Assembly: GCA_029378245.1 (NCBI GenBank)
Contig: JARKIF010000043.1
Coordinates: 398,546 to 462,545 of the forward strand
Direction: 5' to 3'
Length of the DNA: 64,000 bases
DNA from: Roridomyces roridus
Taxonomy: Eukaryota > Basidiomycota > Agaricomycetes > Agaricales > Mycenaceae
Shown here: piece after piece, positions 1-64,000 of the stretch
Numbering within the stretch: position 1 is the stretch's first letter
Layout: the number at the start of each line of letters is the position of its first letter
Made by a program: the position numbers and the translations under genes
The notes under the pieces: generated by a model
The model's database searches: none
Seen by the model: the letters and a program-made list of their open reading frames with translations, nothing else
What the model was told of the DNA's origin: nothing

Positions 1-1862
1 AGCATCCTGTGTAGCCTTTAAGGCTTTGACAGCCTGGAGGGTATGTGGATGGTCTGCTCCCAGGCCCTCTCTGCCTTTGGCAACAACCTTGAGTAGGAGT
101 TTTTCTGCTGCCTGGTGCCTGCCAGTGCTATGGAGTATCATGGCCAGGTTGGCCATGGCAGACAGTGTGTCAGGATGGTCGTCACCGAGGGCGTTTTGAC
201 GGTGTTCAAGCACAGAAACTTGAAGCGGCTCTGCCTCTTGGTACTGTCCCTGCTGCCTATATGTTGCCGCAAGGTTAGCTGCATGGTTGGCCATGGCACT
301 CAATGTCTCAGGATGGTCATTGCCGAGGAGTTTCTGGCGCTGTTCAAGCACAGAACGTACGAGGGGCTCTGCCTCTTTGTGCAGATGCTGTCGTCTGTAT
401 GTGGCTGCAACATGGGCCATGGCAGTCAGTGTATCAGGGTTGTCCTTTCCAAACAGCCCCTCCTGTCTTCCCATATTCCATTCATACAATGTCCTTGCTT
501 GCTCAAATTGACCTCCATCATAATAAATCATTCCGTATTGAAACCAGAACCTGGAATCTATCATTTTCAAATCTGAGACAAGCATTTTTGCATGGGACAT
601 GAGACCAATCCTAGCCAAGTATTTCCTAGGCTCACAATCTATTGCCATTCCCAATACATTTATCATGCACGCCCGTACTGTAGCTTGATTGGGTTGGGTG
701 TCTGAGCACCACAGATGCACAAGTGGATGCATGCTCAGGGTTTCGCTTCTCTCATCCCTCTCAAGCAGTGAATATTCTTCAATCTCTGCTACAATATTCC
801 TCAAGTATTGCTCCTGCCAACTTCCTGAATCTGAGACAAAGCTTTGAAGAAATTGCCTGGCTGCCTGCATTGACCCAGTTTCATTCACCTCATTCTTCAA
901 TATCCACTGTGTGGCATTGACAAATATTGACTCTGGAATCTTGCTGTGGTGCAATAAGGCACAGAGTCGCAAAAAGCGGGCAGCCACTGGGCTCAGTTTT
1001 TCAAAGCTAATTTGCCAGGTTGTATAGACAGTTGATTCATAGGCATCAAGGATTTGATCAGAGTGATGCTGAAGTAACTTTGCTTTGTTCTGTCTATAGA
1101 TAGACAGATATTTGAGGAGACATTTGAATTTGGCTATATAGGCCCCAGCTTGGACAATTGCAAGAGGTAGGCATGAGAGCTCCTGCGCATCCTGATTAAG
1201 TATAGAATCATTGTATGAAAAACTTGAAATCTACCTGCACGATGTCCACAGCTAATTTATGATTTTCATTGGTGTCCTCCTTCACTGCTCTTGCAAGAAG
1301 AAGAAGAGCCCCATTTTCTTCATCCAAGTCTCCCACTTGTGAGTGAGCAGCAGGTGCATAAGCAACAAGGCGAGGGTTTCGGGAAGTGATGATAATGTTT
1401 CCATGGGTGCATTGTGGGAAGAATGGCGATAAATTCAGTTTTGAATCATCTGCGTTGTCAAGGAGCAGAGTCCACTCTTTGTTTTCAGAAATAAGCCACT
1501 GAAGGCCAGCTTCTGCTGTTTTACCAAAGGTCTGAGAGATTGCAATGTTCATGAAGGATGTTTTGAGAGCCTGGAGAGAGCTGGCATTCACAAAAAACTG
1601 CTTTGTAAAGCTGGCAAAGTTGTCAATCATAAGAATGTTTTCTATCTCAAGAATTCCGTACTCGTTGAGTGACTCTATAAATTTCAAAGCCACCTGAGTC
1701 TTCCCAGAGCCACCAAGACCATGGAGAACAAAAATCCTTCTCTGAATCTCCTTGGGTTCTTGGGAAAAGTACTCTTGCATTTTGTGAAGAATTTCTTTTC
1801 GCCCCTGGAAGATCTGGGATGCTGGAGGACATCTGACAAGTGCGAGAGCAGTGTGGCATTGT
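1..1862 (-). CDS. NB-ARC / tetratricopeptide NLR-type STAND protein, partial (3' end outside window)
   Basis: NOD-like receptor of the fungal NB-ARC-TPR type, presumably an intracellular sensor. The main exon reads PASQIFQGRKEIL, then a P-loop GLGGSGKT (about 1715-1740), a kinase-2 motif LLLDNADD (about 1455), an RNBS-B-like IIITSRNP and, after a 43-bp intron at 1192-1234, a GLPLA-like motif LPLAIVQAGAYIA. From about 420 to 1 it continues as kinesin-light-chain type TPRs (LGNDHPETLSAMANHAANLA and similar units ending in GADHPHTLQAV), still open at position 1. An acceptor near 1863 marks the 5' end of this exon. Upstream coding (a Gly-rich block near 2044-2116 and a segment near 2396-2510) is likely but the joins are unsettled. 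AT-richer than the genes to the right. Confident in family; start unknown. Confidence 0.8.
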
Positions 1863-2035
1863 TCTTGTGCTGTGATATTTGCTCAGTTCAGCTTCCAATA
1901 GGAGCATGGGGTACCTACTGATGAGGCGTTGATGTCTTGGTTCTTCACTATTTAAATAAAAGCTGTACACAGTGAGATCTGGCTCTTGTGGACACCAAAA
2001 ATTTACTTCAAGTTTTCAATCTGACTTGAATGGAT

Positions 2036-2510
2036 CAGGGTCCCTCCTTGACCGGAACCTCCATCTCCCCCATGTTGGTCACCTGCCCCACCTTCACCGC
2101 CGGTGCCGCCTGAAAGCCAGGTCAGTACTGAGTACTGCTGGCTATTTCTGTGATATTTGCAGCATAGTGTGCTCACCATGTATATGAAATTGCGTGACCC
2201 TCTGTGTCTTACCGGTGGGCATTGGGTAGCTTGTTGTATGGTGGGTAAAGGAGAGGTGTTGACGTGGCAGAAATATTTATATCTTGACAGGCACTGCCCA
2301 AAGCCCAGGCCTCAGTCTCCCACAACTCACGAGAAAGCAGTGCAGAACTCTCAGGCAAGCACCCCATGACCAACCTTTTTGCTCGAGTGCATCCACCGAC
2401 GTCACCCCCTGCGCCGCTGCTCCAGCACTTGCCAATGCTTCTCGCCATTGTTGTAGGAATTGTTGATTTGGAGGAATCAGCCTGGGATGGATATCTCATG
2501 TACTTGTATT
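2036..2510 (-). other. Probable 5' exons of the NB-ARC NLR, including a glycine-rich block
   Basis: On the minus strand an acceptor (CTTTCAG) is followed at about 2116-2044 by an open stretch dominated by GG doublets (GTGGEGGAGDQHGGDGG), ending at a possible GTAAAT donor. Further upstream (about 2510-2396) an open frame RLIPPNQQFLQQWREALASA has a protein-like, amphipathic look. Frame joins between these pieces and the NB-ARC exon could not be made unambiguous, so they are listed separately. The upstream limit lies beside the LTR-element debris that begins at 2563, so the true 5' end may be displaced or lost. Confidence 0.35.
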
Positions 2511-2562
2511 TATGTCTGAGGTAGATCGGATCAATCTATCTAAATATGTAGTACTGTAGCAG

Positions 2563-2607
2563 TTTAAATTTTCCTCGGCTGGTTGGTTCATAAGTCAGAC
2601 GGTACAT
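2563..2607 (+). repeat. 45-bp direct repeat, copy 1
   Basis: An exact 45-bp sequence that begins TTTAAATTTTCCTCGGCTGG and ends GACGGTACAT. It recurs in the same orientation at 3224-3268, 661 bp away. The second copy lies 41 bp downstream of a putative LTR end. This fits the 45-mer being the 5' internal region of a short LTR element present as a partial tandem. Confidence 0.9.
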
Positions 2608-2869
2608 CCCGAGGCTCCTCCGGCCGCTGCTGCTGTACCTCCAGCTCCCCAACGCACGCCGATGCCTCCTCCTCTTTGCGAAAACCTTTGCTCAACTTAT
2701 GTTGCACCCACCGTCATGGCGTCACCACCACTTGCTCAGGTCACGTCTCTCGATCTGCTGAACACCTGGACCGCGAAATTCAGCCCTCAAAATCCGTGCC
2801 TTGCCGTTCTACCACCAATACTGGAAATTCTGTGTTCATAGTTCCTCCTGCGCTAGAAGGGGGGGATAA

Positions 2870-3182
2870 TGTAAAGGCGTGCACGTAGACTTGGCACGAT
2901 GACCCAGTGTCCACGTACAACCTGTTGGAAGTGCAATTGGCGCTTCAGTAAATCTCCCGGAAATACCTCAGAGTCATGGGAATACACGGAGTCTAGGAAA
3001 GGACGTTCACGGACACGGACACGGAATATTCAGATTTGTAGGATACCGGGCTGCAGCACAGTGAGAAAGGAGGGCTGCGGCGCAGCATAGGATAGAGTAT
3101 ATATACAGGGGCTTGCTAGTTCAAGCCCCAGACGCTGTACTTTGTTATACAAGATCAATACATTGTACATTAACTTTCAACA
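2870..3182 (+). mobile_element. LTR of a short (TRIM-like) retroelement
   Basis: A 313-bp stretch with the TG...CA termini expected of an LTR (starts TGTAAAGGCG, ends CTTTCAACA). It is preceded directly by a purine-rich tract (GAAGGGGGGATAA, 2857-2869), as expected for a plus-strand polypurine primer. It holds a TATATATA box near 3100. Upstream (2608-2845) is a short open frame without recognisable pol motifs. The total unit is under 700 bp, so a non-autonomous miniature element is more likely than a full gypsy or copia copy. No matching second LTR is present, which lowers confidence. Confidence 0.5.
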
Positions 3183-3223
3183 CAACCTGGGCCTGTGTTC
3201 ACGTGATCAGGTGACAGGGGCCA

Positions 3224-3268
3224 TTTAAATTTTCCTCGGCTGGTTGGTTCATAAGTCAGACGGTACAT
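3224..3268 (+). repeat. 45-bp direct repeat, copy 2
   Basis: Exact second copy of the 45-mer at 2563-2607, here following the LTR-like segment by 41 bp. Its position after the LTR is where the primer-binding site and 5' leader of a retroelement would lie. Confidence 0.9.
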
Positions 3269-3410
3269 GTTGAGCACATGTGTGGTGAATAAAATTGGAT
3301 TACAATCATATCACCAAAACCGGGAAAAATATGTATGGCCATATCAGGCCATATATGGGCCGCGAGGGCTGGGAAGCTGATCCAGCTGATGAGCTTTCCA
3401 TCCGCCCTTA

Positions 3411-3759
3411 GAGTCCGTTCGGAAACTTTTCCAGTTTGCGTTTCGGACTTGACAACTGCGAACCGGAGATTTCGTATTGACTTTGCGGCATAGATTTGGC
3501 ATGATAACGATTGCATGCCTGTGAGCTGTCGGCTGTCGTGTTTGCCGAGCATATCATGATCGGCATTCAGATTGAATTTCCTCTTGAGGATGTTCGGCAA
3601 GTCTGCCACGTCTGCCATCAGAGGCAATCAATACCGCTTTCCCAAAAGTGCGTTGCTATCTGCATTTCGACATCGGCTCGACACCTAGTTACGATCTAAA
3701 ATCTCCGTTTCGCCGTTGTCAAGTGAAAAGCACAATTGGAAAAGTTTCCGAACGGACTC
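3411..3759. mobile_element. Tourist-like (PIF/Harbinger) MITE
   Basis: A 349-bp element with terminal inverted repeats. The left end starts GAGTCCGTTCGGAAACTTTT and the right end is its reverse complement, exact for 23 bp and imperfect for about 60 bp. Both ends are flanked by the trinucleotide TTA (3408-3410 and 3760-3762). A 3-bp TTA/TAA target duplication with G-rich termini containing GTTCGG is the signature of Tourist-type MITEs mobilised by PIF/Harbinger transposases. The interior has no plausible coding region. Confidence 0.85.
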
Positions 3760-4383
3760 TTACTTAACATCTCTCAAGATCGCAATCACCCATCTGGCTG
3801 ATGAACTCTCATCAGCCTGACGAATTTGAGAGAGGCTGGTCTAAATACAGAGCCCTGGATGCCCCACTGATAACCATTGCTCAGACACAATCTTCAGAAG
3901 AAAAAACAAATGTAGTTGGATGCAAACACAATATGGACATAGAGGAGATAATGAGGAAAAAGCGGAGTAGGCAGTGAGACGGCCTACTACTTCCGGAAAC
4001 TCTCCCAGATCAACTAAGAGGTCTACGACAAGGAGCTTCTCGCTTTCGTGGATGCCTTCTGTGACATGCCTGCCTGGCTTCTCGGTGCCGTTCACATGGT
4101 CTCTGTGATCTCTGGCAATAAAAATCTTGAGTATTTTATGTCTTCCTGAGTTTTAAATTGCCGCCAGGTGCGCTGGTCTATGTTCCTTTCAGGATTCAAT
4201 TTCAAGTTCGTGTGGGGTCCTTCCAATGCCAGTTGCCTGCCTGCCCTCGTTCTGCTCCTCTGCTTAATTCTCCATCTGCCATTCTCGTTCCCAGAGCTCC
4301 CCAGCACCGTGACATGCTGCCATTTGGACCGCACACAGGATTTCAACTAGTACTATGTCATACAACTACATTCTGGTGGAGCC

Positions 4384-4678
4384 TACTCAGCCTAGGGAAC
4401 AGCATGGGTACGGGTAGCCGAGCTGGATACCCGTGACCCGTGGGTAAGCCACCAAGCCAGGCAAAGCACCGTGTTGACACTGAGAGAGGGTGTTTCGAAC
4501 TGTGAGCATGCTCAATCTCAATTCACCGTGCCAGGCATTGAATCACATCAATTCAACCTGAAAAATTCCTGTGGGCATCAAACTGCTGCCATTTTGGCCA
4601 CCAACCCGTACCCGTACCCGCAGGTAGGAGTACAGGTAGACCCCAAGATACCTGCGGGTTTACCTGTGCCGATCCCTA
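4384..4678. mobile_element. Possible hAT-like MITE
   Basis: The octamer GTGGAGCC occurs immediately outside both ends (4376-4383 and 4679-4686), as expected of an 8-bp hAT target duplication. The right end read inward is TAGGGATCGGCACAGGTA. A related sequence (TAGGGAACAGCATGGGTACG) lies 9 bp inside the left end. Both sub-terminal regions are rich in repeated GGGTAC/GTACCC. The 9-bp offset on the left means the boundary is not clean. No coding sequence is seen inside. Confidence 0.45.
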
Positions 4679-4813
4679 GTGGAGCCTCCTTCCTGGAACC
4701 AGCCTCTTGGTTAAGGTTACTAGGCTAATGAGGTGCGTAGGTTCATGTTGTTGGATGAAAGAAAATTATCAGAAGCTCATTGTTCAAGGAAGATGTGTGC
4801 AAAAGGGATGGTA

Positions 4814-4921
4814 GCCCACCGCAAGGGTCAAACTCGCAGCCTTCAGATCTCCAGGAAGAACGAGGAGATAAACCCACCTACTTTAAGAGTCTGATGCTCT
4901 ATCCGATTGAGCTAGGTGGGC
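4814..4921 (-). tRNA. tRNA-Lys(CUU), with intron
   Basis: On the minus strand GCCCACC...GGTGGGC forms the acceptor stem. The D-arm box is TAGCTCAATCGGATAGAGC, the anticodon loop is CTCTTAA (anticodon CTT) and the T-arm GCGAG-TTTGACC-CTTGC pairs. An intron of about 40 bp follows the anticodon, at the normal eukaryotic site 3' of position 37. A TTTT run just downstream serves as Pol III terminator. Near-duplicate of the gene at 6014-6124. Confidence 0.92.
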
Positions 4922-5126
4922 TTTGATTGCATCAACTAGGGGTGTTGCATTACCATACCCCTTTCTTCAGTTACTTACAGTCTTCTTGTGACAATGCCTA
5001 TGCTGGATGCATTGATTGATTTGATTTGGGATACTGGGGTGTGCCTGACCTCAGAATCAAGTATTGGAACTTTCTCTGGGCAAGCAAGGGAAGGGATGAG
5101 TGTGCCCAAGAAGACCCCTAAATATA

Positions 5127-5211
5127 GGTTCAATGGTGTAGTTGGTTATCACATCTGCTTCACATATCTCAAAGGCGCAGGCGGTCCTCGGTTCGATCCC
5201 GGGTTGAATCA
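5127..5211 (+). tRNA. tRNA-Val(CAC), with short intron
   Basis: Acceptor GGTTCAA pairs with TTGAATC. The D-arm is GTGTAGTTGGTTATCAC. The anticodon stem TCTGC/GCAGG encloses a loop beginning TTCACA, giving anticodon CAC. An intron of about 13 bp follows it. The T-arm CTCGG-TTCGATC-CCGGG and a TTTTT terminator after the discriminator A complete the gene. Confidence 0.9.
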
Positions 5212-5446
5212 TTTTTGATTGTCAAGTCATCCTCCATATGCTCTGGTAGCTGAAGTCTTTCTACTCAAATTTTTTCCCCATCATGCAACTAGGGTCATGT
5301 TGGAGCTTTGAGACATCAAACCTAGGAAATGGCATGCATGATTGCCTCCATGTCTGTGCTAACACACTTGATGTGTTGTTTAGTGTTTTCCTTGGTGATA
5401 CACCTGGGGTCGCTATGGGTATCCCAGCCGAAGGGCTCTTTCAACA

Positions 5447-5539
5447 GGGCACATGGTGTAGTTGGTTATCACGCTCGCTTAGCATCTGACATTGTCACGT
5501 GACTGCGAGAGGTGTTGGGTTCAATTCCCAATGTGTCCA
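5447..5539 (+). tRNA. tRNA-Ala(AGC), with intron
   Basis: Acceptor GGGCACA pairs with TGTGTCC so that position 3 is G and position 70 is U, the G3:U70 identity pair of alanine tRNA. The anticodon stem CTCGC/GCGAG surrounds TTAGCA (anticodon AGC) and an intron of about 20 bp. The T-arm is TTGGG-TTCAATT-CCCAA. A TTTT run follows. Confidence 0.92.
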
Positions 5540-6013
5540 GTCCCTCTTTTGTTTTGGTGTCATTGGACTGCTTTGCCTTTCATTGCTCCTGTCTTACCTA
5601 ACTAACACTTTGCAAATTCACTCAATTATTCTGTCTTTCCAAGATGATGAGGTTATGCTGAAACCTTGAAAGAATCAAAATCCACTAGACAGAGAGGCTT
5701 AGCCTTTAGGAGCTGGACATGAAAATGAATTTTGCAGAAAGGAACCACAGACTATGTAAGAAAAAGTGACTGGGGTGTTGTCCAGTCCCATCCGGCGAGG
5801 TAGTGTTGGAACCTGGAACTGACTGAGCATTCAAAAGGCAGTGTGTAAGGCTGTCATTGTAATGTATCGATTTTCCAACTGGCTGGCAGTGGCTGGTCTT
5901 CCAACAGTATTTGTCTCTCAATACTGAGTCATCAGAAACATTGGGAGGTACTGAGTCCACATGTCAATCTCAACAGCCTTGAAGGACGATGAAGAAGAAG
6001 AAAAAGGTTCATA
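5540..6013. other. Gap between tRNA genes, no gene recognised
   Basis: About 470 bp between tRNA-Ala and the second tRNA-Lys. A 84-codon minus-strand frame (5706-5960) shows no recognisable motif and no splice-supported extension. I see no RNA gene or repeat here. Confidence 0.5.
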
Positions 6014-6124
6014 GCCCACCGTGAGGGTCGAACTCGCAGCCTTCAGATCTCAAGAATAACCAGGAGATACATGAGCCCACCTGCTTTAAGAGTCTGACGC
6101 TCTATCCGATTGAGCTAGGCGGGC
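6014..6124 (-). tRNA. tRNA-Lys(CUU), with intron (second copy)
   Basis: Same structure as the gene at 4814-4921: anticodon loop CTCTTAA, T-arm GCGAG-TTCGACC-CTCAC and acceptor GCCCGCC/GGTGGGC with one G:U pair. The intron (about 45 bp) has diverged more than the exons, as expected for two old copies. A TTTTT terminator follows on the minus strand. Confidence 0.92.
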
Positions 6125-6340
6125 TGATTGCATCAAACAAAAGGCGAAGTCATTCTAGTGTAGTTGCAGCCCAGGAAGCAGCATATTATCACTACATTAA
6201 GAAAGGAATAGAGTCAGCTCAACAAGTATATGAGAGGGAGAGAAAAAGGGATGTCACCTTGGAAGAATGTGGCATAAAAGTTGTTGTACATTCTGGAGCT
6301 GCTAGGAAGGATAGGCCAGCAACGGGTACTTCTTACATAA

Positions 6341-6464
6341 GGTTGGATGGCCGAGCGGTCTAAGGCGCCAGACTAAGGACCAGCATCCAAAGATGCTCCT
6401 CTAACTATCTGCAATGGTGGTTATCTGGTCCGAAAGGGCGTGGGTTCGAATCCCACTCCAATCA
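6341..6464 (+). tRNA. tRNA-Leu(AAG), with intron
   Basis: Acceptor GGTTGGA/TCCAATC and a long type-II variable arm (TCCGAAAGGGC) identify a class II tRNA. The anticodon loop CTAAGGA gives AAG (leucine). An intron of about 44 bp separates it from the 3' anticodon stem TCTGG. The T-arm is GTGGG-TTCGAAT-CCCAC, followed by TTTTT. Confidence 0.92.
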
Positions 6465-6712
6465 GTATAGTTTTTGTTTTTTGTCCTTGAAGATTCCACC
6501 AAATAGTCCTTGATAGGCTCAGTGCTGTTGCAAGCACAGTTCTGCCTGTGCAAAGATCTGGACTAGACATGAGTGCAGTAAACAGACACAAGCGCTGAAA
6601 ACAGTTTCAACTGTATGCGGATGCTGAAGAAGGACTAGAACAGTCATAGAACCACAATTGAATTGCAAGGTACAGAACGGGCCTGTGATGAACGAGAATT
6701 ACGAAAAAACAA

Positions 6713-6810
6713 GCTTCCATGGCTCAGTTGGTTAGAGCGCCAGTCTCATAATATGAGGGATCCAAGGTCCTTAAATCTGGAGGTCGTGAGTTCGATCCTC
6801 ACTGGGAGCA
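6713..6810 (+). tRNA. Elongator tRNA-Met(CAU), with intron
   Basis: Acceptor GCTTCCA/TGGGAGC, D-arm GGCTCAGTTGGTTAGAGC, anticodon loop CTCATAA (CAT), an intron of about 24 bp, and T-arm GTGAG-TTCGATC-CTCAC. The TTCGATC T-loop and stem bases match elongator rather than initiator methionine tRNA. A TTTTT run follows the discriminator A. Confidence 0.9.
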
Positions 6811-7017
6811 CGCTTTTTGAATGAATCTCCGTCCTTTTTGAGAGCAATCTCTTTGATTCATCCCTTTTTAGACGTGCCCTCTTTCTCTCTCCGACCACCA
6901 GCAGCACCGCCCATTCTCTTCCCTCTCACGCGAGCACCACCATGCTATTTCTGGACAGTATACAAGAAGGCCGGCGCCCCCTCAACTGCTTGTTTCTCTT
7001 GCTTGCCCTTCGAGAAC

Positions 7018-7500
7018 ATGGATGCTAGCAGCTCGTAAGTACTGAGTTTCCTTCCTCCTTGATGCACAATTTTTTTTCTAAACAATACTAGTGCTACCGG
7101 TTCTCTGTCTCTCCAAACCCCCACCAACGAGGCTACCCGGCCAAGGTCAGCATGCCGCCGTTGTTGAACTGTTGCGTCTCCGTCTTGACCCTGGTTCAAT
7201 AGCCTACACCTTCCCGTTCTTCCAATCGCCGTCGTTTCCGCCTGCATCGTTCTTGTCGCTCTTTTGTCTGCTTTCTACGTCCTGAACCGCCGAAGAAGCC
7301 TCGTTCGCATTGGGGACAACCAGCGCAGGTTGTGTCTCGAGTCCCAGCCCCTCGAGTCCGAGGCCGAACCCGCCGAAGGCCGCACTTTCAGTCGCCTCAC
7401 TTTCACCGCCCCGTATGTCTTGCCTCGCTCGCGCGCCAGCCTCTCCACCGCCGCGCCCAGCACGGTTCTCGGAATGCAGTATCCCACGGATGGCCGTTGA
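7018..7500 (+). CDS. Small single-pass membrane protein, unknown
   Basis: Three exons give one continuous frame: 7018-7034, 7092-7145, 7203-7500 (about 122 aa). The short N-terminus (MDASSSATGSLSLQTPTNEA) is Ser/Thr-rich. It is followed by a hydrophobic helix (VLPIAVVSACIVLVALLSAF), a basic stop-transfer NRRRS and a cytoplasmic tail of about 65 residues. There is no signal peptide. I do not recognise a family. It precedes, on the same strand, another Ser/Thr-rich membrane protein. The splice choice rests on GT/AG sites and on the way they place the hydrophobic helix in frame. Confidence 0.55.
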
Positions 7501-7827
7501 CCACACTTATCAGACGCTGTTGTATCAGATCAGTGTTTCTACCCATAATTGTGGACTCTTGCGTGTGTACTATGGATCATCTAAGCTGATGCGCTGCCAT
7601 TCCGTCGTCTCACGACCATGCTGTTCACCACAGGATCGTCGTGTGAGGTCCCGCCATGATAGATGCATTTCCTCTCGACAAGGTTAACTCAGTCCGGCGG
7701 TGCCTTCCTCGCGCTATAAGCTTTCTGCACCCGACACCCGTCTTTTGGACTTCAATGCCTCCATTCCCCGTGTCGGAGTCAGTCAACCGTTGTCCTCTTG
7801 ATTGTGTAATGCTCATCCACTTTCAGT

Positions 7828-8746
7828 ATGACCGTCCTTGGTTCTATCTTGCTACCTTCTACCGCTACAGAGGATCTACCAGCCATTAACTACAGCTATG
7901 CCACATCCTCCGTCGAGGCCGACGTCGAATATGTGCCAGAAATCACATCCCCAACCACCCTCACTGCTACCTACAGCGTCCTCAAGCCAAGTTCACTCGT
8001 ATCCAGCTTGGAGGAAATTGTCAGCGTGTCCTTCTCCACGATTCCCTCCGCCCCGATATCGGATACTCGAACTGTGGTTTCTACTTCAAAGTCGAGTTCA
8101 TCTCGGACTTCACTTTCGACATCGAGCGATCCACTCGACATCTCATGGACACCCATGTAAGCACCGTTTATTTTATTCTGGTCTGCTCACCGAACTCCAG
8201 CAGCCAATCTTCTACAACTCCCTCGCAAACAGCCCGGCAAAGCTCCCAGTCTCCGGCTAGTGCGATACCCACGCAAACAACCACATTCGTGTAGGCCTCG
8301 ACCCGGTCATAATAACCGTCCACCAACTGAAATCCACTCCCTAGAAACGATGTGCACGTCACGGGTGGGGCACAAGAAACATTCTCCCCTAGCGCAATCG
8401 TCTTTACAACATCCGCGTATTCGTTCTTCACCACAAACGGGCATCTCACCTCCACTCGAGTTCCCCTCTTGACCACCTCGGTCAGCTTCGTGCCGGTGCC
8501 AGCGCCTACTCCCACACAAAGCGCCCAAATCACAGCAACCCAGTAAGTGTTTCCTTTTCTTACCAGTCTTCGTCCATCCGCTCAACAGTTCCCAGATCTT
8601 CGAGACCTCGTTTAAGCAGCAGCGCACGGATTGGCATCGCGATACTGGGCGTCATTTCCATCCTCCTGCTCGCCCTTCTATGTATCATCATTCGCCGTCG
8701 GAGACTGCGGAAAAGAGCATTTCTACGACTCGGAGAAAGTTTCTAA
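7828..8746 (+). CDS. Ser/Thr-rich (mucin-like) single-pass membrane protein
   Basis: Exons 7828-8156, 8201-8290, 8345-8542, 8596-8746 join in frame to about 255 aa. The first 200 residues are Ser/Thr/Pro-rich and probably O-glycosylated. Then comes a transmembrane helix (IGIAILGVISILLLALLCII) with a basic anchor RRRRLRKR and a very short tail ending GESF. The juxtamembrane part (TTSVSFVPVPAPTPTQSAQ) resembles TEITLVPVPVQPTQSG in the larger receptor-like gene at 18399-21302, so the two look like paralogues. A 5' exon carrying a signal peptide is possible because an acceptor (TTTCAG) lies immediately before 7827. Confidence 0.6.
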
Positions 8747-9078
8747 TAAGCAGATCAGAAGAGAAGGCAAATGCAAATACAATTTTTATTCCACGTTTTG
8801 ATTAGTTGAATGAGCGATCTATAGAGGGGTGGACTACGAAAACAATGGTGCAGTAAGGACGGAGAGATATATAAGGGAAAAAAGTCGCCGAGGGCCCAAA
8901 GCAATAAAAATACGTAGTATGCCCGCCCGCCCGTGCCATCACAAACGTTGGTGTGTATGTACAGAAAAGACCCAAAAAAAGAGTGTGCGTGTCTGCGATG
9001 GAACGTAAAACGACAATAAGATAGGTGTGTGAGTTCGGTCAGGTGCATAGCATACAGAAACGTCTGGCTTTCGTCGAC
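8747..9078. other. 3' intergenic spacer between convergent genes
   Basis: Convergent ends of the plus-strand membrane protein and the minus-strand kinase share this 330-bp spacer. No gene or RNA is recognised. Confidence 0.5.
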
Positions 9079-12000
9079 CTATGTTGGCTGACTAGGTTGG
9101 CGCGGCGAGGACAGGAACGAGAACACCTTCTCAGCGTTCAGATCCTTGTATAGCTTCTTCAGCTTTTTGCTCTTTAGCCGTTCCATCCCTCCATCCGAAA
9201 CCGCCTTGGGACCGCCCCCGTCCGAAAGAACGCCATTGCCATTCTCCCCCGACGACGTACTCTGCGCGCCAACTGACATGGCCGACTCTTTCGACTTGAG
9301 CGAAGGGGACATGGCGTTTGACGGAGACGGCGTCAACAAACCACCGCTCGACGACCCAGATAACGTCCCAGAGTTGGACATGCTCATCGTCTTGGTGAGA
9401 CTCGACTTGCTCGAAAACGACGATGGCGGTGGTGGCGGTGGCGATTTCTGTCGCAGAAACTGTCGAGGGTGTTTTCGGAACGTCAGTCCCGCCCCCGTTC
9501 GCCCACGACGCTGAGAAGGGCTGGGCGAGTCACCACTACCAACATCCGTAGTCGACCCCTCAGTGTCTTGCCGCATTGGCGGACGTCCAGACGGCGTCGA
9601 CGATTTTCGGAATACCGCAAGACGATACCGATCGACGACACCACGGGCGAACAAACTCGTTCCCTTGGCACCATTGCGGTCCTCCCCGTCCACAGCGTCG
9701 ATAAAGTCCCAATCATCATCTTCGTCGTCGTCTTCCTCCTTCTCCGTCGCCTCGGCGTCTTCGTCGAGATGCCGGTCCAACGCAGGCACGCCCGATTTCT
9801 CCCGTCGGGGCCGCGCAACACGGGTATTCTTGGTTGCCTTGGGCGGAACCTCTGGCACCAGCGTTGTCACCTGTTTCTCTGGAACTGGCGGTGGAGGCTG
9901 GTCTTTGCTCCGACGCGGCTTGGCCTCTTGAGGAACGGGTGCGGGGGCTGGAGCGGGGGCTGGAGCGGGGGCTGGAGCAGAAACAGGCGCAGGGTCGACA
10001 GCAGCAGCCTTGGGCTCCTCCTCTCGGGGTTCCTCCTTGATCACGCTCTCCTCGACCGGCGCAGGCAAATCCGGCACAGCTTCGGCCGGCACCACGGGAC
10101 GGGCTTCCGGCGTCTTCGGCTCCACAACTTCACCCTCCCCAGCGTCCTCCACACTCGCCTTGGGCGTCACGGGCTCCAGATTGACATCCAGATTCTTCAA
10201 AATGTCGCTCTCCTCATCACTCTCCTCCTCGCTCTCCTCGCTCTCTTCCTCCTCATCCTCATCATCAATGAGCACAGAATGCCGGCCCTTGAACGAGTAT
10301 CCGTCAAACACATCCACGGTTTCCTCCTCCTCGGCATCTCCTGCAGCCACGGGCGGGTGTATGGACGAACTGCGCGATTGAGAAGGCGTGGTATTCGACT
10401 CTTCGCCGTCGGTACGCTCCGCATCCGTCTGCGGCTCCTGGTCCGTATCCATCGCGTCGTCATTCGCATCGTCCAACACGGGCTCCATGTCAAGGAACGT
10501 GTCGTCAAAGTTTTGCGTGTCGCTCGCATTTGACGGGTCAATTGGCGGGATGTATGGCGCTGAAGAGTGCAAGCGTTAGTATATGTGGTAAGTACAGACC
10601 GGCGACGCACGAATATACCGCTTGTAGTACACATGCGACCAATCAATCATGGAAAAGTACGGATGCCGTTTGATGCGCGGCTCGCATATTCTAAGGGCGG
10701 GATTCCGTTGAAGCAGCTGCGACAAATAAGCCAACGAGCAAGATGACAACAGCGCAACTCACTCCTCGAATCAGACTCTTGGTGTCCTGATCAATCGCAC
10801 GATCGTCTGGGAACTGCAGCTCATCCTGCAGCACGCGGACGTACATGTCTGAATGGTTGTTCGCCCAGAACGGGGTCTACACATAGTCTTTTAGCCCATT
10901 CACAAGGATGAAAAGAATGGCACTCACAATCCCAGTCAACATCTCGTACAACATTGTACCAAAACTCCACCAGTCGACTTCGTAGCTGTACGCAAGACCC
11001 TGAATGACCTCTGGCGCCAAATACTCGGCCGTCCCACAAAACGTTGTCGTCGTATCCGGAACACCACCAACGGGCGGCCCAGGCCAGCCAGCCGCAAGTT
11101 CGCCCGCCTTGTCCGCCTTCATCCACGGCGGCGTAGCAGGAACCGTGCTCCCATTCGCACTATAAAACTCGCCTCCGCGAGGCGAGGAAGGTGCAGTCAC
11201 CGCCGCCGTACGCCGCGGAAACTCCTTCGAGAGCCCAAAGTCCGTAAGCACGATATGCCCATCACCGCCAATGAGAATGTTCTCCGGTTTGAGGTCACGG
11301 TAGATGACACCCGCGGCATGCAGACCCTCGACACCCTCGACAATCTCTGCCGCGTAAAACCTCGCTCGATCCCGCCCGAGCCGCCCCCACCGTGCGAGCT
11401 GAGTCGCAAGATCACCGCCGGGGTGAAAGTCCATCACGAGGAAAAGGTTTTCCTTGTCGTGGAAACTCCACCAAAGCTTGACGACGAACGGATCCGTGCT
11501 TTCCGCAGCCATGCGCTTGAGAACGGCTTGCTCGGTGAGCGTGTGCTGCAGCTCCTGGTGTGCGAGGACATGACGCTTTGTAATCGCCTTGAGTGCATAG
11601 AGGTCCGAAGTCGTCTTGTGCTTGACCAAGAGGACCTTGCCCGCGCACCCCTTGCCGAGGACTCGCATCATCTCAAAGTCATCAATGACGACCTTGCGTG
11701 TGCTCTTGCGGGGTCCAACGGAGATTGCGCGGAGTTTCTTCTTTGACGCGCGCTTCTTGGCTCCGTGGCCAGTGGTGGAAATAGACGAATCGTCCGTCTC
11801 GCCCGCTTGCGAGGACGTCTGCTCCTCTTGGTCGGTTTGTTCGTCTTGGTTGGTGAAGACGCGAGATAACCGTGACGATTTGTCGGGGTCTGCTGATTGG
11901 GAGCGGGGCATGCGAGTAGCTGCGACATCGGGTGTTGGGGAAGTGGGTGTTTCAGCAGCGGGAGGCGCAGCAGCCTCGGTCTCTGCTGCAGGCACAGCAG

Positions 12001-12856
12001 GGGCGGGCTCAGCAGGCTCGGAGGACGTGGGAGGTGCAGGCGAAGGGTCCTCTGCCTCGACGGCGATGTTCTCCTTGTTCCTGATTCCGCCCCCAGTATG
12101 CGAAGCCAGATCGCTCCGGACTCGCTTGATAGCACGCTCGACCCGCACACTCTCAAGATCATCCGTACGAACACGGACGAATCGCTTCCAAGGGCGTGCC
12201 TGGCGCATGGCAGGGGTGTTGCTGATCGTGGTGAGATAGGCCGCGAGGCTTGACACGGGTGGAGGTGTCCTGGCATCAAGGAACGGGTCGCTGTTGGGAT
12301 CGGCGAGTGGCAGTGGCGATGATAGTGGTGTTGTCCTTCGCGATGTACGGCTGTTGTTGGGCGACGCGAGACGCGAAAGGGTGTTGAGGAAGGTCGACTT
12401 TGTCTTGCGCTGGTGCTTGTGTGACGACACGGCGTCTATGGGAAAGTCGGGGAGGGATACGGTGGGGTATGTCTCTCGGAGCTTGCGGTCGAGATCGACG
12501 AGCTCGGGAACGGTACGGGTGAGGGTGAGATTGTGAGTAGGAGCTAGATGGAAAAAAATGAGCAATTTAGCGTGTTTCGATGAGGCAGAAAACTGACTCT
12601 TTATGTAAAGACTATAGGAGCGGGGGTCATCTGGGTTCTCTGCGACGCTGACACTCCATGGGCCGTCCTGTGGGTTCATCCTGACCGGGGGACGACGGGA
12701 AGCAGTGGCCAAATCCATCGTGTTGGGGTCTGTGGGGACGTCGGTGTCGACAAAGACAAAGTCGGCGACGGGTGTCCTCGTTGTCCTGAGCTTGCGCCGG
12801 GGGTCGGAGACAGTGCTGAACTTTGTGGCACTGGGATTAGGCAGGCTAGCTTGCAT
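9079..12856 (-). CDS. AGC-family Ser/Thr protein kinase with N-terminal PX-like domain
   Basis: Exons on the minus strand: 12598-12856, 10928-12543, 10763-10876, 10611-10716, 9079-10559, in frame, 1191 aa. Residues about 55-230 resemble a PX phosphoinositide-binding domain (LTRTVPELVDLDRKLRETYP). The kinase domain (about 375-690) has GKGCAGKV, YALKAI, YRDLKPEN, TDFGLSKEF and the AGC activation-loop motif TTFCGTAEYLAPE, followed by VDWWSFGTMLYEMLTG. An AGC C-tail (RYIPPYIPPIDPSN) leads into a 480-residue acidic, Ser/Pro-rich region ending in a Lys-rich segment. It is closest in architecture to SGK/YPK-like kinases. No clean FxxF hydrophobic motif was found. The first intron is 54 bp and in frame, so unspliced reading would go unnoticed. 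A 5' UTR intron (GTGAGT near 12917) is likely. Confidence 0.88.
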
Positions 12857-14478
12857 GCCAAACTTGTAAAAGCCACGAGGATATGTGCAGTCCCGCTGCC
12901 TCGAGGCAGAATACTCACGGGGTCCAGCGCTCCTGACCGTCTGGCGTGGCTCCTACGCAGTTCCGAGGCGTAGAAAGGGCGGTGTAAAAGTGTAATCAAG
13001 TGAATGAGCAAGTGGTGGTGGTAGAAGCGGAGTTTGAGCAATCGATTCTTGTTTTGGCCTTGCCCTTCTCTCCTTGCCGCACGCGAGTGGCTCATGACTC
13101 TTATTGTTTATCCTCTGTGCTATTCCTCGTGGTCCAATGACGACCCACGAAACAACTAATATTGCTGCCGACGACGCGGAGCAAAGGACTCGGCCTATGT
13201 ACATATTGCCTCCCGACTATGGAGCCCTCCTCCGCACCCGCTTCCCACGAAAAAGGGTCCGACTTCGGCATTGGTCAACCCAAACGGGGACCCCGTCACC
13301 GTTCGTGCGAGATACCTGCGATTACGAAGCACTAGTGGGAAATGAAAGGTCGAATGAAACGTCTTTGTCTTTGAAAAAACGACGGTAGGCGTCTTTCTGT
13401 GTCGCCTGACACGAATCAGTCGTAACGACAGACCCAATAAATTGAGACCGGAGCTTGGGTAATTGACGGTATTTGAAAAGAGGTAGCGTAAGGGAAGAAG
13501 CAACGGCTGGCACGGGCAGATTCCCAATTTTGCGGCAAGGGAAGCCGTCGAGAAAGCGGAATAGAGATTCGCAGTACGCAGAGTATGCATGTAGTCTAAG
13601 TCAAGTGTAACTGTGAGGGTAAGCGGAACGATTCACCCGTATCGGAAGTGGCTGGCCAGTCCAGTGCCATCGACTCGAGTGGTAATCTCGAGATGAGAAT
13701 AGCGCATCATTCTGTCTGCAGACGCGCAAGGATACGGTTGCCATCTTTCTCTCCTCTCCGCCTTCGTCCACATATAGACGAGAACCATTCGCGAGGTCGA
13801 ACTTGGAATACCCCGATTCAAATCGCGAGTGTATCCTACGGGAATGACCAGCGGTTTCCGTGAGGGAGAGGTGGGTATGCAGCTGAGCGCGAGAAGGTCG
13901 CTTGTTGGACGAGGAGGGTAGGTCAATCGGAGGACGGGAAACACACGGGCGGCTACCACAATCAATTCATGCAAGAAGGCAGGCAAGTTCAGATACGCAC
14001 TGGGCAATTCTTCCATTCCCGCGACCTCGACGCGTTCTTTTGGTTCGGTTCAATTCTCAGAAGGCAGGAGGAGGCATGAGCAATGGATCCAATAACTCTC
14101 CCCTTGGGAACGCAGAGTAAGAAATGGCTGTGTCTGGCGAGAAGGAGCTGGCGGAAGAGCACGGGGTGTTTGGGCGGCTTTCCCTGATCGACGTAAGTAG
14201 CATGCGCGCGACCCGGTCTACCGCGTTACATTTGAGACGCTCGTCGCTCTGCCAGTGCCATGGTAGTACCGTAGTTCCAAGCTTTATGCCAGTTCAAAGT
14301 TGTCGCACGCCAATTCAAGAGGAAGGGTCCGGCATGTCTTGCAGTTGAAGGTCCCAGGTTCTTGAAAGATTGAAGAGCAGAAGACGTGAATTTGACGGTG
14401 GTTGTTGAAGTGCAAGAGCAGTTTGTTGATGCCGAAAACTTGTACAAAACGTTCATCATCCCTAGCTCCAACCAGCGA
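12857..14478. other. Intergenic region, no gene recognised
   Basis: 1.6 kb between the divergent kinase and F-box-like genes. It probably contains both promoters and 5' UTR of the kinase. The open frames here (for example 13195-13590 minus) have no motif and no conserved splice pattern. Confidence 0.45.
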
Positions 14479-15362
14479 ATGCCGACGCTTCCCCCAGAAC
14501 TGGAGCGCGAAATCTTTGAGCTGGCATTGAACAGCAGCAATTCTCGCGCCACCTGTGCCGGAAATACAGAATATCTGACGCTCAAATTCGCTCTCCGTCG
14601 GGTTTGCCGGCGTGTCGAATATTGGTTAGTCTGTGCAGCAACATGGGTCAGGCAAGAACTGAAGGCTCGTCCAGGGTCGACCTCGTCTCTTACCGATCCA
14701 TAGCGGTAGAGACCTCAACAGACTCGGGTGACTTTCTGGAACTACTCGCACGGAAACCTCCTGGCTTTTTCTCTGAAAAAGTCAAAGATTTCTGGATCGG
14801 TCATTTCGTACCGAATGCCCACGCAATCGACCTACTCTCTGCATGCAACGCAGTCGAACAACTCGCATGTTACGTCGATCACAAGCCCACCCCCAAACTC
14901 CCCGAACTCATCCGCCGACTTCCTCTCACCCGACTCTGGATTGAGCACGTCCATTTCTCAGATGTAGCATCCCTTCAATCACCCACGTTCTTCCCCGCCC
15001 TAACTCATCTCTACCTCATATTCTGGGAGCGGCGTCCACCAATAGACGTACCCCTCCTCATCCAAAAACTTCCCCTCCTCCACAACCTCACGCATCTCGC
15101 GCTCGCGTGCAACCCCACAAACCCCCGTCTCGCACAAACCGTCTGTGCGGCGCTCCCAGATCTCCTCTTTCTGGTCATTTCCCTCGACTGCGAACTCGAG
15201 GAGTCGGATAAAACGTACGCGTTTGACCCGCGAGTTGTCACAGTCTATGTGGACTACGACGAAGAGGAGCAAGATATAGGGGATAGCAATCGTATCTGGG
15301 TGTATGCTGAGGAAGCTGTTGCACAGAGGCGATCCAAATCGGCGACCAGTGGCGCAAGCTAG
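14479..15362 (+). CDS. Short F-box-like family protein A
   Basis: Exons 14479-14624 and 14675-15362 give about 277 aa. The N-terminus LPPELEREIFELAL...VCRRVEYW is an F-box-like helix pair. The rest is the family body with landmarks KDFWIGHFVP, AVEQLACYV, LIRRLPLTRLWIEHVHF, FPALTHLYLIFW and CAALPDLLFLV, an irregular leucine-rich array. The single intron lies at the conserved place after the Trp codon (TG|G). Members of this family are scattered through the window. They are presumably substrate receptors for SCF ubiquitin ligases, but that role is inferred from the F-box-like start only. Confidence 0.8.
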
Positions 15363-15469
15363 GTTGCTGTCTACTTTCGCCGGGGTTATCCTTGGGCTAT
15401 CCTGTGCCAATTGAGCTCGTGAAATCTTTTCTTAGGTTTTCCCTGCAGAGGCCAGCTCAACGACTTTCA

Positions 15470-16140
15470 TACCAGGAAATGGTCTCCCTGCCATCAATGA
15501 GGACCCCGCGGCGTCGGCCGTCGGCGAGTCTCTTCATTCCATTCCGTGCCAAGACATTATTTATGGTCGACCCCTCAGTCTGGTTTGCCAGCATGTGTGC
15601 TATTGGTCAGTTTTGCCTTGTCCATAAAAGGACATATCGTTAATTGGGGACTTTTGCAGGGTCCAACTCTTCCACCGATCCTTGTCTGCCGCAGACTAAA
15701 TGGACGCGAAACAATTATTGACGTTGCTCGCTACGAAGCCTCCGGCCTCCATCGATACTTCAGCTCCCACACAGTGAAGGAACTCTGGCTCGTTCATGAG
15801 GTGCAGCACCTTCAGATCATCCACATATCACTCTCTGCCCCACGATAGAGCAACTTGCGTATCTCTTACTCTGTCATCCGCCAGCTCCCACTCATCCGAC
15901 TCTGGATCAAATACACGCATTTTTCGATAGTGGCTGCATGCGAATTATCCCCTTCCGACTTGTACTTGCCCCCAGGGCTCTGCAGCTCGCCCCTCGCCCG
16001 GACAATCTGTTCAAGCGCTCGCCATCCCCAGACGAGTGCGTTCCAAGCCCGTCCGATGAGGAAGTGTTTTCTTTTGGACAAGCGAGTCGTGTCGGTTTAT
16101 GTGGATGGCAAGGAGGCGTAGGAGGAGGAGGAGGATAATG
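15470..16140 (+). pseudogene. F-box-like family pseudogene
   Basis: Degenerate copy between two intact members. The conserved exon-intron border survives (CAGCATGTGTGCTATTG then GTCAG and an acceptor near 15660 leading into VQLFHRSL), and so do the blocks VIRQLPLIRLWIKYTHF and DKRVVSVYVDGKEA. Large parts of the body, including the leucine-rich middle, are deleted or out of frame, and there is no start equivalent to LPPELEREIFE. Confidence 0.75.
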
Positions 16141-16444
16141 ATGTTGCGGATAGCAATTTCATTTGCGCTAAGAGTGGTCGAGCGGAGAGTGTCCTGCGAG
16201 GGAATGAAATGGAGGAATCGGATGGCATGGGGATTCCCTTTGAGCGTGGTCATTCATGACGCTGGGATGAGCTCCTTTCAGCTCCTTGGCTTGTCTTTGG
16301 AGGACCTTCGGTTTACTGGACCGCATGTACATACTTGGTCTACTCTGATAAGAATCACTGGCAGCTGATCGCTCCTCCGTTCCTTCTTCCTTCTTCCGTC
16401 CATTTGTGTTCATCCCTATAAATCCTTTCAAACCAGTAGTTATT

Positions 16445-17304
16445 ATGGCCACCCTGCCTCCCGAGCTAGAGCGCGAGATCTTCGAATACGCGCTCATCAG
16501 CAGTAAAATCGAGCGAGAAGAATATTCGAGGGTCAAATCGACTCTCAGTCTAGTTTGCCAACGTGTGCACCAATGGTCAGTTTCGCTCGAGGAAAAAAAA
16601 TCCGCTGACGACTCGGCTTGTCCAGGACGCAAATCTTCTTCTACCGATCCTTTGGAGCCAAGGCCGGCACGGATGTCACAAAGTTCTTGCGGCTAGTCGC
16701 CAGGATGCCGCCGGGCTTCTCCGATAGAGTCAAGGAGCTTCGGTTTGGCCACCGGGTACCGCATCCTGAGATAATCGAAATGGTCTCTGCCTGTAACAAG
16801 GCAGAGCAACTCGCATGTTTCGTCGAACCCGCGACGAAACCTGACCTACCCCTGCTCATCCGCCAACTGCCACTCACCCGACTCTGGATTGAACACAGTC
16901 ATTTCTTGAGCGTAGCTTCTCTCGAAACACCACCCAAGCTCCTTCCAGCGCTCACCCACTTGTACCTGGTCTTTTGGGACCGGCGGCCCATCAAAGATAT
17001 AACCGTTTTGACTCGAAACATCCTCCGCCTCCCCAGCCTGACGCACCTCGCGTTATCGTTCACGCCCAGCAACCCAGCTCTCGTGAAAACGATTTGCGCC
17101 GCCCTGCCGGATCTCCACATAATTGTCGTTACACTCGGCGACAACACTCCCAACACATCACAAGCTGAATACTCCTTCGACCCGCGTATCGCACCGGTGT
17201 ACGAAGCAGTGTTCAAGGAGAATGATATCAGTGACTGCAACATCCTCTGGGCAGATGCAGCCAGGTTCATCGCTCAAAGGCGAGCCGCTGATCGTTCAGG
17301 ATAA
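16445..17304 (+). CDS. Short F-box-like family protein B
   Basis: Exons 16445-16575 and 16626-17304 give about 269 aa. It opens MATLPPELEREIFEYALI and has the family intron after the Trp codon. The body has VKELRFGHRVPHPEI, KAEQLACFV, LIRQLPLTRLWIEHSHF, LPALTHLYLVFWDRRP, LTHLALSFTPSNP and DLHIIVVTL. It is most similar to family member A, about 1.1 kb upstream, consistent with local tandem duplication. Confidence 0.82.
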
Positions 17305-17494
17305 TTCGGCGGCGTGGAGGAATGGCATGGCATGGAGATTCCCCTTGAGCTTCGTCGTTAATGCCGCTGGAGAGAGCTTTCAGCTCCCCTTGGAGGAGGT
17401 GAATGTATCGGACTACCTGCTTGTAGTTTGTGTAAGCACGATTCCTTCAATACCAGTGATTGCAAATTGGATTCGTCGTTTTCTGTACTATGCA

Positions 17495-18191
17495 CTAGCT
17501 GATGCGCGTGAACTGGGCCATGGGCGGACCTGCGCCACGGTTCCGAAGCGGGACCCGGTAGTGAAAGGCAGGCTGACCAGGGCGCACGAGACAACAAACG
17601 GCGTTCTCCATGATGGCAAATTTCTCCAATCCCGCTCCAGGACTCGCAACGCCGTATATCTCTTCCACCGACGAGAGCTTGATCTGCTGTCCACCCTCTA
17701 TCTGGTACACGGTATAATCCTTGGGGGCGTTGACGGGCTGCTCATTTTCACGGTTGACGAAATCGAAGAAGAAGACGCCTTGCGCAGGGAGCGCCCCTCC
17801 TGGGAACAGGCGGATGCCAAGTTTGCTCTCCGGGATGTCAAGAAAATAAACCTCGAGCTGGGGCTTCTCGCTCGTTGGTTTCTCCTGTGTATCATGAGTG
17901 AGAAATGGGGACGCAGCGAAGCATGTATATATTCACCCCAAGCACGACGACCGGCATATTTTGGCATGTCTCCCTCAGAGTCTTTATCAGCAAATCTCTG
18001 TCTGGGCCGCTGGGCAGCTCGCTCGCGATCCCCTGGATGTCCATCTCAAGTTCTTCTTCGGTCATCCCAATGCCCTGCAATTGGTGGTTGATGGGCCAGT
18101 TTGGAGAGGCTTGATTCTGGTCAGAGTCAGCTAGCGCTCATGAAACTTCTAATGCTGAGGGGACGTGTACCGCAGACTGAAAATGCTCCAT
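17495..18191 (-). CDS. Conserved-looking protein of unknown function
   Basis: Three exons on the minus strand: 18171-18191, 17937-18116 and 17495-17884, all phase 0, giving 196 aa. It starts MEHFQSANQASPNWPINHQL and continues with an acidic helix (TEEELEMDIQGIASEL). A beta-rich body follows (LEVYFLDIPESKLGIRLF, VFFFDFVNRENEQPV, KFAIMENAVCCLVRPGQ) ending PPMAQFTRIS. Splice sites are canonical and introns are 52-54 bp. No single open frame exposes this gene. I do not recognise the family, and there is no signal peptide or membrane helix. It is tail-to-tail with F-box-like gene B. Confidence 0.6.
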
Positions 18192-18398
18192 GTAAGAGTG
18201 TGCGTCGTGGGACTGGGCAAGGGTTTTTTTGTCACCGTGGAGTCATATCAAGTTTAAACTTTTGTCGCAGGGGAACTGCGTTGTTTGTGTATGGCATTCG
18301 GGGCCCAAAGAACACGGCCTGCCGGATCATCGGCCGTGAATGATCCATCCACTGCGGCACCCGCGCCGTCTCGGCAAACGCTGATTTTTCACAGCTAA

Positions 18399-21302
18399 TC
18401 ATTCTGTACTTGTATAATCCGGCGGCGGGTCCTCACCACCAACCTCCTCGCCGCGCTCGATCTGAATCCTCAGCACCTCCTGCTCCCGCTCAAGTTCCCT
18501 CACCAGGGCCCTTAGCTCCTCAAGCCTCCTTCCCTCCTCTGAACCCTCCTCCACGTCCCTAGGCACGGATGCATGCCTTTCCAGCACGCTAATCTCCCTT
18601 TGCACCGCCACGACCTGCTCCCTCAGACTATGCGACCTACAGAGTGCGGAACTAGCCGTAGCAGCACTCAACGCCCCCATGCTGTTATATCTGAAGAACA
18701 ACGCCGGGAGCTCCGACGAACCCAGATCCGATATCGAGTTGGGTCGCACTGGCGACCCACCGAGATCCAATTCATCTTGGATTTGCTCCTCGTCAATTAC
18801 TGAGAGCCGATCGCCGGCTTGGACAGGTTCGGGGAGCATCGAAACCGTCCTTGCGCTCTCCGTTGTCGTTCCGGTATCAGAATGCGCATAGGAAACCCGC
18901 GCGGAACTGATCTCCGTAAACGCAGGTTCGGGGAAAAAGTCGCTCCCGGAGCTCGAGGTTACACGCTGGTTTTCCCGTGCCCGTTCCCGGCGTCTTCGTC
19001 TGCGCAGGAGCAGAGTCCGAATTGCTAGTCCAATCAGGAGCAGGAAGAGGATTATGGAGACCACAGTTGCTGCCAAGATCACTGCGGTGTGCTTTGACGA
19101 CGAAGACGACCTAAATGTACTTTGAATTCAAATGCTCATTCATCCGGAGGCCTCGTACTCACGTGGCTGGGGATCCCATGGAAACCATCGTCCCACTCTG
19201 AGTAGGCTGCACAGGCACAGGCACCAAAGTGATTTCGGTGGTGATCACCGGCGATAAAGTCGAGAAGGTATGCGAATTGGAGGTAAACGTGACGTCGGTG
19301 TAAGTGGTCACGACGGCGGTGCTCAATTCCATCGTGGGGCTGCCAGTGGCTCCGATTCGAATGCTGAGGCAGGGATTCAAATTTCAGCCGGCTTGAGCGT
19401 TTTGATCAACGTACTAGTACGTCGTGGAGCCCATAGAGCCAGCTTGCCCATCCGTCATCGGCGCAGGACTCTCGCCCATCATGGATATTTCTGCGGGGCT
19501 GCAGCTGCTTGGTGAGTACGACGACCCCGAAAACACTCGACTTGCCTGTCCATCATCGTGGTAGTGACCATATACGTAATGGACAAATCGCCGCCTTCAT
19601 CCATACTGGACGAATCGAGCCCACCTCCAACATTGTCAAACGGCATGGGCGCCGCCGTCACTTGAGGGCTCATCATCGTGCCAATTGGAGTGCTGGTAAA
19701 CAAGTCATTGGTGTGTTCTAGTCCAAGAGATATTCGACGCACCTATCCATCATCGTGGCCGTGGCCTTGGCTGATGAATCGAGCCCATATCCGTCGTTGT
19801 CAAATGGCATGGGCGCCGCCGTCACTTCAGGCCTCATCATCGTGCCGACTGGGGTGCTGGCAGACAAGTCATTAGCGTATTCTCGTCCAAGATAATACTA
19901 GTCGACTCACCTATCCATCATCGTGGCCGTGGCCTTGGCTGACGAATCGAGCCCACCTTCGTCATTGTCAAATGGCATCGGCGCCGCCGTCGCTTCAGCT
20001 TCAGGGCTCATCATCTGGGTGCTGCACTTCTGAGTTTGATCGCCCGCCGAGATAAAGGTACCCCACTCACGTTGTGACCGTGTCCGAATCCATACTCGAC
20101 GAATCAAGGCTCCCGACATTGTTCACCGTCATCGGCAGCGGCGTCTCGGAGTTCAGAGTCATCAGGGACCCGGAGCTTTCAGTCAGGCTTGGGACCGTGA
20201 AGCTGATATCCAATGCCTCAGAAAGAATTTCGCCAACGAAATGACTTTACTCGCCTGTCAGTCGTGGCCGTGGACGGGGAAACCGAGTGAATAGTCCTGC
20301 TTCCAGTCCCGGACAATGAGCTTGGCGTTGGGTCGGTGATCACCAGCGATGAGCTCAAAGTCAAAGTTGTGGCCGCAAGACTGCTGGAGGTGGACGACGT
20401 TCCGTGAGAGTCCTCAGCTGCGGATGTGGTCGTGGCGATCGGTATTGAGATGAAACTGGATATTGTCGTTGTTGTGGCTGAATCGGATGTAGATGACGAT
20501 GAAGACGCATAGGTCGATGTGGAACTCGAATAACCCGACGACGACTGCGTGGATGAGAGAGCCGGTGCAACGGAACTGGAGAAGGGAGACAGTGAAGTGG
20601 TTGGAGCAGAAATCTGCGATCCAGTAACGGACGAGTCGAGTAAAGGAAGGGCGGAGGTCAAGAGAATGTTTGCATCCGTAGTTCCATTCGTCTCATAAAC
20701 CAATGTTATCGTCTGCGTGGCGGAAGTGGAAGTGGAGTTGAAATTGGGGGATGACTCGGAAGGGAAGGCAGAACTATCCGTCAAGGAAGGAATGGATGTC
20801 TGGATTGAGTTGGCGGTGGAAGTGGAAGTGGAAGTGACTGTGGTGGAGGAGTCTTGTATGCCAGCGCTGATACTATAGCTAGTTGGCGTTGTCGACGTCG
20901 CTTGGGTCCGTGAAGTTCTGGAAGTCGACTTGTTGTCGAGCCTCCTCGAGCTAGAACCAGTATAGCTCGCGGGCGAGTCCAGCGATCTTTGCGCACTCTC
21001 CGAGGTCGGCCTGGACTTTGGCGAACTTTTCGACGTAGCAGACGCACGGTGAGTTGTGCGTGAGGCGTGTCTTTGGGTGCTACTCGTCCTTGTGGCCCGC
21101 AAAGTCGTCTCGGATTCATGATGACGCGAAGATGATGTATGCGTCGCATGAGAGGACGATGTGTGCTGGCTGCTTCTCTTCGGCGTTGGCCTAGCCTCAA
21201 CGAGCATACCCCAAAAGACGAAAAAGCTGTATAAATCCAGTCAGGCGCGCCGTGAAATATCAAGCAAGCAATAACTCACCAAATGAATATAAAAGGGTTC
21301 AT
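18399..21302 (-). CDS. Mucin-like single-pass cell-surface protein with tandemly duplicated exons
   Basis: Nine exons join without frame loss: 21280-21302, 20255-21226, 20071-20202, 19911-20021, 19743-19856, 19546-19692, 19421-19498, 19163-19363, 18399-19110 (829 aa). A signal peptide (MNPFIFICFFVFWGMLVEA) leads into a 310-residue Ser/Thr-rich stalk. Exons 3-7 encode related 26-49 residue units. A juxtamembrane domain (TYTDVTFTSNSHTF...TEITLVPVP) and a transmembrane helix (AVILAATVVSIILFLLLIGL) follow, with a basic anchor LLLRRRRRRERAR. The cytoplasmic tail of about 200 residues contains a coiled-coil-like segment (LEELRALVRELEREQEVLRI). All internal introns are phase 2, and two introns start with GC instead of GT. 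The layout resembles fungal wall-stress sensors, but no WSC cysteine domain is present. Confidence 0.75.
19546..20202 (-). repeat. Array of duplicated symmetrical exons encoding TAAPMPFDN...LDSS units
   Basis: Four successive exons (20071-20202, 19911-20021, 19743-19856, 19546-19692) encode variants of one peptide. Central blocks are ETPLPMTVNNVGSLDSS, TAAPMPFDNDEGGLDSS, TAAPMPFDNDGYGLDSS and TAAPMPFDNVGGGLDSS. Three also end KATATMMDR or VTTTMMDR. Every exon has a length divisible by three and is bounded by phase-2 introns, and the intervening introns are themselves similar (ATGACTTGT...CCAG). This is what unequal crossing-over of an exon-intron unit leaves. Confidence 0.85.
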
Positions 21303-22046
21303 GACGCCTGCATGAACGGGAGAAGAACAAAAAGGTCGAAAGAATTCAAGGTAGATAGAGTGGGGAACCCACGTCCCTCTTCATTGAATATCTGCAGTTA
21401 AGTAGCGACCTAGAACAGGGAACCGTGATCGTCAGATGAAGAAGAGCGCGAAGTCCGACGCGGGAAAATTTGCAGTGGTTCGAGGCAGTGTGGCTGAATA
21501 TGACCGAGGGTTTCTGGTTGTAGAGAGGGCGACTTGAAGGATCTCTTGAGGTCTTTCATCGCGGCGCAACACGGGCAGAACTGCCTGGTGCTCCATTACA
21601 CGGCCTGCTAAGGATGAAAAGATGCATGATCTAAGAATGGACGATATCATTGACGCTGTAGAGGTTTCAGCATGACGGTTGGTAGTCTGAGGTGTATAGG
21701 TGTTCAAGGGATCAGGCCACCGTTACCAATAGCACAGAGGAAAGAAACAGGAATTCTGCATTGTGCGCACTGTGATGATGCAACTGAGTTCTTCACTCCC
21801 TCGGTTTTGGTGATGGCGGCCAAGTCGGAGCAGGCGTTGACGAAGATTCAAAGAATACGAGACAAGAAGATAAATTCTTTGGCCGTGGACAGCGGTCGTG
21901 CAATGCCAAGACGAACCGAGTGAAACCAAAACAGGCAAGCACTCTCATGCTGTCACTCCTGTAATCCACCCAATTCCCGTTTCCCGTTGCCAGCAGTCCC
22001 ACCCTCCCGTCCCAGTAGAGCTCCTCCGAGTCCATCACGATTCACC

Positions 22047-22596
22047 ATGGCCGCTTCGCAGGACGATCACGATCAGAACGCAGTGCCCGAAGAACCCACC
22101 GAGGAGCCGAGCGCGTCTCAACAAGTTACCACCGCTGGTGACGAGGGAGACGAGAGCGACGAGTATGAGGAGCCTTTCGAGGGCGAAGAGGTTTGTCCAA
22201 CCCACTGTTGTGTTTCCAGAGACCTCATCTGCGCCCAGGAAGAGGAAGAAGAAGAGGAGGACGCTCAGCCGGTACACATCTATCCCTTAACCGACTCTGC
22301 AATCTCATTCATTCCTTGCAGTCCAAGTCTGGTTTGACCGCACTCCTGCTGGCGAACGTATGTCTGCTGCTATTGCCAGGCTAGAGACGCCATAACATAT
22401 TATTCGATCACAGCCCAACGCGTCTGTCGAGGAAGACGACGAGGAACAGGAAGATGACGACGAAGACGACGAGTACCAGGAGGCTGAAGACGAGGCGCCC
22501 GCGCCCATGTCTAAGAAGCGCTCGTTCGAGGACGTCAACGAGGGTGACGAGGACGACGCCGAGACAAACGGGGAAACCAAGAAGGTCAAGGCGTAA
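22047..22596 (+). CDS. Small highly acidic, probably nuclear protein
   Basis: Exons 22047-22190, 22239-22271, 22322-22357 and 22414-22596 give 131 aa. Most of the chain is Asp/Glu (EEEEEEED, EEDDEEQEDDDEDDEYQ). There is one short hydrophobic island, SKSGLTALLLAN, encoded by its own 36-bp exon. The C-terminus is basic (MSKKRSFEDVNEGD...KKVKA), a plausible nuclear localisation signal. Acidic proteins of this size often act as histone or ribosomal-protein chaperones, but no diagnostic motif is seen. The first intron is 48 bp and in frame, so it could be retained. Confidence 0.7.
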
Positions 22597-22766
22597 ACTG
22601 CCTCCCTCACACAACTAAACTCCAGGACTATACGGAGGACTACTTGAACGGATATCTTTATACTTTACCTTGCTTTCACCCTCGCGCTCTGATTTATACG
22701 TTGTTTTTTGAACTAGCTCTTGTTGAAATAGAAAGAAGAAATGTAAAGTGTACACCATGTTACAGA

Positions 22767-23570
22767 CTATGGAACCAACTCCTCCTCATCCCATCCCCCA
22801 TCCTTTCTCCAAAACCGCGTCCGCCGATTGGGAACAATCCCCAACTCGACATAATCCACATCATGCGGCTCAATGACCACCAACGCGAAATTCGCCAACG
22901 ACATCTCCCAAAGCCTCTTGCCCTCCTCGTCTCCGGGCTTCGGCTCCTCAAGTCTCACCGGCCACTTCCTCGCCTCCTCCTGCCCGCCCTCAAGTCGGCT
23001 CCCAGGTACAGGCCGGCACCAGCTCGCCTTCATAAACGGGCTCATATTCCTAAACACCTCCAACCGCTTGGCCTCCCAATCAAATTTCGTCCCTTGCGGC
23101 GTTCGGAGACTATGCGTGAAATTCTTGTGAAGCGATTGTCCCGGTGCGGGCACGATACTCGCAGTCCCCGAAATCCGGTACTGCTCCTGCGAACCGTCCA
23201 TCCACCAGACGAGCTGGACATGCGGGTTCGCAATCATCTGCGCCGTTTTAGGGGTCCGTACATCTTGAAGAGCAAGCCGTTGTAGCACTTAGACAGACGG
23301 ACAGGAGGAGAACCCTGGGACTAACCAGTCGTAGCGAGCAACAGTGGACGTGACGGGTTCCCCTCGGGCTCTACAAAGGATCGAAAGATTATAGACCGGA
23401 CGTGTGGGACAGGCGTTGAAGGGTCGATAGACGCTAGTTGAGTCACTGCATGAGGACCATGAGCCCCAACCCGAGGTGTTTGACTCGCCGAGTAGCATAC
23501 CAGTCTCTTTGGGGTGCGCAGCCAGCGCTTTTTCGAGGGCGGCTTTCCAGCGAGGGGCGATCACTTGCAT
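22767..23570 (-). CDS. FMN-binding pyridoxamine-5'-phosphate-oxidase-like protein (Alr4036 type)
   Basis: Exons 23501-23570, 23326-23445 and 22767-23263 give 228 aa. Landmarks of the Alr4036-type PNPOx split barrel are PRWKAALEKALAAH, TQLASIDPSTPVPHVRSIIF, LLATTDVRTPKTAQMIANP and VQLVWWMDGSQEQYRISGTA. These are followed by SLHKNFTHSLR and a typical C-terminal block ending VELGIVPNRRTRFWRKDGG. Proteins of this type bind FMN; substrates are usually unknown. The ATG at 23570 was chosen because the PRWK block follows directly. The frame stays open upstream to 23798, so a longer N-terminus cannot be excluded. Confidence 0.88.
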
Positions 23571-23779
23571 GGCTGCTGCTGCCTGAGATTTAGTCGACCA
23601 AGAGATGCCAGAAAGTCTCAGAAGCACCAGATGTAGGGGTTGGAGCCAAGTCCAAATCGGGAAGGAGACGTCGAGAACGAAAAAGTCGCCAGATGATGAT
23701 TCGGCTCCTGCTGTTCGGCTCCTGCTCGTCATCTTTACTGCCTGCAGTGCCACTGCCACATTCGTCACAGAACGATAGA

Positions 23780-25900
23780 CTGCATAATGTATGTACAATG
23801 GACTGTCCGCAAGTAATATTATCGGTATACCCTACCCTCCAAAAATCAAAGCAAAATCACAACACTCCATCGCACCGCTAGTTGAGGCCCTGAAAGCATC
23901 ACCGTCAGACCCTATAACGAATAGAGGATCAAGGCAAGACACACCTTAAGCAAATGCCTCGTCCGTATGTAGTGGTACACCCTCTTGATATCCGGGATGA
24001 TGAACAGGGGAGAGATGACGGCGACCAGAGGGAGGGAGATGATCCAGAACAGGACATCGGTCCACGCGGTGGTCCAGGGCTGGTCTTCAAAGTTCATTCC
24101 CTGAGGTTTTAAGGTCAGTCAAGCAGAAACAGGCCGATGAAGAAGCGACTCACGAAGTACCCCGAGACGAAAGTGAGAGGCAAGCAGATAATAGTGATCA
24201 TAGTCAGCAAACGCCTAAATCCGAGTGAGTATGTGCTTTGCGGTACAAGAGGTGACACTGACATGGTGTCGTTCATCGAGTACGAGGCCATCTAGGAGGG
24301 GACCATCAACACTCGAGCCAGAAACACGAGAAGCACGCACATTGAAACTGTAATCCGTAAGACTCTCCCCGATACCCGCAATCATATCCAGCGTGCTGAG
24401 AATGTACTCCGCATGGTCAGTCACGTCCGCCTTGACACCGTCGTCAGCACCGCAGTTTGAAGAAAGCAGAGTAAGCGTACTAGATAAATCTTGCTTTTAT
24501 GGCTCATGAAACCCATGATAGGCTTCCCCTTGGTCAGCGGATCCGACTCGTCCACGAGCGCAGGCACAACGGTCGACGTCATACCGCCGCAGCCCGTAGA
24601 CGAGAGGTCTTGATCGGGTCCAACGTGCGTTTGTGCAATACCAAGTCACCCTGAGATGATATGCACTGCGCGCGGGTCAGTCAGTCAGCTTGTATAGGAG
24701 GGAAGCCGCAACGTACGCTTGCGCACGGTAGTAGGTTTCGGCTTGACGAGGATTTGAGCCTCGATGTGGGAGATTTGGTCGTGGTAGCCATCAATCATCT
24801 CTACCGCCTTGTCGACGACTGCGAATACGGGGGGTAAGCTTCAAACGACGCTGCCCTGAACAGAGAAACCCACCGAGACTGCAGCAAGCTCTGGACGAGC
24901 ATGCTGGGATCAGACGAGGAACGCAGGATCGTGTCAGCGCGCCGCAAACGTAGAGCGATTGGTAGCGTCATCTGGGGCGAGGTGCTTTGCGTGATGGTGA
25001 TAACGAGGCCGCTGCGGAAGAGGAAGATGAACATGGGCGAGACGTTCACCCGGAGGGTTCCCTGCTTCAGCGCATCGAGTTTGGCCTCTTCGATTCTGCG
25101 TTGTCGGATGGTCTGCAGCGATGGTTAGTGGGGAGGTCCGTTGAGATCAAGATGACTCACGTTGTCGGTATCCTCCTTCCCGGGCTCATCCGTGAATGTT
25201 GGAGGTACGGTGTTTGGAGAAGACTCGTCCACGACTTCGTGACAAAGGATTCGGAGGAAGAGATGTTGGGTAAAGTAATCCGCTTTGGAAAGATTGTCCT
25301 CGCGCAGGCTCAGGACATCTTCTAGAGCAAGGGGATGTAGGTCTAGAACTTGTTAAAGAGGGGAATCATTCAACGAAAGCGTACATACCATGCCGCAGGG
25401 AAACAGCTTTGATAACATCCCAGGATATCCCAGCAATATTTATCCACCGAACCTTGACCCAATGCTGTCGCTTGGTCTTGGGGTTCGCACACCAGTCGAC
25501 AAACTCGGCATTCCGCATATTGGTGAAATTGCAATTGGTCGCAGAATAGTCCACGACTTCAATGAAGCAGTCTTGGTGGACATTGCGGTACTGGACCTCC
25601 ATCGAAGCGCGCCGAGGGTCGATGCCGGGCTCTGCGCCTGCCCCAAAGGAAGAGAGGATAGTCGTGCTCCGTTTCATGGCCATGACCTTGCTCACGGTGG
25701 AGCGAAACTTGTCTATTGGCCGCGTAGAGGCTGGGTTCGTGCCATGGCGAAGGTGTAAGGAGCGTTTGGAGCGCGATTTGGATTTGACCGAGGGTGTAGC
25801 GTTTATGCCAGACCCGTTGCCATAGACAGGAGACGCGGGCGCTTGTCCATCTTGAGGGACCTCCAGATCGTCGCTTTCACCGCTGTCGGACATTGCAGTA
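23780..25900. repeat. Left arm of a large inverted duplication (CorA transporter locus)
   Basis: This arm matches the reverse complement of 33940-35930 across exons and introns of the CorA-type gene, including non-coding 3' sequence (CCTCAACTAGCGGT). Identity is high in the middle exons. The arms are separated by about 8 kb holding three unrelated genes. Limits are approximate. Confidence 0.85.
23912..25893 (-). CDS. CorA-type (ALR/MNR2-like) magnesium transporter, left copy, frame damaged
   Basis: Begins MSDSGESDDLEVPQDG. The N-terminal cytosolic domain includes RNAEFVDWCANPKTKRQHW and HPLALEDVLSLREDNLSKADYF. The middle is FITLRSGLVITI-like and AEYILSTLDMIAGIGESL. The C-terminal pore region has MRLLTMITIICLPLTFVSGY followed by the CorA signature GMNF and a second membrane helix (VLFWIISLPLVAVISPLF). 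Relative to the right arm it has four single-base insertions: one near 24873 at an exon end and three around 24550-24660. These interrupt the frame before the pore, while flanking exons are intact. Either a recent pseudogene or assembly indels. Confidence 0.75.
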
Positions 25901-27619
25901 AACGAGTGGAAGAGGGGAAGGTGGGAGAAGAGGTGGAAAGGTGGAATGGACAGCAGCCATCAACGGCATTGGGCGCTGATGGGCGCGGCTCGTTGCACTT
26001 TGCCAACAACGGGTGAAGAACCCTTGCTGAATCTTGACTCTGGCGCGTCTGAAACTAGCTTTCCTGGAATATACGGGCTGTAAGAACTGAAGAATGGCTG
26101 GTTCTGAACGCTTCTCTCTGGGTGGAACGCGTTCCTACGATAATAACACGAGGATTGCACGAAGATACGGGCAAGCTTGCCTTCAGACTGGTTTTGAACG
26201 CGCGGAACGCCTTCCTTCAGCTATCAAACCCTCGACGTCCGTCCGCCCTCGTATATTAAAACTGGCGACGTCGGGACAGACTGCGTTTCGCGAATGGGTG
26301 CTTGTCAAGGCTTACCAGGCCGGGTCTTCCACATTCTCCATCCCAACGGCTAAGGCTAAAGCAAGTCATGGCCGGAGTTGAGGGCTCTGTGCTAGTCTGA
26401 AACTTTTTAAGACACCTGGATTCACTCCCTTTCGTTACTCAAAAAAGACTATTGCAAGTTCTCCATGGGCTATATTATACATTGCATATCTCCACCGTAT
26501 GTGCTCCGCCTGCAAGAAGGGTCGGTCAGCATTACCCCAAGTAGCGCGACGCTCGGAAAGACTGTAGATCATTCGTGGTAAGTTGCAGTCGTCTATGTAA
26601 CGCTACTGTTGATTGCTGGCAACCTCCCAAGCGACGACGAAGACTAGTATCAACCCAACGTCGAGATGCAACCAGGCAATCCGAGCTAACCTGATGGCAG
26701 CCCGACGTCGGACCAGCCCGTTCTGTCTAGTCGGCCTTGGGTCAAGGTGGAAATCTCAAACCCACGGTCATACCAAAACTTTAATGTACCCAACCGAGGC
26801 TGAGGCGGTTCCGGGTCGGGCTTGCTTGGCCGTCGCTCGCTCGCAATTGACACCGAATACTACATACATCTTTCCGACTCCTCATCGCTCTGGTCTCGAG
26901 CACTCCATGGGTATAATTGTACCATTTCGACAGCAGCGCAGGGAACGAAGAACTAGAATAAAAAAATACCCGAGACACGCAGACCGACTCCATACCAGTC
27001 CATACCTCCCAAATCGTCGCACGCACTCAGGACTCCAAGGCGAATCTACCCCAGGTCGTCAATGACAGACAATCAACTATACTTAGACCTGGCATAGTGA
27101 GAAAGATCGACAGATCTTGGGTGTGTGCACCATATGATGCTTGGACAGGCTTAGACTCACCACTAATAGGCTTGCTTGTCAAACCTGTAAGTACATCCAC
27201 CCGGCACCGGCGGGTTCTACCGCATAACTCCGCCACTCCTCTGGACGACTCCGGTCAGTGTCAAACCAAGTATGAACTCGTAGGATAACCTCTTTTTAGA
27301 AGCGAGGCGCCCGGACTCTTTGTTGCGAACTTGCTTCCGAGATTTGCATTGCCCCGAAGATCCCCAATTTGACCAAAAATGGGTTCTATTTCATGCAGTC
27401 TAGGATGCATGTTGTCTCCTCTAGTTATATGCATAGAGTTTACAATGGTGTGAGTGTTAAGCGTAGCGACGACGTATACTCGGTCCCTCCCAATCATGGA
27501 TGGATGGGCAGATACATGTGCAAGGTACAAAGAATATGAATGATTGCAGGGGGTAGTGGCAAGTGAAAGCGTGATGGATGTGAACACAAAATAGAGCCGA
27601 TGCGAGATACTTATTATTA
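25894..27619. other. Intergenic region, no gene recognised
   Basis: 1.7 kb between the CorA copy and the 3' end of the G-alpha gene. Open frames such as 26613-27065 (+) and 27261-27587 (-) lack motifs and splice support. I see no RNA gene or mobile element. Confidence 0.45.
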
Positions 27620-29573
27620 TTATAATATTAGATGCGATTCCTGCAGGTGAAATCGCATGAGCATGTCCTTGATTCCTGCAAGGACGTATTTAGTCGATTT
27701 GGGGTCCTGGAAAAACAATCCACGTCAGTAACCGTGACTTGGCAAATCGACAGAGGTACGGACAATGGCATTCGTGAGATGACAGTAGAATATCCGAGAC
27801 GTGGGCGAGTTTTGCTTTAGTATCGCGTCTGGAGTAAAAGGTCAGCCAGCGTTGACGACGACGAATGAGACATCTCGCACTGAATTGCTTTCGTAAATCT
27901 GGGAGAAGAAAATTAGCTCCAGCCAATAGGAGGAGTGGGAGATCGGCCTACATCGAGAAGCACTGTCAAAGTCATTAGGCCTCCGACCATACGAATCAAC
28001 AAAGTCGGAGAGTCGAATGCCCGACGCAAGCTTGGCATGCATGATGTCCACCTTGTTCAGGAAGAGGATCATGTTGGTCTGCTGTAACAGCTTGTTGGAG
28101 ACCACGGACGTCCATAACTTGAACGAATCCGCCTGAGCGGAGATTAAGCCAAGACCATCAGCAGACCAGGGTCACTCACAAGTCGATTGACAGTTGGGTC
28201 TTCCACCAACGTCTGGTCAAAGGCCGATATAGGTGCCAGGAATATGATGGCGTCCATATCGTCAAAGTAAGACACCCAGGCAGCACGCTAAAAGCTCCGT
28301 GAGCTAAAGAAGGACGGACAAAGAGGAATACGTACTAATGAGCGTGTGCCTCCAACGTCGAAGATGCGGAAATCTCGGCTCATACCACCAGTGGGATCTG
28401 AGAGCCGCATTCGGTGCTCCGACACCCCGAGCGTTTTTAGTCGCGCTCGTAGGATGTGGTCGTCGGTGGGGATGTATCGTCGTGACGTAACCTCGTCTAT
28501 CGAGTCCAGAAAGCTAGGCCTATTAACGAGAATGCCGTGGATATGAAAAAAGGGTACTCACAAGCCGCCCTGCTCCTGCAATCGTATAGACTGCTTCTCT
28601 AATATTGCCTGGACCGTCGGATGCTCCCATAACCGCTTCATGTCCTCCCGGCGGTCATGAAGCACAACCCCCGGATCTTTGGGGTTATCCCAATCTACCA
28701 GGTGGTCGGAATCGAAACTATCCCTGGCCGGGTCTGAGAACGCTCTCTTCCACGCCACGGTCGAATTGACTGCGAGCTCCCGCCGCCGTAAAGAGACGGG
28801 CCGCTCCGTCGGCTCCACTTCCGTGGACCCGGGCAGTGACAGCCGTTGCATGAGATCCTTCTCGATGTCGATGAGACCGAGGAGGCGCGTTCGTATACTG
28901 GTCAGTTCCGCGTCGATGCGAAAAGACTCGTGCGAGGACATGCTAGACCGCGCACTCGGTGGTCGTTCAGAGCCATTTTGTTGTGACCGAAAGAGCGCTT
29001 CCAGGATGATATGAATCGATCGAACGAGGTTCAGCTGGATTATCGCCCGCCATGAGGCTCGCTCGGCTCGAAACGTCTACATCATAATATGATAAATTCA
29101 ATTCTGCGCGCATGGAAGAAAGTTTTCCGACTCACTTTTGGCTCGTACAGGAGCTGGAAATCTGGGGGGCGATGGTCAGCATCCGCCGAAATGCTGGGGC
29201 TCGGGGCGCCTTACTTTTCAGTGTAGTAGATTTGCCTAGAGTTTAGCATTTTAGCGTCCGGATGGTACGGAATGGGGCAAAGGTGCAGACCTGATTCGCT
29301 CTGGCCTATAGTCGCGGGGGTCAGACGTGGCATCGAGGGGGGGCAGAAAGCCGAGCACGCACCCAACAGCAGAATTTTGACAGGTTTCGGCCGTTTCTTC
29401 TCGTGCAGCTGCTCCCGGGACAGCTCAGCGTCGATGGCGTCCGAGACTTGCTTCGCGGCCCTCTCCTTGTGTAAACGTCGTTCCTGCTCTTGCGGGGACT
29501 CGTTCTGGGGCGGTGCGATGGCGTTCGCGATGGGATCGTCCTCCATGAACCGTCGAGGTACTTTGGTGGGCAT
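27620..29573 (-). CDS. Atypical heterotrimeric G-protein alpha subunit
   Basis: Eleven exons: 29363-29573, 29291-29305, 29215-29235, 29136-29161, 28562-29076, 28336-28513, 28180-28287, 27952-28132, 27872-27898, 27764-27828 and 27620-27706 (477 aa). It binds GTP and presumably relays receptor signals at the membrane. G1 is LLLGQSESGKSTTLKNFQ (71-79). Switch I is ILRARLKTLGV (catalytic Arg287, Thr290). Switch II is FDVGGTRSL, G4 is LFLNKVD (384-387). The TCAT region is FYCHLTNAIDPKST and the C-terminal helix is YVLAGIKDMLMRFHLQESHL. Departures from canonical: Thr319 replaces the catalytic Gln, there is no MG myristoylation start, there is an insert of roughly 90 residues in the helical domain, and no Cys lies near the C-terminus. 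Exons 2 and 3 are only 15 and 21 bp and encode the P-loop. Confidence 0.93.
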
Positions 29574-29923
29574 TCAGAGCCTCCGAGTAGTCTTGAAGCA
29601 GGTAGAAAGTAGGACGCGAAAGCGAACTGGCGATCCGGTGGTTGGTGGAGGAGGCCAAGCGCGAAACAAGCGCGGTCTGTCATTTGCTTGACAGTGACAG
29701 ATACAAATTGGACCTTCATCAAGGTTGTGATGAGTCTTCATGCTTCTTTACCCTATCCGTCCTTCCTAACCAACCAGACTCTGCAGTCATAGGCATGCTT
29801 CAGTCGGCGTTAGATAAACCGGTGAGCATCTGTCATTCAGCCTCGGAGCCACGGGCGACTCCAGTTGACTCAGTACGACTCGGTAGCCAGTTTAAAGGAT
29901 TTTCTCCTTGATATTTTCGCTTC

Positions 29924-32497
29924 ATGTCTCTGGAAAATACTGGCAGCGCTTTGGCACTTGTTGGAGCTGTCGTCGACGACATCGCAGTCCGTTTCTGCTC
30001 TGATAGGAATTTCCGCCGCGGCCCACACCGCATAATCTTGTTGGACGAGGAAGAGCTCACAAGCATCTCCACCGAACAACTCGAGAAATCTGCCAACCTC
30101 GATGTTGTGAACGTCATCTCCTTGGGAGTGGGAGGAACCACGGACGTCTTTTTCGTTGTCATCGTCTGGGCTGCCGGTCAACTCTTCAGAAAGCAGGCAG
30201 GCCTTCCGCCGAAACAATTCCATATTCTCCTGTCTGAGCAGGACGACCCCGACTTGGACAAGGGAGTGGCATCACTCTTGCCTGGCCAGTTCCCCGCTGC
30301 CCCGTCAGTGGATCTGCTCGACCATCTGGCCTTCACACTCCACCTTTCGGGATCTTTCCAGGAGGCGCAGCGCTATTCCGCCAGACTTATTTCCGCATAT
30401 CCAGAGTCCCATCGCGGTTTCCTACGCCTCGCAGATGCCTCCGTCTCATCGCACGAGTACAAACTCGGCATGCTGGCATATGGCCGTGCTTTTGAGCGTA
30501 ACACGGACGAGCGCGTCAAGCAGTACTGCCTCAAGAAGCTCTGCGAATGCGCCAAGCACACCGAATGGGGTTCCGTAATGCACAAAGCCGAGCTCACTCA
30601 GCTTCGCCCGGGAATCGCAGACATCATGCTCGTGCCGTGGTCTTCTGACCTGCGCAATGCGGTCAGAGACTTGGAATTCGTTCCCACATATCAGCCCGAG
30701 CCGCGCCTTCCATTGTCCATCCCCACAGGCCACCAGCTTCCCCGGTGGTTTAGATGGCTCGTTCCGTACCACCTTGCCATCATGTCGACGCCGAAGCACG
30801 AGGAGGACATTGATGCGCTCTGCTCGCCGCATCTGGGCATTCGGCACGTCCTCACCCTCACCGAGGAAGAGCCTCTGCCGAAGAAATGGTTCCATGGCAA
30901 GCCCATCACAAACACATTCCTGCCCGTCCCCAACTACTGCCCGCCCTCGATCGAGCAGATGGACATAATCATGCGGTTATTTGACGACACCGCTAACCTC
31001 CCGCTGCTCGTTCATTGCGGGGGCGGCAAGGGCCGCGCAGGCACCGTTGCAGCGTGCTACCTCGCCGCCTACGGTTTTCGTATCCCCAATTCCGACCAAG
31101 ATCATCCAGAGATGGCCGCACCGGACGCCATCGCCAGTCTACGCCTCATTCGGCCGGATAGCCTGGAAACCTCTCGCCAGGAAGCCTTTGTATCGACTTG
31201 GTGCAGTACGATCTGGAAACGGCAGTCTATATACCCCGACCTGCCCTCCGAGCCGCTACCGTGTGCACCTGAGATCACGGGCAAGCTGGACAAGACCAAC
31301 GACCTCTTCGTTCTAGTGGGTCTCCCTGGGTCCGGCAAGTCTTGGTTCTCGCAGGCGCTGCGCGTACGTGACCCGAGGGGTTGGAAGCGCATTTCGCAGG
31401 ACGATGCTGGGAGCAGGGCGGCGTGCGAAAATGAGATTGGGCACGCTAGTGGTCGTGTGTTGTTGGATAGGTGCAACACTGCTGCTACTGACCGCAAAAT
31501 CTGGCTCGCCTTGGCGTCCAATTGGGCCGTTTCGCCAGTTTGTATCTGGTTTGATGTGCGTCTCTCAATTTCTCTCTCGTCGGGCTATTGATAATTTCTC
31601 TAGTACGACAAGGAACTTTGCGAATCGCGGGCTCAAATGCGTGCGGGGCATCCGACGTTGCCGCCCGGTAATCGTGTCCGCAGCGCCGTCGAGCAAATGC
31701 ACAAAGCACTCGTCCCGCCTAAACTGAATGAAGGTTTCAAAGCCATCGTGCACATTAAATCGTTTGCCGCTGCCGAGGAACTGGTCCAACGCCTTTCGCC
31801 CCCGATCGACATTTACAAATTCCCTCGTACTCCACACCTCATTAATCTGGGAGCAGCGACCTCGGACGACGTCGTATCGTCCGAGGTCCCGTCGGCTGCT
31901 CCAGGCGACCACGTCGTCATCACCGAAAAGGTCGACGGTGCGAATATGGGATTTTGGCTCTCTCCCACACGCGAACTCCGTATACAAAATCGCTCGCATT
32001 ACATTACCCCGGCCTCGCACGCGCAATTCAAAAAACTGGGCTTGTGGGTGGACACGCACCGGGATGCGCTGATGCGTATTTTGGGGAGAGACAAGCATTT
32101 TGCGAGTCGCTATATCTTGTACGGTGAATGGCTTGCTGTGACGCATTCGATTCCGTACTCGAAGCTGCCAGATCGGTTCATGGCGTTTGATTTGTTCGAC
32201 CGCAGTTTGGAGAGTTGGGCGGATCGCAAGACGCTTGGTGCGTTGCTTGAAGGGACGGGCATTGAGATGGTGCCGGTGTTGCATGAGGGTGTTATGCCGT
32301 CCGAGGGTGAGTTGCGGGGGATGGTGCAGCTGCCGTCAAAGTTTTGGGACGGGCGTATCGAGGGAATCTACGTCAAGGTTGAGCGGGGTGGGCAGGTTGT
32401 CTCGCGCGGGAAGGTCGTGCGACCGGATTTTATAGCGGGCAACGAGCATTGGACCAAGGGTAATTTGAGGCTGAATGAATTCGTGCGACCTGATTAG
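29924..32497 (+). CDS. Multi-domain RNA repair protein: 2H-like / helical linker / DSP phosphatase / polynucleotide kinase / RNA ligase
   Basis: Exons 29924-31555 and 31604-32497, 841 aa. Residues 1-100 resemble a 2H phosphoesterase (GPHRIILL and KQFHILLS, 2H motifs with the second catalytic Thr/Ser replaced). Residues about 120-230 are helical repeats (HLAFTLHLSGSFQEAQRYSA). Residues about 285-390 are a dual-specificity phosphatase with signature VHCGGGKGRAGT (Cys365, Arg371). Residues about 460-545 are a P-loop kinase (VLVGLPGSGKSWFS, Lys472; RISQDD; LLDRCN). Residues about 600-841 are an ATP-dependent RNA ligase: motif I TEKVDGANMGF (Lys653), a following NRSHY, motif III LYGEWLA, motif IV IEGIYVKVE and motif V RGKVVRPDF. 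Together these could heal and seal cut RNA, for example tRNA anticodon-loop breaks. That role is inference. The intron sits inside the kinase module. Adenosine kinase starts 50 bp downstream. Confidence 0.92.
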
Positions 32498-32547
32498 AGT
32501 AGAAATTTTATCGCTCCATCAATCTTTCTCTTCATCTCACCACCACC

Positions 32548-33775
32548 ATGTCTTACGAATTGTTCTGCATTGGAAACCCGTTGCTGGACATGCAGGTCAC
32601 CAACGGGGAGGCTCTGTTGGCCAAGTACGACCTCAAGGCCGACGACGCGATTCTGGCTGAGGAAAAGCACGATCCGATGTGGGTTCGCCGATTGTCCCTC
32701 AAGTTTAATCTGAAGCGATCGCAGCTACGCGGAGCTGGTGAAGGAACACAAAGTCACCTATGTTGCAGGAGGTGCCTCGCAGAACGCGGCGCGTGGAGCT
32801 GCTGTACGTCTCTGCACCCCGGAACGCGATGACCATTCTCATTCCATTTTTTTCACAGTACGTTCTCCCACCAAACTCTGTCGTGTACACCGGTTGTGTG
32901 GGCGACGATGATCTCGCAGAACAGCTCAAGGCTGCCAACAAGCGTGAGGGTCTGCGCGACTTGTACCAGGTCAAGAAGGGCGAGAAGACCGGCGCGTGTG
33001 CTGTCGTTATTACTGGGCACAACCGGTCGCTGGTAACGACACTCCGTTCGGCTGAGAAGTGGGACAAATCTCACCTCGAGTCGGCCGAGGTCGTGCCTTT
33101 GGTCGAGGGAGCCAAAGTCTTCTACGTGGAGGGCTACTTTTTGACGCACGGCACCGAGACTATCGCTCAACTCAGCCAAAAAGCCTCGGCTGCATCCAAA
33201 GTCAGTGTGCAATCCTCTCTTGCCAGCTCAAGGTGCTGACTGTTCCTAGGTCTTTGCTCTCAATTTCTCCGCTCCCTTCATCCCCCAATTCTTCGGTTCG
33301 CAACTGCAGCAAATCATTCCCCACGTCGACATCATCATCTGCAATGAAGCCGAAGCCGAGGCATGGGCAAACGCCAACGGGCACCCGGAGCCCAAAAACA
33401 TCGCTGCTATCGCCAGCTCCATTGCAGGCCTCCCTAAATCCAATGCCTCGCGCCCACGCACGGTCATCGTCACGCAAGGCTCCGAGCCCACCGTCCTTGT
33501 GACCTCGGACAAGCCGGACAGCCCCAAGACGTTTGGCGTGCATGTGCTCTCGAAGGAGCTCATCGTCGACACCAACGGTGCGGGTGACGCGTTCGCTGGC
33601 GGTTTCCTCGGTGCCTACGTTGCTGGCAAGTCTATTGACGAGGCCGTTGAGGCTGGTCATAAACTTGCGGGTATTTCTATCCAGCAGGTACGTCTCTTGT
33701 CTTCTCTCGAGGCCCTTTGTTGACGTCCTGCAGGTCGGTCCGCAATACGCGTGGCCCAAAGTCTCCGTTCTCTGA
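32548..33775 (+). CDS. ADO1: Adenosine kinase
   Basis: Phosphorylates adenosine to AMP, recycling adenosine from the S-adenosylmethionine cycle. Exons 32548-32678, 32716-32803, 32859-33200, 33250-33687 and 33734-33775 give 346 aa, the usual length. PfkB-fold landmarks: LFCIGNPLLDMQV at the N-terminus, YVAGGASQNAARGAA (adenosine-binding GGxxQN), YVEGYFLTHG, NFSAPFIPQFF, and the catalytic DTNGAGDAFAGGFLGAY with Asp300 as base. The first intron is only 37 bp and its donor (AT|GTGGGT) was chosen because it alone gives PIDRSYAELVKEH. The last exon is 42 bp. Downstream is the right arm of the CorA inverted duplication. Confidence 0.95.
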
Positions 33776-33939
33776 GTTTCTTCGTTTGGATTGTATTTCT
33801 AGTCTACATTTAGTCGCTCTCAACAGCGATGATACCTCGCAAACCAAAACCCTGCTTCCACAGCTTGTAATTACACTGTACATCCGTATACTAGAATCTT
33901 GCATGAAGACATTTGCAGAATCTCATCAATGTCTCGATT

Positions 33940-35930
33940 TGGACTTGGCTTCAACCCTCTACGGTTTCTACTCGGTCAAATGCAAATCGCGCTCCAAACG
34001 TTCCTAACCCCGCCTCTACACGGCCAATAGACGAGTTTCGACGGTGAACAAGTTCATGGCCATTCCTTTGGGGCAGGCGCAGAGCCCGGCATCGACCCTC
34101 GGCCCATTGTCCACCAAGACTGCTTCATCGAGACTATTCTGCGACCAACTGCAACTTCACCAATATACGGAATGCCGAGTTTGTTGACTGGTGTGCGAAC
34201 CCCAAGACCAAGCGACAGCATTGGGTCAAGGTTCGGTGGATAAATATTGCTGGGATATCCTGGGATGTTATCAAAGCTGTTTCCCTGAGGCATGGTATGC
34301 ACGCCTTCGTTGAATGATTCCCCTCTTTGACAAGTGCCAGATCTACATCCCCTAGCCCTGAAAGATGTCCTGAGTCTGCGCGAGGACAATCTGTCCAAAG
34401 CGGATTACTTCACCCAACTTCATCTCTTCCTCCGAATCCTTTGTCACGAAGTCGTGGACGAGTCTTCTCCAAACACCGTACCTCCAACATTCACGGATGA
34501 GCCCGGGAAGGAGGATACCGACAACGTGAGTCGTCTTGATCTCAACGGACCTCCCCACTAACCATCGCTGCAGACCATCCGACAGCGCAGAATCGAAGAG
34601 GCCAAGCTCGATGCGCTGAAGCAGGGAACCCTCCGGGTGAACGTCTCGCCCATGTTCATCTTCCTCCTCCGCAGCGGCCTCGTTATCACTATCACGCAAA
34701 GCACGTCGCCTCAGATGACGCTACCAATCGCTCTGCGTCTGCAGCGCGCTGACACGATCCTGCGTTCCTCGTCTGATCCCAGCATACTCGTCCAGAGCTT
34801 GTTGAGTCTCAGTGGGTTTCTTGTTCAGGCAGCGTGGTTTGAAACTTACCCCTCGTATTCGCAGTTGTCGACAAGGCGGTAGACATGATCGACGGCTACC
34901 ACGACCAAATCTCCCACATCGAGGCTCAAATCCTCGTCAAGCCGAAACCTACTACCGTGCGCAAGCGTACGTTGCGGCTTTCTCTTCTATACAGCTGACT
35001 GACTGACCCGCGCACAGTGCATATCATCTCGGGTGACTTGGTATTGCACAAACGCACGCTGGACCCGATCAAGACTCTCGTCTACGGGCTGCGGCGGTAT
35101 GACGTCGACCGTTGTGCCGCGCTCGTGGACGAGTCGGATCCGCTGACCAAGGGGAAGCCTATCGTGGGTTTCATGAGCCATAAAAGCGAGATCTATCGAG
35201 TGCGCTTACTCTGCTTTCTTCAAACTGCGGTGCTGACGACGGTGTCGAGGCGGACGTGACTGACTATGCCGAGTACATTCTCAGCACGCTGGATATGATT
35301 GCGGGTATCGGGGAGAGTCTTACGGATTACAGTTTCAATGTGCGTGCTTCTTCTTGTTTTTCCGGCTCGAGTGTTGACGGTCCCCTCCCAGATGGCCTCG
35401 TACTCGATAAACGACACCATATGAGTGTCCAGCTCGCCTCTTGTACCGCAAACTCAATACTCACTTGGATTCAGGCGTTTTCTGACTATGATCACTATTA
35501 TCGTCTTGCCTCTCACTTTCGTCTCGGGGTACTTTGTGAGTTGCTTCGTCGCCAGCCTGTTTCTGCTTGGCTGAGCATACCTCAGGGAATGAACTTTGAA
35601 GACCAGCCCTGGACCACCGCGTGGACCGATGTCCTGTTCTGGATCATCTCCCTCCCTCTGGTCGCCGTCATCTCTCCCCTGTTCATCGTCCCGGATGTAC
35701 AACTACACAAGGACGAGGCATTTACTCACGGCGTGTCTGTCCTGCCTCGATTTAATTCCGGGTTCCTTCTGACGGTGATACTCCGAGTCTCAGGGCCTCA
35801 ACTAGCGGTGGTGGCGATGGGGAGTGCTGTGATCTTGCTTTAATTTTTTATGGTATATCGGCGTGGTGTGGATAATACTTACTCCTTGTGGAGGGTATTT
35901 TGTACATGGTATGTTATACGTGGGATCCAG
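33940..35930. repeat. Right arm of the large inverted duplication (CorA transporter locus)
   Basis: Reverse-complement match to 23780-25900, starting in the N-terminal exon and running past the stop codon into 3' flanking sequence. The arm has multi-base deletions in the first exon but keeps the later exons and their introns in close alignment. Confidence 0.85.
33960..35843 (+). pseudogene. CorA-type magnesium transporter, right copy, 5' part destroyed
   Basis: The first exon keeps recognisable pieces (from tcaaatgcaaatcgcgctcc at 33977 onward) but has several deletions, including 7 bp at the codons for VVD, and no start codon. From about 34340 the exons are in good order: HPLALKDVLSLREDNL, SLLSLIVDKAVDMIDGYHDQ, LHIISGDLVLHKRTLDPI, YGLRRYDVDRCAALVDESDP, AEYILSTLDMIAGIGESL, FLTMITIIVLPLTFVSGYF and then GMNF. 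So the parts broken in the left copy are intact here and the reverse. The C-terminus differs after VISPLFIVPDV. Confidence 0.82.
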
Positions 35931-36083
35931 TACCCTTCTGCACGGAACCAAGTTGCCATATAAACATGACTCCTGTCTTACCTGGGAAACATCCCTCTTT
36001 AATTTGACCAAATTTGAGGATCAAACTTTACACGTGTAACCAACGTGTAACCAGCGTGTAGCATACTCTTTCTCTCTCCCAGC

Positions 36084-39000
36084 ATGCCGAATCTCTTTGC
36101 AAAGGGCGCGAAGTGGCTCAAGCCTAAGCTCAGTATGTTTGCTCAAGTCCTGTTGTCCTCAAGTACTAGGCACTAATATGAGTGACTAGACCGTAACAGC
36201 AAAGTGCCTTCTTCAAAAGACAATCCTTTGCTGCCAGACAACACAAACATAGGCGGGGTCCAACCTCTCAGAACATCCAGTGAACAGCTCACAATTGCAG
36301 AGTTGCATCCAGTGCCCACTCCTGATACAACTGCTGCAGATGTGACAACCACAGAGGATGTGGTGACCACTGGTGTTGCTGTCGCCCTCAGCCTCCTTGG
36401 CAGCATTGCCACCATCATCAATGAGGTCCCACTCATTGCCCCGGTGGCAGCCTTGGCATCAGAAATCTTGAAAAAATATAAAGTATGTGCCTGGATAAGC
36501 ATAAGATTTCATTACAAATTAATTTTTCTCCAGGAGGGAAGAAATATGGTTTCTCAATATCACACCCTCAGTACCAAGGTTGCAGAATTGAGCCAGGACG
36601 TTTGCCGCATGGCTTTAAAGATGCAAGAGACAGATAGCCTCATCCTTATGTGGCAGCTCAAGCCAGACCTTGATGCATACACCAGGTCTTTTCTTTGTTT
36701 TTCACCCAGAACTGTCTTTCACCACCCAAGTTAGATCATTGACCCGCGTTTCTGATTACCTCAAGCAGTATGAAAATACTTCGCTGTTGCTTCGTGCTCC
36801 TGTGGCCGAGGATTTTATTGCAGGGTTTGCTTCACTCACACATGAATTGGAATCTTTGGGGGCAACATTCCGAGTAAAGGAATCACTTTTATTGCAGGTG
36901 TTCATTGCTAAATTGAGATATTCTAGAGCCATCGATTGGTAGATCTTGCAATTAACCAAGCAAAGGCCGGACCACAATTGGATGTCCTCCACAAGATAGG
37001 GTTAGTAGTGGTCTGCACCACAAACCTGTTTAACACTCAATTTTCTCTTCAATCAGGCTCAGGACAACAGTGGAGACCTGGCTACATGTAATGTCAAACA
37101 GCAAGGATAAACATGGAGAGATAGCAGAGCAACACACCCTTGGAACTGGCCTTTGGATTTTCAAAAGAAATGATTTTACCATCTGGCAAAAAAATCCAGG
37201 ATCACTTTGGATTCATGGACCATGTAGGACCACTTCCTTCATTTTGCTTTCAAGTTGAGGATCTGACATCTCTCTGGAAATAGCTGGTTCTGGAAAAAGT
37301 GTATTGAGGTATTTTGATTTCTTTTGTTCTTCATCCTCACTTGACACTTTTGTAGCTTCTCTGTGATTGATGCGCTGCTGGCATATCAGCGACTCTACAA
37401 CAGCCAGAATAAGTCAAAGACTATAGGAGTTGCATTCTTCTATTTTGATTTCAAGAACAAAAGAAGTCACCAGGTGTTGGAAGCACTTCAGGATTTAATA
37501 TTGCAGCTTTCAGCACAGTCTCCACATCCATATCAAACTCTCCATCAGTTGTATGTGGAGCTCAATGATGGACGCACTTTACCTACATATGAAAACCTCC
37601 TCAAGGTTCTCAAGAACCTACTACAGGAGCTTGGGCAAACATATGTTGTTCTTGATGCACTTGATGAGTGCCAAGAGCCAGAGAAACTGGTGAAACTGGT
37701 GATGGAAATGCAGACCTGGCCAGTTCCACTGCACTTCATGATCACCTCACAAGAGCGAAACATTTTCAACAACAAGTTTAGAGCTCTGCCAACCATTGAA
37801 TTGTCTCCAGGTTTTACATCTGAAGACATCCATCTCTTTGTCTCCCATGAATTGCACTCCAGCATGAAGCTAGAAGTGTGGGCTACTCAGCCAAATGTTG
37901 TCCAAAAGATTGTGCAGAAAAGCAGTGGAATGTGTGTTTTCATTATATCTAGATGATTAATTGTTAATAACCTCTATGCAGGTTCCGCCTTGCTGCTTGT
38001 TTGCTGAGTGAGCTTTCCAAACGAAGAGCAACCCCAAGTGCATTGGATGATGTTCTGGCCAATTTTCCAAATGAGCTTTTCGACATTTATAGTCGCTGGC
38101 TGGATTCAATCCACAAATCTGAATTCATTTATGCACAAGCAGTTCTGCAGTGGATTCTGTATAACCAATCTGGAAGGATGACCCTGGATAGCCTTGCAAA
38201 AAGGATTTCATTCGATTTTCCAGAAGCAACCTATCATATATACAAGCCGGCAGAGTACATGACAAACAAGCAGACCATCCCACAGTGGCTGGAAGGATTG
38301 GTGACATTGGATTATTCAGGTTCCTTGACTCAGACAAGCCCACAAGTATATCTTGCACATGCCTCAGTCCAAGACTACCTGCTCAGCCCAGAGTTTGAGC
38401 AAAGGTTTCATTGCAACATGTGGGCAGCAAGTGGGCACACATTTATTGCGCAAACATGCATAGGTTACCTGATCCATCTGGCACATCATCCTCTTGAAGT
38501 GGCACAAGATGTTGATAAATTTGGTGAATATGCAGAACATTATTGGATGGACCACGTGAACAAGGCAGATGGCAGGGAAATGCTGTTTAGTGGAGCAATG
38601 CAACTGGTCCAGGAACATAGCGTGGAGTACAATATGTTGTTGCAGCTCAGGGCCCAACGGACAGGAACAGATGACTTTCCTCCACCGCTACATTATTGTT
38701 GTTATGGCAACTATATTAGCGGAGTACGCGCCTTAGTCACAGACAGCAATATTGAAATCAGACATAACGGAATTACCCCTCTGGAACTTGCAGCTGCCTC
38801 TGGCAAACCTGATCTTGTCCGATTACTGCTGGACAGAGGGGCAATCAGGAGTTCCATGGACAGCAATCTTGGAATACAAGCTGGTGCAGCTGGCTTGATG
38901 GACAGAAATACTTTGCTAGTTCTGCTGCAGAATGGTTGTGGAATCAATGCGGAAGGTATGGAGATACTAGTCATTAAATATATATCTAGAATGACTTTTG

Positions 39001-40717
39001 AGCTGCAGGTGGCGCATATGGTACACCACTTCAAGAGGCTTCTCGACGGGGGGATTTTCAGCTTGTGAAGCTTCTTGTTGAAATGGGAGCCAATATCCAT
39101 GCACGGGGTACAGATTTTGTCAATGTCCAGCCACATAATCTGATACCTTGGAAGGCAATGGCTATGGAACAGCACTAGAAGTGGCTGCTTTCAGCGGGCA
39201 GCTGGGCATGGTTGCATTTCTTATTGGTGGAACATTGACAATGACAGGCAAGCAATAATGTCATCATTCATATTGTTTTGAAACCGGGAACTTTACAAAG
39301 ATCAATTTGAATCCATCTCATTGCCACACCACATTGATGTTCAACAGCTAAGTATGAATTCCTACCATCTTGCTGGCAATACATTTTCTCAGATATTGCT
39401 GTAGGCACCGGTTATAGAGCACTCCAGGCAGGAGCACTTGGGGGATGGCTTGATATTGTTCAATGTCTCCTTGAGTATGGGGCTCCAGTGTCTGCTGATG
39501 GTAAGTTGCTTCTGGAACAATCTCAGTGTACCTGAGCTGTATCTTCAGATATCCATGGTCCAACACCTCTTCAAGCAGCACTATATGGTGGTCATGTTCA
39601 GATTGCCCAGTTGCTGTTGGACAGAAAAGCAGATGTGAATGCCCATGGTGAGTGTTGTATTCTTGTCTAAGCTCTAGTGTCTTTGGTCCTCATATAGTTC
39701 CCATAGGCTGTGACTATCCATCCGCACTCCAGGCAGCTTTATATGGTGGACATATAGATATCTCAATGGAGATACTTAAAGAGGGTGCTGATGTGAATGC
39801 ACTGTGTGAGAATCTCTTCTAAAAACTTGAATATTCAATTATTGATCAACTCACTATCTAGATGGAAAATATCCAGCAGCATTGCAATCTGCTGTATATG
39901 GGGGACACATTGATATGGCATATCAGCTGCTTGCGAAGGGTGCAGACATCAATGCTCAAGGTAAGCTTCTACTGTTTGTGGGAATGATCAAGCTCTTGAA
40001 TTATATCTTGAAGGGGGTAAATGGCCAACAGCACTGAAGTTAGCAAAAACTGGTGGTCATACTCAACTTGTCAAGGATATTTTCACAATGGGGGGGCAAG
40101 TCAAGTCTAGTAAAGGTAAGCTCAAAAAGTACTTCTAGATGTTCCAAATTTTATTTTCGTCTTCAGGCCGCAAGAGGATGATGCCCCCACATATCATAAC
40201 ACAAGAAACACCTACTGTGGTTGATCTCATGGGCAGCCCCAGACCTTACGTGGGCCCATTCCCGCTCCCATTTGCAGTTGGTGGTGGTGGTGGTGACGGG
40301 ATAGTAGGTGGACCAGGTGGGAGAGGCATACTAGGAGGCCAGGGGGGCAAAGGGGGGCGGGGATATCAGATTCGGCAGTCAGCGGGGTATTCCATGCCCT
40401 CTAACACATTCGGTCAGCCAGGCGGAGACGCAACATTTGACTGGAAGTCCAGTGATGATAGAATTCTGAGTGGTGCAACAGGGGGCGATGGTGGTGATTC
40501 CTACTGTGCTGGTGGAGCAGGTGGAATGGGGAGTGAGCCTTATGCACGTCGCACAACCAAAGATTTTGGCAACTCTGGGATTCAGGAGCTAAGAGGAGGC
40601 GTTGGGGGATATGGTGGAAATTCAAGTCATGGTGTGGGTGGTAGTGGTGGAATTGGCCATGCTGTCAGGTTTGGAGTGCGTCGACACCGACGCCGGGGAA
40701 CACAGCACCGGCGCTGA
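36084..40717 (+). CDS. NACHT-ankyrin NLR-type STAND protein with glycine-rich C-terminal tail
   Basis: Many-exon gene. The N-terminus (MPNLFAKGAKWLKPKL...LLGSIATIINEVPLIAPVAA) carries helical bundles. The NACHT domain starts with Walker A (SLWIHGP + SGSGKSVL, on a 25-bp exon 37284-37308), then GVAFFYFDFKN, Walker B TYVVLDALDEC, HFMITSQER and the winged-helix region (FPNELFDIYSRWLDSI, YLAHASVQDYLLS). From about 38690 there are at least seven ankyrin repeats, such as GITPLELAAASGKPDLVRLL, GPTPLQAALYGGHVQIAQLL and YPAALQSAVYGGHIDMAYQL. Most of the later ones sit on their own exon. The last exon (40166-40717) encodes a Gly-rich tail (GGGGGDGIVGGPGGRGILGG) ending in basic RRHRRRGTQHRR. Proteins of this class act in non-self recognition or programmed cell death. 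No N-terminal effector domain is recognised. Confidence 0.85.
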
Positions 40718-40900
40718 GGCATACATATTACACTGGTCTTTTTTCATGTGTGTAGCAAATTTACTTGCCATTCAGTGCATTTCGACGTGAATTTCTTGTT
40801 GAAATGGATGGGGAGTCCTGTCCTTGCAATACATATTCCCCCTTTCTTGTATCATCTCTTACACTAAAGCACTGGTTAGATGGCATGCAAGGATTATGGA
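40718..40900. other. Short 3'-3' spacer
   Basis: Convergent ends of the NLR gene and the minus-strand eEF2-like copy. Nothing recognised. Confidence 0.4.
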
Positions 40901-43882
40901 CTACACTAGGTCCAAGTAAGAGGGATTGTATGTAGGCTGCAAACCTGGATGAGCAGGCACTGAGAAAAGACAATTGATCATCCTCACCTCGAGACCCTTA
41001 CGAATCCGAATGGATGTCGCAAGCTGGTGAGCCGGGGTCCCCTCTTCCAGGACACCTAATAGTAAAAGAGCTTCAGCATTATACACGATCGTGTCAGAGG
41101 GCGAGGCAAACGGACATCCGGGAACAGTCCTCCAATGGTCAAATACCATCCGCATCACGGCAGCAGAATAAGATGATTCTAGATGCGTCGCCAGTCCGAA
41201 GGACTCGCTGACGGGTAGGTGGGCTTTTATAGTCGTTCTCGGATTAATTGTGGCGGCGTCCTCCAGGATGATTCCACGTCGATTTTCGAGGTACGTGTGG
41301 ATCGCGTCGGCTTGTCCTGGTTCCGAATGGTGTATTTCCACTGTGAGGCGATATGGATCAGGGGCCTTGAAGTAGTTGAGTTTTCAAGAAGACAGACCGG
41401 AATATATCGGTTCTTGAACCCTGGGTTGTGCAAGTAAAATTGCGGCGTGGCAGGCCCGGCGGACCATTGGGATGATTTGATCTTTTTCGCGCATACTACT
41501 TGTCGTCCCAGGCTCGAGCTAGGCAAAGCTCAGCAACACCAAGGAGCAGAATCAAACACATACCTGCCGACCAACGATATCAAGCTGCACCCCGCGCACC
41601 GGGTCTTTGGTACACAAACCCTCCGTCATGGCCCGCCGGAAACCAGAGATAATATCGTCTTTGCACTCCAACATGTGGTGGCCGCGTGTAGCGTTCACAA
41701 GGACGTTCGTGCCGTTGCCTTCGAAATTCACACCGGCGAGATCGTCACGTCCCAAACACCAGACTTTGGAGCGGATTTGAGCATCGCTCCAGCCGGTAGC
41801 ATCTGCGAAACGTTCGTGACGCATGGTAGGTCCGCGGAAACCTCCATACGATTCCTCGAGTGCCCTGGTCAGACTTGGCTTGAGAGGAGTAGCCGTCACG
41901 GATATTCGTATCTTCTTATTGGGAGACTCGACTACAGCGGGCATCGAGGACGCGGCGGTGATGGTTTCGCGATAAAATACTGTTGGCGCCGAGGCTTGGA
42001 AGGTGCCTTCCCTAAACTGGCTCTTGAGGTACTGAATAAAAAGTCACAACGAGCCACATGATCGGTCGAAAGACTGGTCACTGACCTTGACGAAGATGTC
42101 CAATTGAATCTGATTAGGGCCGGCGAGGATGGGAACTTCTGGAATATCCGAAACCCAGGCTCGTGGGTAACATTTGGGCAGTTTCCGTAGTTCCGCGCGC
42201 ACGCTAGGGAGCTCTGAACATTGTAGGATCTCCAGCCCAACCTGAACAACAGCGACACTCGACGGCCCAGCACGTAAGGGGCTCGTCGTCTCGCAATTCG
42301 TCAACGTGCCAGATTGGACGAGGAAGTTCTCGACGCCCTCGATGCCCACGAAGCTGCCAGCGGGGACCTCCTCAACACCCGGCTGGACAGAGCGCCCAGA
42401 CGTGATAATGAGATCTCCAATGTTCCGCACGAACAAGTCGTCTTTCTGGCCCGGCACGTAGCTGGGGCCCAAGATGCGGACTTTTTGCCCGCGGCGCAGC
42501 GTGCCAGAGAAGACGCGTCCGAATGCCCAAACACGTTTGTCATCCTTTAGCGTATCTTGCGACAGGATGGGCATCATCCTCGAGATATGCACGACCAAGG
42601 GACCGGCGGGGTCGCAGTTTCGGATACTCCGGGCTGCGTCGTCGGTGGTCGGACCATCGTAGAGAATATCTACCCGGCGGCGCTGCGCTGCGACAGGGGA
42701 TGGAGGTGGATGACCACGGCCTCGAGAAGAGCGTCGGAAACGGGGAGGAAGTTGCTCATGATACTTTTGAGCAATAGGTTTCCTCCGTGTTCTCTCTCGA
42801 ACGGGTCCAAAGTGATATTCAGCTTCTCGAGTATCCGGTCGATTTCTTGAGCGTCAGAGTCCATGACGACACGCGAAAGGGTGTATATCGGTTCGAGTAC
42901 GAGCTGGCAGAATGCGCGCGGGAGAGTACCGTCGTCTTGGCGGGACCACTTCTTGGTAGTCGGATTGAAGAAATGATCTCCCCACAAACGCTAAAGCATC
43001 TTTTCTTGGTCAATCCCAAACTTCTTGGAGTAGCGGCGAGCGAACTGGCGCAGAGTGAATGCAAAGTCGACCCAAAAACGACGCTGCCTTCCGCCGCGTC
43101 TACTCGCACAGGTTGCGGATGCGCCGATAGGATATCGTTGACCTTTTGGATCGCGTCGCGCAGGCACAGGTACAGCTCTTCTTGCGGGAGAACGACTCGC
43201 CCGATATTGTCGATGAACAGGATGGGTTTGACGCGTTCATCCAAGGTGTTTCGCAGGATCGCGTGCGTGTCCTCGGTTACCGGATCGAGTACATCGACAA
43301 CAAGAACCGCGCCGTCGCCGACGCGAAGTAAGGAGCTGAGCTCTGAAAGACAATCCATAGTAGCCTCCGTTGAGTTGATTAAAAACGGGCCTAGGCGCAT
43401 GGTTAGAGGCCGGGGGAGCGAGGAGGGAGATACACACCATGGTTTTTCTCCTGAGACTCCTCTGGAAGCTTGAATACTCTAGCCATAATGAGAACGATAA
43501 GATGAGCTTGGACTAGCAGACGTACTGAGAGACAGTTGGGCACTTGACTCGAAAGACGGAGGGATCTCTCGGATACTCATACGACCCCCAACCTCGTGGG
43601 CCCACAAAGCATGTTAATTTCCAAAGGAGAGCCATCATAAATTGGCCGGCTGTCGTGCACAAATGAGTGAATATTCCGCGAGTCTTGAGTGCACAAACTT
43701 TCGCCCAACAATGCAATGTTCCTAATACTCTCGGGGTTCTGGGAGAATTCGCGCCTCTGGTCTGAGAGATACGTTTAGAAAACATGGTCCATGGGTAGCC
43801 AAGTGAGTTGCCTGCCGAGATTTGTCTGAAGAGGCAAATGGTTACTGAAGCTCGAAGAATCGAGTGGATTGAATACTGACAT
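40901..43882 (-). pseudogene. eEF2-like protein, GTPase motifs lost; frame-damaged copy
   Basis: Derived from elongation factor 2: blocks such as LWGDHFFNPTTKKWSRQDD, FGRVFSGTLRRGQKVRILGP, YVPGQKDDLFV, SPNKKIRISVTATPL, HLPVSESFGLATHLES and FDHWRTVPGCPF line up with domains I-V in order. The P-loop position reads ALLGESLCTQDSR, without GKST. The G3 motif DxPGH reads NSTEATMDC. The diphthamide-loop position reads TSSMREKDQ, without the modified His. Compared with the plus-strand copy there are at least three frameshifts, near 43070 (after GSVVFGS), near 42690 and in the 5' exons near 43580. Introns are in the same places as in the other copy. Likely a decayed duplicate. Confidence 0.78.
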
Positions 43883-44246
43883 CCACTCATTCTCCGACAT
43901 GATAGAGAGATTTCAGAAGAGGAAGTGTGGGGAAGGAATGAGGGTGAATGTCTCGATCGGCAATTTCAAGTTGGGCAGCGACGATATCACTTGGCGCCTG
44001 AGTCATGTACTCCTGAGGTCGTTGTTGCGCAGTTTCGCATGCATTGAAGTAGAGAATTCGAACACGGTGGTGAGCCAGACTCCAAGAGGGTTCGAGAAGA
44101 AATGCGCCATTCCAAGTTTGCGATTTGTGATCCGCTGTGTACGCGTCGGCTCTCGACGTCGTCGCAGTATAGCATGTACATTAATGATACAGAAAACATC
44201 GAAAAGCATGTAAGTAACTGGTTATATCATACAACATCACCTCCCT
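43883..44246. repeat. Promoter-side extension of the eEF2-like inverted duplication
   Basis: About 44000-44110 matches the reverse complement of about 50925-51045, upstream of the plus-strand copy (shared CATGTACTCCTGAGGTCGTT, TGGTGAGCCAGACT). So the duplication includes 5' flanking DNA. No gene is recognised in this stretch. Confidence 0.6.
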
Positions 44247-46393
<2,147 letters not shown>

Positions 46394-46524
46394 GGTGGTA
46401 AAGCGGAGTGGTGAGGAGCCTCGTGTTTACCTAAGCATCACTTTGTTTCCCTCCTCGTTCGCGTTTGCCGACAGTCCTGCTCGTCGCGTCCTAAAGTTCT
46501 ATTCTGCGTTTCCCAGCTCAGAAA

Positions 46525-48060
46525 ATGGACGGTTTTGCGCAAAACTACATTGCACCGGCACCCTCCAATGGCGCATCCTCGTCCTCAGCGTCCGTCTCGG
46601 CCGCCCCCCAAAATCTGACTGCCCAGGCTTCACAGGAGACAGAAGAGGGTGCCCGCAAGTCTGCTAAGCGCCGCAAGGTTAACCATGCTTGCCTGTATTG
46701 TCGGAGAAGCCATATGACTTGCGATGAAGGCCGGCCTTGCCAGCGCTGGTAAGACCCACAATCTCCCTTTCCATGCGTAACTCATGCGGCCTTACTCGTA
46801 GCATCAAGCGAGAAATAGGCCATCTCTGCCACGACGAGCGACGTTCAAAAGGGTCGGATAAACAATCACCCTCCGCACCGGCCAACGGCAACGCTACGAC
46901 GTACGGTTCTACACCCCAGCAGAATCAGTGGAACAAGGGCCAGTACTTTTACCAGCCCGAGACACTTGGGAACGAATTCTCCGTTCTCACGTAGGTCCGG
47001 TCTCTTTCGCTTCAGCTTCCGCACTTGACCCATCTGTGCTAGCGACTTTCTCGAGACCTTGGACGACGGCTCGTTCTTCAGTCCTCCGCCAGCCTCATCC
47101 CTCATGACATCGCCTTCCGTTGGTTTCTCTCGCTATGGAATTACTGCCCCGCCACCCGCGGTAGTCGTGCCGACGCCCAAACCTCCACCTATGGTTCCCG
47201 CTGTCATTCCTGCGGCCACCAAGACGGAGCGTTTCCTCCTCACAGCAGCGGACCAGGAATCTGGCTCGCGCGACGAGCGGCTCAATAGAGTCATTCGCAG
47301 CAAATACGAAGCAGGTCTATTGAAACCGTATAACTATGTCAAGGGCTACGCTCGTCTGAGTCGTTGGATGGACCGCAAGTGAGGTTTATCCTTTTCGAAA
47401 TGCGCTCGTCTCACAATCTTTTTAGCGTGTCACAAGAATCAAAACAACAGATCCTACAGCCACTATCCGTGCTGCGTCCAAAATTCCGCGCCGTCGCACA
47501 GAGTCTGCGGGATATAGACCTTGTATTCATCGAAGAAGCCTTTGAGCGGCTGCTCCTCGACTATGATCGCGTATTTTCGGCCATGGGTGTCCCCGCCTGC
47601 CTCTGGCGCCGCACGGGCGAGATCTACAAAGGAAACCGCGAGTTTAGCGAGCTTGTCGGTGTACGGGGCGAGGATATGCGCGAGGGAAGGCTCTGCATAT
47701 ACGAGCTTATGGCAGAAGAGAGTGCGGTCAACTACTGGGAAGTGAGTATCAATCTGGGCTTCTTTTCTATATTTACATACTGACCGGCGTTTCCAGAAAT
47801 ACGGCCATGTCGCTTTTGACTCGTCACAAAAGGCCGTACTCACTTCCTGTGTGCTGCGATATAAACCCGTCCTGCCTTCATCCCGCGACATCCCCAACGC
47901 CGCTTCGGAAGTCGCCAAAGCTTCAGCAGACCAGGACGGGCGGTCGGAGCACCAGGAGCAGGAGGAGGGCGAGTTCATAAACTGCTGTTTCTCGTTCACC
48001 ATCCGGAGGGACAAGTGGGGAATTCCGAGTATGATTGTTGGGAATTTCATTCGGACTTGA
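46525..48060 (+). CDS. ERT1: Transcription activator of gluconeogenesis, Zn2Cys6-PAS (ERT1/AcuK type)
   Basis: Exons 46525-46748, 46802-46990, 47043-47378, 47426-47741 and 47797-48060 give 442 aa. The Zn2Cys6 cluster KVNHACLYCRRSHMTCDE-GRPCQRCIKREIGHLCHDE spans the first intron. A Pro/Ser-rich linker follows. A PAS-like domain then has FIEEAFERLLLDYDRVFSAMGVP and LWRRTGEIYKGNREFSELVG. The C-terminus is FINCCFSFTIRRDKWGIPSMIVGNF, the signature ending of this family. It regulates gluconeogenic and respiratory genes on non-fermentable carbon. The divergent pairing with SNF1 on a 131-bp spacer means the two share a promoter region. Confidence 0.95.
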
Positions 48061-48113
48061 GGCGAGTGTACTTTTTATACATTGTCTGTTGCTACTACTT
48101 GTTGTCTCGCTTT

Positions 48114-48740
48114 CTACAAATTTCCCTCATCCACGCGATAGTGGATTGGCTTGAAACTCCCTCCATTACTCTGCAGCGCGGAGCACGCCGTCAACCCAAT
48201 GACCAGATCCATCTCTGCCACAAACGTGATATAGTCCCCGGCCTTGCTTTTCGGCGGCAACACCTTCAACTCGCCCGTCGTCCCGTCAATCGGTACATTC
48301 ATGAAACAATTGAACGCGATGGGGATCTGGTCCTCTTTCACGCCGTACCCCTCCAACGCAGCCGCGAGGTTCCCAAAACACCCCCGATGGGGCTCTTTGT
48401 CTCCATAAATAATCCGAAACCTATCCTTGCTGCACGGCGTCAGCAGGAAATCGTGTGTGCCGACTGTATCCTCTACGATGCGCAGGAGGACGTTACTCCT
48501 ATTCGAGTAGAGGGGGTCGGGGGTTGTTAGGAATATGCGGCTCGCGTAGTCGAGGGTGCGGCCTGATGAGATGACTTCGTTGATGTCGTGCTGGTTAAAG
48601 GCGAGGAGGTCGGAGACTTGGCAGCCCTTGGGGTCGATGATGGTTAGGCGCTGCCCCTTTTGGAGGGTGAATGCGACGCCCGAGCGGGGCGGGATCTCGT
48701 ATGTGGTGCCCGGAGTTGGAGGAGACCGAGGAGTGCTCAT
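48114..48740 (-). CDS. DUF1989 / urea-carboxylase-associated family protein
   Basis: Single-exon gene of about 208 aa starting MSTPRSPPTPGTTYEIPPRSG. Family landmarks: GQRLTIIDPKGCQVSDLLAF, DYASRIFLTTPDPLYSNRSNVLL, CSKDRFRIIYGDKEPHRGCFGNL, FNCFMNVPID and DYITFVAEMDLVIGLTACSA. Conserved Cys and His in CFGN, NCFMN and TACSA suggest metal binding. Members accompany urea carboxylase/allophanate hydrolase genes in bacteria and fungi. The next gene is an agmatinase, 112 bp upstream on the same strand, which fits a role in amine or urea nitrogen use. An in-frame ATG at 48845 would add 35 residues; the downstream ATG was preferred because the family domain starts there. Confidence 0.9.
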   Translation of the reverse strand: MSTPRSPPTPGTTYEIPPRSGVAFTLQKGQRLTIIDPKGCQVSDLLAFNQHDINEVISSGRTLDYASRIFLTTPDPLYSNRSNVLLRIVEDTVGTHDFLLTPCSKDRFRIIYGDKEPHRGCFGNLAAALEGYGVKEDQIPIAFNCFMNVPIDGTTGELKVLPPKSKAGDYITFVAEMDLVIGLTACSALQSNGGSFKPIHYRVDEGNL

Positions 48741-48852
48741 GACTGGGACCGAGAAAGAAATGACTCGTACCATCATGATGCGCCAAAGTTTTCTTCCGTT
48801 CGCCCTTTTCGGTCGTCCAGAAATCGTTATTATTGTTGTTATCATCTAGGAT

Positions 48853-50561
48853 TTAAAGCTCATCCCTCGGCTTGGGCGGTGCATCCGACACGAGCATATT
48901 CAAGAAATCATGCACCAAATCAGCCGCAGTTATCCCCGTCACATCGGCAAAGTCGTACGCAGGGGCAACTTCCACCAAGTCGGCGCCACTGGCAGTCGAT
49001 TAACATACAAGCAAAGACACCAGAGCGGGAGGGTACTAACACAAAATTAAGCCCAGCAAGTCCACGCAGGATGCGCTTGAGCTCGCGCACTGTCCAACCA
49101 CCTGCTTCGGGTGTACCAGCTGTGAAATCGTTACTTAGTCGCTGCTCGAAGAAGGGTGAAAGACCTCGCTCACTCGCAGGTGCCAGGCCGGGTTCTATCA
49201 CGTCGATATCCAGACTTGATTGGATGTGGTCAGTGGACCCGTATCAATCACAGTCACCAACGCACCTCAAATACACCGGCGTAGTCCCCACCCGCTGCCT
49301 AATGCGCCGGACGATCTCGGGGAGACCTAGGTCATCTATGTCTTCCGTGGCGATCACCTGAAACCCAACAGACGCGTCGTGCTTCAAATCCTCCATTGAC
49401 TGGAGGGAAAAGATGAGTGCTTGCAAAAGGAACAAGATCACAAATACGAACCCCGAACTTCTGCCTGATACCACCGTGAATGCTCGTATTGGTGATCAAC
49501 CCTTCTTCTTGAGCGACAGAGAAGTAGGAGCCGTGAGTTACAGCGCCGATGCTGCGTCTGTAGCGGAATTCAATAAACAGTCACGTCGAGTGGAAGTGCA
49601 CTTGCCCAGTATCCTATACCCACGAATTCAACGGTCAGTAGCAGGTAAGAAGGCATGGTCGTACAAAATGAGCGTCCTGAATACACAGTCAGTCATCAAG
49701 CCTGGATCAAGAGATTTGGCTGCGTACGAAATGTATAACGCTGATCGGATGGCCGTATCGCTTGTTGAGCGCACGGAGAATGGGAAGGACCTGATCCAAA
49801 AGTCAATACCGGTGCAAAAGGTTCGGCAGTTGGCGTCGCACAATGGTATGGTCACCACCAAGGCTGGAAAAATATTAGTTTCGAATACCGAGCAGAAAGA
49901 AAGGGACACAACGTGATGATCCGGGGAGGCTTCGCCCCCGAGTCTGCTACCGAAGGCCGCGACAAAAGTGTGGAATACCCAACCTCCATTTGATCTATAG
50001 CGACAGCATTGTCGTAGGCATTGACCGGAATGTCACCGCAATCCATTATCTTCATGCCTATAAGCGAATGAGTGGAAATACGAACACCACCATAGGTTCT
50101 TACCTTGCTCGTATGGGCTCTGCCCCCAAGGGATGGTGAATCCACGAGCAGATTGTCTCCTACTTCCTGAACGTATGGCAAAGGGACCAAAGCGCGCTCT
50201 GGGATGGCATGAGTTATTGCAAGTCGGAATGAAAGCACGGCTGCATACCCAGGACGGTAGGAAACAGTCGTGTCGAAAGGCATTCCCAGAATAGCAATAT
50301 CGAACACCTGAGTCTCATCCTCCAAGCAACGGGCGTAAGGCAAGTGCGAGAACGACAGAGGACCTGTATATGACTAGGACGTTCTCAGCGGCGATCCGAC
50401 AGAATAACCAGACAACTCACGAGGTCGATCTGCTTTCCGTACTTCTGCAGCCAAGTCGTCTCCGGTTCGGTCAACGGGAACTGAGCTGGGGCATCCGCGT
50501 GGGTGCCAGGGTGTCCCCAGGCAAGAACAGCCAATGTTGCGAGCGCGAGCACCGAATTCAT
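48853..50561 (-). CDS. Agmatinase (ureohydrolase) with signal peptide and C-terminal RDEL
   Basis: Hydrolyses agmatine to putrescine and urea, or acts on a related guanidino substrate. About ten exons. The start [20 protein letters not shown] is a clear signal peptide. Then come [41 protein letters not shown], the metal ligands LGGDHTI, ISVIHF+DAHLDT and [13 protein letters not shown], then [56 protein letters not shown]. The last residues are PPKPRDEL. The segment between DAHLDT and AVTHGS is shorter than I expect, and the donor there (GG|GCAAGT near 49610) would be a GC donor, so that exon is uncertain. Upstream lies the promoter side of the plus-strand eEF2-like gene. Confidence 0.85.
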
Positions 50562-50924
50562 GGAAGTTGTTGTTCAAGAACTTTGCTTATCGACTGCGCT
50601 CTGATAAGGGCGTCTTCTAAAAAAGATTTAGCGGGAGAGATAACGCGTAGATTGAGAAGAGCGCCGCGGCCAAGACAAGGGCGTATCTCCACAAGCCTGT
50701 ACCATTTTGCATATCTGCACAACTTGTGCGGGCCAGGAACGGTCGCGAGAACTGGAAGAGTCGATGAGGACATCAGACAGTAAACCTTGCAATGTCGAGT
50801 TCTGTCAGTTTGACCGCGGATGCGGCTGCAATCTAGGCGCGATGGTGGTTGAGGACAAGAGAAAATGGCCAAAATTGGCCGGGGCATCAACGTTATCAAC
50901 GTCAACCGCAAAGTTCTCGAACCA

Positions 50925-53900
50925 AACCATCTTGTAGTCTGGCTCACCAGCATGCTCGAATGCTCTACCCAATGCATGAAAAACAACAACGACCTCAGGA
51001 GTACATGATTCAGCCGCCAAATGATATTGTCGCTGTCGATCGAGGCATTCCTCAGACCTCCACCACCTCCACCTCTAACTGACCCTCCTCTGCCATGCCG
51101 GTCCATGAAATCATGTCAGTCTTCAATTCACCCGATTCCTCGAGCTCCAGTAACCGTTGGCTTCTTCAGACAAATCTCGGCAGGCAAGTCCAGCTTCCCC
51201 ACCTCCCACCCATATTTCCTCAACGTACCTCTCAGACCAGATGCGCGGATTCGCTGAAAATCCCGAGACTATCAGGAACATTGCAATATTAGGCGAAAGT
51301 GCGTGCATTCATGAATCGCGGGATATCCACTCATTTGTGCACCAGGGGACGAATTTTCGAGGGCCGTCTTTTCGAGACGCAGCTTTTTTGTGGGCTCCAG
51401 GCCAGCGTGTTGGGGGTCGGCCGACTATCCGAGGGATCCCTCCGTCTTTCGAGTCAAGTGCTCAACTGTTTCTCAGTACGTCTAGTGCAAATCTCATCTT
51501 ATCGTTCTCATTATGGCTAGAGTATTCCAGCTTCCAGAGGAGTCTCAGGAGAATAACCGGTGTGTGTATCGCCCTGGACGCTCAGCTTGTCTCTAACCCT
51601 GCGCCTAGGCCCGTTTTTAATTAACATAACGGATGAGAATACTCTCGAATCTCATTCAAATCTCAGCTCTTTATTCCGCATGTGCGACGGCGTCGTTCTT
51701 GTTACCGATGTACTCGAGCCGGTAACCGAGGACACGCACGCGATCCTGCGAAACACCTTGGATGAACGCGTCAAACCCATTCTGTTCATCGACAACGTCC
51801 AGCAACTCATTCTGCAGAAAGTCCCACAAGAAACGCTGTACACGTCCCTCTGCGACGCAATTCAGAATATCAACGATATCCTATCAGCCCATCCGGAACC
51901 TGACCGAGTTGACGCGACGGAGGGGAGCGTTGTTTTTGGCTCCGGTTTGCATGACTGGGCATTCACTCTGCGCCAGTTTGCTCGCCGTTACTCCAAGAAG
52001 TTTGGGATTGACCAAGAAAAGATGCTTCAGCGTTTGTGGGGAGATCATTTCTTCAATCCGACTACCAAGAAGTGGTCCCGCCAAGACGACGGCACTCTCC
52101 CGCGCGCGTTCTGCCAGCTAGTACTCGAGCCGATATACACCCTTTCGCGTGTCGTCATGGACTCTGACACTCGAGAACTCGACCGGATACTCGAGAAGCT
52201 GGATATCACTCTGGACCCGGACGAGAGAAAATATATGCAGGGAAAGCGATTGCTCAAAAGTATCATGAGCAAATTCCTCCCCCTTTCAGACGCTCTTCTC
52301 GAGGCCGTGGTCATCCACCTCCCTTCTCCCGTTGCTGCGCAGCGCTACCGCGCAGACATTCTCTACGACGGTCCGACCAGTGACGACGCAGCTCGGGGTA
52401 TCCAAAACTGCGACCCCGCCGGTCCCTTGGTCGTGCACATCTCGAGGATGATGCCCATCCTGTGGCCAGACACGCCGGCCGATGAGAAGCGTCTCTGGGC
52501 ATTCGGCCGCGTCTTCTCTGGCACGCTGCGCCGCGGGCAAAAAGTCCGCATCTTGGGCCCGCGGTATGTGCCGGGCCAGAAAGACGACTTTTTCGTGCAC
52601 AGCATCGGGGATCTCATTGTAGCGTCTGGGGGCTCTGTCCAACCGGGTGTTGAGGAGATCCCGGCGGGCAGTTTCGTGGGCATCCAGGGCGTCGAGAACT
52701 TTCTCGTCCAATCTGGCACGTTGACGGATTGCGAAACGACGTGTCCTATGCGTGATGTTGGGCACTCGAGTGTCGCTGTTGTTCAAGTTCGGCTGGAAAT
52801 CCTAAAGTTTTCCGAGTTCTCCAGATTGATGGGGGAACTCTGGGAGCTGCCCAAACGTTACCCGCTTGCAAGAACTTGGATTTCTCATAGTGGGCTGCGA
52901 CTCGTCATTGCCGGCCCGGATGAGATTCAAGTGGACATGTTCGTCAAGGTCAGTGACGGGTCTTTCGACCGACCATGTGCTCGTTTGTAACTTTTTTTTC
53001 AGTACCTCAAGGGACGGGTTGGCGAGGACACCTTCCAAGCCTCGGCACCAACAGCATTGTATCGCGAAACAATCACCACCGCGTCCTCGATGACCGCTGT
53101 ATGCGAGTCTCCCAACAAGCAGATACGAATATCCGCGACGGCTACTCCTCTCAAACCAAGTCTAACCAGGGCACTCGAGGAATCGGCCGGGGGCTTCCGG
53201 GGACCTACGATGCGCCACGAACGATTCGCAGACGCTACTGGCTGGACCGATGCTCAAATCCGCTCCAAGGTCTGGTGTTTCGGGCCTGAGGACCGCTCTG
53301 GTGCGATTATCAATAGCGCGAACGTCCTTGCCAACGCCACGCGCGGCCACCACATGCTGGCGTGCAAAAAGGATATTATGTCTGGTTTCCAGTCGGCGAT
53401 GACGGGGGGTGTGTGCACTGAAGAGCCGATGCGCGGGGTGCAGCTCGATATCGTTGGTTGGCAGGTATGTGCTTGAGTCTGCTCCTTGGTGTGCTGCTGA
53501 ACTTTGCTTAGCTCGAGCCTGGGAAGACGAGCAGTATGCGCGGAAGGGACGACATTACCCCAATGGTCCGCCGGGTCTGCCACGCCGCAATTTTACTCGC
53601 AAAACCCAGTATTCAAGAACCGATATATTCCGGTCTGTCGTTTTCTTGGAAACTTGACTACTTCAAAGCCCCTGATCAATCTCATCTCACAGTGGAAATA
53701 CACCACTCGGAACCAGGACAAGTCGACGCGATCCGCACGTACCTCGAAAGTCGACGTGGAGTCATCATCGAGGACACTCCCAATATCAAATCAAGAGCGA
53801 CTATAAAAGCCCACCTACCCGTCAGCGAGTCCTTCGGGCTGGCGACGCATCTAGAATCGACTTTTTCTGCTACCGTGACGCGGATGGTATTCGACCATTG

Positions 53901-54131
53901 GAGGACCGTTCCCGGATGTCCGTTTGTTTGTCTTGCCCCCCGACACGAATGATGCTGAACCCTTTTAGCTGTCCTGGAAGAAGGGACCCCGGCTCACCAG
54001 CTCGCGACGTCCATTCGGATTCGCAAGGATCTCGAGGTATGAGAACGCCAACTTGCATTGGTTTGGCTCCTGCTCATCCAGGTTTACAGCCTGCAATCCC
54101 GTTGGTCGACTCTTACTTGGACGTAGCGTAG
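50925..54131. repeat. Right arm of the eEF2-like inverted duplication
   Basis: Reverse-complement match to about 40900-44110, covering promoter-side sequence, all exons and introns, and the 3' end. The 7-kb interval between the arms holds SNF1, ERT1, DUF1989 and agmatinase. Limits are approximate. Confidence 0.85.
51095..54131 (+). CDS. eEF2-like protein without GTPase motifs (pseudo-translation factor), better-preserved copy
   Basis: The core exon (51609-about 52947) is open for over 440 codons and aligns in order with eEF2: HDWAFTLRQFARRYSKKFGI, LWGDHFFNPTTKKWSRQDD, HLPSPVAAQRYRADILYDGP, CDPAGPLVVHISRMMP, WAFGRVFSGTLRRGQKVRIL. Later exons give YRETITTASSMTAVCESPNK, SKVWCFGPED and HLPVSESFGLATHLESTFSA. 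The P-loop site reads ETIRNIAILGESACIHESRD, against [20 protein letters not shown]-type sequence in true eEF2. G3 reads NITDENTLE, the NKxD site reads FIDNVQQ, and the diphthamide loop reads TSSMRGRDD. So nucleotide binding and diphthamide are both predicted absent. The 5' exons (start near 51095 or 51240) are the least certain part; the 3' end lies at or before 54131. Function unknown. Confidence 0.78.
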
Positions 54132-54310
54132 TTTATAATTCTTGATACTATTTCTCTAACTAGTATAATTCCGTATTTATTCAGACACACGGAATGTATT
54201 GTGCTTCTACACGCTTCGTGCATGTAACTAGGCAAAGGCTATGGATGTAGTTTTAGTGCCGAAAACGGGTATGGTGCAGGGAGGGTATCGGAAGAACGCG
54301 AAATTCATCA

Positions 54311-54838
54311 TCATTCAGACCTCTTCTTCCCCTTCCCCTTCTTCCCATACGGCCCCCTCTCATATGCATTGGGTTCTGAGGGTTGTTCGAGTTGGGTGAC
54401 GGAAGACGATTGCGGGTCTCGCAGAACACCTCCCGCGTCGCCATCCACAGGGCGATGAGGGTGGTCATGCGAGTGAGAGTGTTGATGACTACGACTGCGT
54501 CTTGCCCGCCCATCGTCAATGTCCGAATCCGAATCCGAATCCGAGGAATCTTCGTCCGACGACTCGTCAAACCGCCTCGGCTTATCGTAGATGCAGCATA
54601 TCTTGGACGACTTGCGCCCACATCCCTCGTTATCCACAACGTCCTCGCTCCAAGCGACGTGTGGCCTTGACCTGCGCGGTGCTCCGCCACCCGTCAGATG
54701 CAGAGCACCGATAGGATCTTCGACATTCGACGGTCCGGCTGCGTCTTCTTCCGGTTGCGCGTTTGTTATGGTTATGGTTCGCGAGCCGTCGCCAGGAGAA
54801 GATGTGCCTGGTCTGCGACGAGCGGAGGTGTAGGCCAT
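54311..54838 (-). CDS. YPI1: Type 1 protein phosphatase inhibitor/regulator YPI1 (PPP1R11 family)
   Basis: Single-exon gene, 175 aa. The diagnostic block is [28 protein letters not shown] followed by [15 protein letters not shown]. It contains the PP1-binding V-x-W type motif (HVAW) and the conserved Cys pair of the family. The rest is disordered: an acidic Ser/Asp run, a His-rich segment ([15 protein letters not shown]) and a basic C-terminus ([12 protein letters not shown]). YPI1 proteins bind and modulate Glc7/PP1, mostly in the nucleus. Confidence 0.93.
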
Positions 54839-55366
54839 GAGAGGACGAGATGGTGGTGTGGATGTAGGCTCGAAATGGTGGCTGATCCGAAATCATGATG
54901 CACTCACTCTCTTCTCCACATCCTAGTGGCCGGTGCCTACCAGTGCTCAGGCTCCTCAGGCTCAAGGTCTGAAGACATCTACTGAGGGATTCAGGAAGAG
55001 ATATGAATTGCATGCTTTGAATTTTATCGCCAACGGCAGGCTGCCGGCAAACACCCCTGTTCAACCAGACCAACCCCAGACACATACCTACCACGAGATG
55101 ATCGGTGGCATCTTCATCCCCAACAAAGAAGGTGTACGGGAGACCCACTACTCCCTGCCCAATCGTCGATCGAGTGCCCATCGCCAATTCCGAACAATAA
55201 CTTCGTTCGACATTTTGTCCAAATTTTGTCCACATTCCGGCGCCTTCGAATGATACAGGTTCAGAGCTCCCCGACAGCCTCGACGTCATGTAGTGCGTAT
55301 ATCTTCTGGTCTTTCCTGAAGGCCCATGATCTGAAGCCAGAGCTGCAAGCGGTCCATTCGTTGACT
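54839..55366. other. Intergenic region with unassigned open frames
   Basis: About 530 bp. The plus-strand frame 54933-55253 (TYHEMIGGIFIPNKE) is faintly reminiscent of a cytochrome P450 segment but has no other P450 motif. No gene is called. Confidence 0.35.
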
Positions 55367-56158
55367 CTATGCAAAATAGTAACCGATCCCCACGCACACC
55401 AAAAGCCCGCCTACAACGTTCCGTATTGCTCGAGCTATGCACACCCATCTCATACGTTCCATTGCTTTCTTCAGCTCCGCCGCTTCGTTGATTCGAGGGA
55501 ATGACACATCCGGTACCTCTTTGCCAAGGAACTTGCATAGCGGCTCCCAGCCACTCCCCAGCTCATATTCGAGCAACCTGTCCTTTGGAGCTACACTCCT
55601 GACTTGGGCATAGTGCGCGCGATACCGACTTCTCGCATTCTTTCGCGCCTCTTCGGGTGTCCTTGCACAGAATGCATGGAAAATTGTCCTTCGCTGAACT
55701 CCAAACAGCCTGCCTGCCCAGAATGGGTCGAGGAAGGCTGAGATATGGCCCAGTCGGAAGGTTCCGTCTATCAAGATGTCGAAGGACTTGTACTAACTCT
55801 CGATGTCGCGTTCCACCAAGATGATCTTGGCCTCGGGGTATGCGTCGATGAGTTCCGCTGCGAAGATGTTACATGGGGCATCCGTCACTGCCATGCATTG
55901 GCCCAGCAATTTGTCCCATTCTGCCCGCCCAAATTTGCCCCTTCCCTCGAACTTGGCCGCATATGCCTCCATCCACAGGTCCATGTCATCCTGGCCGTTG
56001 GCCAAGATATTTGGAGCATGGTAGCAGTCGTTGTACCCCAGGATACGTAATGCGGCCTGCATTGCTGCAGAGAAAGGGTGAGGGACTTGGTTGGCGAACA
56101 AGACGGGTACTAACAAGATGTCCCAGTTCGCGACATTCCCAAGGACAAGACCTCCATG
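55367..56158 (-). pseudogene. Sulfotransferase-family protein with an in-frame stop codon
   Basis: Membrane-anchored sulfotransferase-like protein of a type common in basidiomycetes. Exon 1 (56116-56158) begins MEVLSLGMSRTGT, the nucleotide (PAPS) loop. A 51-bp intron follows and the body continues AALRILGYNDCYHAPNILAN and FAAELIDAYPEAKIILVERDIES. Here the frame hits TAG at 55793-55795, where I expect Trp in the motif ES-W-YKSFD. It then continues uninterrupted with YKSFDILIDGT, WEPLCKFLGKEVPD and a C-terminal helix (VVGGLLVCVGIGYYFA). One base change would restore it, so this is a very young pseudogene or a sequence error. Confidence 0.8.
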
Positions 56159-56632
56159 GGTACGACCCGCGTGCGGCTGTCTCGGTCAATGTGTCTGGAG
56201 GTGGCACCTCCCATAGTGCTCGCAGAACGGGTTCGGAGCCCGTTCGTAGACGCATTTTATAGCTTTCGGCATCCCCGATTGCCTCTGTGTGGCCAGGGCC
56301 ACCTGGGCCCTGACTCGAGGCCCCAAGTTAACTTCTGGCCATTCTAGTCCCGCATACTTCCTCCAATTCCTCGGACTCTGGATCTACAACCTAGAAGAAA
56401 GCATTGCTCGGTGCACTCCGGAGTCCAGGTACGCAGCTCGTTTGCAGACGCCTTTCATATCGATTCTCATATACGATATGTAGCTTGCAGTACGCTCAAC
56501 TGCTTCCACTCGAGATCCAAGGCGCCAGTCTACTAACTTTTGGGCCATTCCAGTCTCACATGTTAGTCACGTCTTCCCCTTTGAGCTTTAATGCCTAGGG
56601 AGGCGGCCTGAGGGTCAGGCTAGGGTAATGCA

Positions 56633-56715
56633 AGAAGGCAGAGTTGCAAGCAGTCCACTACTTATGCAAAATAATAATACCCCAGTCCCGCGCACACCAG
56701 GAGCTCTTCCAGTGG
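56633..56715 (-). pseudogene. Relic of a second sulfotransferase 3' end
   Basis: Sequence such as tatgcaaaataataatacccc ... cgcacaccaggagc matches the 3' end of the neighbouring gene (55340-55412: ctatgcaaaatagtaaccgatcccc ... cgcacacc) with small indels. Related fragments (gccattctagtct...catgtta) recur at about 56335, 56545 and 56743, so this 600-bp stretch is debris of repeated local duplication. Confidence 0.55.
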
Positions 56716-57095
56716 CCTCGAGGCGCCATCGGACCAACTTTGTGCCATTCTAGTCTGGCATGTTAATCAACTTCCCCCACCCCATTTCTGACCAGAAGAA
56801 AGCGTCACTAAAGTAACACTTGGCCGTCGACTTCAATTTCCTCGCTCTCCGCCGCGATATCTTTACCTCTGTACTATCATACCGTCATCCGAATCTTTAA
56901 ATACCGGCTCTTCTCTTCTCCACCTCTACGAATGTATTCTATTTTTTGCGCACCAAGTACGCATTGTCGAGTGAATTCAGAAGAAAAAAATCACAAGTTG
57001 AAATCAGTGATCACATCACTGGAGCCTCATCATGGACCACGACAAGCGACCGAAGCTCTTCCTTTCTCCGTTCGAGTTTGCCACCAGGGTGCCCG

Positions 57096-58568
57096 ATGGG
57101 GGACATGTACACTCTAACAACCGCCCTCCTCCTCGCGCGTTCTGACTCGGGATCAACACCACGCGTCCATGACCTCATCGCCGAATGCATGGCCAACATC
57201 GTAGCTTTCGAGTCGCAAATCAAGCACCTGGAGCGTCTGCGTGCTAGGGAATACAGCCTCATTGCTGCCCTGCGACTCGTCATCTCCCCAGCTCGTACAT
57301 TGCCCGTAGACGTGCTCGGACGGATCTTTTTGCTTGCTCTGGACCTGGGCGCGTCGGATGGGACAGCGCTGGGTGGGATGAGGGGCGTGTTGACTGTGAG
57401 CCACGTTTGCCAGCAGTGGAGGAAGGCAGCGCTCGAGACACCGCAGTTGTGGGCTACGCAGCCGTTCCCTATCGTCTCCGATGGGAGGCAGTTGGTCAAG
57501 GCGACGGAGGGGTTTTTGGCAGCGTTCAGCACCTCTTCCGATTCCAGTTTCCTTTGGAGAGGAGGGTGGGCCCCTTGTGGAGGTGCTGTGCGCGATAGCA
57601 AAAAGATGGCGCACGCTCTCCCTGTCGACCAGATTGCTGGGCAGTCTCTCCAAGCTTTCGAGCGGCAGCTTGACTGCTCTGGAAAGTCTCGATCTCCGCG
57701 GTGACAAGGCGGAGCGCGCCAACCCGGACTACTTTCCTGGTCTCTCCCCATCTTCGTCGTGCCACCTTCTGGCACGTCAAAGACCTCGACACGCTCCCCA
57801 TCCCATGGTCCCAACTCACGACCTTCGCCCTCGCAGACGAATCGCCCGGAATCTGCCTCGAGATCGTATCACGATGCCCGAGCCTGGTTTCTGCGACGTT
57901 ACACATGTCGGGATGGCCCCAGTCCGTCTCACCGACGGATGCCGACCCCGTCCTACTCCCTCGCATGCAGAGCCTCGAGATGCACATCTCCAACACGTCC
58001 TCCGACGAGCATTTTACCCCATTCCTACAACGTCCTGAGCCTCCCCTCCCTCACCGCGCTCAAGATGTACGGCGAATACCACTCGGGCGTCATTACCTGG
58101 TCCAATACGGCGTTCACGCACTTCCAACTGCGGTCCCCGTTGATCCAGCAGCTGCAAATCGACCATTGTGCTCTGACGTCCGAGGACCTGCAGGCCGTCG
58201 TACAACACGCGCCCAACTTGACGCATTTGGAAATCTACAACTGCTCCAACTGCATCGACGACGCTTTCCTGGCAATTCTACGACACATCCCATCCGATGC
58301 GAGTACGCCTGTAGTGGTACCCAAACTCGAGGTTCTCTGGCTCTCGTCCCCGCGGTGCGACTTTGACGAGGCGACGCTGACGAATATGGTCGAGTCGCGA
58401 TGGTGGACGGACCAAGAGGAGCGGGTGATGTTTGCGCCGCCTGCTGTTGTGCGGCTGCGGGATGTCAAGTATACGAGTTCGAGGAGATTTAGTCAGAAAT
58501 TTGAGAGGACGGTGAGGATGTTTAGGGAAGAGGGGCTGAAGATCCAGACGACGGTAAAAATTTCGTAG
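57096..58568 (+). CDS. F-box/LRR protein, frame interrupted three times
   Basis: The F-box segment is RTLPVDVLGRIFLLALDLG...LTVSHVCQQWRKAALETPQLW, preceded by a coiled-coil-like AECMANIVAFESQIKHLERL. This is the usual layout of Agaricomycete F-box proteins. The leucine-rich part follows in three frames. Near 57520 the reading moves to APLPIPVSFGEEGGPLVEVL and TRLLGSLSKLSSGSLTALES. Near 57710 it moves to FWHVKDLDTLPIPWSQLTTF and IVSRCPSLVSATLHMSGW. Near 58020 it returns to SLPSLTALKMYGEYH, which runs to the stop (TTVKIS). No introns can explain these shifts. Either a recent pseudogene or three sequencing indels. Presumed SCF substrate receptor if functional. Confidence 0.7.
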
Positions 58569-58595
58569 ATATGCATGAATCAATTACATTCACGA

Positions 58596-59562
58596 CTATA
58601 GTGGTGTCTCTACAGCAACTTGCGCGGCTTGTTTCCGCTCAGCTAGAATATTATCCGCACGCCTCCAAACATACTCGTTCTCCTCCGACTGTGATCGTTC
58701 GCTCTTTTCGTCGAGACAGACTTGGACGATGCGCTCATCGAAACAGTAGTCGTCCCGCGGCTTCAGTTGGGAGCCTTTCCACGAAATCAAAATGGCGTCG
58801 AGACTCGGGAACGCCAAGCAGAACTGCTTGAGCAGGGCGTCACTTGGCCGTTCTTTGTATGAATGAAAACCGAAATGGGTCAGGCGAGGAAATTGTGAGA
58901 CCGTCCGAGTGAGGCTGGATGCAGATGCTTCAATTTCCTCGTAGTTGTAGAAGCTTATGGACAGATGGGTGAGGTTGGGGAACAGAGGTGGTTCGGCGAC
59001 CCGAATCTCCGCCACTTGCATGAATTGGGCATATCGAGTCCCCAGCCGCTTGAGAGGGAGCTGGCGAATGAGAGGGAGGAGTTGGGATACGTCATGGTCC
59101 CGAAGGGTAAGACCTGTCTGGAGGTAGTACCCGAACTGCTCTACTGCCGTGCACGTAGACAGGATGCACACAAGGGCGGGAATGGGGTCCACGCGAGGCC
59201 ACGGCTTGTTCGGGCAGGTCGACCCGATGTGAACCAGACACGAAGGCCCGATGCATATGTGTTTGACCGCGATGGAGAAGAGGCCCGGAGGCTCGATACG
59301 CTTGAGCAAGGGCAGGTAATGCGCTAGATCATTTGCGAGCATGAGGTCTATGGCTTCGTAGCGGATGAGAGAGATCCTGTACTGAATTCAGCGCCATGTC
59401 CTGGATACTACCGAGGTGTACTAGGACGGACCAATATTGGACATGGGTGGCAACCTTGCCGAGTTTCCGTCTGAGATTCTCATCGTAGCCTCCATATTGG
59501 TATGAGGATCTGAAAGCAATCTCGAAGATTTCGCGCTCCAGCTCCGAGGGTAGTGTTGGCAT
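58596..59562 (-). CDS. Short F-box-like family protein C
   Basis: Exons 59432-59562 and 58596-59376 give 303 aa. The start MPTLPSELEREIFEIAFRS and the intron after the Trp codon are those of the family. The body has HICIGPSCLVHIG, AVEQFGYYLQ, LIRQLPLKRLGTRYAQFMQV, FPNLTHLSISFYNYEE and FPRLTHFGFHSYKERPSDAL, ending in a Lys/Ala-rich helix. The 3' end lies 28 bp from the stop of the convergent F-box/LRR gene. Confidence 0.82.
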
Positions 59563-59651
59563 GATTTTAGGTGGTGGTGGTGGAAAAGAGGGTTGACGTC
59601 GGGGCCGAGCCCCTATCTTCGAGTCGCTCGAGTCAACCTTAAATTCCAAGT

Positions 59652-60530
59652 CTAACAAGCCGTGTAATGAAATATAGTGAGAAAATCGTGGATAAACGCC
59701 GATGTCGCCTGCCGAGCGGCAATGGTACGTTCAGCACGAGTCCACAAATTATTATCCTTGGAGTCCAAAAGGTCCCAAGCCTGCAGATTATTCGCCGTGA
59801 GCATGGGTACCACCACGCCAGTGCCGTCAGGAAAACCCTCCTCCGCGTCGACGACGACAACGAGGACTGCAAGATTGGGAAGACCCGACAGTATGAGCTC
59901 GATGTGGGCCGTTCGTACACCTTCCATCAAGGTTAGATGGGTCAATCAGGGGAAGCCTGCGAAGGTCTTGGACGAGCCGTTGAGTGAACTGCCGCGTATC
60001 CTCCAGCTCGACGACTTCCCGGACAACAAACTCTAAATGGGTGAGGCTGGGCAAGATTATTGGTGCCACAGAGCCGGCGACAATATTACAAAACAAAAGT
60101 GCCGATGCTCGATGGACAACCGATGAACATTGAAGCGAGAGTCCGCGTATGAGGCGAGGCAGTTCGGTTTTACTGCCTTCATCGATCCAGCATACGAGCT
60201 GCTCGAGCGCAGGGGCATATAGAGATGATCTTGACCACATACTTGCCCAGAAACCCGATAGCCGAAGGACAGATTCTTGACCGCGAATAATGCAGGCTGC
60301 TTGTAATGAATTGCTTTCCAGAATTGGGATGCATTGTAGTAGCTCCTTATCTTGGGGCATGGGGGAGTCAAGTACGGGCCAGAGCAAGTGAATCTAGTAG
60401 CTGACCAGACTCGAACACGTTGAGCAACTAATGTGAGGTTCAGACGGTCATCGGGATTGCAACGATATGCGAGTTCAGATCGTGCGTTCGAGTTCAGGTG
60501 GAAGAATTTCTGACGACATGGTAGTTGAGA
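59652..60530 (-). pseudogene. F-box-like family pseudogene
   Basis: The first exon has lost bases (ELER then TI* instead of EIFELAYRC), giving an immediate stop. The body survives in pieces in different frames: FWKAIHYKQPALFAVKNLSFGYRVS, APALEQLVCWIDEGSKTELPRLIRGL, LPSLTHLEFVVREVVELED and ILSGLPNLAVLVVVVDAEEG. Order and orientation match the family members on both sides. Confidence 0.78.
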
Positions 60531-60689
60531 GCAAGTTGGAATCAGATCAGATCATGATCACGCCTGTCAACGACGATGTGCCGTCGGCACTCCACCGTGT
60601 CTACCAAAGCTCTCAACGGATTCCAAGCCACCGGCAGCTTCGGCACGTTTCCAAAGGAATTTCACAGATCATAAATTGTCAAAGAGATA

Positions 60690-61560
60690 CTAGTCCTTAG
60701 CGGCCTCCTTCGCAGCCGCCTGCCTCGCAGCAAGTGCGCGTTCAGCACGCGCCCATATATTGCCCTCTTCAGAGTGATAAACCTCCCATTCCACCGGCAA
60801 TGACTCCTCCGAAATCTGCACCACACCACCGGAGTATTCGTCCGACACCTCGGTCTCAGTGGCGACGATGAGGATGACCACTGCGAGATTCGGGAGACCT
60901 GAAGTTATCAAGTCCACCCGCACCGGTTGGGCGCATATTGGAAAGGCTATATGTGTGAGTCGGGGAAGTTTGCGGAGCTCCTGGACGAGCTGCTGAGTGA
61001 ATCGAAGCTCGTCTTCGTCCTTGTTCCAAATGACGAGCTCTAAATGAGTGAGGTTGATCCACGGGAGGTATTCCAGCGCGGAGGCCGCGAGAATGTTTGC
61101 AAAGTGCTTGCGCTCGATGGACAAGCAGCAGAGTGGAAGCTGGCGAATGAGAAGTGGTAGTTGAGGTGAATCGTTCTGCCGGACCCAGCATGCGAGTTGC
61201 TCGACCGCAGGACATAGAGAGACAATCTCCACTGCCTGCGTTGGCGAGACGTCATAGGTAAGGGAGAGTTTCTTGACGGCGGTGAAGAAGACAGGATCCT
61301 TTTGTCGTGCTGCTTCCAAGAATTTGGTAGCACCATTGTTGGTTGTTAGTTTTACTGTTTCGTAGACGAGAATGTCAATCCTGGGCTGAGGATTCAAGCT
61401 CAAGCGCTCGAGAAACAAGGGGAAAAAATAAGCCAACCAGACTCGAACGCGCTGGGCGACCAATTTGAGGTTCAGACCGTCCATGGGATTGCAACGATAC
61501 GCGAGTTCGAAGATCTCGCGTTCGAGTTCAGGTGGAAGAAATTCCGAAGTCGGACATGGT
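60690..61560 (-). CDS. Short F-box-like family protein D, N-terminus shifted
   Basis: The body reads VKLTTNNGATKFLEAARQKDPVFFTAVKKLSLTYDV, AVEQLACWVRQNDSPQLPLLIRQL, INLTHLELVIWNKDED, LPRLTHIAFP and ALAARQAAAKEAAKD. The usual intron after the Trp codon is here 57 bp and in frame, so splicing makes no frame difference. The F-box-like start (LPPELEREIFELAYRCNP) is present but one base out of frame with its ATG at 61556. Translation could start at the internal ATG 61484 (MDGLNL), losing the F-box-like helices. Probably damaged. Confidence 0.65.
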
Positions 61561-61747
61561 GGTTGAGAACAAGATGGAAATCTGATTCAAATCACATCAC
61601 TGACAGATCCAGATCACACCCTTCAAGTTCAGCGACTTGTTCTACCAGATTATCTACTGTATCGATATCTTTAACCACTCGGGCCACTCATCCGACGACA
61701 GCAGCCGCACCTCGTTTCCGCCCAGCTATGATTTCATCAGCAAGCTT

Positions 61748-62519
61748 TCACACCCTCCGACGATCGCTGCCGCGGACTTCGACGATTCTCTGATCGAAGA
61801 GATAATCGTTGCGCGGCTCTTCCCGGCGTTTCCATGAAAATGCAATACACTGGAGATCGGGCAGCGCTGAGCGAAATTTCTTCAAAAGGGCGTCACTGGG
61901 GCGTCCAGGTCCATCGAACGCAAAATGTGTGAGGCGAGGAAATTGCGAGATCGTCCCAAGTAGGGCGGATGAACTCCCTAGGTCATCGGACTCGTAGAAG
62001 GTTAGGGATAGATGGGTGAGGTTGGGGTATACTGGTGCCTCGGGAATGCGGATATCCACCACCTCCGTGAACAGTGCGTATTCAATGTACAGCTGATTGA
62101 GAGGGAATTGTCGGAAGAAAGGGACTATGGCATGATGACCATCAAATCACCTGGACAGTATGCGAAGAAGATTAGGGACGTTCTCTGGCCGCCGGTCCAA
62201 GCTCAGACACAAGAGCCCAATTGTCAAGTCTTTGACTGCGCTGAACAAGAAGCCAGGAAGGCTGGGTGTCGATGAGGTTCGAGTGATGGGTTACTAGATG
62301 GCCAGAATGACCCAGATGTACACTTTTGTATCGGATGAGGTTGATCCTATGTAGCTGTAGTTCAGCGCCATATCCTGTATATTTTGAGCAGGAAACTGAC
62401 CAGTACTCGACACGAGGGGCAACCTGGCCTAGTTTCTCTGCGAGCTTCTCATCCCACGGTTGGGATCTGTAAGCGATCTCGAAAATCATGCGCTCCAGTT
62501 CCAAGGGTATCGTTGGCAT
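61748..62519 (-). pseudogene. F-box-like family pseudogene
   Basis: It starts well (MPTIPLELERMIFEIAYRS ... VEYW, then a normal donor and acceptor). The second exon drifts out of frame near 62280 and has lost the AVEQ block. The remainder is in another frame: PNLTHLSLTFYESDD, FPRLTHFAFDGPGRPSDALL and LFDQRIVEV. Closest to family protein C. Confidence 0.75.
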
Positions 62520-62679
62520 GTTGGGGAGGTAGTGGTCGTTGTGAGGATGGGTCCAACGTACCGCAGCTTATTATAAGAAACTTTGGCCACAGCTTGATCC
62601 GGAATTATGCCGCCACTCTTGTTCTCCAGACAAGTCGATTGTGAGTCCAGGATCTCCATGAACAAGAAGGTTGATTGTG

Positions 62680-62930
62680 GGGCCGAGCGCCAGAGTCAGA
62701 CAAAGGCAGCCAAGTTGACCTTTAGACGGTCGCTAGGATGGCGTCGTTATCCGAGTTCGAACATCGCACCTTCGAGCTCAGGTAGAAGAATTCTCGACCC
62801 AGACATGGTGGTTGAGAGCAAGCCTCCAGAACCGCATCAGACACTGAATGATCCCCGGCAGAGTCCACAATATAGGGTTCCAATTCGTTCGATGACAGTA
62901 TGCGAAGAAGGGCAGGGACGGGGTTCAAGC
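62680..62930 (-). pseudogene. F-box-like family relic
   Basis: Two fragments only: a decayed start (ILLPELEGAMFELG, then a stop) at about 62760-62808 and NPVPALLRILSSNELEP at about 62885-62928, in reversed internal order relative to a normal gene. No intact body. Confidence 0.5.
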
Positions 62931-63043
62931 AGTCATTCAGACACGGCGCCGCAATTTACTATAGGACCTTGACCGCGGCTTGGTGTCGATTTCCAGACAT
63001 CACATGCATCTCGCAAAACGCATAATCGTAGGCTGGCTGTTAG

Positions 63044-63928
63044 CTATACTACCTCTGATTCTTCCGCAGCCGTTGACGCCTCCCGCGCAGCAATGATGCG
63101 CTCAGCACGAACCCACAAATTGTCCTCCTCGGAATGGTAAATCTCCCAATGATCTTGTTTATACTCCGCGGAAGAAGTGGGCACCACAACACGAGCCAAG
63201 TTGTCAGGGAGGTCCTCTTCCATGTCGGTGGCGACAACAACAACTGCGAGATTCGGAAGTGCCGAAATTATGGGCTCTATGCGGGCCCTTCGTACACTTT
63301 CCGACAATATCAGGTGTGTCAACCGGGGAAGCTTACGGAGGTCTTGGACGAGTCGTTGGGTGAGCTGCAATCCATCCTCCGCGACATTCCAAAAGATGAG
63401 TTCTAAATGGGTGAGGTCGGGAAACAGTGTGGGTGCATCAGAGTCAGGGACCACAATGTTGGAGAAGTGCCCGTGCTCGATGGACAAGCGATGAGGTGGA
63501 AGGGCGCGGATGAGAGGAGGTAGTTCTGGCCTATCTTCCTGCTGAACCCAGCATACAAGGTTCTTGATTGCAGGGCATAGGGAGAGGATCTCCGCCGCCT
63601 GCGTTGGCATGATATGATATGCAACCGACAGATTCTTGACGGCGGTCAGGAAGGCGGGCTCCTTTTGTTGAGCTGCTTCCAAGAATCGGGCAGCAGCTTT
63701 GCGGGATCGGAGTTTTACTGTTTTGTAGATAAGAATGTCGATCCTGAGTAAGCTCAAGCAACTTGGAAAGATATGTAGGAAGACGGAGCCTACCAAGCCC
63801 GGACACGCTGGGCAACCAATTTGATGTTCAAGGCGTCTTCGGGCCCATTGCAGCAATATGCTGAGTTCAAAAATCTCGCGTTCGAGTTCAGTTGGAAGAA
63901 TTTCTGGCGACATGGTGGTCGAGAACAA
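63044..63928 (-). CDS. Short F-box-like family protein E, frame kept only with the intron unspliced
   Basis: An uninterrupted 294-codon frame from MFSTTMSPEILPTELEREIF to AAEESEVV. After the F-box-like start the frame has one extra base (CTCAGCATATTGC, against CTCGCATATTGC in relatives). It therefore reads nonsense through the rest of exon 1 and through the 50-bp family intron, then re-enters the correct frame because 50+1 is divisible by three. The body is normal: AAQQKEPAFLTAVKNLSVAY, LVCWVQQEDRPELPPLIRAL, FPDLTHLELIFWNVAEDG, LPRLTHLILSES and NLAVVVVATDMEEDLPD. Confidence 0.65.
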   Translation of the reverse strand: MFSTTMSPEILPTELEREIFELSILLQWARRRLEHQIGCPACPGLVGSVFLHIFPSCLSLLRIDILIYKTVKLRSRKAAARFLEAAQQKEPAFLTAVKNLSVAYHIMPTQAAEILSLCPAIKNLVCWVQQEDRPELPPLIRALPPHRLSIEHGHFSNIVVPDSDAPTLFPDLTHLELIFWNVAEDGLQLTQRLVQDLRKLPRLTHLILSESVRRARIEPIISALPNLAVVVVATDMEEDLPDNLARVVVPTSSAEYKQDHWEIYHSEEDNLWVRAERIIAAREASTAAEESEVV

Positions 63929-64000
63929 GTCACAGGCGCATCAGAATTCTCAATGATCCACATCACTACCGGGTCGCGGCAATTGAAGGAGCTAGTTGTA

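Follow-up and report, generated by a model that had tools for sequence, protein, structure and literature searches.

Known systems for RNA healing and sealing

Trl1 heals and seals RNA with a single chain in the order ligase, kinase and CPD, the CPD being of the 2H type. T4 Pnkp contains a HAD 3'-phosphatase, and in bacteria (Runella) HD-Pnk is found with a ligase. The ‘Swiss Army Knife’ (SAK) families were reportedly introduced by Burroughs and Aravind in 2016, and we take HAD_SAK_1 and HAD_SAK_2 to be the HAD phosphatase families of other SAK proteins. Trl1 leaves a 2'-phosphate (PMC6333775), and jumbo phages employ HAD linear phosphatases together with 2H proteins for cyclic ends (PMC7824862).

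Here we describe a protein encoded in a 64,000-nucleotide stretch of the genome of Roridomyces roridus (Mycenaceae), hereafter the window. Pfam names the families PTP-SAK (PF22784) and 2H-SAK (PF22547) after SAK proteins, and the Roridomyces protein fuses both domains with a kinase and a PF09414 ligase. It therefore belongs to a known kind, and the suggestion of an earlier note on this DNA that the arrangement might be unrecorded does not stand. Other SAK proteins have HAD phosphatases, whereas no HAD family was listed for the Roridomyces protein in the Pfam scan and its 2H site is eroded. The protein is proposed to heal and seal as a single chain like Trl1, but it differs from Trl1 in domain order, in ligase family and in having a DSP phosphatase; neither the PF09511 ligase nor the PF08302 CPD was listed for it at E-values up to 1. 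It shares a PNK-like kinase and an Rnl2-like nucleotidyltransferase fold with the phage T4-type Pnkp and Rnl2 pair, which, in contrast, uses a HAD phosphatase and separate proteins. The bacterial HD-Pnk type is resembled by a myxococcal locus (Myxococcales; L035:4968-6922) in which the ORF behind a ligase homologue combines an HD-like motif, recognized by eye, with a PNK-like kinase; this arrangement was found at 1 of 80 loci, and it differs from the SAK protein in having an HD-type domain instead of a DSP and in being split over two genes. The division of labour in jumbo phages (PMC7824862) is the same, with the DSP of the SAK protein in the place of HAD. A PADLOC search gave no match for the Roridomyces SAK protein.

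Gene structure and domain organization

Two frame-keeping GT..AG pairs were found, and the pair giving 841 residues was taken as the intron (Table 1). The spliced product is 100% identical over 100% of its length to the NCBI protein of R. roridus (P0001), so that the coordinates, the single gene and the small intron that had been claimed are correct. The view that the parts form one chain rather than separate genes is supported by the homologue listing, in which the same set occurs in a single chain across many fungi.

Table 1. Features of the SAK gene of R. roridus (positions in the window).
Feature	Residues	Position	Strand	Basis or remark
SAK gene	1-841	29924-32497	+	One 48-nt intron; product 841 aa
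Exon 1	1-544	29924..31555	+	Open frame and splice fit; equals annotated protein
2H phosphoesterase domain	~1-118	29924..30277	+	N-terminal; catalytically eroded
Former HxT motif 1 (R-I-I)	36-38	30029..30037	+	Motif pair intact in 93/112 homologues
Former HxT motif 2 (H-I-L; His kept, Thr lost)	100-102	30221..30229	+	Alignment
TPR-like helices	129-248	30308..30667	+	Sub-threshold TPR_14; helices in model
DSP/PTP phosphatase domain (PTP-SAK)	273-423	30740..31192	+	
Asn337, at the VHZ Asp65 position	337	30932..30934	+	Alignment to 4erc
Phosphate-binding loop HCGGGKGRAGT (C365, R371)	364-374	31013..31045	+	C and R in 112/112
Glu415, equivalent of VHZ Glu134	415	31166..31168	+	Alignment to 4erc; E in 112/112
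PNKP-like 5'-OH kinase domain	458-606	31295..31789	+	Split by intron
P-loop GLPGSGKS	466-473	31319..31342	+	K472 in 112/112
Intron, 48 nt, GTGCGT...CTCTAG (GT..AG)		31556..31603	+	841-aa splice; equals annotated protein
Exon 2	545-841 + stop	31604..32497	+	Open frame and splice fit
Rnl2-like RNA ligase (nucleotidyltransferase core)	608-841	31793..32494	+	
Lys653 of KVDG, predicted AMP-accepting lysine	653	31928..31930	+	K in 112/112

Profiles and the predicted structure, which is confident (pLDDT 90), agree on the order 2H, TPR-like helices, VHZ-like DSP phosphatase, PNKP-like kinase and Rnl2-like ligase. All motifs quoted in the earlier note are there, and matches above the Pfam cut-offs were obtained for PTP-SAK (2e-56, 190.7 bits versus a cut-off of 27), RNA_ligase (PF09414; 5.9e-32), AAA_33, representing the kinase (4.5e-11), and 2H-SAK (4.6e-11, 43.5 bits versus 27), showing that the assignment is not due to chance. 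The DSP, kinase and ligase folds were assigned both by profile search and by structure comparison. For the helical repeats the outcome was mixed, as the model contains eight helices between residues 129 and 248, but the TPR_14 profile matched only below its threshold (E 0.0031, 18.5 versus 23.5 bits).

The kinase has a DRCN motif at residues 515-518. In the ligase the nucleotidyltransferase motifs I-V (KVDG, NR, GEW, EGIYVKVE and KVVR) are complete and their key residues are invariant; they lie in the segments KVDG 653-656, NR 673-674, YGEW 717-720, EGIYVKVE 797-804 and RGKVVRPDF 812-820. Structure comparison of the model identified a PNK-like kinase and an Rnl2-like nucleotidyltransferase fold, the ligase matches running to residues 820-826 of 841 with no further C-terminal domain seen. 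The NCBIfam Rnl2 equivalog TIGR02307 matched below its cut-off (E 0.0068, 16 bits versus 197.15), and we therefore call the ligase no more than ‘Rnl2-like’. The match to the NCBIfam PNK equivalog model was likewise far under its cut-off.

596 homologues were found, of which 120 were listed; the 112 with lengths of 820-1340 residues were used for conservation analysis and 8 were dropped by length. Most of the 120 listed share the same precomputed domain set with the Roridomyces protein. C365, R371, E415, Q419, K472, D493, D515, R553, R557, K653, E719, E797 and K814 are invariant in all 112, and D740 is kept in 110. Many homologues are filed under misleading database names, such as DNA ligase, dual specificity phosphatase and tyrosine phosphatase.

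The gene is followed on the same strand by what seems to be a PfkB-family (adenosine-kinase-like) gene at 32498-33723, with an ATG at 32548, 50 nt past the SAK stop codon. In database models from Mycena maculata (P0003) and from Cytidiella melzeri (P0102), the SAK protein carries a fused PfkB domain, and this neighbourhood may therefore be conserved between distant mushrooms. A divergent upstream ORF (28558-29076, minus strand) gave a sub-threshold match to G-protein alpha (PF00503, 5.2e-7), and NLR-like exons at 37345-39068 encode ankyrin repeats behind an NPHP3_N domain (4.1e-20).

An unusual acid loop in the phosphatase

The nearest solved fold to the DSP domain in the structure comparison is that of human VHZ/DUSP23, and no entry for PIR1/DUSP11 was present among the 50 structure matches listed, which does not count against a kinship with that enzyme. 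VHZ residue numbers were counted from Cys95, which we take to be the VHZ nucleophile. The SAK phosphatase has the CX5R loop and the Q-loop Glu (VHZ E134) in common with VHZ, but the acid-loop Asp65 of VHZ is Asn in the SAK phosphatase; furthermore, VHZ is to our knowledge devoid of a kinase or ligase, unlike the SAK protein. Position 337 is Asn in 110 of the 112 homologues (Asp in one, a gap in another). In a wider set, from fungi, oomycetes and rotifers among others, both the acid-loop Asn and the Q-loop Glu were present in 15 of 15 proteins. Because the Asn is near-universal while the Glu is invariant, we infer from these alignments that the SAK phosphatase has a fixed reliance on Glu415. 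The loss of the acid-loop Asp could also mean that the phosphatase activity is weak. DSP and PTP enzymes are chiefly known as protein, lipid and 5'-RNA phosphatases, and to assign work on 2'- or 3'-RNA ends to this domain is a leap.

Repeated loss of the 2H active site

The earlier note had stated that the 2H module lacks the Thr/Ser of both HxT/S motifs, which it gave as HRII and HILL. The Thr/Ser are indeed missing from both, but motif 1 reads R36-x-I38 and not H-x-I. Because H35 aligns to the Tyr column of PYHIT, three of the four catalytic residues are gone, not two; the four positions read R36, I38, H100 and L102, so that a single one of the catalytic residues is still present. The Roridomyces 2H domain is therefore probably dead, judging from its sequence.

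This does not apply to the family. The motif pair is intact in 93 of the 112 full-length homologues, which rules out a family-wide pseudo-2H domain. Intact pairs are seen in 7 of the 18 Mycena-group proteins and in 86 of the 94 others, and the earlier idea that the module is a sensor by design thus fails for the family as a whole, the site having been lost several times. Here, the Mycena group was defined by names as P0001-P0021, with three proteins of that range excluded for their length, and Mycena floridula (P0029) was counted with the 94 others, since it grouped apart from Mycena in the core tree. When the intact and broken states were mapped on a quick tree whose alignment excluded the 2H columns, parsimony required at least 11 changes between them, and at least 4 were forced by well-supported branches.

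In the 19 homologues with broken sites, E44, G68, G70, W82, Q86 and R89 are kept in 18-19, whereas the motif residues are mostly lost (H36 kept in 8, T38 in 7 and T102 in 6, with H100 kept in 13), as are K42 (5) and H109 (4). The active site was therefore lost while the domain core was retained. A possible, though tentative, explanation is that the retained Roridomyces domain serves as an RNA-end sensor or a scaffold gating the other activities, and does not represent mere decay. The retention of the six core positions, set against H36, T38, T102, K42 and H109, each of which is kept in no more than 4-8 of 19, would be in line with this explanation. On the other hand, H100 is still there in the majority of the broken sites, and the most eroded 2H regions have also drifted elsewhere (identity to the intact panel 0.31-0.39, versus 0.52 within the intact panel and 0.44 for Roridomyces), which fits relaxed constraint.

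Other RNA-repair genes in the genome

The source assembly (90.8 Mb, 501 contigs) was searched with profiles for other RNA-repair genes. Trl1-type ligase (PF09511) and CPD (PF08302) matches are co-located on three contigs, with two near-equal matches on C118 and C442 and a third on C334, and Tpt1-type matches were found on four contigs. In contrast to these multiple matches, 2H-SAK occurs once, in the SAK gene itself, and the multiplicity perhaps reflects retained haplotypes. PTP-SAK gave eight matches, of which the SAK gene is the best by far (3.3e-56; next 2.3e-8). A contig other than that of the SAK gene carries a Cpd1-like CPDase match, and the ORF concerned shows HIT and HMS motifs, recognized by eye. 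No RtcB was found in the genome by a search that was positive in 9 of 14 controls, and HAD_SAK_1 and HAD_SAK_2 had no match in the genome, nor in the controls. The genome contains a second RNA_ligase match, weaker yet exceeding its cut-off (C1:1734667-1735104; 32.3 bits, E 6.1e-6) and interrupted by one in-frame stop; at E 0.001 it was not matched by the profile of the SAK ligase. A separate search for stand-alone 2H-TPR proteins, with candidates of about 143-455 residues, gave no independent module; its 10 matches all have 2H-SAK and four of them also PTP-SAK, and they are read as partial gene calls on contigs of 1.4-23 kb.

Since other loci of the genome encode Trl1 and Tpt1 domains, the SAK protein is probably not the tRNA-splicing ligase of Roridomyces, and tRNA splicing appears, from these matches to the Trl1 ligase, the Trl1 CPD and Tpt1, to rely on separate enzymes. 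Furthermore, the opening of cyclic phosphates could come in trans, since candidates for this step, the Trl1 CPD and the Cpd1-like protein, are encoded.

Distribution of the DSP-kinase-ligase core

A search for kinase-ligase proteins of about 220-700 residues, a range in which longer 2H-bearing relatives from other lineages would be missed, found 721, of which 120 were listed. Among the matches listed were proteins from Kwoniella and Cutaneotrichosporon (presumably Tremellomycetes), Elsinoe and Aureobasidium (presumably Dothideomycetes), Phytophthora and Globisporangium (presumably oomycetes), and Agaricomycetes, as well as from the bdelloid rotifers Adineta steineri, Rotaria sordida and Didymodactylos carnosus. 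Class assignments of Roridomyces and Adineta were taken from the database, and the last two rotifers were assumed by us to be bdelloids. In a scan of 10 core proteins, eight of them with sources named among other fungi, oomycetes and rotifers, PTP-SAK, AAA_33 and RNA_ligase were above cut-off in 10/10, and 2H-SAK was found in 0/10 at E up to 0.01, several of these models being possibly incomplete. Several begin at an inner Met or inside the helical region, and the Adineta and Rotaria proteins begin just ahead of the phosphatase. Oomycetes, Dothideomycetes and bdelloid rotifers thus have DSP-kinase-ligase proteins with no detected 2H domain. 2H-SAK was noted for P0156, P0231 and P0232 among the 120 matches listed.

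In a ligase-domain tree of 84 sequences (13 chosen SAK proteins, 40 of 80 bacterial and 31 of 80 viral relatives), the SAK ligases group together (SH-aLRT 98). Two rotifer ligases join four agaricomycete ones (96), apart from two oomycete proteins (98), while the four agaricomycete ligases alone have a support of just 37. A clade of the three named rotifers and six further sequences is recovered in the longer core tree (100). These placements fit a basidiomycete-like source from which rotifers would have acquired the gene by transfer, the direction and donor being presumed. The agaricomycete Clavulina is placed with oomycetes in the core tree (85), which the simple story does not account for. 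A protein from Kwoniella mangroviensis (P0135; on a 3.16-Mb contig) falls within the Agaricomycetes, where it groups with Leucocoprinus and Macrolepiota (97), indicating either transfer or contamination.

No DSP match of the PTP-SAK type was present in the stretches fetched around the best 80 of at least 542 bacterial relatives (0/80) or the best 80 of 92 viral ones (0/80). The bacterial relatives matched through the ligase part in 80/80, with an adjoining kinase only at L035. A ligase was found at all 80 viral loci, and the stretches fetched for 28 of them also contain an ORF that resembles a kinase (E up to 0.01), although some of these matches are weak or on near-duplicate contigs and the count has no chance control.

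Proposed function

We consider it quite probable that the protein is a SAK-kind RNA healing-and-sealing enzyme that combines 2H opening, DSP dephosphorylation via Glu415, kinase activity and scarless Rnl2-like sealing. In its ancestral form, the 2H domain would open a 2',3'-cyclic phosphate, after which the VHZ-like DSP would take off the remaining 2'- or 3'-phosphate via a Cys365-phosphate intermediate, with Glu415 instead of the usual Asp as the putative general acid. The PNK-like domain would phosphorylate the 5'-OH end, and the Rnl2-like ligase would join the 3'-OH to the 5'-phosphate through Lys653-AMP, while the helical region may act as a scaffold. Sealing in this manner would leave no 2'-phosphate scar, unlike sealing by Trl1, whose scar is removed by Tpt1. 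Since its own 2H site is broken, the Roridomyces copy may not heal cyclic ends alone; such ends would be opened in trans by the Cpd1-like enzyme or the Trl1 CPD, or the substrates may carry linear phosphates. Whereas the domains, their conservation, the gene structure, the distribution and the predicted fold come directly from the analysis, we infer the RNA substrate, each of the reactions, their order and the damage that calls for repair; repair of ribotoxin damage is plausible.

Alternatively, the DSP might trim 5'-triphosphate or 5'-diphosphate ends of primary transcripts or viral RNA for the ligase, or switch a protein. The DSP superfamily includes RNA 5'-phosphatases, PIR1/DUSP11 trims RNA 5' ends, the acid-loop change suggests an altered chemistry, and the ten scanned core proteins have no detected 2H partner. 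However, 5'-OH ends are implied by the kinase that the chain also carries, and such ends need no 5'-phosphatase; moreover, the nearest solved fold is VHZ, so that we regard this explanation as unlikely. A second ligase for tRNA splicing or the unfolded protein response, redundant with Trl1, would perform the same chemical tasks, and the conservation in many Agaricomycetes would be compatible with it. Yet the Trl1 ligase, CPD and Tpt1 matches lie elsewhere in the genome, the ligase matches PF09414 while PF09511 was not listed, and relatives exist in distant lineages, which makes a redundant role very improbable; a Trl1 variant as such was ruled out on the ligase family and the Trl1 domains elsewhere in the genome. 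The NCBI name of the Roridomyces protein, ‘ATP dependent DNA ligase’, speaks for an ordinary DNA ligase, but the Pfam and NCBIfam scans gave no DNA-ligase family and the ligase matches are RNA ligases. With a DNA ligase thus rejected on profiles and fold, the annotation is almost certainly wrong.

Horizontally acquired RNA ligases of bdelloid rotifers are reported to be strongly induced by a fungal pathogen and not by desiccation; ribotoxin damage is suggested as a cause, and PF09414 was included in the trees (PMC11258130). In that study, the top matches of the induced ligases are bacterial or phage ligases, which speaks against a fungal-type gene as the main induced rotifer ligase. Another study reports that two horizontally acquired rotifer RNA ligases are induced by radiation (PMC10809525). 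The literature titles and abstracts examined, from a collection without most subscription papers, contained no description of a DSP-fold enzyme acting on RNA 3' ends, of the SAK acid-loop substitution, of the repeated 2H loss or of the rotifer link, and no experimental study of a SAK-kind protein.

Taken together, these observations allow a joint reading, which is speculative and, as a whole, rather doubtful. SAK phosphatases would be PTP-superfamily enzymes for RNA 2'/3' ends, whose one-carboxylate mechanism (Glu415-type) became fixed when Asp changed to Asn, and would enable scarless single-chain repair in fungi that keep Trl1. The DSP-kinase-ligase core would have crossed kingdoms to reach oomycetes and bdelloid rotifers, where the acquired ligases that fungal attack or radiation induces may include it. 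In the Mycena group the 2H opener would have been lost several times, the dead domain serving as an RNA-end gate.

Homologues with intact and with broken 2H domains, together with the cores without a detected 2H domain, form a natural series that offers material for tests of module function, and the rotifer relatives may connect SAK proteins to the reported induced, horizontally acquired RNA ligases. If the proposed function is true, a DSP-fold enzyme would act on RNA 3' ends, and mushrooms would have two parallel routes for sealing RNA, a scarring one through Trl1 and Tpt1 and a scarless one.
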